From a virus, in IMG/VR virus record IMGVR_UViG_3300023278_000358, positions 1-34,024 of that record: a DNA stretch of 34,024 nt; one strand, given 5' to 3'. Below the pieces are notes generated by a model. The model did not search any database, was not told the origin of the DNA, and was given only the letters and a program-made list of their open reading frames with translations. Shown here piece after piece: positions 1 through 34,024 of the stretch. A program made the position numbers and the translations under genes. How positions within the stretch are numbered: position 1 is the stretch's first letter; every line of letters starts with the position of its first letter.

Positions 1-1
1 A

Positions 2-982
2 AAGTCTGGGCAACCAGCACCAAAGCAGATAATGGCTGATATTGCTGATGATGGGAGCATTAAGTTTTTAGAAATGCCTAACCTAAGACAGCTAGACCAA
101 ATTAAACAATCTATTGGTGCTGTAGCATTTAAGGATGTGGATAATCTTGGTAGGCCAACAACCGATGCTTTAGATGCGGTTCAATGGTATCGTCAAATAT
201 CAGATAGCTTAAAGGCTGCGTCACCAGATTATGCAAAAGCTGTTGCCGCTGGCGGTGATAAGATTAGTTTGGATAATGCGCTTGAGTTAGGTTTGAGTAT
301 GTTAAGCCCTAAGCTAACACCACGACAAGTATCTCAAGCCTTAAAAGGTGCTGACGCTACAGACAAACAGTATACTAAGCTAGGTATTCGTAGTGCTGTA
401 AATGATCTTATAGGTAATGCTAAGGCGACTATAGCGTCACCCGACATTGATATAAACGCATTGCGTACAGTGTTTGGGCAGTTATCCTCAAAGAATGCTC
501 GTGATAAAATCGGTTTAGTGCTTGGCTCTAAAAGCGCTAATCAATTATTTAAAGACTTGGATCGGGCGCAGATGTCTTTGGCCTTGCGTGCAGCTACTGC
601 CATAAACTCTAAAACGTTCACGCGACAAGTTGCGGAAAAGCAGGTTGATGACTTAACTGATATTGGCGCTATATCCCACTTACTAAGACTTGAGCCAGCA
701 AAAGCTACTCAAAAGCTTACACAAACGATTACAGGTGAAACAGATGCGCTTGGAGTTGCTGCAAAGCAAGAGATATTTACTGACATTGCAAGGGCATTAA
801 CTCAGATCAAGGGTAAAAATGCTAGAACTGCGCTTAAAGTAATAAGCAGAGCGTCAAAAGGTCAACAAGTAAGCGATGAAGAGCTTAAAGCAGTTAGTGA
901 TTTGCTGCTTGATAGGTCAGGATTTGCTACAATAGCAGCTAGTTCAGAGCTTGCACAGACAATGGTTAACGGGGATCAGTAA
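2..982 (+). CDS. Ejection/internal virion protein, C-terminal part (5'-partial at window edge)
   Basis: The frame is open from base 2, so the ATG at 32 is internal; ten codons precede it. It encodes 326 visible residues, highly helical, rich in Ala, Lys and Asp, with no membrane segment. The start of the visible part (IADDGSIKFLEMPNLRQLD) is a block I recall from C-terminal halves of large phage DNA-ejection/structural proteins, where it follows a block like the one ending this window (IDYSSQAGRDIEAVF...ANDQMKL). It is therefore probably the continuation of the gene beginning at 32875. Its stop overlaps the portal start (TAATG), so the two are translationally coupled. The virion role is inferred from position between ejection genes and portal. 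No catalytic motif was seen. Confidence 0.75.
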   Translation, partial: KSGQPAPKQIMADIADDGSIKFLEMPNLRQLDQIKQSIGAVAFKDVDNLGRPTTDALDAVQWYRQISDSLKAASPDYAKAVAAGGDKISLDNALELGLSMLSPKLTPRQVSQALKGADATDKQYTKLGIRSAVNDLIGNAKATIASPDIDINALRTVFGQLSSKNARDKIGLVLGSKSANQLFKDLDRAQMSLALRAATAINSKTFTRQVAEKQVDDLTDIGAISHLLRLEPAKATQKLTQTITGETDALGVAAKQEIFTDIARALTQIKGKNARTALKVISRASKGQQVSDEELKAVSDLLLDRSGFATIAASSELAQTMVNGDQ

Positions 983-3150
983 TGCCAAAGATGTCAGAAC
1001 AGGATATTCAGGGAGCAATTAAGCAGGCCATACAGGCTGCCATTGATTACGTTGATAGTGATATTAGCCGTCAGCGTGAACGCGCCCAGCGCTACTTTGA
1101 TGGACAAGTAGACCTAGAGCATGAGGATGGACGCTCTAAGGTTGTTTCTACCAAGGTGCGTGACGTAGTACGTGGAGCTAAACCTAGCTTAATGCGCGTG
1201 TTTATGTCCAACGACAAGTTTGTTGAGTTTACTCCTAAAGGCCCAGAAGACGTAGCTAACGCAGAACAAGCAACAGCCTACACTCATTGGGTGTTTAATA
1301 AGTGTGGCGGTTATAACGTACTTAGTAATGCGATACATGACGCTTTGATTAAGAAGGTGGGATTGGCTAAGGTTTGGTGGAATACTGAAACCATTGCTAA
1401 AACGTACACCTACGAGAATTTATCTGATGAAGAAGTTCAGATCTTAGTATCTAAAGAAGGTGTCGAGGTTGTAGAGCATAGACAAGAAATTGAAATAGAG
1501 ATGGATGAAAGCGGCTTTGAAATGGAGCGCAACACCCATAGCATGGTTATATCTCACAAGTACGAAGAAGGCGAGATGGTCATTGAAGGCATCCCACCTG
1601 AAGAGTTCTTTATCGATGGTTCAGCTAAATCCATTGATGATGCTTATATTGTCTGTCACCGCACAGAGAAACGTGCAGGCGACTTGGTAGCGATGGGATA
1701 CGATCAAGAGGTTATTGATAACCTATCAGGTCAAGATGACGATACATTAAGTGGTGAGGAAGAGAAGGTCTTGCGTTTTGGTGAGTCTATCGACACTACT
1801 GAAGGTTTGGCTAATGACCCATCGATGCGAGTTATCATCGTTACAGAAGCCTACATGCGTATTGACGTAGAGGGTGATGGCGTACCTACCTTGCACAAGT
1901 TCTTATGTGGCGGTACAGGATACGAAGTATTAGAAATGGAGCCTTGGGATAAGGTACCTTTTGCTGACTTTCATGTAGACCCAGAGCCACACGCATTCTA
2001 TGGTCGGTCTTTGGCTGAACTAGTAATGAATGACCAGGATACTACCACATCGGTATTGAGAGGTATTCTTGATAACGTAGCATTGGTCAATACACCACGT
2101 CTGGAAGTTAACGAAGACATGGTAGAAATGGACGATGTGCTTAATAACGAGATTGGCGCAATCATTCGATCAGAGCAGATTGGCTCAGTAAACCCATTAA
2201 CAGTACCTTTTGTGGCTGGATCAACTCTACCTGCGCTACAGTACCTAGATATGCTTGTTGAAGAGAAAACAGGTATTAGTAAAATGTCTATGGGCCTTAA
2301 CGCCGATATGCTTCAAAACACATCAGCCACAGCCGCAGCACTAACTGCACAAGCTGGAGCAGGTCAGGTTGAAGTGATGGCGAGAAACCTCGCTGAAGGC
2401 ACTAAGCGCTTATTCCAACTAATGCTACATGTAGCTGTTAAAAACTCTCCTGACGAGCAGATGATGCGTCTGAATGGGCAATTCGTGCCAGTAGACCCAA
2501 GTGTTTGGGATATTGAGATGGATATGGAGATTAATGTTGGCTTAGGAACAGGTCAGGAAGATGTTAAAGCCGCAGCTCTTATGCAGACATTTGCCACACA
2601 GCAGCAGATTTGGCAGACCTATGGCCCTAAGAATGGCCTGGTTAGCATGACACAAATGCGTAATACCTTAGCAGATACTTTGGCTTTATCTGGGTTCAAA
2701 AATGCAGATCGATATTATGCACCTATGAATACAGATATTGAGCAGCAGCTAATGGCGCAGATGGCACAAGAAGCAGCACAGGCCGCAGAGCAGCAAGGTC
2801 AGCAAGGCGACCCAATGGCACAAGCTCTAATCCAGGCAGAGCAGATTAAGGCTCAAGCTAAGATGCAGGGTGATCAGATGCGTATGCAAGGTAAGATGCA
2901 AGGCGACCAGATCAAGATGCAGGCTGATATGCAAGTTAAGGGCGCAGAGATGCAATCCGCACAAGGCAAAGAATTAGCTGAACTGCAACTAAAGTATCGT
3001 GAACTAAAAGCTGGTGACGACCTAAGCCGCGACCAAATGAACCAAGATCTTCTAATTGAAGCAGCCAAGATTCTGGGGCAGTACGGCAGTGCCGTTGATG
3101 TTGAGCGAGTACGGGCCATGCAAGCAGCTCCAAGAATGGGTAATTTGTAA
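982..3150 (+). CDS. Portal protein (P22/SU10-type)
   Basis: A 722-residue protein whose length, opening (helical residues 1-40, then RYFDGQVDLEHEDGRSKVV) and position before scaffold and capsid fit the large portal family of short-tailed phages. Portal dodecamers form the DNA channel at the capsid vertex and bind terminase and adaptor. After about residue 590 it becomes Gln/Met/Ala-rich and ends in a heptad-like run with repeated KMQGDQ units near residues 625-660, as expected for the portal barrel helix or a coiled coil. It overlaps the preceding gene by one base and is followed by another TAATG overlap. The assignment is from family recall. Confidence 0.9.
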   Translation: MPKMSEQDIQGAIKQAIQAAIDYVDSDISRQRERAQRYFDGQVDLEHEDGRSKVVSTKVRDVVRGAKPSLMRVFMSNDKFVEFTPKGPEDVANAEQATAYTHWVFNKCGGYNVLSNAIHDALIKKVGLAKVWWNTETIAKTYTYENLSDEEVQILVSKEGVEVVEHRQEIEIEMDESGFEMERNTHSMVISHKYEEGEMVIEGIPPEEFFIDGSAKSIDDAYIVCHRTEKRAGDLVAMGYDQEVIDNLSGQDDDTLSGEEEKVLRFGESIDTTEGLANDPSMRVIIVTEAYMRIDVEGDGVPTLHKFLCGGTGYEVLEMEPWDKVPFADFHVDPEPHAFYGRSLAELVMNDQDTTTSVLRGILDNVALVNTPRLEVNEDMVEMDDVLNNEIGAIIRSEQIGSVNPLTVPFVAGSTLPALQYLDMLVEEKTGISKMSMGLNADMLQNTSATAAALTAQAGAGQVEVMARNLAEGTKRLFQLMLHVAVKNSPDEQMMRLNGQFVPVDPSVWDIEMDMEINVGLGTGQEDVKAAALMQTFATQQQIWQTYGPKNGLVSMTQMRNTLADTLALSGFKNADRYYAPMNTDIEQQLMAQMAQEAAQAAEQQGQQGDPMAQALIQAEQIKAQAKMQGDQMRMQGKMQGDQIKMQADMQVKGAEMQSAQGKELAELQLKYRELKAGDDLSRDQMNQDLLIEAAKILGQYGSAVDVERVRAMQAAPRMGNL

Positions 3151-3374
3151 TGATTAGTAAGTCTCAGGCTGAGTATTTGCTCAAGGATGATACTTTTACG
3201 ACAGTATTTGATATAATCCGACAGGATCAGGTCAGAAAGTTCTTAGGATCTTCTAGGCTTGATGCTGAGGTACGAGAAGAGGCCCACGCAATGACGAGGG
3301 CATTAAATGAGTTCGAGCATACTCTCAAACGTATTATTACCAATGAGGTTATGCAAGACAAACGCAGCAAATAA
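3150..3374 (+). CDS. Small conserved-position protein between portal and scaffold
   Basis: A 74-residue, soluble, helical, charged protein whose ATG overlaps the portal stop codon (TAATG), so it is probably translated by coupling. I recognise no domain, cysteine motif or membrane segment. Small helical ORFs at this place are common in portal-scaffold-capsid blocks, sometimes as head-assembly factors, but that is only positional inference. Eleven bases separate it from the scaffold gene, so it is clearly part of the head operon. Confidence 0.75.
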   Translation: MISKSQAEYLLKDDTFTTVFDIIRQDQVRKFLGSSRLDAEVREEAHAMTRALNEFEHTLKRIITNEVMQDKRSK

Positions 3375-3385
3375 AGGATAGCACC

Positions 3386-4360
3386 GTGGAAACGACTAAC
3401 CAAAGCGTTGAGAGCGCAGTTGAAGCGTTAATGGCTCCAGTGGAGTCAGAGACAGCTGAAGTAGAATCTACCGAAACCGAAGGGCATGAAGTAGAAGAAA
3501 CGGAGGCTGAAGAAGCCGAAGTTGATCAACCAGATGATGAAGAATCGGATGGTGATGATGAAGGTGATGATGAAGAATATGAAGCATCGGATGAAGAAAC
3601 CGCCGATCAAGTTGAGCCTAATACATTCTCTATCAAAGTTGATGGCGAAGAAGTATCAGTAACTCTAGATGATCTAAAGCGTGACTACTCAGGCCAGCAA
3701 TATATTCAGAAGGGCATGAAGCAAGCAGCAGAGGCTCGAAAGCAAGCCGAGGAAGCCTATAACGGGTTAAATCAGCAACGCGAGCAGCTACAGCAGTTTA
3801 TGCAGCAGGTTCAGCAGCAAGGTGTAATGGCGCAACCAGTTCCACCCACGAAGGAGCTACTGTCAAGTGACCCACTAGGGTACATAGAAGCAGATGCAAC
3901 ATATCGTGAAGAAATGGGAGTGTTTCAACACCAGCAACAGCAATTAGCACAGCACCAACATGCTACACAGCAAGCGCAAGGACAGGCACAAAAAGCCCAC
4001 TTGCAGGAGCAAATGAACGAATTGACTAAAGCTATTCCAGACTTTGGGGACGCTACTAAAGCTCCTAAAATGAAAGAACGCCTAGTTAAACAAGGGCTTA
4101 GTGAAGGCTATAGCACCGAAGAGATTGGCGGTATTGTCGACCATCGCGCCATGAAAGTTCTACATAAAGCTATGTTGTATGACCAGATGATGGCAGGCAC
4201 TTCTAAAGTTGAATCTAAACTAAAGAAGGCTAGACCATTAATGAAGGCTGGCGCTAAGAAGCAACCTGATTCTGATGCTAAGAAGCACAGCAAGCAAATG
4301 TCAAAATTGAAGAAGTCGGGAAGCGTAGCAGACGCAGCCGCATTATTGTTTAGTAGTTAA
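3386..4360 (+). CDS. Capsid scaffold protein
   Basis: A 324-residue protein starting at GTG with an AAGGAT ribosome site upstream. Residues about 20-80 are almost all Glu/Asp; the middle (about 110-220) is Gln-rich coiled coil; the C-terminal 60 residues are strongly basic (Lys-rich). An acidic start, helical rod and basic tail are the usual build of phage scaffolding proteins, whose basic C-terminus contacts the capsid shell. It lies directly before the capsid gene. It would co-assemble with coat protein in the procapsid and then leave. No protease gene was recognised nearby, so exit rather than cleavage is assumed. Confidence 0.85.
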   Translation: METTNQSVESAVEALMAPVESETAEVESTETEGHEVEETEAEEAEVDQPDDEESDGDDEGDDEEYEASDEETADQVEPNTFSIKVDGEEVSVTLDDLKRDYSGQQYIQKGMKQAAEARKQAEEAYNGLNQQREQLQQFMQQVQQQGVMAQPVPPTKELLSSDPLGYIEADATYREEMGVFQHQQQQLAQHQHATQQAQGQAQKAHLQEQMNELTKAIPDFGDATKAPKMKERLVKQGLSEGYSTEEIGGIVDHRAMKVLHKAMLYDQMMAGTSKVESKLKKARPLMKAGAKKQPDSDAKKHSKQMSKLKKSGSVADAAALLFSS

Positions 4361-4388
4361 ATTTTAAATTATTTAGGAAGAAATTATC

Positions 4389-5333
4389 ATGGCACAACCA
4401 ACTAATACTTTTGATACATACGATTCAGTAGGTATTCGTGAAGATCTATCTAACGTGATCTATAACGTATCACCTGAAGAAACCCCATTACTTAGCTCTA
4501 TTGCTAAGGTTAAAGCATCAAGCACTTTGCATGAGTGGCTCACAGACTCGCTTAGAGATTCAGCAGTTAATGCCCATATCGAGGGAGATGATACAGTTGC
4601 TGAAGCTCGCACTGCCGCAACTCGTTTACAGAACTCTACACAGATCTTTAAGAATGCTGTTGTAACTTCTGGTACTGATGACGTTGTTGACAATGCAGGT
4701 CGTGGCAAAGAAATGTCTTACCAGATCGTAAAGGTCGGTCAAGAGCAGAAGCTAGACATGGAAGCCGCTTTGATGGCTAACCAAGCTCGCGTTGCTGGCA
4801 ACTCCACCACAGCTCGTAAGATGGCTGGTCTTGGCGCTTTTGTTAAGACTAACGTAACCAACGTAGGAACTGGCGGCGCTAACCCTACTGGTGACGGCTC
4901 TAACGCTCGTACTGACGGTACTGCTACAGTATTTAGTCAAGCTGACTTTGACTCTGCCATGCAGGGAGTCTGGGCTGAGGGTGGTAAGCCTGATTGTGTT
5001 ATCTTGTCTGCATTCCAGATGGATAAGGCTCTTGGCTTTGTTGGTAACAACAACCAGCGTTCTACAGGCGCATCTGGCAAGGTTGAAAACTTGTTAAATG
5101 TTTATGTAACTCCTTGGGGTTCTGTTGAGTTCATTCCTGCTCGTGAAAACCGTTCACGCGATGTTTGGATTATTGAGAAAGACAAGCTAGCATTGGCTCA
5201 GTTGCGTCCTATGAAGAGCCAAGCTCTTGCTAAGACTGGCGACAACGAGAAGCGTCAGGTTGTTGGCGAATGTACTCTTGTTGTTCGCAACGAAAAGGCT
5301 CTAGGTCTTGTAGCTGACTGTACTGTAAGCTAA
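4389..5333 (+). CDS. Major capsid protein (SU10-type HK97 fold)
   Basis: A 314-residue protein with the characteristic opening of the SU10-like major capsid family: TFDTYDSVGIREDLSNVIY, then SPEETPLLSSI and a LHEWLTDSL block around residues 50-58. Later blocks (PDCVILSAFQMD, WGSVEFIPARE) are also typical. It would form the icosahedral shell. AGGA lies about ten bases before the ATG. The gene follows the scaffold by 28 bases and is closed by a strong terminator 20 bases after its stop, as expected for a highly expressed coat gene. The family identification is from recall but the N-terminal signature is distinctive. Confidence 0.93.
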   Translation: MAQPTNTFDTYDSVGIREDLSNVIYNVSPEETPLLSSIAKVKASSTLHEWLTDSLRDSAVNAHIEGDDTVAEARTAATRLQNSTQIFKNAVVTSGTDDVVDNAGRGKEMSYQIVKVGQEQKLDMEAALMANQARVAGNSTTARKMAGLGAFVKTNVTNVGTGGANPTGDGSNARTDGTATVFSQADFDSAMQGVWAEGGKPDCVILSAFQMDKALGFVGNNNQRSTGASGKVENLLNVYVTPWGSVEFIPARENRSRDVWIIEKDKLALAQLRPMKSQALAKTGDNEKRQVVGECTLVVRNEKALGLVADCTVS

Positions 5334-5335
5334 AT

Positions 5336-5349
5336 AACACTTTTGTGTT
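5336..5349 (+). other. Short AACAC/GTGTT hairpin after the capsid gene
   Basis: A perfect 5-bp inverted repeat around a TTTT loop lies 3 bases after the capsid stop and just before the main terminator. It could protect the 3' end of the capsid mRNA or be a protein-binding dyad; the bases that follow (TGTTACAAT) also resemble an extended -10 box. Confidence 0.4.
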
Positions 5350-5354
5350 ACAAT

Positions 5355-5382
5355 AAGGGGGTGCTTCGGCATCCCTTTTTTT
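5355..5382 (+). terminator. Rho-independent terminator after the capsid gene
   Basis: A GC-rich stem (GGGTGC with GCATCCC, one G-T pair) closes a TTCG tetraloop at 5365-5368 and is followed by seven T residues. The cUUCGg loop is exceptionally stable. It would end transcripts of the head operon just before the lysis genes, probably leaking partially into them since no convincing promoter is seen between. Confidence 0.9.
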
Positions 5383-5395
5383 ATGGAGAAATATA

Positions 5396-5680
5396 ATGGC
5401 TAAGGTTTCAGAGCAGTGGGTTAAACAGGACGATAAGTTAATCCACATTAAGCAGCAAGATTGGACACCTATGCTAGACCGAGCGGCTGCATTGCGTGAG
5501 AATGGGAATGCTGAGTTTGGTGAGTCTAGGCTAGTGGGTGTAATTGATGCTGCCCTGATTAGCGAATGGCTAAAAGAAGCAGGTATTGGTTGGGATGATC
5601 CAGCCAGGTCAGACGTGATTAAGCGTAAAATGCTTAGTGGTGAATTTGATAAACTACGAGTTTGGGAGGGTACATACTAA
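5396..5680 (+). CDS. Hypothetical protein downstream of the capsid gene
   Basis: A 94-residue soluble protein with GGAG eight bases before the ATG. It has a central ALISEWLKEAGIGWDDPA segment and ends FDKLRVWEGTY, an ending I recall in small proteins beside SU10-type capsid genes, though no function is attached to it. Its stop overlaps the M15 endolysin start (TAATG). It could be a minor head protein or simply travel with the lysis genes. There are no cysteines, signal peptide or membrane segment. Confidence 0.8.
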   Translation: MAKVSEQWVKQDDKLIHIKQQDWTPMLDRAAALRENGNAEFGESRLVGVIDAALISEWLKEAGIGWDDPARSDVIKRKMLSGEFDKLRVWEGTY

Positions 5681-6045
5681 TGAATTATTTTTCAGAAGAT
5701 GAATTAAAGTGCAGCCATACAGGTGAATCTAAAATGGACGAAGCGTTCATGTTTAAGATTAACACTATCCGCAAGGTCTGTGATTTCCCGTTTACGGTGA
5801 CTTCTGCCTACAGACACCCAACGCATCCAATAGAAGCCAAAAAGGCTAAGCCTGGCTCACACGCATCTGGAAGGGCTATCGACATTGCAGTGCGTAATGA
5901 AAAAGCCCACAAGTTGATTGAGGTTGCTTTGGCTCATGGTATTACTGGTATAGGGGTGGCCCAGAAAGGTGGTTCACGCTTTATTCACCTAGACGATTTA
6001 GACGCAGCTAGCGGCTACTCTAGGCCAACTGTTTGGAGTTACTAA
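5680..6045 (+). CDS. Endolysin, peptidase M15 family (D,D-/L,D-carboxypeptidase-like)
   Basis: A 121-residue peptidoglycan-cleaving peptidase. The zinc-site pattern of M15 enzymes is visible: SAYRHP at residues 42-47, SHASGRAIDIAV with His61 and Asp68, and FIHLDD with His103. It would cut peptide cross-links in the periplasm once the holin opens the inner membrane. No signal peptide is present, which fits holin-dependent release. The ATG at 5680 is chosen over the in-frame TTG at 5662 because it overlaps the previous stop, sits after a GGGAGGG ribosome site and gives the usual MxYFSEDEL start. The holin gene follows after one base. Confidence 0.92.
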   Translation: MNYFSEDELKCSHTGESKMDEAFMFKINTIRKVCDFPFTVTSAYRHPTHPIEAKKAKPGSHASGRAIDIAVRNEKAHKLIEVALAHGITGIGVAQKGGSRFIHLDDLDAASGYSRPTVWSY

Positions 6046-6046
6046 A

Positions 6047-6487
6047 ATGGGTTTCATGAGCTTATTAGGGCCAATAGCAGATATTGGCAAGACTTACCTG
6101 GAGGGCAAGCAGGAGGTCGCTAAGGCTAAGTCAGCAGCAGCTATAGTAGGCATTAAAGCCGAGGCAGATGTGAAGGTAGCAGGAGCCAGGGCAGCTAACA
6201 AGCTTGCTGATGATGGGCAGACTCAAGATTACAATTTAGACGCTATTGCTATGCAACAGATGGATAAATCTTTTCTTGATGAGATCATGATCGCTTTGCT
6301 ATTAGTGCCTTTGGCTGCTTCTTTTGTAGGCTACCAGGAAGAGGTTTCAGCAGCGTTTGAATCATTCTCTGCAATGCCTGATTGGTATCAGTATTTGGTC
6401 TTGGGCGTATATATCGTGAAGTTCGGTATGCGGGGACTGCTCACCAAACTAATGTCTGGCAAGCTAAGTGGGATTAAGCTTAAATAG
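6047..6487 (+). CDS. Holin, 3-TM GTA-release type
   Basis: A 146-residue protein with an Ala/Lys-rich amphipathic N-terminal half (residues 15-70) and two clear hydrophobic segments at about 79-96 and 112-130, separated by AAFESFSAMPDWYQYL. The MPxWY motif between the last segments is typical of the 'holin of 3TMs' family known from gene transfer agents and many phages. It would permeabilise the inner membrane and release the adjacent M15 endolysin. GGAG precedes the ATG. The gene ends at the convergence point with the leftward operon. Confidence 0.82.
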   Translation: MGFMSLLGPIADIGKTYLEGKQEVAKAKSAAAIVGIKAEADVKVAGARAANKLADDGQTQDYNLDAIAMQQMDKSFLDEIMIALLLVPLAASFVGYQEEVSAAFESFSAMPDWYQYLVLGVYIVKFGMRGLLTKLMSGKLSGIKLK

Positions 6488-6644
6488 TATTAAGCTCCTT
6501 GGTTAAAGAAACTATACGCGCCTCAAAATAATCACCAAATGATTCTATTTTGTTTGTTTTGAGAGCGCTTTCATAGTTAGATATTTCAACTTTAATCTTG
6601 TCCGCCTTCTTGATCTTGGCTATTTTTTGCTGAATCGTATTCAT
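6480..6644 (-). CDS. Small hypothetical protein at the end of the leftward operon
   Basis: A 54-residue ORF starting MNTIQQKIAKIKKADK, with AAGG six bases before the ATG. Its start lies inside the 3' end of the 6592-6963 gene and its stop overlaps the holin's last bases on the other strand. The product is Lys/Glu-rich and probably helical. The same bases form a long hairpin that looks like a terminator, so this is either a real last gene read through that hairpin or a chance ORF. No recognisable family. Confidence 0.4.
   Translation of the reverse strand: MNTIQQKIAKIKKADKIKVEISNYESALKTNKIESFGDYFEARIVSLTKELNTI
6525..6560 (+). terminator. Terminator-like hairpin at the convergence of late and early operons
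   Basis: AAAAT plus AATCA (6525-6534) pairs with TGATT plus ATTTT (6540-6551) with a 2-base bulge and a CCAAA loop, and is followed by the U-rich GTTTGTTTT. An outer stem (6518-6528 with 6557-6568, ending in GCGC on both sides) can form as an alternative. It lies 37 bases after the holin stop, between converging operons, and both strands are U-rich after the stem, so it may act in both directions. Confidence 0.55.
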
Positions 6645-6963
6645 CTAGTGCCTTTTGAATTAATAGTTTTCGTTTACCTGCAATCACGCCATATAGGTTA
6701 TGCGTCTGTATAGCCCCACAGCAAGAGTTACCTGATCTACCCAGAATCTCACCGCACTGATCCATAGAACATTTTAATACCCTAAGCTCAACCAATAAAT
6801 CTAACTGATCCTGGTTCCAGGTCGCACACTTCCAAACCTTTTTTTCACGAATCTTTGGGGTTGGCTTTACATCTATAAACCTGGAGCTGGCAAAATGCCA
6901 TGTTTTCCTGTTTTCAATGTGATCGAAATTCTTAGGTATTTTGGGGGTTGTGATTATACTCAT
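6592..6963 (-). CDS. Putative DNA-binding protein with SANT/HTH-like segment
   Basis: A 123-residue protein. Residues about 48-90 read as WNQDQLDLLVEL, a turn, then QCGEILGRSGNSCCGAIQ, which has the look of a homeodomain-like or SANT-type helix-turn-helix (aromatic W, leucines, then 'ILGRS' before a recognition helix). Four cysteines lie in or next to this segment. It may be a small early regulator. Its ATG overlaps the stop of the upstream 57-residue gene (ATGA). Function is unknown; DNA binding is an inference from the pattern only. Confidence 0.75.
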   Translation of the reverse strand: MSIITTPKIPKNFDHIENRKTWHFASSRFIDVKPTPKIREKKVWKCATWNQDQLDLLVELRVLKCSMDQCGEILGRSGNSCCGAIQTHNLYGVIAGKRKLLIQKALDEYDSAKNSQDQEGGQD

Positions 6964-7133
6964 TTTTTGCCACCAGTGCAGTCTATTTCTTCGACAGAAG
7001 TTGATGGTGATAGGCCAAGCTTAACCCAATCTTTAGGCTTATGTTCTGGCTTAGGCTTATTAAATATGCGGTCATAATTATCCTCAAACTGCTTATTCAT
7101 TGGCTTTGAAATTGGTTTATCTTTTGCTGACAT
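6960..7133 (-). CDS. Small hypothetical protein (57 aa)
   Basis: A 57-residue ORF with CTGGAG seven bases before the ATG and a 4-base ATGA overlap with the next gene. The product is Lys/Pro-rich and probably extended: repeated K-P dipeptides, then KDWVKLGLSPSTSVEEIDC. It carries no domain I recognise. The overlap arrangement and the ribosome site are the main reasons to accept it, since it also fills an otherwise empty 185-base gap in the operon. Confidence 0.75.
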   Translation of the reverse strand: MSAKDKPISKPMNKQFEDNYDRIFNKPKPEHKPKDWVKLGLSPSTSVEEIDCTGGKK

Positions 7134-7147
7134 TTTAATACTCCAGG

Positions 7148-7561
7148 TTATTTATAAAATATATGCTGATCTAATTCTAATACTACTGATAAGTCACCCG
7201 CCCAGTAAGGCGCTTGTATCCACGTAGCGTGGTAGTGTGTAGCGCCTTCGCTTATGTCTGTTACTGTACCAGCCATTATGTGCTTAGATAATAGAACTGA
7301 CTCCATAAACGCCTTATCGTCTTTAGGTTTGTCGCTAAGGCCGTCACAGAACCAACTAAACTGGCACTTGTTTCGTATAGGAAACTCACTCCAGGCATGA
7401 TACTTAGCTTGCTTAACTACACCACAGACAGTATCTGGGTAGCGTGGGTCAGCAACACGATTCATAGTTACAAACCCTACTGCTAAGTTACCAGCCAATG
7501 ACTCACCACGGGACTCATGATAGAGATTCAAGGCCAAGCACATGACTGCTGCGCTAATCAT
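7148..7561 (-). CDS. Cell-wall hydrolase, SleB/Hydrolase_2 family
   Basis: A 137-residue protein with the family signature LNLYHESRGES (catalytic Glu16), then AVGFVTMNRV, CQFSWFCDG at about 66-74 and GATHYHA at 107-112. Members are lytic-transglycosylase-like enzymes cutting the glycan strand. The N-terminus (MISAAVMCLALNLY) is hydrophobic but is already part of the catalytic domain, so there is no clear signal peptide. It lies in the leftward recombination operon rather than with the M15 lysin and holin, and overlaps the upstream gene by 4 bases. It could aid lysis or be packaged; the context does not decide. Confidence 0.9.
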   Translation of the reverse strand: MISAAVMCLALNLYHESRGESLAGNLAVGFVTMNRVADPRYPDTVCGVVKQAKYHAWSEFPIRNKCQFSWFCDGLSDKPKDDKAFMESVLLSKHIMAGTVTDISEGATHYHATWIQAPYWAGDLSVVLELDQHIFYK

Positions 7562-7779
7562 TTTTTAGCACCATTTGTTTTTTCATAAATAACCCAGGCC
7601 AGATCAGTGCGCTCAAACTCTTCAGCAGCTATTGCTAGCCTTAACTTAGCGTCTGCTATTTCTGCTCTTAAGGCTCGCGTTTTCATAAAAGCTTCATTCC
7701 ATTCTGTAGTAATGCGATCTAGCTCAGGGTTGGATTCTTCTAATAATTTGCTTTTCTTATCCATTCTCAATACTTCCAT
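7558..7779 (-). CDS. Small coiled-coil protein
   Basis: A 73-residue, highly charged, all-helical protein; residues about 20-60 form a plausible coiled coil (TEWNEAFMKTRALRAEIADA). The ATG at 7779 is preferred over the in-frame ATG at 7830 because AGGAGCAA, the start signal shared by this phage's early genes, lies just before it and a promoter with a perfect TATAAT lies at 7808-7835, after the longer start. It overlaps the hydrolase gene by 4 bases, so they are co-expressed. Function unknown; a lysis accessory or chaperone role would be guesswork. Confidence 0.78.
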   Translation of the reverse strand: MEVLRMDKKSKLLEESNPELDRITTEWNEAFMKTRALRAEIADAKLRLAIAAEEFERTDLAWVIYEKTNGAKK

Positions 7780-7807
7780 ACGTTTGCTCCTGTTTAAAAG
7801 TATCTTT

Positions 7808-7835
7808 ATTATAATCGGATTTGTCTCCATTGCAA
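7808..7835 (-). promoter_or_regulatory. Internal sigma70-like promoter of the leftward operon, with 15-bp operator-like repeat
   Basis: Reading leftward: TTGCAA (7830-7835), 16-base spacer, TATAAT (7808-7813). It lies in the 84-base gap after ninG and would drive the coiled-coil protein, hydrolase and distal small genes separately. The -35 box overlaps a 15-base sequence (7832-7846) found identically in the divergent control region at 10595-10609. Confidence 0.7.
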
Positions 7836-7863
7836 CACCTTTATGTAACTACCTTAGACTGCT

Positions 7864-8439
7864 TTAGGGAAGTTGTAGCTTCTTTTTTATTCTGAGTTTG
7901 TTTTTAAATATCTGTTTAACTCTACGCAGGTAGGTTATGTCGTGTTTAACGGTATCGTTGTTATGTTCTAGGGCTTCGACTTTATCTAGGCCGATACGCT
8001 CAATTAACTTATGACGGTACTCAACCACGTTACCACTTAAATATCTGTTACATTTATGGCACTGCTTGTGGCAGCAATGCTGATGGAAGGATAAGTGCCT
8101 AGCAGCGCCCCTAGATCGATAATGCCCAGCATCCCAGTAGCCATTATCTCTATTGGCGGTAGAATCGCAGCTAATACATGGCTGATCTCTATCACGGTAT
8201 CTAATGTAGGCGTTAAATGCTGCCTGAGCCTCTACACGCCATTCTGAGGCTGTTTTGACTGATTCCTTTAGTTTGGCAAGGGTTTGTCGTCTGCGCTTGT
8301 CTGAGGCCACTCTAGCGGCCTTACTGCCATGTTTTACTACACAATCCATGGAACAAAAGAACCCCAACGGAACTTTTATCCCAGATTCGACCAGGCTGTA
8401 TTCCTTACAGCAGCGGCACTTCTTTTTTGCATTAGGCAT
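7864..8439 (-). CDS. ninG: NinG/Rap-like recombination protein
   Basis: A 191-residue NinG homologue. The N-terminal zinc-binding cluster (Cys8, Cys11, Cys29, Cys33) and the core CISCD at 88-92, WDAGHYRSRGAARHLSF at 102-118, then CHKCNRYLSGN at 127-137 match the family closely. Lambda NinG/Rap is an endonuclease acting on branched recombination intermediates. Here it shares an operon with NinB, Erf and an SSB-like protein, so a phage recombination pathway is clear. It overlaps the preceding gene by 8 bases and is followed by an internal promoter. Confidence 0.93.
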   Translation of the reverse strand: MPNAKKKCRCCKEYSLVESGIKVPLGFFCSMDCVVKHGSKAARVASDKRRRQTLAKLKESVKTASEWRVEAQAAFNAYIRYRDRDQPCISCDSTANRDNGYWDAGHYRSRGAARHLSFHQHCCHKQCHKCNRYLSGNVVEYRHKLIERIGLDKVEALEHNNDTVKHDITYLRRVKQIFKNKLRIKKKLQLP

Positions 8440-8683
8440 TAGGTTCTTTTGGAAACAGAAGCATGGCGCTATCTACGTAGGCATCAAGTTCTTCTGGGGT
8501 TGGGGATATTGCCTCACCATATCCAGTGCAAACAAAAATATGATCAATAACGCCTATAGCGGTCATATCCTCATCATTATGACCACTCCAATCACGGCAT
8601 GTTTTCATTTGCGTTTCTTTTAGGTATCGGTAGCGTTTAGCATCTCTCATTATGTCTTCTATGGTGTCTGTCATGTTTTTCAT
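8432..8683 (-). CDS. Hypothetical protein between ninB and ninG
   Basis: An 83-residue acidic soluble protein. The ATG overlaps the ninB stop (ATGA) and its end overlaps the ninG start, so it is translationally coupled to both. The N-terminal DTIEDIMRDAKRYRYLKE helix resembles the short DAxRYR(Y/W)L motif I recall in many small phage early proteins of unknown role. There are two cysteines and no membrane segment. Co-location with recombination genes is the only functional hint. Confidence 0.8.
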   Translation of the reverse strand: MKNMTDTIEDIMRDAKRYRYLKETQMKTCRDWSGHNDEDMTAIGVIDHIFVCTGYGEAISPTPEELDAYVDSAMLLFPKEPNA

Positions 8684-9159
8684 TTCCGTGACTCCTTATA
8701 GTTTTCGTATTCAGTCAGCGTGTGGTCGGTAAATTCAACGCCGTATTCGCTGCCTTTTGAAAACAAATACTCGATAAATTCTGATCTGATACTCTTATCA
8801 AAACTTTTTGTTGATGGCCTGGTGGGTAGCATCGCCGTTCCGCACAAGCTGGCAATCCATCTATTGCCTTTTTTAAGTGGCTCACCCATACGCATTTTTT
8901 CATTAGCGAAATCCCAGGTAAGCAGCTCTTTCCATGTTTCTAAATCGTACCTAGAACCCATAGGGGTTATCTGTTTGGCAAAATCACCAATCTGAGCGTG
9001 ATAACAACTTTCCTGGAGTCTAGTACCTTTATTTTTTTCTCTGCCTAGCGTAACGATGACAGGTTCGCCACTTTTTAAGCCTTTGTTAGCCATTTCCCAG
9101 ACTTCCATCATCTTGGGCTTCACATCTTTTTTTGTAACGGTAAAGCGAATATCAGCCAT
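8680..9159 (-). CDS. ninB: NinB-like recombination protein
   Basis: A 159-residue NinB family protein: PVIVTLGREKNKGTRLQESCYHAQIGDFAKQI, a tryptophan-rich middle (ETWKELLTWDF) and a C-terminal EYLFSKGSEYGVEF helix follow the layout of lambda NinB, a ssDNA-binding recombination mediator. The ATG at 9159 is preferred over the in-frame GTG at 9168 because AGGTG lies about six bases before it; using the GTG would consume that ribosome site. It overlaps the HTH regulator gene by 8 bases, so regulator and NinB are coupled. Confidence 0.85.
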   Translation of the reverse strand: MADIRFTVTKKDVKPKMMEVWEMANKGLKSGEPVIVTLGREKNKGTRLQESCYHAQIGDFAKQITPMGSRYDLETWKELLTWDFANEKMRMGEPLKKGNRWIASLCGTAMLPTRPSTKSFDKSIRSEFIEYLFSKGSEYGVEFTDHTLTEYENYKESRK

Positions 9160-9376
9160 TAGAATCACCTAATGCAATAAACTCGCTTAATGTTAGATCA
9201 AAATATGTTGCAAAGCGTATGGCTAGAGAAACCTTAATATCAGTTCCATTTCTCCAACGAATAATTTGCTGTGGATGAACTTTAAAGTCACGGGCCAGTT
9301 GAGAACCTGTTGTTTTTTTCAGTGCCTGTGCTACTCTAAGCGAGGCTCCTGTGTCGGAGGTTTGATGTGTTTTCAT
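9152..9376 (-). CDS. Small Cro/CI-type (XRE) HTH regulator
   Basis: A 74-residue, mostly helical protein. Residues about 22-48 form a helix-turn-helix (GSQLARDFKVHPQQIIRW) and the rest are short helices, as in Cro. AGGGG lies about nine bases before the ATG at 9376. An extended -10 box (TGAGATAAT, 9399-9407 on this strand) just upstream could give it its own promoter. The likely target is the divergent control region near 10590, where a short dyad (10572-10583) and the 15-bp repeat are candidate operators. No integrase is present, so a lysogeny role is not supported; early-gene timing is more likely. Confidence 0.85.
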   Translation of the reverse strand: MKTHQTSDTGASLRVAQALKKTTGSQLARDFKVHPQQIIRWRNGTDIKVSLAIRFATYFDLTLSEFIALGDSNG

Positions 9377-9394
9377 GCTTTTATTCCCCTAGTG

Positions 9395-9403
9395 TGTTAT
9401 TAT
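9395..9403 (+). promoter_or_regulatory. Possible extended -10 promoter antisense to the leftward operon
   Basis: TGTTATTAT matches TGnTATAAT at all but one base, but no good -35 is present. It overlaps an oppositely directed extended -10 (TGAGATAAT, 9399-9407). If used, transcription would begin near 9410 and stop at the terminator at 9427-9456, giving an RNA of about 45 bases. Confidence 0.35.
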
Positions 9404-9426
9404 CTCATTGCTCCAGTAAGGAACTT

Positions 9427-9456
9427 AGCCCGCATTGTAACAGCGGGCTTTTTTTT
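9427..9456 (+). terminator. Rho-independent terminator on the strand opposite the leftward operon
   Basis: A perfect 7-bp stem AGCCCGC/GCGGGCT (9427-9433 with 9443-9449), 9-base loop and eight T residues. The orientation is clearly rightward although every gene within about 3 kb is leftward. It would stop antisense or late read-through transcripts before they reach the divergent control region, or end a small RNA. Confidence 0.85.
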
Positions 9457-9462
9457 GGCTAC

Positions 9463-9723
9463 CTAAAAAGGTATATCGCCATCCTCATCAAATTTATTAT
9501 CCTGTGCCTGAGCTGGCTTAGGTACTGACTGCTGCTCCTTAGCTGTAAAGCTAAATGACATGGCAGGCGCTTTAGGGTTTGCGTCAGCTTTACGTAACCA
9601 GCCACTTACCCAGTATTCAACACCATTAACTTCTGCACTTCCTTTAAACTGTGGGTGAGTCTCGCTTTTACGATCTTCATTTTTCCAAATTGACCCACGG
9701 TTGTTGTTGTCGTAGTTGCTCAT
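9463..9723 (-). CDS. Small SSB-like protein with DIPF tip
   Basis: An 86-residue protein. Residues 1-60 (GSIWKNEDRKSETHPQFKGSAEVNGVEYWVSGW) look like a compact beta-barrel of the sort seen in short phage ssDNA-binding proteins. A Gln/Pro-rich linker leads to an acidic end EDGDIPF, which matches the C-terminal tip that bacterial SSB uses to recruit repair and replication partners. It lies 2 bases after the 9726-9920 gene and in the same operon as Erf and NinB. The ribosome site is the GGAGCA motif. The SSB role is inferred from the tip and context; overall similarity to canonical SSB is low. Confidence 0.75.
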   Translation of the reverse strand: MSNYDNNNRGSIWKNEDRKSETHPQFKGSAEVNGVEYWVSGWLRKADANPKAPAMSFSFTAKEQQSVPKPAQAQDNKFDEDGDIPF

Positions 9724-9725
9724 AA

Positions 9726-9920
9726 TTAATGCTCCGTTTCTGTACTGTTTATTAAAAATTCATCTTGCGTTAAAAGTACGTCTCTTGCGTATGCCGCAAT
9801 AGCGCCTCCTACCTTAACTGCCATGCTGTCTTTATCATCATCGATAATGTCAACATCGAAATATACACCATCATAATCACCTTTTTTAACATCTTTAATT
9901 GTAATTATTACCTTGCTCAT
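9726..9920 (-). CDS. Small hypothetical protein downstream of erf
   Basis: A 64-residue acidic protein: MSKVIITIKDVKKGDYDG, then a run of Asp residues and AVKVGGAIAAYARDVL. It resembles a small beta-alpha unit but I do not recognise a family. The ATG at 9920 is chosen over the upstream GTG at 9926 because the GTG overlaps the erf stop and lacks an upstream purine-rich site at usable distance. Position between the annealase and the SSB-like protein suggests a recombination accessory role. Confidence 0.7.
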   Translation of the reverse strand: MSKVIITIKDVKKGDYDGVYFDVDIIDDDKDSMAVKVGGAIAAYARDVLLTQDEFLINSTETEH

Positions 9921-9922
9921 AA

Positions 9923-10531
9923 TCACATCTCTTTAGTTAGTCGTACAAATTCTTTTTGCTTAGTGGTCAACTGTTTCCAGATAACCTGCTTTTCTACTTC
10001 ATCTAGCTCTGCCAAAGCTTCTACTAGCTCGCTTGTTTCGCCAGAAGTCTGACTTGATACTACTAGTGCAACTACAGCCTGTGCCAACGATTTACTGACA
10101 CGCTTTGCTGGTGGTTCTACTGCTGCTGGTTGGCCTCTAAACATAGCCGCCTCAGCATCATCATCTACAGCAGGTATTCCAGCCATTGCTTGTAAAGCGT
10201 AACGTCTAGCGTAAGTAATAGCGGAACCTGCACCTTGAGCAGTGAATTTATCCATAGGCAATAAATACTCACCCTGTAGCCATTGACCTGAATTGTGCAT
10301 AATCATTGTTACTACGCCAACGCCTTTACCGCCTTCTGACGTTATAGGTAGCTGAACAAACGACAAGCCATGATTGGCAAATGGCTGTTTGATAACCTTT
10401 ATGACGCTAGTTAAGTCTGCGTATGATGATTTAAAGAAAGGGTTATTACTATCTTTTACAGCACCACCCATTTCTGCCTGCGCAAGACATAATGCCGTTG
10501 CAAGGTCTGTGATTGATTCTGATTGTTTCAT
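9923..10531 (-). CDS. erf: Erf-type single-strand annealing protein
   Basis: A 202-residue ERF superfamily recombinase. The signature NNPFFKSSYADLTSVIK at about 29-45, the GLSFVQLP segment, and GAGSAITYARRYALQAMAGI near 110-130 (ending in a DDDAE patch) are characteristic. It anneals complementary strands and is often needed for genome circularisation of permuted, terminally redundant DNA. It is the first gene of the leftward operon; its start site is GGAGCAAT followed by ATG at 10531, directly downstream of a consensus promoter at 10567-10595. Confidence 0.92.
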   Translation of the reverse strand: MKQSESITDLATALCLAQAEMGGAVKDSNNPFFKSSYADLTSVIKVIKQPFANHGLSFVQLPITSEGGKGVGVVTMIMHNSGQWLQGEYLLPMDKFTAQGAGSAITYARRYALQAMAGIPAVDDDAEAAMFRGQPAAVEPPAKRVSKSLAQAVVALVVSSQTSGETSELVEALAELDEVEKQVIWKQLTTKQKEFVRLTKEM

Positions 10532-10566
10532 TATTATTGCTCCTAGTTATTTATACCGCAGAAGAA

Positions 10567-10595
10567 GTATTACACAGATGTGTGATTATTGTCAA
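10567..10595 (-). promoter_or_regulatory. Main leftward early promoter
   Basis: Reading leftward: TTGACA (10590-10595, perfect -35), 17-base spacer, TAATAC (10567-10572). Transcription would begin near 10560, about 30 bases before the erf start. A dyad ACACAGATGTGT (10572-10583) lies in the spacer beside the -10 box and is a candidate operator. The -35 shares five bases with that of the rightward promoter. Confidence 0.85.
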
Positions 10596-10617
10596 CATAA
10601 AGGTGTTGCTATTTATA
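10589..10617 (+). promoter_or_regulatory. Main rightward early promoter
   Basis: TTGTCA (10589-10594), 17-base spacer, TTTATA (10612-10617). Transcription would begin near 10624, about 40 bases before the acidic protein's ATG. Its spacer contains the 15-base sequence (10595-10609) repeated at the leftward internal promoter. Because both -35 boxes occupy the same bases, polymerase probably cannot bind both promoters at once. Confidence 0.75.
10595..10609 (+). repeat. 15-bp operator-like repeat, copy in the divergent control region
   Basis: ACATAAAGGTGTTGC occurs here and, inverted, at 7832-7846, both times in direct contact with promoter elements. It contains an ACA-6-TGT dyad (CAACA..TGTTG here). 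A related half-site pattern, ACATAAGTGTT, occurs at the promoter near 14181. It is a candidate binding site for one of the phage's HTH proteins. Confidence 0.6.
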
Positions 10618-10665
10618 TTTAAATGTAATAAAGTGGTTGCATCTTAGAAAACGGAGCAACGTAAT

Positions 10666-10995
10666 ATGAACTCAAATGACCCAGCCAATGATGTATACGA
10701 ATACGAAACGGAAATCCTACGCACTCGTGAAGACTTGTTTTGGGAGCTGCAGACAACTGGTGATGTGAAAATTGACGGTGTTGTATACGAATTGCATGAA
10801 TTTATCGAGATGATAAGTGACGAAGAAAAAGACAATATTGTAGAAAAAGCATTTCGCAGGTCAGCCACACGATTAAAAGAGCAGCCACATAACGCTAATT
10901 TTTATACTGTTGAGCTAATTTGGGAAATATTTTGTAATGAAATATCTGATGAAGTTATTTTTGAGCATTATGTAGATGAAAAATCTGAGTATTAA
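10666..10995 (+). CDS. Acidic early protein of unknown function
   Basis: A 109-residue protein with about 28 Asp/Glu against 10 Lys/Arg, net charge near -18, spread over the whole chain. The first gene of the rightward early operon, with the GGAGCAA start motif. No domain was recognised; there are two tryptophans and one cysteine and no membrane segment. First-expressed, small, acidic phage proteins are often inhibitors of host DNA-binding enzymes (DNA mimics or anti-restriction factors). That is a hypothesis from size, charge and place only. Confidence 0.75.
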   Translation: MNSNDPANDVYEYETEILRTREDLFWELQTTGDVKIDGVVYELHEFIEMISDEEKDNIVEKAFRRSATRLKEQPHNANFYTVELIWEIFCNEISDEVIFEHYVDEKSEY

Positions 10996-11023
10996 TTGAA
11001 GTAAACTTAACTGGAGCATAAAT

Positions 11024-11341
11024 ATGACTACTAACAAAAACAAAACTTGGACTTTGACGGATAGCAACTTTGCATGGGATATGCACAATGCTGGTATGCC
11101 GCATAAGACTATTGCAAAAAAGCTACGTAGGACAGAAAAAGCTGTTGAGATTAACATCAGCAAAACTCGTGTTCGCATTACGGATGAAAAGCTTAATAAA
11201 GCCTGGAGTCAGGGTTCTGTTTCCGACAAGCCAAAAGCTAAAGCCAAAGAAATAGATATGACTTTTGATGGTGTTGAAATGATTCTCGCATTGGCTGCGG
11301 GTTTGTTTATCGGCTCAATCATCACTTACTTTTATTTATAG
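11024..11341 (+). CDS. HTH protein with C-terminal membrane anchor
   Basis: A 105-residue protein with two parts. Residues about 8-50 read as WTLTDSNFAWDMHNAG, a turn, then TIAKKLRRTEKAVEI, the look of a SANT/homeodomain-like helix-turn-helix in which the last helix reads DNA. After a Lys-rich linker, residues about 84-104 are a single hydrophobic segment ending at the C-terminus (ILALAAGLFIGSIITYFYL). The combination would tether DNA or a regulator to the inner membrane. The start site is CTGGAGCA. A terminator-like hairpin follows within 10 bases. Confidence 0.75.
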   Translation: MTTNKNKTWTLTDSNFAWDMHNAGMPHKTIAKKLRRTEKAVEINISKTRVRITDEKLNKAWSQGSVSDKPKAKAKEIDMTFDGVEMILALAAGLFIGSIITYFYL

Positions 11342-11342
11342 T

Positions 11343-11380
11343 AAAAAAAACCCCACTTGCAATTAAACAGGTGGGGCTTT
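11343..11380 (-). terminator. Terminator-like hairpin, stronger on the minus strand
   Basis: A 9-bp stem (11351-11359 with 11368-11376, one G-T pair) flanked on the left by eight A residues, which become eight U residues after the stem on the minus strand. On the plus strand only CTTT follows, so rightward termination would be weak. No leftward gene lies immediately to its right, which raises the question of what it terminates. Confidence 0.65.
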
Positions 11381-11385
11381 AGAAT
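11357..11385 (+). promoter_or_regulatory. Sigma70-like promoter embedded in the hairpin, firing into the non-coding stretch
   Basis: TTGCAA (11357-11362), exactly 17 bases, TAGAAT (11380-11385). The start would be near 11392, inside the first strand of an 11-bp helix. The -35 box sits inside the hairpin of the terminator-like element. It would drive a 440-base leader and then the nuclease-helicase-primase genes. Confidence 0.7.
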
Positions 11386-11388
11386 GGG

Positions 11389-11831
11389 TTGTGTTGGTGA
11401 AGAGGTTACAGCCTCATTCGAGCCAGCGAAAGTCAGGAGAGAAAACCAGCGCCAACACAGGTGTTAGTTTATCAAAAGCGTTATACCAACGCAATCTTCT
11501 TTCTTCGCAGGGTCGAAACCAGCAATAATATGTGGGTTTCTTTAGCGTTGCCACAATAAAAAACAACTCTCATGCCTACTACTGGCTTTAAACGTAGGAT
11601 AGCAATCACCGCCAGGACTGATGGGACTGATCAACGCAGCGCAATGCCGAGATACAAACATAGTTAGCGGATACACAAATAGGGAGCCGACCAGCTCAAC
11701 ACGGATCGTTGAATGGTTTATGCAAATGTGGTGATTGGATTAAGCAAATAGCATACTGTTGGTTATGGTTACTTCTATAGGTATCCCCAACCATCTAGTG
11801 ATAACTATTGCCTGAAGAAACTGGAGCGAAG
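11389..11831 (+). ncRNA. Structured gene-free stretch: candidate non-coding RNA, long leader or origin
   Basis: About 490 bases (11342-11831) carry no ORF with a ribosome site on either strand. An 11-bp helix pairs 11389-11399 with 11450-11460 and encloses a GAGGT/GCCTC hairpin (11402-11415). Further hairpins are GCGTT/AACGC at 11478-11492, CCTAC/GTAGG at 11575-11598, GAGC/GCTC at 11684-11697 and TCAAC/GTTGA at 11696-11712. The hexamer CAACGC occurs at 11487 and 11632 and inverted at 11545. A consensus promoter lies just upstream. I see no tRNA, tmRNA or intron core. It may be a regulatory leader, a stable phage RNA or a transcribed replication origin; the sequence alone does not choose. Confidence 0.5.
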
Positions 11832-12302
11832 ATGAAAATTATACTAAATGAGTGCGAGCAGAAGATTGCCAAGCACCTAGCAGTAAGCCGTAACAAGAAC
11901 GCAAGAAGCAAAGGTAAGCCCAACACTAAGATGGGGAACCAATCAGACGCAGAGACTGATTTAGAAGGTATAGCAGGTGAGTTAGTTGTATGTAAGGCTC
12001 TGAACCTGTACCCAGACACAGAAATAGATTTGGTTGATCTACCTAAGTTTGATTTACTAACTGCCAAGGGTAATAAGGTTGACGTAAAGACAACTAAATA
12101 TCAAACTGGCAGGATGCTTGCCACTCTCAAGAAGAAGATCGAAGACTGCGATATTTATGTCCTGGTTGTAGGCTCTTTCCCATCGTATAGGATCGCAGGC
12201 TGGTGCAAAGCTGAAGAGCTATTAAAAAAAGAAAACATCATTAATCTTGGGCATGGCGAAGGATACGCTTTAAGCCAGGATCAGTTGAGGCCATTAAAAT
12301 GA
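11832..12302 (+). CDS. PD-(D/E)XK-fold nuclease
   Basis: A 156-residue protein with the restriction-endonuclease-fold core: Glu45/Glu50 in an N-terminal helix (DLEGIAGELVVCKALN), Asp74 in FDLL, then Asp84-Val-Lys86 in KVDVKTTKY. Such small phage nucleases cut branched or foreign DNA, or resolve recombination intermediates. The ATG at 11832 is preferred over the in-frame TTG at 11808 because GGAG lies five bases before it. It overlaps the helicase gene by 4 bases (ATGA), so the two probably work together. The exact substrate is unknown. Confidence 0.78.
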   Translation: MKIILNECEQKIAKHLAVSRNKNARSKGKPNTKMGNQSDAETDLEGIAGELVVCKALNLYPDTEIDLVDLPKFDLLTAKGNKVDVKTTKYQTGRMLATLKKKIEDCDIYVLVVGSFPSYRIAGWCKAEELLKKENIINLGHGEGYALSQDQLRPLK

Positions 12303-13783
12303 ACCTACGACCACACCAAGAATTAGCCATCAGCATGATCCGTGATTCAATTCGCAAGGGCAACAGGAAGCCTATTTTAGCTGCACCTTGTAGCTTTGGT
12401 AAGACCATTACGGCAGCATCAATATTAAAAAGTGTGCAGGACAAGGGCAAACGCGGAATATTTATTTGTGATCGGGTTAAGCTAGTAAGTCAGACCTTAG
12501 ACGCATTTACTGAGCATGGCATTGATTTTGGTGTTATCCAGGGACAGCATGAGTTGCAGCGGAAAGCTCCGATCCAGATTGCCAGCATACAAACCCTTGC
12601 CCGCCGAAGAGTAAAACCTGTATTTGATTTGGCTATAGTAGATGAATGCCACATTCACTACAAAGCGCTGACAGAGCTGATGGCTATGTATAACAACGTC
12701 GTATTTATAGGCTTGTCGGCAACACCATTATCAAAAGGCTTGGGTGTTCATTACGATGATCTACTTGTGCCTATCACCCCAAGGGAGCTGTTATCCCAAG
12801 GTTATCTATGCCCCATTGATTATTTTGGCGGACGCAATGTAAGCCTAAAAGGCATTAAAACCAAGCAGCTACCCACTGGTGGTAGTGATTACGACCCCAA
12901 AAGCCTATCAGAAGCCACAGAGCAGGATGAAGGCTTAGTTGGTGACATTGTAGAAAATTGGAAAAAATACGGTAATAACGGTTTAACCATAGCTTTTACG
13001 CCAAGCATCAAGCACTCAAAATCTTTGGTTGATACGTTCAATGCTGCAGGTATATCAGCAGAGCATATCGATGGTTATATGGATCAACCATTGAGGGATG
13101 TGTTGTTTGCCAGCCACGCCCGTGGGGATTTTAAAGTGCTTTCATGTAGCCGCTTGCTGAATACAGGATTCGATTCACCAGGGGTCTCAGTTTTAATCGA
13201 TGCGTTTCCGACCAAGTCAAAAATCGTTTTTTGCCAGCGGGCGGGTAGAATTGCCAGGACTAGCCCAGGGAAAGATAAAGCAATTTACCTGGATCACGCA
13301 GGCAACGTAGCACGACATGGATTTGCAGAAGATATTGTTGCGGAGTCTTTGGATGACGGAGAAAAGCGGTATGACGAGAATAAGCTTGTTCAAAAGAAAG
13401 AGAAAACCAGTACGGCAAAAGACTGTCCAGTATGTACCCAGTTAATGGTGGGCTTGTCATGCAAGTGCGGCTTTGAAATCCCGATAAGGGAGCAGCTAGA
13501 AACAACATCAGAAATATTAAAGAAGCTTACTCCCGAACAAAGAAACAAGACTGTATCAAAAGAAGACAAAACTGTTTTCTATTCGGAGTTATTGTTATAT
13601 GCTAGGGGTAAGGGTTTCAAGAACGGAGGCGGTTGGGCTTCGCATACTTACAGAAATAGGTTTGGTGTGTGGCCTAATGCTATTAAACCCCAGATGATAC
13701 CGATGGGTATTATAAGTGAACCAACATTAAAATATATCAAAAGTACCCAGATAAGGTACAGCAAAAGGAGCAAGGTAGCATGA
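12299..13783 (+). CDS. SF2 DEAD/DEAH-type helicase
   Basis: A 494-residue superfamily 2 ATPase. Visible motifs: Q-like LRPHQE at 3-8, Walker A APCSFGKT at 29-36, motif II DECH at 115-118, motif III SAT at 140-142, LNTGFDSPGV near 287-296 and motif VI QRAGRIAR at 313-320. A four-cysteine zinc site follows (Cys376, 379, 388, 390). The C-terminal 90 residues are basic. It lies between a nuclease and a primase zinc ribbon, each overlapping by 4 bases, so it is most likely the phage replication or recombination helicase. It is not a DnaB-type ring helicase. Confidence 0.92.
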   Translation: MNLRPHQELAISMIRDSIRKGNRKPILAAPCSFGKTITAASILKSVQDKGKRGIFICDRVKLVSQTLDAFTEHGIDFGVIQGQHELQRKAPIQIASIQTLARRRVKPVFDLAIVDECHIHYKALTELMAMYNNVVFIGLSATPLSKGLGVHYDDLLVPITPRELLSQGYLCPIDYFGGRNVSLKGIKTKQLPTGGSDYDPKSLSEATEQDEGLVGDIVENWKKYGNNGLTIAFTPSIKHSKSLVDTFNAAGISAEHIDGYMDQPLRDVLFASHARGDFKVLSCSRLLNTGFDSPGVSVLIDAFPTKSKIVFCQRAGRIARTSPGKDKAIYLDHAGNVARHGFAEDIVAESLDDGEKRYDENKLVQKKEKTSTAKDCPVCTQLMVGLSCKCGFEIPIREQLETTSEILKKLTPEQRNKTVSKEDKTVFYSELLLYARGKGFKNGGGWASHTYRNRFGVWPNAIKPQMIPMGIISEPTLKYIKSTQIRYSKRSKVA

Positions 13784-14160
13784 GCATTGAATACGTTTCT
13801 GAAGGGTTAGGTCTAAAAAAAATGGCTGGAGAATATAAGGGGCCGTGTCCATGCTGCGGGGGCCGAGACCGTTTTCACGTCAAATTGGGTAAATCTGGGA
13901 ATATGATGGTCTATTGTCGGTACCTATGCTCGTACAGCTCTATTATGCGTAACCTAGAAGACCGAGGCTTAATTGAAAAGAAAGATTTTAAGCGTGAAGG
14001 CCCAACAGCTTCACAGAAGGCATTGATTGCCCAGGATAAGTTGGTGATGGCTTTGTATGAGGCTGACAGGAAGGTGCAACCAGATCCATCAGTAGGTGAC
14101 TTTAGACGATACCGTTTGGCCCAAGAAAGATATAACGCAATGGCCCCGTTAAATAATTAA
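13780..14160 (+). CDS. Primase zinc-ribbon protein without a catalytic domain
   Basis: A 126-residue protein. Residues 1-55 match the primase/helicase zinc-binding domain: GPCPCCGGRDRFHVK with Cys23, 25, 26, then VYCRYLC with Cys46 and Cys50. In complete phage primases this module is followed by a TOPRIM or AEP catalytic domain; here only about 70 helical, charged residues follow and the gene ends with a stop. No second ORF with a catalytic domain follows. It may steer host primase to phage DNA or act with the upstream helicase. AGGAGCAAGG lies before the ATG, which overlaps the helicase end. Confidence 0.85.
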   Translation: MSIEYVSEGLGLKKMAGEYKGPCPCCGGRDRFHVKLGKSGNMMVYCRYLCSYSSIMRNLEDRGLIEKKDFKREGPTASQKALIAQDKLVMALYEADRKVQPDPSVGDFRRYRLAQERYNAMAPLNN

Positions 14161-14163
14161 CAA

Positions 14164-14196
14164 AAGTGTTGTACATGTAAACATAAGTGTTATACA
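14164..14196 (+). promoter_or_regulatory. Promoter built on a 12-bp direct repeat
   Basis: AAGTGTTGTACA (14164-14175) and AAGTGTTATACA (14185-14196) differ at one base and start exactly 21 bases apart, two helical turns. TTGTAC (14169-14174), a 16-base spacer and TATACA (14191-14196) make a sigma70-like promoter out of the same bases. It lies before the tiny ORF at 14236, in a 75-base gap. The repeat is likely an activator or repressor site. Confidence 0.6.
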
Positions 14197-14235
14197 ATAG
14201 TTGCAAGTTAAGTAAATAACAAAACGGAGCAACAC

Positions 14236-14367
14236 ATGACCAAGTTAACAAAAGCACAAGAAAAAGCATTCATCCTAGCCGCTATTGCAGCACAAGAAGC
14301 TCAAGGCACTCCACATTACTGGGAAGCTAAAAAAGCATTTGAATCACTTAGAATTAAAAATAAATAA
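14236..14367 (+). CDS. Tiny early protein (43 aa)
   Basis: A 43-residue ORF beginning MTKLTKAQEKAF and ending in a basic helix (EAKKAFESLRIKNK). It carries the full early start motif, CGGAGCAACAC then ATG, and its own promoter lies just upstream, which together make translation believable despite its size. Ala/Lys/Glu-rich, soluble and helical. No family recognised. A stable GC hairpin with a TACG loop follows ten bases after its stop. Confidence 0.7.
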   Translation: MTKLTKAQEKAFILAAIAAQEAQGTPHYWEAKKAFESLRIKNK

Positions 14368-14376
14368 ATAAATAAC

Positions 14377-14390
14377 GGGGCTACGGCCCC
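14377..14390 (+). other. UNCG-type RNA hairpin between two small genes
   Basis: GGGGC and GCCCC enclose a TACG loop, giving a cUACGg tetraloop, one of the most stable RNA loops. No U-tract follows on this strand, so it is not a standard rightward terminator; on the other strand an AU-rich tail follows. It sits directly before the ribosome site of the next gene and may stabilise or separate mRNAs. Confidence 0.6.
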
Positions 14391-14403
14391 ATAGGAACAT
14401 ACC

Positions 14404-14598
14404 ATGAATCCCTCCACACTAAAGCACGTAGAAATAGATGGCATTGAATGGACTGATTACCCAGACTTTGTAGACGCTTATATTGTGTACGCTGAAGACG
14501 CTAACGGTAACGCCTTAACCGAGGAACAGTTAAACAAGGTAGCAGAAGATCATCCAGACTTTGTACAGGAGATGGCACATGAACAAATACCCTTTTAG
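14404..14598 (+). CDS. Small acidic hypothetical protein (64 aa)
   Basis: A 64-residue acidic protein (HVEIDGIEWTDYPDFVDAYI, then ALTEEQLNKVAEDHPDFVQEM). The pattern, a short beta-hairpin plus a helix with 'ALTEEQLNKLAEDHPDFV', is one I recall from small phage early proteins of unknown role. AGGA lies before the ATG. Its last 20 bases overlap the start of the membrane protein gene at 14579 in another frame, so expression is coupled. Confidence 0.78.
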   Translation: MNPSTLKHVEIDGIEWTDYPDFVDAYIVYAEDANGNALTEEQLNKVAEDHPDFVQEMAHEQIPF

Positions 14599-14731
14599 AG
14601 ACCGTATAAACCCAAGCAGGCTTGTTGAAAAGATTGATAAGCGTGATAACACCACAAGGACGCTTAGTTGCTTAGGCGTTATAATTGGGGTAGTGTGCTG
14701 GTTATGGTTCATTGATGGAATATTGGGATGA
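14579..14731 (+). CDS. Small single-pass membrane protein (50 aa)
   Basis: A 50-residue ORF nested between two genes: it overlaps the previous gene by 20 bases and the next by 4 (ATGA). Residues 1-30 are basic (RDRINPSRLVEKIDKRDN); residues about 31-50 form one hydrophobic helix (LSCLGVIIGVVCWLWFIDG). The positive-inside rule predicts a cytoplasmic N-terminus. Nothing identifies its role; a holin, antiholin or superinfection factor are all possible. The coupled overlaps are the main support. Confidence 0.65.
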   Translation: MNKYPFRDRINPSRLVEKIDKRDNTTRTLSCLGVIIGVVCWLWFIDGILG

Positions 14732-14916
14732 GTAACGAGCATTACCGATCAACTTACTATTCAAAAGAAGAAGCTGAAGAAGTTGTGAAGAAGAATGAAG
14801 AGATGATGACCGCTAGAGGCAGACAGATAACTGCAGCTAGACGTGGAGTGGATACGATCAAAGAAGCCAAACAGATGGGTATGACTGTTGCGGAATATCT
14901 AGAACTGATTGAATAA
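14728..14916 (+). CDS. Small charged helical protein before terminase
   Basis: A 62-residue protein, Glu/Lys/Arg-rich, probably all helix: KEEAEEVVKKNEEMMTARGR, then IKEAKQMGMTVAEYLELI. The C-terminal GMTVAEYL pattern is reminiscent of small DNA-binding or ribbon-helix-helix-like phage proteins, but I would not assign a family. It starts in an ATGA overlap and is followed by an extended -10 promoter for the packaging genes. Confidence 0.72.
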   Translation: MSNEHYRSTYYSKEEAEEVVKKNEEMMTARGRQITAARRGVDTIKEAKQMGMTVAEYLELIE

Positions 14917-14918
14917 CG

Positions 14919-14927
14919 TGGTATAAT
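14919..14927 (+). promoter_or_regulatory. Extended -10 promoter before the terminase genes
   Basis: TGGTATAAT matches TGnTATAAT perfectly; the -35 region is poor. It lies 41 bases before terS. Similar isolated TATAAT boxes precede the genes at 16693 and 18866, suggesting that the packaging/virion genes are fed by several such promoters. Confidence 0.65.
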
Positions 14928-14967
14928 CAACCATTAAGTTAACGTCCACCCCAAAGCGGAGACAGAC

Positions 14968-15342
14968 ATGGCACGACCAACGAAATACACACCCGAACTA
15001 TTAGAAAAAGCTGATGGGTATCTAGACAACTGGATAGGCAGACGGCTATTCCCTAGTCACCAGGATATGTGCTTACAATTGAAGATAAGCGAGTCAACTT
15101 TATACGATTGGGCTGGTAAACACGAAGAGTTTTCGGAGATATTGGCTAGGGTTAAGCTAACCCAGTTCGTAGTGACTATGGATGGCGGCATGAGCGGTGA
15201 GATGAACGCTAACCTGGTTAAGCTATTAATGGGTAAGCATGGGCTGTCTGATAAGTCGGTAGTAGACCAAACAAGTAGTGATGGCTCAATGTCTTCACCT
15301 ACAGTAATACAGTTAGTGGCTAAAGAATTTGGTGAGCTGTAG
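14968..15342 (+). CDS. terS: Terminase small subunit
   Basis: A 124-residue protein with the usual small-terminase build: PTKYTPELLEKADGYL, then a helix-turn-helix (QLKISESTLYDWAGKHEEF at about 42-60) and a C-terminal oligomerisation part with GEMNANLVKLLMGKHGL. It resembles the P22 gp3-like DNA-packaging family. It recognises the packaging site and loads the large subunit. GGAGAC precedes the ATG. The stop overlaps the GTG start of terL. Confidence 0.88.
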   Translation: MARPTKYTPELLEKADGYLDNWIGRRLFPSHQDMCLQLKISESTLYDWAGKHEEFSEILARVKLTQFVVTMDGGMSGEMNANLVKLLMGKHGLSDKSVVDQTSSDGSMSSPTVIQLVAKEFGEL

Positions 15343-16652
15343 TGTCTAAAGTAGACATAGAGCTACCACCTAAGCTAGTACCAATATTCCAAGGTGAAGC
15401 ACGTTACAGGGCAGCTTATGGCGGTCGTGGCGGTGCTAAGTCTCGTGCCTTTGCTATGATGACTGCTGTATGGGGTTACAAGTTTGGCAAGAGTGGTAGA
15501 TCAGGTCAGATCTTATGTTTACGCCAGTACATGAACAGCCTCAGCGAAAGCTCATTTGCAGAGATCAAGAGCGCTATCCAGGCAGTGCCATTCCTTAACG
15601 ATTACTATGATTGTGGCGATCACTTCATACGCAGTAAAGATGGTCGCATCAACTACAGCTTTGCAGGCTTGACACGCAACATAGACAGCATTAAATCAAA
15701 GGCCCGTATTATCCTGGCATTCATTGATGAGGCAGAGACAGTAAGCGAAGAGGCTTACATGAAGCTGTTACCATCTATCCGTGAAGAAAACTCCGAGTGC
15801 TGGGTAATATGGAACCCACAGTCAAAGGATTCAGCCACGCACAAACGGTTCCGTGAAAGCACACCTGAAAACTGCAAGATCACAAGCATTAACTGGCAAG
15901 ACAATCCCTGGATGCCTGAAGTGTTAACTAGCCAACGCCTAGAAGATCTACAGCTTAGGCCAGACACTTATGGTCATGTATGGGAGGGTGACTTCCTGGA
16001 GTTCCCAGAAGGTGCTTTTTGGCTGCGTGAAATCAATGCCGCTAAATCTGATGGCAGGATAGGTAAGCTACCAGTAGTAGAGGCTCATCCATGTATGACG
16101 TTCTGGGACATTGGCGCTAGTGATGGCTGTGCAATATGGGTAGTGCAACAGGTAGGGTTAGAGTTCCGTCTAATAGACTTCTATGAAGCATGGGGCGAAT
16201 CATACAGCCATGCGGTAAAGTGGATTAAATCGCTTGATATGGTGTTTGAAGATATGTATCTGCCACATGATGCTGATCATAAGCGACAGGGCCAGGTTAC
16301 TAACAAGTCACCAAGGCAGATGCTTAAAGAACTAATGCCATCATCTAATTGGCGCATCGTCCCACGCATTCAGGATCTACTATGGGGAATACAGCAAACG
16401 TCAGATATGTTCCCTTACCTTTACATCGATGAGGTTAAATGCGCTAAAGGTTTAGATCACCTCAAAGCCTATCGCCGTAAGTGGTCAAATAGTGAGCAAC
16501 GCTGGTCGCATATACCAGACAAGTCTGAAGGCCACTCAGAGGCTGCTGACGCGCTTAGACAGATGGCCCAAGCATTCGCTGCTGGTGATCTAGGACGTGC
16601 CAAGAAGAAGCACCGTGGAGCCTTGAAACGTGGGCTTAAAGGTATGGCTTAG
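15342..16652 (+). CDS. terL: Terminase large subunit
   Basis: A 436-residue packaging ATPase-nuclease of the PBSX/Terminase_3-like type. Walker A GGRGGAKS is at residues 27-34, Walker B ILAFIDEAE at 124-132, and the C-terminal nuclease starts at FWDIGASDG with Asp256 and Asp261 as metal ligands; the late HSEAADALRQM helix supplies another acidic residue. It pumps DNA through the portal and cuts it at headful. The start is GTG, overlapping the terS stop by one base. The C-terminus is basic. Confidence 0.95.
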   Translation: MSKVDIELPPKLVPIFQGEARYRAAYGGRGGAKSRAFAMMTAVWGYKFGKSGRSGQILCLRQYMNSLSESSFAEIKSAIQAVPFLNDYYDCGDHFIRSKDGRINYSFAGLTRNIDSIKSKARIILAFIDEAETVSEEAYMKLLPSIREENSECWVIWNPQSKDSATHKRFRESTPENCKITSINWQDNPWMPEVLTSQRLEDLQLRPDTYGHVWEGDFLEFPEGAFWLREINAAKSDGRIGKLPVVEAHPCMTFWDIGASDGCAIWVVQQVGLEFRLIDFYEAWGESYSHAVKWIKSLDMVFEDMYLPHDADHKRQGQVTNKSPRQMLKELMPSSNWRIVPRIQDLLWGIQQTSDMFPYLYIDEVKCAKGLDHLKAYRRKWSNSEQRWSHIPDKSEGHSEAADALRQMAQAFAAGDLGRAKKKHRGALKRGLKGMA

Positions 16653-16655
16653 TTG

Positions 16656-16664
16656 TGATATAAT
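16656..16664 (+). promoter_or_regulatory. Extended -10 promoter after terL
   Basis: TGATATAAT is a perfect TGnTATAAT box, 28 bases before the zinc-ribbon ORF and 4 bases after the terL stop. The -35 is not convincing. It would drive the zinc-ribbon protein and the 674-residue protein. Confidence 0.6.
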
Positions 16665-16692
16665 CGGGCTATATTTATTATGGAGTTTAGTT

Positions 16693-16809
16693 ATGAGCAA
16701 ATTGACTGAAGTATGTATGGCCTGCGGCAAGGTTGTTGGTTGGGGTGTTCTAATTGATACTGGACACATTATGGCTTGCAAAGAATGTATTGAGCTAGGG
16801 GAAGATTAA
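16693..16809 (+). CDS. Tiny zinc-ribbon protein (38 aa)
   Basis: A 38-residue ORF with GGAG eight bases before the ATG. Two cysteine pairs (CMAC and CKEC, at about residues 8-11 and 29-32) 18 residues apart form a minimal zinc ribbon, with GVLIDTGHI between them. It ends exactly where the 674-residue gene begins (TAA then GTG), so the two are coupled. The role is unknown; such minimal ribbons usually mediate protein or nucleic-acid contacts. Confidence 0.72.
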   Translation: MSKLTEVCMACGKVVGWGVLIDTGHIMACKECIELGED

Positions 16810-18834
16810 GTGGCAATTGCTAAATTAGGTACTGAGATATACAACCTTCTTCGCTTGGGATTCCTAAAGGCTGAAAGTGCTGGTAGTGATAGGGCAGTTA
16901 AGGCAGCCACCACTAAATACAATAAAGCTATAGCAGCTAGCCCTGAATTTGCTAGGGTTGAGTCTATTCGGTTAAATGGCGAGACACAAAAAAAGGTTCA
17001 AGACTTAGGTGATAGAACCATTATTACGCCAGAGTCTTTGCTTGGTGATGTACTTGTTCCTGTAGCTGGTGATAGAACTTTAACTGGAAATACCTTAACC
17101 AGATCGCAGGGCTTTGGCCTACTTGATAATGTAAATGTCAAGGGCGGCCCTAAGTTTATGATGGAACATCAAGATAAAGGGCTAGGCTGGGCATCTATGC
17201 AAGGTGCTGCGAGACAAAAGCAGAAGAACTTTGACCTAGCTGCGCGTGAAACTGATAACCCTAATATTGTTGGCGTGTATAACGCAATGGGCGATGAGGC
17301 TAATAACTTTGCGACTCCAATTGCAGATACAATAATCGGTCAGCTATCTGGCAATAAGATACCAAAAGAAGTAATTAGCGAATTTGATGACACTATCCGC
17401 AAGGCGAATCCTGACTGGGTAGGTGTTAACCATCCTAAAGCAAGATCGCAGTTAATGGGGCTTGATGGGTATCCACAAAAGGGTGCTGGCGCGTTAAGGT
17501 CTAGATTCACCAAGCTTGCTAGTATGGCTAAATACAGGGATCAAGGGTTCCCATCAAGGAATCGTATCCGTGATGATGTTGTCGAGCCAGAGCTACTTAA
17601 TGCTGATCGTGGCGCTTCTGGGTTTACCATGTTTGATGCCGTACCTAATGGCGAGACAATCTCATTCACAGAAAACCCTAGCTACGATACTGGAATACTG
17701 GGCCAGTTTAGAGGCGGCTTAACTGAAAGTGTGCCTGCTGAAATAATGTTCCCAGATGTATTTAGTCAGCTATCAAAGAAGGTTAATAAGGCAGGTAATA
17801 CGCTTAGTCGTGGCGAGATACTTGGATCATTAGTAATGGATCCAAAGCTTTACCAAAAGGCTGACCAAAAGTGGCTTGATAATATTGCTGGCTACTTAGA
17901 AAAGAATCAGGGTAAGCTTGGCGCATCATTGCCTGCTATGGCAGTTGGGTTGCTAAGTGCTGGCGCTAGTGATGATAGCGAGGCTGGTGTGTTAGGTAGT
18001 GCAGCAAAGGTTGGTAAGGACTTGCTGGATATGTCTACACCAGCTCGTATGGCTAGGGCTAAAGAGCAGGGCTATAATGTTGATGATGTTACCTATAGGT
18101 GGCTATCTGAAGATTTCCCTGACAATAAACTTCCTACCAACTCTAGGTATAAGTTTGGGGACGCTATATATTCTTCGCCTGAACCATCGTATGGGCAGGC
18201 TTATGCAAATGAGATTTCTTCTAACCCAGTAGCTTACCCAATGGTGGCTAGGGGCAAGATTGCCAATAAAGATGATGCTATTAGGGCTGAAAAGATTTTA
18301 ATTGAAGAGGGTCGTAACCCAAAAGATTACACCCAATCAATGAACGCTATTAATCAGCAGCTTAAAACAGAAGGATTTACTGGCTTAGATTATGCTGGTG
18401 AAAGAATGATGTTTGACGAAGACACTTCAAGATCAATATTTGCTGCATTTGACCCAACCAAAGCCTCATCATCTAACATCCTAGCCTCTAATCCAGTAGT
18501 GGGAGCCACAGCAGGTGCATTAGCTACTGGCGGTAACGTAGGACAAGCTCCACAGGGTATACTTGCACTTAGCCAAGGACGCGATGCTTTACTATCACCA
18601 CAAGAAAGCGAGTACATGAAAGGGCAGGCTGAGTTACAGGGCTTACTAGGCGTTAAGAATGTGGATGCTTATAACTACTCTGATATGCTTCCAGTTAAGC
18701 GTGACAGGGCTTCAGGTGGCTATAGTCCAGCAATGACAGGTATATTGCGTGACGCTATAGAGGCTCTATATAACATAGGACAATCTAGGCGCACAGGCTT
18801 ATTAGATCCAGAAGTGTCGTCAGGCATTCTTTAA
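16810..18834 (+). CDS. Large polyvalent-like protein with ADP-ribosyltransferase-like region
   Basis: A 674-residue protein starting at GTG directly after the zinc-ribbon stop. Residues about 60-360 are a soluble domain I cannot name (blocks GDRTIITPESLLGD and MLEHQDK-like). From about 410 to 556 the order STPARMARAKEQGY, TYRWLS, AIYSSPEPSYGQAYA, YPMVARGKI, GFTGLDYAG, AAFDPTKASSSN follows the layout of the ADP-ribosyltransferase-like domain found in phage polyvalent proteins. If so, it might modify host proteins after injection. Its place between terminase and adaptor suits a packaged protein. The canonical H/R-S-E triad is not fully clear, so activity is uncertain. Confidence 0.7.
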   Translation: MAIAKLGTEIYNLLRLGFLKAESAGSDRAVKAATTKYNKAIAASPEFARVESIRLNGETQKKVQDLGDRTIITPESLLGDVLVPVAGDRTLTGNTLTRSQGFGLLDNVNVKGGPKFMMEHQDKGLGWASMQGAARQKQKNFDLAARETDNPNIVGVYNAMGDEANNFATPIADTIIGQLSGNKIPKEVISEFDDTIRKANPDWVGVNHPKARSQLMGLDGYPQKGAGALRSRFTKLASMAKYRDQGFPSRNRIRDDVVEPELLNADRGASGFTMFDAVPNGETISFTENPSYDTGILGQFRGGLTESVPAEIMFPDVFSQLSKKVNKAGNTLSRGEILGSLVMDPKLYQKADQKWLDNIAGYLEKNQGKLGASLPAMAVGLLSAGASDDSEAGVLGSAAKVGKDLLDMSTPARMARAKEQGYNVDDVTYRWLSEDFPDNKLPTNSRYKFGDAIYSSPEPSYGQAYANEISSNPVAYPMVARGKIANKDDAIRAEKILIEEGRNPKDYTQSMNAINQQLKTEGFTGLDYAGERMMFDEDTSRSIFAAFDPTKASSSNILASNPVVGATAGALATGGNVGQAPQGILALSQGRDALLSPQESEYMKGQAELQGLLGVKNVDAYNYSDMLPVKRDRASGGYSPAMTGILRDAIEALYNIGQSRRTGLLDPEVSSGIL

Positions 18835-18836
18835 GG

Positions 18837-18842
18837 TATAAT
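18837..18842 (+). promoter_or_regulatory. TATAAT box before the adaptor gene
   Basis: A perfect TATAAT, 23 bases before the ATG at 18866 and just after the previous stop. A TGTCGT sequence 16 bases upstream is a weak -35. It is the third isolated -10 box in the packaging/virion region. Confidence 0.5.
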
Positions 18843-18865
18843 ACTGGAAACTACAGGGTATTTTA

Positions 18866-19486
18866 ATGGCTATTTCAACATACGCAGAGCTAAAGGATTC
18901 AATCGCAAACTTTTTAAACCGCGATGACCTGGCAGCTACTATTCCAGATTTCATTGCTTTGGCAGAGTCTTCTATTAATAATGAGGTGCGTCACTGGCGT
19001 ATGGAAAGCAGGGTTGAGACTACAATCGATAGTCAGTTCACTGCTATCCCAACCGACTGGTTAGGCACTATTCGCTTTCATTTGGATACTAACGGCACTA
19101 CCGATTTGCGGTATCTGTCACGCGCTGACATGCAAGAAATGCGAGCTAATAGAAACGACTCCACGGGTGTGCCAGGGTTCTATGGTCATTCAGCGGGCCA
19201 GTTTGAAGTGATGCCTACTCCAAGCGGCGCGTATAGTGGTATACTGAACTATTATGCCAAGATACCAAGTTTATCCGATAGTGAGACGACCAACTGGTTA
19301 TTAACTCATTATCCAGATGTTTACCTGTATGGTGCTTTGATTCACTCTGCTCCATACTTAAAAGAAGACCAACGCGCCCAAACATGGGCTGCTTTGTACA
19401 CCACGGCTGTAGAGCGTATTAATGACGCAAGCAGTAAATCAACCGCGTCTGGCTCTGGCCTTCGCTTAAATATTAAGGCTTATTAA
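18866..19486 (+). CDS. Head-tail adaptor protein (gp4/SU10-like)
   Basis: A 206-residue protein beginning ISTYAELKDSIANFLNRDDL with FIALAESSINNEVRHWRM at about 31-50, then VMPTPSGAYSGILNYYAKIP and a TNWLLTHYPDVYLYGAL block near 140-157. This series is typical of the connector/adaptor proteins that ring the portal of short-tailed phages and join it to nozzle and fibres. It is the first gene after the TATAAT box at 18837. The assignment is from family recall. Confidence 0.75.
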   Translation: MAISTYAELKDSIANFLNRDDLAATIPDFIALAESSINNEVRHWRMESRVETTIDSQFTAIPTDWLGTIRFHLDTNGTTDLRYLSRADMQEMRANRNDSTGVPGFYGHSAGQFEVMPTPSGAYSGILNYYAKIPSLSDSETTNWLLTHYPDVYLYGALIHSAPYLKEDQRAQTWAALYTTAVERINDASSKSTASGSGLRLNIKAY

Positions 19487-19487
19487 T

Positions 19488-19871
19488 ATGTCATTTACAA
19501 CTTTGCTAGAAAACGAATTATTAGATCATGTGTTCCGTAATGCGGCTTACACTCCACCAGCTACTGTTTATGTAGGTCTTTACACCTCTGCAACAGATGG
19601 CGCAGGTGGCGGTACTGAAGTAACAGGTGGCGGATATACCCGTCAAGCTATGGCTTTTGACGCAGCTACATCTAGTGCAATTGATAATACATCTGCAGTA
19701 GAATTTGCTACAGCTACAGCTAACTGGGGTACTGTTACTCACACAGCTATTCTTGATGCTGCTTCTGGCGGCAATATGCTTGCTGAAACATCACTTACAG
19801 CTAGTAAAGTTATTAGCACTGGTGACGTATTCCGCTTCCAGGCTGGTGAATTTGACATTGCACTAAGCTAG
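19488..19871 (+). CDS. Virion structural protein, Gp80-like fibre family
   Basis: A 127-residue beta-rich protein: LLENELLDHVFRNAAYTPP, VYVGLYTSATDGAGGG, then NWGTVTHTAILDAASGGNML and ASKVISTGDVFRFQAGEFDIALS. The pattern (short helix, beta-strands, WGTVTH...FDA, final FxAGxxxIxLS) is a common small phage tail or virion family. It starts one base after the adaptor stop and is followed one base later by the repeat protein. It probably decorates the tail or fibre base. Confidence 0.72.
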   Translation: MSFTTLLENELLDHVFRNAAYTPPATVYVGLYTSATDGAGGGTEVTGGGYTRQAMAFDAATSSAIDNTSAVEFATATANWGTVTHTAILDAASGGNMLAETSLTASKVISTGDVFRFQAGEFDIALS

Positions 19872-19872
19872 A

Positions 19873-20718
19873 ATGAATGGCTATGGCGCAGGATTATATG
19901 GGCCTAACATATATGGGCAAGCTGCCTATGTAGACGCTGTCGCGGCAGTTAATGCCGCTTCAACGGTAACGGCGAATGCTGTTAAATTAAAGTTTGGCTC
20001 TGCTAGCGTCTCAGCCGCCTCTGTAATTGCAGCGGCTGGTATAAAGGCCCAGTTGGGTGTTGCTTCTATTTCTGCTACCTCAACGGTAACGGCTAAAGGA
20101 CAACAAGCTGATCAAGGCATAGCCTATGTAACCGCCACATCTTCTGTCGGGGCTACTGCTGTTGCTCAATACAATAGCAATGCTTCAATAGATATTGTTA
20201 GCTCTGTATCAGCCGATTCTCAAGCTGTACGCCAGGGTAATGCTGACGTTAATGCTGTATCTACTACTTCAGCAGTTGCTGTTTATGCGGTTGGCGGTCA
20301 TGCAAGTGGTCAAACAGCGTCTAGTGTGGTCGCTAATGCTGAACGCTTAATACAAGGTATTGCATCTGTGGTTGCATCTAGTAGCGTAACTGCTGCTGGT
20401 AAAAAGTTCCTAAGTGGATCTGCTAGTATTGATGCTACCAGTACATTGACGGCAACGCCTACAAGGGTTCATAACCCAGAAGCAAGTATTGAGGCAATAT
20501 CAAGTGTTGCTGCTGCAGCAGGTGCTATAAGATCTGGTGATGCAAATATCAGTACCATTTCTAGTATTAATGCTAACGCTTCTATTATTTGGTTTGGTGC
20601 CGCCTTGTCTAACACTTTGTCTACAGCAATGGCAGAGGGTAGATACAAGTACAGGCCCATACCAGTTAATGATGCTGTATGGGTGGAAATTCCAGTTGGG
20701 CAAAGCGGCTTAGGCTGA
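19873..20718 (+). CDS. Tandem-repeat virion protein (about twelve 20-residue repeats)
   Basis: A 281-residue protein. It opens MNGYGAGLYGPNIYG, a Tyr/Gly tail-like motif, then has about twelve imperfect repeats of 19-23 residues from residue 22 to 262, each of the form (A/S)S(V/I)xAxSxVxAxAxxxxxG. Alternating small and hydrophobic residues point to a stacked beta structure (solenoid or trimeric fibre shaft). The final 20 residues differ (RYKYRPIPVNDAVWVEIP). Neighbours are fibre genes, so it is probably a tail fibre or spike shaft. The repeat number could vary between relatives. Confidence 0.7.
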   Translation: MNGYGAGLYGPNIYGQAAYVDAVAAVNAASTVTANAVKLKFGSASVSAASVIAAAGIKAQLGVASISATSTVTAKGQQADQGIAYVTATSSVGATAVAQYNSNASIDIVSSVSADSQAVRQGNADVNAVSTTSAVAVYAVGGHASGQTASSVVANAERLIQGIASVVASSSVTAAGKKFLSGSASIDATSTLTATPTRVHNPEASIEAISSVAAAAGAIRSGDANISTISSINANASIIWFGAALSNTLSTAMAEGRYKYRPIPVNDAVWVEIPVGQSGLG

Positions 20719-20760
20719 TTTATAGTACAATACAAACAGATTAATGAATAGGATAGTGCA

Positions 20761-21783
20761 ATGGCTGATACAACAACACCCAATTATGGCTTAACAAAGC
20801 CCGAAGTAGGAGCAAGTGCTGATACTTGGGGTACAAAGCTCAATACAAACATGGGCCTGATCGACACCCAGATGAAGTCTTCTGCTGATCTAGGTGGTGC
20901 TGCTTTGCCTAAAGCTGGTGGAGCCTTAACTGGTGCAGTCACAACTAACTCTACCTTTGATGGTCGTAACGTATCAGCAGACGGTTCTAAGCTAGATGGC
21001 ATTGAATCAGGCGCTACAGCAGACCAAACAGCAGCACAGATACTTACTGCCGTTAAGACGGTTGACGGTAGTGGTTCAGGGTTGGACGCTGACTTACTTG
21101 ATGGCAATCATGCTTCAGCTTTTCTTACACCTACAGGGGATGGCTCTCAGTTAACAGGCGTACAGCCTTTCCCAACTGGCACTGTAATGGTATTTTACCA
21201 AGCATCAGCGCCCACAGGTTGGACTAAAAGCACTAGCAATAATAACAAGGCTTTGCGAGTAGTTAGCGGTAGTGGTGGTGGTTCAGGTGGTACGCATGGA
21301 CTATCTAGCCCACCAAGCACAGCTCACACACATACAGGTGGATCACACACTCACACAAGTGCTGCTCACACGCACGGTCAAGCATCGCACACACACAGCA
21401 TTGGCGCTCACAGTCACGGTAACAACTTGTCTGCTGCTGCTCATACGCTTAGTACATCTCAGATGCCTAGCCATAACCACAGCTACAGTAGAGGCGCTAG
21501 TACCAAGTATGCGGGCATACCATCTAACGGATACGGTACGGTATTTGGCGCCAACTCAACTGTCAATACAAGCTCAAAAGGCAGTAGTAGCTCTCATAGT
21601 CACAGTATGTCTGGTAGTGTAAGTAACTCGGCAGCGTATAACTCTGGATCTGGTGGAGACCAAACCACTAACTCAACAACTCCAGGCGCTACTGGCGCAT
21701 CTGGTACGCAGACTACTAGTTCTGCTGGGCCAACTGCATTTTCTCCACAATATATTGATGTAATAATCTGCTCCAAAAACTAG
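20761..21783 (+). CDS. Tail fibre protein with collar-like domain and His-rich region
   Basis: A 340-residue protein. Residues 1-40 (LTKPEVGASADTWGTKLNTN) are a widespread fibre attachment motif. A shaft follows, with LDADLLDGNHAS at about 108-119. PFPTGTVMVFYQASAPTGWTK at 137-156 is the collar-like tip domain. Residues about 188-245 carry repeated HTH/HSH triplets (TAHTHTGGSHTHTSAAHTHG), expected to bind metal ions along the fibre axis, as in T4-type fibre tips. It ends in a beta-rich trimer cap. It should contact the host receptor. AGGATAG precedes the ATG. Confidence 0.85.
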   Translation: MADTTTPNYGLTKPEVGASADTWGTKLNTNMGLIDTQMKSSADLGGAALPKAGGALTGAVTTNSTFDGRNVSADGSKLDGIESGATADQTAAQILTAVKTVDGSGSGLDADLLDGNHASAFLTPTGDGSQLTGVQPFPTGTVMVFYQASAPTGWTKSTSNNNKALRVVSGSGGGSGGTHGLSSPPSTAHTHTGGSHTHTSAAHTHGQASHTHSIGAHSHGNNLSAAAHTLSTSQMPSHNHSYSRGASTKYAGIPSNGYGTVFGANSTVNTSSKGSSSSHSHSMSGSVSNSAAYNSGSGGDQTTNSTTPGATGASGTQTTSSAGPTAFSPQYIDVIICSKN

Positions 21784-21793
21784 GAAATAAAAT

Positions 21794-22093
21794 ATGGCTG
21801 TAGTAGTAGAGTATAATTGTCCATTAGGTTCTACCTGCGAAACTGCAGAGAACAATGTGATCAAAAGATGCGCCTGGTACACAAACATAAAAGGCACTGA
21901 TCCCAACACTGGTGATGAGCTAGATGATTGGGGCTGTGCATTGTCATGGCTTCCAACATTGCTTATTGAAGGTGCCGCACAATCTAGAGGCACTTCGGCA
22001 GCCGTAGAGTCATTTCGTAATGAAATGGTTAAATCAAACGATTTGTCTAGGGAATTACTAATTTCCACGGATAAGAAATTAATAGGTAAGTAA
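21794..22093 (+). CDS. Small cysteine-rich protein in the fibre block
   Basis: A 99-residue protein. Residues about 8-60 hold four cysteines: NCPLGSTCE, then KRCAWYTNIKGTDPNTGDELDDWGCALSWLP, which suggests a small metal- or disulphide-stabilised domain. The C-terminal half (GAAQSRGTSAAVESFRNEM) is helical. I recall proteins of this layout next to phage fibre genes, with no function given. It begins 10 bases after the fibre gene and one base before the chaperone-like gene. Confidence 0.72.
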   Translation: MAVVVEYNCPLGSTCETAENNVIKRCAWYTNIKGTDPNTGDELDDWGCALSWLPTLLIEGAAQSRGTSAAVESFRNEMVKSNDLSRELLISTDKKLIGK

Positions 22094-22094
22094 G

Positions 22095-22475
22095 ATGGCG
22101 ACAGTAAATGTAGTAACAGAAGATAAAGTGATTGCTGTAGATGGCGAGGCGCGTGAAGCTGAATACGTATTCCCGTCTAATTTATGGGCCATTCAATGGG
22201 ATGGATCTGCTGGTCACGCTGAGTGGACTGACGGGCCTAACACAGATCTTGTGCCTGAAGATGTTGCACCATATGTTGTAATGTGGACACAAAACCCACC
22301 AGCAGAAGAAGTGCCAGTGACCCCTCCCACAGCTCAAGACATTATTAATAATGACAGCTTGAACTATTTAGCAAGTACAGATTGGTATGTAGTTCGCTTT
22401 GCTGAGACAGGTGTTGCAGTGCCAGCCGATATCGCAACGGCTAGAGCTGATGCTAGAGCAGCAATTGTAGCTTAA
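22095..22475 (+). CDS. Tail fibre assembly chaperone-like protein
   Basis: A 126-residue protein whose end, SLNYLASTDWYVVRFAETGVAVPADI, is the ending typical of tail fibre assembly or tail-assembly chaperone proteins. The N-terminal half is acidic and beta-rich with a Pro-rich linker (NPPAEEVPVTPPT). Such proteins help the fibre trimerise and are not usually in the final particle. It follows the fibre and Cys-rich genes closely, fitting a fibre-assembly unit. Confidence 0.72.
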   Translation: MATVNVVTEDKVIAVDGEAREAEYVFPSNLWAIQWDGSAGHAEWTDGPNTDLVPEDVAPYVVMWTQNPPAEEVPVTPPTAQDIINNDSLNYLASTDWYVVRFAETGVAVPADIATARADARAAIVA

Positions 22476-22509
22476 CTAAGATTTTTTATTAACGGTGTGA
22501 GGCAGGCTA

Positions 22510-23244
22510 ATGTTATTTAATTTCAAAAAGAAAAAAATAGTATTAGACTGCTTTACCTCCGAATCCCATGTTTTCCATTTGCAGCCTATTCAAAAGGCTA
22601 GTAATTTTATTCCTCAATGGTGGTCTAACCTTCCTACCTACAAGGAATTAAATATACCTTTTGGTGGCTGCGAAAATATGAGAGGGTGCAGAGGTTTTAC
22701 AAGCTTGTATTCTAAAGGCTTTATCTTACCCTTATGGTCAGATGCGGCTTTTGATATAGCACCTAGGGGTGAGCTAGGTTTTAATTCATCTTTCGCAGAT
22801 GAAAATACTCAGGTAGATCTTCATGATGACTCATCGCGTGGATCATATTTAAGTAGCTTAGACTACCAGCACCTAAAGATAGGAAGCCCTTGGTATTTTA
22901 GATGTAATAAAGATATAAGCTGGGTGTTCCAGCAACCTTCTTGGAATTATGAAAAACCTGAAGATATAATTATCCCTCCTGCAATACTTGATTTTTCTAG
23001 CAATTCATCAACAAATATCAACATTGCACTTCCTCGTGATGATAATAGCAAACAAATTCTGATTAAATTTGGGACGCCTATGGCCCACATCATCCCTTTA
23101 ACGGATAATAAAGTTGAATTAAAAAATCATCTTATAAGTGAGTCAGAGTATATGAAAATTGGTAAAGCAGAGCGTAGGGTGGCCTTTGGTAATTCTTATA
23201 TAAAGCGAAAGCAAGCAAAATCAAGATGCCCGATGGGTCATTAG
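22510..23244 (+). CDS. Conserved hypothetical protein with Cys motif
   Basis: A 244-residue soluble protein, beta-rich, starting MLFNFKKKKIVLDCF. It has FIPQWWSNLP near 33-42, GGCENMRGCRGF at about 52-63 and ends RCPMGH, so several cysteines may form a metal site. The last 70 residues (ILIKFGTPMAHIIPL) look like a beta-sandwich. I have a sense of such proteins in marine phages, with unknown function; I do not recognise an enzyme. Lower GC and more AT-rich codons than the genes before it hint at separate acquisition. Its place is between the fibre genes and the secreted cassette. Confidence 0.7.
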   Translation: MLFNFKKKKIVLDCFTSESHVFHLQPIQKASNFIPQWWSNLPTYKELNIPFGGCENMRGCRGFTSLYSKGFILPLWSDAAFDIAPRGELGFNSSFADENTQVDLHDDSSRGSYLSSLDYQHLKIGSPWYFRCNKDISWVFQQPSWNYEKPEDIIIPPAILDFSSNSSTNINIALPRDDNSKQILIKFGTPMAHIIPLTDNKVELKNHLISESEYMKIGKAERRVAFGNSYIKRKQAKSRCPMGH

Positions 23245-23256
23245 GGTTTGAAAATT

Positions 23257-23784
23257 ATGCGTAAATTAGTGCTTATAGCTTTTCTATTACCTTCATTGGC
23301 TATGGCAGAGCCTATAGTTACTAACTCTACTACCGATAGTAAGGTTCACACTACTGGTGAGGTAACTACAACGATTAAATCTCCACCACCATCCGCTATA
23401 TCACCGTCATTGTCTGGAGGTAATACAGACTCATGTACAGTCGGTGTGGCGGGTGCAGTTCAGACTCAAATCTTAGGTATATCAGCAGGCACAACAACTC
23501 GTGACCTTAACTGTGAACGCCTAAAGAACGCCAAAACACTATACGACATGGGTATGAAAGTGGCAGCCGTTTCGGTTCTATGCCAGGATTTGCGCGTGTT
23601 CGATGCCATGATAATGGCTGGTACACCTTGTCCTTATAACGGGATTATAGGTTCTGATGCGAAGATTGCATGGGAGAATGATGAAGCCAAAGTGCCTAAG
23701 CCAGAAGTAATAACCAAGTATGACACTAAAGAGTTTTTACTTAGCGTAGGTGGTGCTGTACTAAGCTTATTGCTATTTTTATGA
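23257..23784 (+). CDS. Secreted protein 1 of the periplasmic cassette, C-terminal membrane segment
   Basis: A 175-residue protein with a Sec signal peptide (MRKLVLIAFLLPSLAMA, cleavage before EP). The exported part has Thr/Ser-rich beta sequence, a Pro run (SPPPSAISPS), several cysteines (in DSCTVG, LNCERL, VLCQDL and TPCPY), and a C-terminal hydrophobic segment (FLLSVGGAVLSLLLFL). The ATG at 23257 is preferred to the TTG at 23248 because AGGG lies ten bases upstream and the signal peptide then begins MRK. It overlaps the next gene by 4 bases. Function unknown. Confidence 0.75.
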   Translation: MRKLVLIAFLLPSLAMAEPIVTNSTTDSKVHTTGEVTTTIKSPPPSAISPSLSGGNTDSCTVGVAGAVQTQILGISAGTTTRDLNCERLKNAKTLYDMGMKVAAVSVLCQDLRVFDAMIMAGTPCPYNGIIGSDAKIAWENDEAKVPKPEVITKYDTKEFLLSVGGAVLSLLLFL

Positions 23785-24650
23785 GTAGGCTGGCTGTTGT
23801 AGCTTTATTGGCAACATATGCCATAAACGCTCACAGTGAATACTTGTACGGCATTACAGGCAATCTAGCTGGTGCTGGACACACTTGGGGCATGAGCAAC
23901 ATTGGCCCTAATGGATCGCAAGGATTAAGGATTAACGGCGTTTATTATCAGTACACGCCTGTAAAGAATACAGAAGACGATATGCTGGTTCATGTGCGCA
24001 ATAAGAAGCTTGGCGCAGCAGGTGAATACATATTTTCTAATACGGACGATTGGAGTGGGTTGCCAGGTGGTATACCTATAACCAAGGGATTTGCTGTAGA
24101 TAACCTACCTATTGAGCTATGGGGTGATGGGTCGATTGATGTAGAAGGCACTGGTTCTGTTACTGATGCTAATGTCATATACAGCTATAAATACAACAAC
24201 GATTGCTTAACCCCAATGTCTGATCCATCTTGTCCTGGCTACACTGAGGCAGTTTTAGCCATGATGGTTGTAGATGCTAAAGGTTATGACCCGCTTGCTG
24301 ATGGCAATGTGACTGATATAATAGATGAAAAGGTTGAGCTTGAAGATGCTCCAAAGCAAGAAGATGAAGAAGTTGAAGAGAAAGAAAAGCTGCAGAAGCT
24401 TCTTAGTGGTGTAAATGATTCAATACTTTTTGCTAATGTAACGGCACAAAACCTACTGATGTCTAGTATGTCGCTTAGTATGAACTTAAACCCATATTAC
24501 GACAAAAAGATTGCAGGTGGTGAGTATGAAGATAAGGTTGTTATGGATGGCGGTGAGCTACCTGACAACAAAAAAGGCGCAAGGTCTGGCCTGGCACAGC
24601 AACTATTGCACACTGAAATGGTTAGTTTGCAGTACGATAAACAGGAGTAG
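23781..24650 (+). CDS. Secreted protein 2 of the periplasmic cassette
   Basis: A 289-residue protein with a signal peptide (MSRLAVVALLATYAINAHS). The exported domain has HTWGMSNIGPNG, YIFSNTDDWSGLPGG and SYKYNNDCLTPMSDPSCPGY, where two cysteines ten residues apart probably form a disulphide. Residues about 175-215 are a strongly acidic linker, followed by an amphipathic helix. It shares ATGA overlap with secreted protein 1 and is 3 bases from secreted protein 3. I recall similar proteins in marine phages without assigned function. Confidence 0.75.
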   Translation: MSRLAVVALLATYAINAHSEYLYGITGNLAGAGHTWGMSNIGPNGSQGLRINGVYYQYTPVKNTEDDMLVHVRNKKLGAAGEYIFSNTDDWSGLPGGIPITKGFAVDNLPIELWGDGSIDVEGTGSVTDANVIYSYKYNNDCLTPMSDPSCPGYTEAVLAMMVVDAKGYDPLADGNVTDIIDEKVELEDAPKQEDEEVEEKEKLQKLLSGVNDSILFANVTAQNLLMSSMSLSMNLNPYYDKKIAGGEYEDKVVMDGGELPDNKKGARSGLAQQLLHTEMVSLQYDKQE

Positions 24651-24653
24651 GTC

Positions 24654-25151
24654 ATGAAAAAAGTATTGGTAGCTAGCGTATTGCTTGCATCATCTGTATC
24701 AGCACTTGCAGGGGATGTACCAATCTCAGGTAATGTACAAACAAGATGCTTAATCACTACAGACACTAATGGTGTGTTTGGCAATCCACTGCCTAGTAAG
24801 CTTAGTACAGCGTCAGCAGATGGTGGTGTAGTGCCTGTTGTACGGTACGATGTAACACTGGCAGACGCTTACATTGCTAAGGTAACAACGCCTACTTCAT
24901 TCAGCTCAAGCCCATCATTGACGGATTCATTGACCTGGACAGGGTCTACTACTGTTACCAACACCACTGATGCTGGGATGGCTGCCTATGAAACAGGCAA
25001 AGTTGTTTACGGCCCTACGACTGAATTTGACTTAACTGTTGCTGGTTCTACTTGGTTTGCCTCAGAAGCAGAGGTTGAGTACGGGGTTAACAAATCTTTT
25101 CCTGGCGGTAATTACACAGCCATAGTATTGGCTGAATGTATTGCTAAATAA
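24654..25151 (+). CDS. Secreted protein 3, fimbrial-subunit-like
   Basis: A 165-residue protein with a classical signal peptide (MKKVLVASVLLASSVSALA, cleavage before GD). The mature part begins VPISGNVQTRCLI and ends YTAIVLAECIAK, with two cysteines at the ends of an Ig-like beta-sandwich, a pattern reminiscent of pilin or spore-coat-U-like subunits made by chaperone-usher systems. Mid-section is Ser/Thr-rich. The next gene resembles a periplasmic chaperone-like fold, which would fit. The fimbrial idea is inference; it could also be a virion protein matured in the periplasm. Confidence 0.72.
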   Translation: MKKVLVASVLLASSVSALAGDVPISGNVQTRCLITTDTNGVFGNPLPSKLSTASADGGVVPVVRYDVTLADAYIAKVTTPTSFSSSPSLTDSLTWTGSTTVTNTTDAGMAAYETGKVVYGPTTEFDLTVAGSTWFASEAEVEYGVNKSFPGGNYTAIVLAECIAK

Positions 25152-25515
25152 CGTAAGGGCTGCACTTTTATTACTGGCTTTGCCATTTGGTAGTGCTTTA
25201 GCTCATGAAATGACACCGACTTACCCGAAGTTTAGTGAGTCGTTTATGTCTGGAATATCTGTAACTACGCTTAATATATTCAATAAGCGAAAAGACGTTT
25301 CTTACTATGAAATAGGTGTGTTTACCAAGGAGTGGGAGCCAGTTGCATTTGTTTCTCAGTATAAGGTAATACCTATGAAATATTTAGACACCTTATCCTT
25401 TGACTTGTATGTGAAAAGCTCAACTTTACATACTGTGGTATATATTTGTTCTATATCAAAGCTTGGGGCTGGCCTTACTGTGGCTTCAAAGATATGCTCA
25501 AAGGTTAAGCAATGA
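25141..25515 (+). CDS. Secreted protein 4, Ig-fold/chaperone-like
   Basis: A 124-residue protein. The start is TTG at 25141, inside the end of the previous gene, giving a signal peptide (LLALPFGSALA) cleaved before HEM. The mature part reads like one beta-sandwich: SGISVTTLNIFNKRKDVSYYEIGVF, then EWEPVAF, VVYICSISKL and ICSKVK, recalling the N-terminal domain of PapD-type pilus chaperones, which have such edge strands. It lacks a second domain. The chaperone idea is weak inference. It overlaps the next gene by 4 bases. Confidence 0.68.
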   Translation: MLNNVRAALLLLALPFGSALAHEMTPTYPKFSESFMSGISVTTLNIFNKRKDVSYYEIGVFTKEWEPVAFVSQYKVIPMKYLDTLSFDLYVKSSTLHTVVYICSISKLGAGLTVASKICSKVKQ

Positions 25516-25910
25516 GAAGGCTGATGCTGTTGGCTCTATTGGTTGCTAACCCTGTATGGGCCAGTAACTCGCTGTCATTACAGCTACCAGGCAGTAACAG
25601 CAGTTATCAGTCAGATAAGTTTAAAACAGGCGACATGGATTGCTCAAACGCGATAGGTGGCACAATAAACCTAGAGTTTGGCGTTACAGGCATCATAAAC
25701 AACGCAGCAAGCTTATTTAGCGCATCAAGTGAAAGCCCCCAATCAAAAGACATAGGCGTTTTCGCCAGGATAATTATGCCGTTGAATGCTCCAGAAGAGC
25801 GAATTAACTGCAACACGCTTTATCAGCTAGAGCTAAATAAAAAGCGATTAGAGATCATGAAACTAGAAACAGAGCTAAATGCTTTAAGACGATTGCAGCT
25901 AGGCGAATGA
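25512..25910 (+). CDS. Secreted protein 5 of the periplasmic cassette
   Basis: A 132-residue protein with a signal peptide (MRRLMLLALLVANPVWA, cleavage before SNS). Mature part: LSLQLPGSNSSYQSD, GDMDCSNAIGGTINLEFGV, DIGVFARIIMPL, then RINCNTLYQLELNKKRLEIM, a C-terminal coiled coil. Two cysteines may pair. It lies one base before the membrane coiled-coil gene, so the two could bridge periplasm and inner membrane. Unknown function; sequence of this general kind is familiar from marine phages. Confidence 0.74.
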   Translation: MRRLMLLALLVANPVWASNSLSLQLPGSNSSYQSDKFKTGDMDCSNAIGGTINLEFGVTGIINNAASLFSASSESPQSKDIGVFARIIMPLNAPEERINCNTLYQLELNKKRLEIMKLETELNALRRLQLGE

Positions 25911-25911
25911 C

Positions 25912-26475
25912 ATGGCAGAAATAGAATACGGTGGTGTTAAATTAGGTGGCAGCAAGTTACTTCTTATAGTTCCATTGATCGGCACTATAGTAGGTGGCTT
26001 GTGGGGTGGATTTGAAGCGTATCAACGATACCTGGACATGGAGGCCCGCATCAGTGAGTTTGTGGCACCTGACTTGTCTGACTACGATAAGCGCATAGCT
26101 ATAATGGAAAACAAGTTTGCTGTCATAGATAAAGGTACCGCTTTGCTTGAGGATGAAATATCGTCAATTAGGCTAGATACTGATGAGCAATACCTCACTA
26201 TAAAAGACCTAAAAAAATCCATGCGTGATGATATAAACCGTCAAGAGAATATAATTGACAGGGTTGAGGACGATATATCTAAGATAGAAATTGATGTAAG
26301 AAACACCATAGATGTGGCTGATGGTCGTTTTGAGAGCAAGCGTGATCAATTACAGAATGATTATGAGCAGAAATCTGATACAATACGGTCAGATGTAGAA
26401 CGAAAATTGTCCGAGCTTGAGTCAACGCTTAATAATAAGCTTCAGAGAGCTTTGGATAATCCGCTAGCTAATTAA
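25912..26475 (+). CDS. Membrane-anchored coiled-coil protein
   Basis: A 187-residue protein. One membrane helix at about 14-34 (KLLLIVPLIGTIVGGLWGG) near the N-terminus, then residues 50-187 form one long charged coiled coil (repeats of IExxxxDIxxxID type). Without a cleavable signal it would be type II, coil in the periplasm, or coil in the cytoplasm depending on flanking charge. The Lys and Glu before the helix do not settle it. It could span from inner membrane to cell wall. It directly follows the secreted cassette. Confidence 0.72.
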   Translation: MAEIEYGGVKLGGSKLLLIVPLIGTIVGGLWGGFEAYQRYLDMEARISEFVAPDLSDYDKRIAIMENKFAVIDKGTALLEDEISSIRLDTDEQYLTIKDLKKSMRDDINRQENIIDRVEDDISKIEIDVRNTIDVADGRFESKRDQLQNDYEQKSDTIRSDVERKLSELESTLNNKLQRALDNPLAN

Positions 26476-26488
26476 CAGGATTTACGTA

Positions 26489-26707
26489 ATGTCAGGTATG
26501 CCAGATTTTGAAGCGGGCCAGTTGGTTTCTGCGGTTACTCAGTTGAATAAAGATGTTGAGTCGCTGACAATTACAATGACCAAGCTAAATGACAGGCTGG
26601 CGGCACAAGAGCTACAGCTAGCCAAAGGCAAGGGGATGGCAGCAGGTGTGATTGTTTTAGCAGCTACTTTAGGCGGTGTTTCATCGTACATAATGAACAG
26701 AATATGA
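26489..26707 (+). CDS. Small coiled coil with C-terminal membrane segment (XhlA-like)
   Basis: A 72-residue protein: residues 10-45 are a heptad coiled coil (LNKDVESLTITMTKLNDRLA), then KGKG and a hydrophobic segment at 49-69 ending at NRI. This is the layout of XhlA/hemolysin-type holin partners and of some other phage membrane factors. AGGA lies before the ATG. It may cooperate with the coiled-coil protein just upstream. A second lysis factor or a virion-membrane adapter are both open. Confidence 0.7.
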   Translation: MSGMPDFEAGQLVSAVTQLNKDVESLTITMTKLNDRLAAQELQLAKGKGMAAGVIVLAATLGGVSSYIMNRI

Positions 26708-26714
26708 GGCACTT

Positions 26715-28196
26715 ATGGCACTTATCCCACTAGACCTACCACCAGGCGTATATCGCAATGGTACAGATTTACAGGCACAAGGCAGGTGGCGTGATGCTAA
26801 CTTAGTTAGATGGCATGACAACACACTTAGACCTATAGGCGGCTGGCGTACCAGGGCAGATACAGCTAGTGCTGGTCAGATTCGTGGATTACACGCATGG
26901 GGTGAGAATACTGGTGATCGCTGGATAGCTGCAGGAAGCTACAGTAATTTATATGTCTACAGCGCAAGCGGTACTCAGTTCGACATAACACCTACTGGCT
27001 TAACAGTTGGAAATGAAGATGCTATACAAAGCGCTGGATTTGGCGATTCATTCTATGGCCTAGAATACTATGGTGTGCCTCGATTGGAGCTGTCTGCAGT
27101 TACTCCAGCCACCACATGGGCTATGGATTCATGGGGTGAGTATTTAGTCGCTTGTTCTAGCTCAGATGGGAAGGTATATGAATGGCAGCTTAACACAGGC
27201 GTTTTACCTACTGCTGTGGCTAACGCACCTGTAGGCAATAAGTCTATATTGGTTACAGAAGAGCGCTTTTTGATGTGTCTGGGAGCAGGTGGAAACCCAC
27301 GCTTAGTCCAGTGGTCGGATCGTGAAAATAATACAGTATGGAACCCATTAGCAACTAATGAAGCTGGTAGTTTAGAACTTCAGACTGAAGGCAGTATAGA
27401 ATGTGGTGTAAGAGTTCAGAACCAGGCACTTATACTGACCAATGTTGATGCTCATGTAGCTACATATTCTGGCCCACCATACGTATATGGCATTGAGCGG
27501 ATAGGCACTGCTTGCGGTATTATCTCAAACAATGCGGTTTCTGTAGTAGATGCTGGTGCAGTCTGGATGGGTGGTAGATCATTCTATTCTTACTCAGGTG
27601 GAGCGGTAACAGAGGTCAATTGTGACGTGGCTGATTATGTATTTTCGGACATAAACGTAGGGCAGAAAAGCAAGATTTTCGCTGTAGCTAATGCTGCTTT
27701 TGGCGAGATATGGTGGTTTTACCCATCAAGCGGATCTAATGAAAATGATAGGTATGTTGTTTATAACTACAATGACAACAGCTGGTCTATAGGTTCAATG
27801 CCTAGGACTTCAGGTGTTGATTCAGGCGTGTTTAGATTCCCTATTTTTACGTCTGCCATAGACAAAAAACTATACGAACAAGAGGTTGGGTTTAACTATG
27901 ACGGTGCAGAGCCGTTCATAGAGTCTGGCCCAATATCCATTGGTAATGGCGAAAGCGTGATGTCAGTGGTTCAAATGATTCCCGATGAGAAAACGCAAGG
28001 CGATGTTGACGCTACTTTCAAAACTAGATTCTATCCCAACGATGTGGAGAGAACATACGGCCCATACAATATGTCTAACCCCACTAGTCTACGCTTTACT
28101 GGCAGACAGGTCAGGGTTCGGATTGAAGGCGCTGTTAATACTGATTGGCGTGTTGGTATTAACCGACTTGAGGTCGTGGCTGGGGGAAGAAGATAA
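26715..28196 (+). CDS. Tail nozzle / packaged-DNA stabilisation protein-like
   Basis: A 493-residue protein. It starts IPLDLPPGVYRNGTDLQAQGRW, a widespread opening of phage tail structural proteins, followed by repeated beta blades with W/Y and G (HAWGENTGDRWIAAGS, WGEYLVACSS, VWMGGRSFYSYSG), consistent with a beta-propeller-like fold of the P22 gp10 kind that closes the portal channel. The end has beta strands TFKTRFYPNDVERTYGPY. It follows the membrane genes and overlaps the jelly-roll gene by one base. The fold is inferred from blade-like repeats. Confidence 0.78.
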   Translation: MALIPLDLPPGVYRNGTDLQAQGRWRDANLVRWHDNTLRPIGGWRTRADTASAGQIRGLHAWGENTGDRWIAAGSYSNLYVYSASGTQFDITPTGLTVGNEDAIQSAGFGDSFYGLEYYGVPRLELSAVTPATTWAMDSWGEYLVACSSSDGKVYEWQLNTGVLPTAVANAPVGNKSILVTEERFLMCLGAGGNPRLVQWSDRENNTVWNPLATNEAGSLELQTEGSIECGVRVQNQALILTNVDAHVATYSGPPYVYGIERIGTACGIISNNAVSVVDAGAVWMGGRSFYSYSGGAVTEVNCDVADYVFSDINVGQKSKIFAVANAAFGEIWWFYPSSGSNENDRYVVYNYNDNSWSIGSMPRTSGVDSGVFRFPIFTSAIDKKLYEQEVGFNYDGAEPFIESGPISIGNGESVMSVVQMIPDEKTQGDVDATFKTRFYPNDVERTYGPYNMSNPTSLRFTGRQVRVRIEGAVNTDWRVGINRLEVVAGGRR

Positions 28197-28861
28197 TGAG
28201 AATAATAGACGCCCCACCAAAAGTTCTAAACTCTAACTGGGCGCAATGGGCGCAGCGTTTAAATATCTGGCTTTCCAAGACTCGAAGTGAATTACGCCAT
28301 AAAGGTACGACAGAGTCAGCAACAGAAGATGGTATTTTGCTGTGGGATCCTGTGCGTACTGACCCTGTTATATCTGTCGATGGGGAGTATGTTCATATTG
28401 TTTTAGAGGGTGGATACGGTTCATTCACCAACACTACAGACCATAATTTAGCAGCTACAAATACAGCAACAGCGATTGATTTTGATACAACAAGCCTATC
28501 TGATGATATATCACTAAACGCAGGTGGTGATAGAGTTATATTTAGTCATGCTGGAGTGTATTCCATATCATTTTCTACCCAGATTACATCTAGTAGTGGC
28601 AGCCTAAAAACGGTATGGTTTTGGCCTAGAGTGAATGGTGTTGATGTGGCTGGATCTACAATTAAGGTATCCATTAAAGATAACTCAGCTACTACGGTAA
28701 TGAGTAGAACAGCAGTATTTACACTAAGCGATAATGACTACTTACAAGCAATGTGGGCAGCGGATAGCACAGACGTAAAATTAGAGGCAGCACCAGCCAC
28801 AGCATTTGCTCCATCAACACCTAGCGCAATACTTACAGCATCTAGGATACGACAACTATGA
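28196..28861 (+). CDS. Virion protein with C1q/TNF-like jelly-roll domain
   Basis: A 221-residue protein. Residues 1-60 are helical with IDAPPKVLNSNWAQWAQRL, likely for attachment. Residues about 75-215 (YGSFTNTTDHNLAAT, VIFSHAGVYSISFSTQI, VWFWPRVNGVDVAGS, FTLSDNDYLQAMWA) have the beta pattern of C1q/TNF-like trimeric jelly-rolls seen in phage fibres and caps. It overlaps the nozzle-like gene and the next gene by small overlaps, so all three are co-translated. Role: tail or fibre tip. Confidence 0.78.
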   Translation: MRIIDAPPKVLNSNWAQWAQRLNIWLSKTRSELRHKGTTESATEDGILLWDPVRTDPVISVDGEYVHIVLEGGYGSFTNTTDHNLAATNTATAIDFDTTSLSDDISLNAGGDRVIFSHAGVYSISFSTQITSSSGSLKTVWFWPRVNGVDVAGSTIKVSIKDNSATTVMSRTAVFTLSDNDYLQAMWAADSTDVKLEAAPATAFAPSTPSAILTASRIRQL

Positions 28862-29214
28862 GCGAGTTAGAACGCTGTAGAGGTTGGATTGAATCAGCTT
28901 TAGAATATGGCGGTGGGACTCATTTATTTGAAGACATTGTTGAGTCTATTTCTTCTGGAAAGATGCAATTATGGCCTGCTAAAGACTCATGTTTAGTGAC
29001 AGAAATTACAGTATATCCAAGGAAAAAGGTGCTTCATGTATTCCTTGGTGGTGGCGATCTCAATGAAATTTTGGGTATGCACCAATCAGTGGTACAATGG
29101 GCCAAAGACCAAGGTTGCGAAAGTCTTACTATGACAGGTCGTAAAGGCTGGGTTAAGGCATTAAAAAATGATGGCTGGAAATCACAGCTAGTGTTATTAG
29201 AAAAGAGGTTCTAG
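28858..29214 (+). CDS. GNAT-like small protein of the ejection block
   Basis: A 118-residue protein with beta strands and helices in the order of a short GNAT acetyltransferase fold: KKVLHVFLGGGDLNEIL, then CESLTMTGRKGWVKAL and a C-terminal KSQLVLLEKRF strand. Similar small acetyltransferase-like proteins sit beside internal virion proteins in some podoviruses, where activity is unproven. The typical acetyl-CoA loop is not clear, so it may be structural. It overlaps the previous gene by 4 bases. Confidence 0.7.
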   Translation: MSELERCRGWIESALEYGGGTHLFEDIVESISSGKMQLWPAKDSCLVTEITVYPRKKVLHVFLGGGDLNEILGMHQSVVQWAKDQGCESLTMTGRKGWVKALKNDGWKSQLVLLEKRF

Positions 29215-29216
29215 GC

Positions 29217-30515
29217 ATGTCAAAAGGCGGTTCGACTACACAAAGCACAGATATTCCAAAATGGTTGGAAGACGCAGCTAAAGAAAACATTAATAAAGGT
29301 CGTGATGTCGCAAGTATAGGTTACACGCCTTACTATGGCCCAGAAGTGGCAGCCTTTAACCCAATGCAACAGCAGTCTATGCAATCTACTGGGAACGCAG
29401 CTAGCGCCTTTGGATTGGCCCCACAGGGCTTTGACGCTACAGCAGGTATTCCACAAGCTCAAACATTCGCAGGTGGCATTCAAGGTTACTCTAGCGCACC
29501 TATGTTTGAACAAGCTTTAAGCAGCCTGCAGCAAAACCGTCCAGGACAGTTTGATGCTATTAGCAATATGTTTATTGACCCATTCACTGGTTCAGCAGGC
29601 TCGAATGGCTCTTCATCTTCAAGTGCCTACGCAAATTCACCAGAGCAAATGAGTCAGATGTTTAGTAATAGCCCTACTAACTTCAGCCAGGGTGGTGGTA
29701 ATACCTCACAAGGCGGTCAAGGCACTGGTTCAAGTTCAAGTTTTGAATCTAGCGGATATGATCGATTCCCAGCAGATAATGCGGGTGGGTTTGGCTACAA
29801 TAACGATATGTTTACTCGGTCGGATACGGGTGCTTATTACCCAATACAAGAGCAAGCTCAGTTAAAAGACATGTTTGGCATGGGTGGCGGTCTTCCAGGA
29901 TTGATGGGGGATATGTTAGGTGGCGACAGCAATATTGTAGGCGGCGCTTTATCCGCTTATGCTGATATGTCACCAGCGTCTGACTTTGTTAATCAAGTTC
30001 GATATGGTATGAATGAAGGCTCCATGCAGCAGTATGAAGCCATGTCTAAGTCTAATCCTAATTGGGCAAGTATGTCTGAGTTTGATAAGGTTGATGCTGC
30101 AAAGAAAGCGTATCAGGCAGGAACAGCATTACCAACACCTACTGCTCAAGCAAATGTAACACCTACACCATACCAAGGTGGCGGCATAGATCCACAGAGC
30201 TACATTAGCAGCGGATACGATCGATACCCTAACGTGGAAGTCACTCCATTGGCTAATAATAACATTGAGGCTTTAGACCTTATGTCTATGTTGGATATGG
30301 AAATTTCACAAGAAGAGTTAGATTATCGAGCGCAACAAGAAGCCGCTAAAAGGCGTATGGCAGCAGAGAAACTGCGCCAAGCTAGTCAATCTAGCAAATC
30401 AGATAGCAACAAACCTGCTCCTGCAACAGGTAGCAGTTGGACTCAAAAATCTCCAGGTAGCGGTGGTAGCTACAGCGGACAAGGCGATAGCTATGATCCA
30501 AGCGGTCGTTTTTAA
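29217..30515 (+). CDS. Virion/ejection protein, Gly/Ser/Gln-rich
   Basis: A 432-residue protein beginning SKGGSTTQSTDIPKWLEDA, an opening I recall for virion proteins between nozzle and ejection genes. Residues about 20-60 are a short helical domain (VASIGYTPYYGPEVAAFN). The rest is of low complexity with Ser, Gly, Gln, Asn and Pro, and repeated SSGYDR(F/Y)P motifs at about 178-184 and 335-341. No enzyme motif. Its neighbours make it an internal or tail-tip component of the DNA-ejection machinery; the exact role is unknown. Confidence 0.72.
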   Translation: MSKGGSTTQSTDIPKWLEDAAKENINKGRDVASIGYTPYYGPEVAAFNPMQQQSMQSTGNAASAFGLAPQGFDATAGIPQAQTFAGGIQGYSSAPMFEQALSSLQQNRPGQFDAISNMFIDPFTGSAGSNGSSSSSAYANSPEQMSQMFSNSPTNFSQGGGNTSQGGQGTGSSSSFESSGYDRFPADNAGGFGYNNDMFTRSDTGAYYPIQEQAQLKDMFGMGGGLPGLMGDMLGGDSNIVGGALSAYADMSPASDFVNQVRYGMNEGSMQQYEAMSKSNPNWASMSEFDKVDAAKKAYQAGTALPTPTAQANVTPTPYQGGGIDPQSYISSGYDRYPNVEVTPLANNNIEALDLMSMLDMEISQEELDYRAQQEAAKRRMAAEKLRQASQSSKSDSNKPAPATGSSWTQKSPGSGGSYSGQGDSYDPSGRF

Positions 30516-30555
30516 ACTAATTGCTAATTAAGCTACTAATACAAGGAATAAGATT

Positions 30556-31866
30556 ATGGCAGGTTCATCACAAGGTATTTCGCAGCAAGCAGGCGGCCTA
30601 GCTGGAAGTTTTGTTGGAGGCGGGCCTGCTCCAATAATGGATATGAGGGCTAGGCTTCCTGATGAAAACGGGTTAGACCCACGTTATTCGCAAATGCCTA
30701 TTCAGCCTAAGCGTGGAGGCGAGATACCTCTTAATGCTACGCCTCAACAAGCGCCGCAGTATGATGTTAATACAGCAGCAGCTCAAGGCTTACAGGCAGC
30801 TCAAATGGGTGCTTCAGCAGAGATGGGCTACAAGCCTATGGCTGTTAATAGCGGTGGTTATCGTCCAGCACAGACAGGCGCTACAGGCTACACTGCTGGT
30901 AACGTAGGCAGCCAGGGGTATGACGCTGCTCAGTCTGGCACAGCTCCTACATTAAGTGCAGGGCAAGTGGCTGCTGGTCAAATAGCTGGCACAGACTTAC
31001 AGAATTATATGAACCCATACGAGAATCAAGTGGTTCAGCAATCGTTGGATGATCTTGAGCGTAGCCGACTAATGGCTCAGAACGTAGGTGGCGCACAAGC
31101 AGGTGCAGCTAACGCATTTGGTGGATCACGACAGGGTATTGCAGAGGCAGAGACTAACAGAGCTTTTGCAGAACAAGCAGCTCGCACAGCTTCTGGATTA
31201 CGTCAGACAGGTTATCAGAATGCACAGCAAATGGCAGGGCAAGACATTGCTACAGGTATGCAAGCAAGCCTAGCTAACCAAGGTGCTAACCTACAGGCAG
31301 GCACAACATCTGCTCAGTTAGGGCAACAACGTGCCTTACAGAATCAGGCAGCACTAAACCAAGCAGGCCAATTCGGTGCAAGTGCAGCCAACCAAGCAGC
31401 ATTGCAGAATCAAGCAGCTTTGAATCAGGCTAGACAATATGGTGCAGGTGCTACTAACCAAGCTTCATTGGCTAACCAAGGTGCTTTTAACCAAGCTGGT
31501 CAGTTTAACTCTAGCCAGAATATGCAGGCACAACTTGCTAACCAAGCAGCAGGTTTATCAGGCTCACAGCAGCGCCTACAAGCAGGCTCACAGCTAGGTA
31601 ACTTGTCTAACCTGGGATTTGGTATGGGTCAAACTATTCAAAACCGTATGGATCAGCAAGGCAGTCAGCAGCAGGCATTGCAGCAGCAGTTAATTAACGC
31701 TGCCAAGCAACAGTACGCAGGTTATACTGGCGCACCAGCAGATTCATTACAGTATTTATTACAAGCGGTTGGCGCAGCTCCAGCAGTAGGCAGTCAAACT
31801 TCTGGATATACTCCAGGCTTATTTGATTATCTATCACTTGGTGCTTCAGCGATTGGGGGAAGATAA
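30556..31866 (+). CDS. Internal virion protein, Ala/Gln repeats
   Basis: A 436-residue protein with AGGAAT before the ATG. Residues about 90-170 contain repeated TGY/AGN short motifs. Residues 255-345 hold imperfect repeats of NQAALNQAxQFGAxAxNQA, very low in charge and likely extended alpha-helical. Central helix LDDLERSRLMAQ at about 160-175 precedes a Gly/Ala-rich loop. Strong amphipathic Ala/Gln helices are known for ejection proteins that cross the envelope. It overlaps the next gene by one base. Confidence 0.72.
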   Translation: MAGSSQGISQQAGGLAGSFVGGGPAPIMDMRARLPDENGLDPRYSQMPIQPKRGGEIPLNATPQQAPQYDVNTAAAQGLQAAQMGASAEMGYKPMAVNSGGYRPAQTGATGYTAGNVGSQGYDAAQSGTAPTLSAGQVAAGQIAGTDLQNYMNPYENQVVQQSLDDLERSRLMAQNVGGAQAGAANAFGGSRQGIAEAETNRAFAEQAARTASGLRQTGYQNAQQMAGQDIATGMQASLANQGANLQAGTTSAQLGQQRALQNQAALNQAGQFGASAANQAALQNQAALNQARQYGAGATNQASLANQGAFNQAGQFNSSQNMQAQLANQAAGLSGSQQRLQAGSQLGNLSNLGFGMGQTIQNRMDQQGSQQQALQQQLINAAKQQYAGYTGAPADSLQYLLQAVGAAPAVGSQTSGYTPGLFDYLSLGASAIGGR

Positions 31867-32882
31867 TGGGTTTACTTGATAGCATTACCAATATGTCTGA
31901 TTCAAACAAAGGCATAGCTTTAGGGCTTGCTTCTGGCTTTGCAGGCATGAGTGGAAATCCCAACGCAGGTGCGATCATGCAGGGCATTGCTCGCCAGCAG
32001 GATGCTTTGGCATTAAGGCGTAAAGAGGCTACTGCTAGTGATAAGCTAGCCTCACAATCTGCTATGGCTATTAAGATGCTTGGTGATAAATTCCCTATGC
32101 TAACGCAAGCTTTACAGGCTGGGATCATATCTCCTAACGATGCTATTACGGCTGCTAGAAAGGGATCGGACGTCAAGGTTGTTGGTAAGTCTTTAGTGGA
32201 TACGGAAGGTAATGTTTTATTTACAAGTGAGGATGCAGGTAGCGGCAGTACAACAGCATTTGATACTTTAAAACTTAGGGCAAAAGACGCTGGTTTTGTA
32301 AAAGGTACTCCAGAGTATAAACAGTTCATGATCCAAGGTGGGGTTAATAAAGGCATGACTTTTACCTCAGATGGTAAAGGCGGAATCACAATGACTCAGG
32401 GTGGGGCTACTATAGCTAAACCAAAAACAGAAGGACAAGCCAACGCTACTGGATTTTGGAACAGAGTTGAAATAGCTAATAAAAACTTAGAAGCATTGGA
32501 GAATCAAGGTACTAGCTTTGCAGGTAATGTTCTTGCATCTTTACCGCTGGGTACTGGTAACTGGCTTCAGACAGAAGAATTTCAGTTGTATTCACAATCT
32601 CAAGAAGATTGGATAAATGCTGTATTGCGTGATGAATCGGGTGCCGCGATTGGCCCTGATGAATTTGAAAGTGCTAAGACTCAGTATTTTCCACAGGTAG
32701 GTGATAAGCCAGCAGTTATAGCTCAAAAGAGAGCAAACAGAAAAACCAAAGAGTTAGGTTTGTATACAAAATCAGGCAATGACACCCAATTTCCTACTGG
32801 CTATACCCCACGATCATCTAGTGGCGCAGGCGGCAAGACAGTTAAGACTTATGACGCACAGGGGAACCTAATCAGTGGCTAA
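31866..32882 (+). CDS. Ejection/internal virion protein
   Basis: A 338-residue helical protein starting GLLDSITNMSDSNKGIALGLASGFAG. Residues about 225-310 (SFAGNVLASLPLGTG, QEDWINAVLRDESGAAIGPDEF, TQYFPQVGDKPAVIAQKRANR) form a block I recall in phage DNA-ejection/structural proteins. It ends in a Gly/Ser-rich tail. It begins in a TAATG overlap with the Ala/Gln-rich protein and overlaps the following large protein by 8 bases. Confidence 0.75.
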   Translation: MGLLDSITNMSDSNKGIALGLASGFAGMSGNPNAGAIMQGIARQQDALALRRKEATASDKLASQSAMAIKMLGDKFPMLTQALQAGIISPNDAITAARKGSDVKVVGKSLVDTEGNVLFTSEDAGSGSTTAFDTLKLRAKDAGFVKGTPEYKQFMIQGGVNKGMTFTSDGKGGITMTQGGATIAKPKTEGQANATGFWNRVEIANKNLEALENQGTSFAGNVLASLPLGTGNWLQTEEFQLYSQSQEDWINAVLRDESGAAIGPDEFESAKTQYFPQVGDKPAVIAQKRANRKTKELGLYTKSGNDTQFPTGYTPRSSSGAGGKTVKTYDAQGNLISG

Positions 32883-34024
32883 TGAAATAGTTATACAAGA
32901 TGAGTCTGGAAATGTAATTGCTGAGTTTGCAGAAGGTACATCTGACGAAGTAATAAAAAAAGTATTAGCTAGGGATTTTCCAAGGAATAAGCCTCAAGCG
33001 CCTTCAGCCGATTGGATGCAAAACCTAAAAGAGCGTGACTATCTACAGCAAGCTCCCATGACTTCCAGAATATTGAAGCAAGCAGAGGGTATACCATTTG
33101 TAGGTGGCTGGATACAGGACGCAGCAGGATTGGTATCACCAGAGCTTGAAGCAAAAACTAAAGCTTTATCAGAGGCCAAACAAAGCCAAGATCCAATTGA
33201 GAGTGCTGCCTTGCAAGCTAGCGGTGCGCTAATCTCTACTGCTGTGGCTGCCCCAGTGGCTGCCCCAGTGGCGTTTGCAAGCTGGCTGTCTAAACTGCCA
33301 ACAGTTCAGAAAATGATTGCATTAGGTGGCACTGGCGGACTTCTAGGTATGTTCGAGGGTGCTGTTAGTGGAGCTGGCAGAGGTGGCGAGGGCAATCGAT
33401 TAGGAGGCGCTACAGAAGGTGCAGTTACAGGTGGTGCAGGTGGTGTATTGGGCGGTCTATTGCCACCAGCAGCAATAAAAGGTTATGAGAATTTAAAGTC
33501 AGCATTTAGAAACTATGGCCCAGAAGAAATAGCAAAATCATTAAATATTTCAGTTCCAGCAGCTCAGGTTATAGGTAATACTTTCCGTGACGCTGGGGGT
33601 GATTTTAAGGTTGCGCTTCAAAACATCTTTAATGCTGGTGAAGAAGGTATGCTTGCTGATTCAGGCGTGGCAGCACAGGCTTTACTTGACGCAGCACAAG
33701 CAACGGGCGGGCGAGCTGCACAAATAGGATCAGAAGAAGTTGCAGGCAGAGTATCTAGGCAAGGCGCACAACTATCTGGAGTTATGGATGCCAAGCTAGG
33801 CGCTCTGCCTAAGTTCGACGGAGTAACTGGCGGTGCAACCGACCTTGCTGAAGGTATTGCTGCCTCCACTAGACCAGCTAGGCAAGCGGCATATAAAGCT
33901 GCTTATGAAACACCTATAGATTATAGTTCTCAGGCAGGTAGAGATATAGAAGCTGTATTTGAAGCAATACCATTAAGGTTTAAAGGTAAGGCTATTGAAA
34001 GAGCCAACGACCAAATGAAGCTTG
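32875..34024 (+). CDS. Ejection protein, N-terminal part (3'-partial, continues at window start)
   Basis: Open frame of 383 codons starting at GTG 32875; the ATG at 32882 meets a stop after two codons. The opening IVIQDESGNVIAEFAEGTSDEVI is the short 'EFxEGTSxEVI' motif common at the front of phage ejection and virion enzymes. A Gly/Ala-rich hydrophobic helix (about 118-200) and coiled segments follow. The last visible block (IDYSSQAGRDIEAVF...ANDQMKL) is normally followed by the block that starts this window, so this gene and the one at 2-982 appear to be one roughly 710-residue gene. Confidence 0.78.
   Translation, partial: MANEIVIQDESGNVIAEFAEGTSDEVIKKVLARDFPRNKPQAPSADWMQNLKERDYLQQAPMTSRILKQAEGIPFVGGWIQDAAGLVSPELEAKTKALSEAKQSQDPIESAALQASGALISTAVAAPVAAPVAFASWLSKLPTVQKMIALGGTGGLLGMFEGAVSGAGRGGEGNRLGGATEGAVTGGAGGVLGGLLPPAAIKGYENLKSAFRNYGPEEIAKSLNISVPAAQVIGNTFRDAGGDFKVALQNIFNAGEEGMLADSGVAAQALLDAAQATGGRAAQIGSEEVAGRVSRQGAQLSGVMDAKLGALPKFDGVTGGATDLAEGIAASTRPARQAAYKAAYETPIDYSSQAGRDIEAVFEAIPLRFKGKAIERANDQMKL

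Follow-up and report, generated by a model that had tools for sequence, protein, structure and literature searches.

Positions 11386–11820 (plus strand) of the window, the complete 34,024-base IMG/VR virus record analysed here, form a conserved, structured, promoter-headed non-coding element that occupies a fixed position in related phages. Its best explanation, to which we assign a probability of about 0.55, is a large structured non-coding RNA gene, the first of an undescribed family that is carried by marine, largely uncultured phages; it would serve the replication module, most likely in cis. Three features mark the interval as a structured non-coding RNA of ~430 nt: nucleotide identity above that of the neighbouring helicase gene, indels of a non-coding type and base-pair covariation. 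That the element acts as RNA, is discrete and serves replication is our inference.

Genomic setting and conservation

The record carries genes for portal, scaffold, major head, NinG, NinB, an Erf-type annealing protein, SSB, a helicase, a primase-type zinc ribbon and terminase. This combination of head, terminase and replication genes identifies it as a tailed phage. No recognised DNA polymerase or integrase was found among the proteins searched in the record. An operon at 6592–10531 runs leftward and the genes from 10666 onward run rightward. Within the rightward block, a gap of 490 bases (11342–11831) separates an HTH-type gene (11024–11341) from the gene at 11832–12302 (plus strand), whose ribosome-binding site follows the RNA at once. 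The original prediction placed this gap before a nuclease, a helicase and a primase zinc ribbon. Protein searches bore out a superfamily-2 helicase (12299–13783) and a primase-type zinc-ribbon protein (13780–14160), both on the plus strand, whereas the nuclease is unproven: the gene at 11832–12302 falls in phrog_18407, a PHROG of unknown function, and its match to DUF5843 is just under the cut-off. In some relatives (L027) the phrog_18407-family gene is missing between the RNA and the helicase.

No credible ORF had been expected in the gap and none was found. The longest ORF is 50 aa, and both the strand and the length of ORFs vary among 32 homologs. Indels of 1 nt (270) and 2 nt (75) predominate in these homologs over those of 3 nt (7), a pattern that is wrong for coding DNA; a conserved frame with indels in multiples of three, as in a protein-coding gene, was not observed. 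A conserved ORF in relatives would have spoken against the RNA. We also discarded a short ORF that opens with the invariant AUG at pseudoknot 1 and was read by eye as ~69 aa in one relative, since a stop codon ends it after 31 codons in the window and after 4 in many distant phages.

A blastn comparison of the gap sequence with relatives collected for the next gene and the helicase gave ~50 matches, most of them near full length. In the ten pairs with full data, nucleotide identity was 76–88% between the RNA regions versus 64–69% between the helicase genes, the RNA being higher in 10/10 comparisons. Since phage genomes are dense, ~430 non-coding bases conserved above a helicase gene argue for an important role. 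The sequence folded better than its shuffled versions on the plus strand (z = -2.4) but not on the minus strand (z = -0.9). The repeated CAACGC elements that had also been proposed proved not to be a conserved repeat family.

More than 100 DNA fragments of related phages carry the RNA in conserved form, immediately before their replication genes. Scans by RNA motifs alone led to a second, distant group, with helicases 42–52% identical to that of the window and the RNA in the same slot. The usual layout in this group is an Erf gene, divergent and immediately to the left, then the RNA, then the helicase 0.9–2 kb to the right. Overall, the helicase was downstream on the same strand in 121/121 testable loci, -26 to 2025 nt away, in a set that consists of long-enough loci, is redundant and was partly selected through the helicase. 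It was likewise downstream on the same strand in 30/30 of the loci found by the RNA motif only.

When genomes were scanned with the helicase alignment, one close relative turned up, on a contig of a Gammaproteobacteria MAG. A covariance model built on 47 sequences, with the MAG copy excluded, detected the RNA in this contig with 69 bits, 1 kb before the helicase. In this 49.6-kb contig (NYWC01000113.1; L215, L216) the same 13.5-kb phage region is apparently present twice, which is probably a phage concatemer or a terminal-repeat assembly. The motif pattern of the close relatives had no hit in 84,980 species genomes of bacteria and archaea, and cultured phages likewise lacked a match to the close type. 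In 50,697 phage records, blastn gave no accepted match to the element, to its distant versions or to the alternative form described below (type B). A 64-nt match in Salicola phage SCTP-2 was discarded because in L215 it is confined to promoter-like DNA around the RNA 3′ end and beyond it.

Promoter, folding and boundaries of the RNA

A sigma-70-type promoter, TTGCAA-17-TAGAAT, lies at 11357–11385 on the plus strand, with a predicted start near 11391–11393. It had been proposed on its consensus match. The score alone does not bear this out, since it is one of four 9-of-12 matches in the window where four are expected by chance, but its conservation does. The pattern TTGN3-N17-TAN2AT was kept in 31/31 close relatives retaining that part, at a nearly constant distance from the first helix. 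The promoter is convincing because the pattern recurs at the same place in relatives although the surrounding DNA changes. In the distant group, a promoter upstream of the first helix (P1) was not obvious.

Overlooked in the first reading, a hairpin (CCCCACTTG/CAGGTGGGG; 11351–11376) overlaps this promoter, covering the -35 box and the spacer. Its stem (11351–11359/11368–11376) has a folding energy of -15.7 kcal/mol, and a hairpin of -9.8 to -22 kcal/mol forms at the promoter in every relative. The stem sequence differs between phages (CCCCAC, GGGCCG, ACGGG, GCCCC) and the -35 and -10 boxes are unchanged. No good T-run follows the stem on the plus strand, whereas about five to eight T do so on the minus strand, where the hairpin resembles an intrinsic terminator. 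This T-run is the complement of an A-tract upstream of the -35 box (11343–11350, plus strand), which is present in all close relatives and may also be an UP element. The interval 11343–11385 thus looks like a rightward promoter joined to an intrinsic terminator that acts leftward. This arrangement, here and at the equivalent positions, hints at an insulator or at the place where an antisense RNA ends. No conserved minus-strand promoter of the ColE1 RNA I antisense type was found; the best candidate site was present in 19/32 sequences, with variable spacing.

The RNA begins with a 5′ domain (11390–11459, plus strand). The 11-bp helix predicted at 11389–11399/11450–11460 is present in the sequence, two of its pairs being U-G. 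Its core, P1 (11390–11397/11452–11459), is paired in all cells but one across 32 sequences, with G-C replaced by C-G in three. Further hairpins had been expected after this helix; the one at 11402–11405/11412–11415 covaries at three of four pairs. Compensatory changes, whose absence would have spoken against the RNA, were thus found among close relatives both in P1 and in other helices. The distant phages keep the architecture of P1 with a different sequence. Downstream of P1 are a hairpin and a pyrimidine tract (11478–11501), followed by a hairpin at 11532–11535/11551–11554 (plus strand) that is paired in 32/32 sequences, with a changed pair in 6. Two distant contigs (L200:2734–2863 and L213) carry a 41-nt insertion at a stem tip in the 5′ domain, and the loop apparently tolerates insertions.

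RNAalifold, run on the full MAFFT alignments, misplaced helices and yielded energies that were similar for the two strands. Helices were therefore assigned by reference to conserved anchors, and 7 of them, with 26 pairs in total, were tested in their own right over 47 distinct central-domain sequences (alignment A1). As controls, the 3′ partner was slid by 1–3 columns, or shuffles were made (n = 500). Standard pairs occurred in 83.6% of cells, compared to 24–42% for slid controls. Double changes were found in 218 cells, versus at most 17 in slid controls and 80 ± 9 in shuffles, with 0/500 shuffles reaching the observed value. The covariation score was 0.430 versus at most 0.081 in slid controls. 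For the same 47 sequences, the number of further pair types was not above shuffles.

The seven tested helices include the second stem of each of two H-type pseudoknots. The loop of pseudoknot 1 (11574–11597, plus strand; 11574–11576/11584–11586 and 11579–11582/11594–11597) and its partner covary through the combinations CUAC/GUAG, CCAC/GUGG, CCA/UGG, GCGC/GCGC, GGGC/GCCC and GGAC/GUCC. Pseudoknot 2 (11684–11718, plus strand; 11684–11687/11694–11697 and 11689–11693/11714–11718, with a hairpin at 11698–11700/11708–11710) shows compensated changes of the same kind (ACCA/UGGU, ACGC/GCGU, ACUC/GAGU, ACUA/UAGU, UCGC/GCGA). Between the two (11609–11670, plus strand), a closing helix (11609–11612/11667–11670) surrounds the invariant GAUGGGA and CAAAC motifs and an inner helix (11630–11632/11651–11653). 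The inner helix is paired in 100% of cells with double changes at 3/3 pairs; the closing helix is weaker (72.9% paired). A further helix at the 3′ end, GGCAA/UUGCC, was inconsistent and was dropped.

We also used G-U versus A-C combinations as an indication of the strand. Their ratio was 82 to 28 in the central helices, falling to 39 to 28 when one invariant G-U pair is left out; in the 5′ helices it was 26 to 32, and no plus-strand bias appears there. Since the bias shrinks without the invariant pair and is absent from the 5′ helices, the assignment to the plus strand rests mainly on the promoter.

The conserved 3′ end, GGURUCC..AACCAUC ... AUUGCC, lies at 11776–11820 (plus strand). A U-run follows at this point in the distant phages, most of which have AUGACUUUUUUC after the RNA and then a separate promoter of the TTGACx-17-TAAAAT type. 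The U-run together with the separate promoter indicates that the RNA is probably a discrete unit. No strong hairpin was found just before the U-run in these phages, so that the 3′ end is uncertain. In the window, no terminator was found between the RNA and the next ribosome-binding site. The DNA just after the RNA in the distant group (L183, L177, L199 and similar) forms a promoter-like block in which AAGTGTG(A) boxes accompany the TTGACx-17-TAAAAT sequence. The same block recurs after the helicase in L215:7659–7735 and is perhaps a phage-specific regulated promoter.

An alternative 3′ domain

In L006, L007, L040, L045 and L054, the promoter of the window and ~165 nt of its 5′ domain are followed by an unrelated 3′ part of ~380 nt, called type B (for example L007:3420–3860). 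Distant relatives of type B with a different 5′ end occupy the same slot in L058, L067, L070, L071, L075, L078, L080 and L095. The covariance model of the type A centre does not detect type B, and the two 3′ domains are therefore treated as unrelated. The type B alignment also folds, with -84.9 kcal/mol on the sense strand versus -67.7 kcal/mol on the other strand. Double changes were seen at 30/58 predicted pairs, a count that is biased since the structure was fitted to the same alignment.

Possible roles of the element

Rfam 15 gave no match at gathering score for the window and 12 loci of all subtypes, type A and B. At E<5, the element itself gave chance-level scores only. No tRNA or tmRNA was detected by ARAGORN, group I and group II intron models of Rfam did not match, nor did the GOLLD and ROOL covariance models at gathering score. 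The original prediction left a choice between a new non-coding RNA, a regulatory leader and a transcribed origin. Covariation, promoter conservation and the lack of an Rfam match strongly support the first of these, a new structured RNA that is non-coding and headed by a promoter of its own. A leader and an origin stay among its possible functions, although in the distant phages the U-run and the separate promoter speak against a pure leader. The RNA came to light in the same way as the structured RNAs that comparative genomics revealed in metagenomes, several of which are marine or from phages (PMC2864571); it matches none of those families that are in Rfam 15.

In our preferred reading, host RNA polymerase would start at the promoter within the hairpin region 11351–11385 and produce an RNA composed of the 5′ stem domain and a 3′ domain with two pseudoknots. 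In distant relatives this transcript would probably end at the U-run as a discrete RNA. In the present phage it would probably also be the 5′ part of the replication-operon transcript, and hence be processed or read through. Acting in cis, it could activate or prime the start of replication, or modify the polymerase that enters the operon. Its invariable place before the helicase operon speaks for such a cis role, although a fixed position may only be conserved gene order. An independently working RNA is favoured by the separate promoter that follows it in distant phages and by the exchange of the 3′ domain without obvious change of the helicase. We place cis roles slightly ahead of trans roles, which are nearly as likely.

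A trans-acting or self-assembling structured RNA of the GOLLD or ROOL sort would be an abundant early RNA binding a host or phage factor or itself, next to the operon through gene order only; we regard this as quite possible. The strong promoter of its own, the several pseudoknots, the high conservation and the discrete 3′ boundary in distant phages would all fit, as would the 3′ domain swap (helicase identity to that of the window is 68% in one type B phage and 58–75% in type A). Yet in these data the RNA was never found away from the helicase operon, and this phage has no terminator before the next gene. As with GOLLD and ROOL, the RNA is large, has several pseudoknots, is encoded by phages or prophages and has no known function. 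It differs from them in size (~430 nt versus 659 nt for a ROOL and more than 800 nt for many GOLLD), in lying at a replication operon rather than near tRNA genes and in its unmatched sequence and structure (PMC12286853). We consider it unlikely that the element is a cis-acting leader like the putRNA of HK022, a nascent RNA that binds RNA polymerase and here would let it pass the downstream terminators of the replication operon. The element does resemble putRNA as a folded phage RNA placed right after an early-type promoter and upstream of an operon (PMC9378689), it is always co-oriented with that operon, and the hairpin and pyrimidine tract after P1 point in the same direction. Since the genes between the RNA and the helicase vary, the target of such a leader would be the operon rather than a single gene. 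However, putRNA is a ~70-nt RNA with two stem-loops present at both early operons (PMC9378689), and no RNA of that description was found; the element has ~430 nt and pseudoknots, occurs once per locus and is followed in distant phages by a separate promoter.

A transcribed replication origin, in which a pre-primer RNA forms an R-loop and the minus-strand terminator ends an antisense control RNA, seems equally doubtful. ColE1 RNA II is a transcription-primed origin RNA, and conserved pseudoknots are, to our knowledge, not part of the ColE1 or T4 origin systems. In favour of an origin, the element adjoins helicase and primase-type genes in a genome with no DNA polymerase among the proteins searched, and a conserved terminator-like hairpin of the minus strand sits exactly at its promoter. 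T4 origins use R-loop primers (PMC3016281), and the locus shares with these and with ColE1 a promoter and RNA at a replication locus, together with a possible antisense terminator at the promoter. The antisense promoter was not found here (best site 19/32), though, GC skew follows gene direction with no further signal, there are no iterons, and priming is an analogy only. Finally, base-pair covariation alone cannot separate RNA from single-stranded DNA, and the 5′ helices have no excess of G-U over A-C. A role for the conserved structure as folded single-stranded DNA is nevertheless very improbable, as the conserved promoter fires precisely into it, the central domain has more G-U than A-C, folding beats shuffles only on the sense strand of the promoter and type B also folds better on that strand.

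The preferred RNA gene provides a promoter, approximate boundaries and a testable secondary structure that includes two pseudoknots. The role of large phage RNAs thereby becomes directly testable at a locus linked to DNA replication, and the alternative 3′ domain offers a swap experiment made by nature. We tentatively suggest a modular phage RNA, in which a shared cassette of terminator-over-promoter and 5′ domain would drive one of two unrelated structured 3′ domains before the replication genes, the RNA helping to start DNA replication or converting the polymerase. GOLLD likewise consists of one conserved and one variable part (PMC12286853), the variable part here being the 3′ domain.
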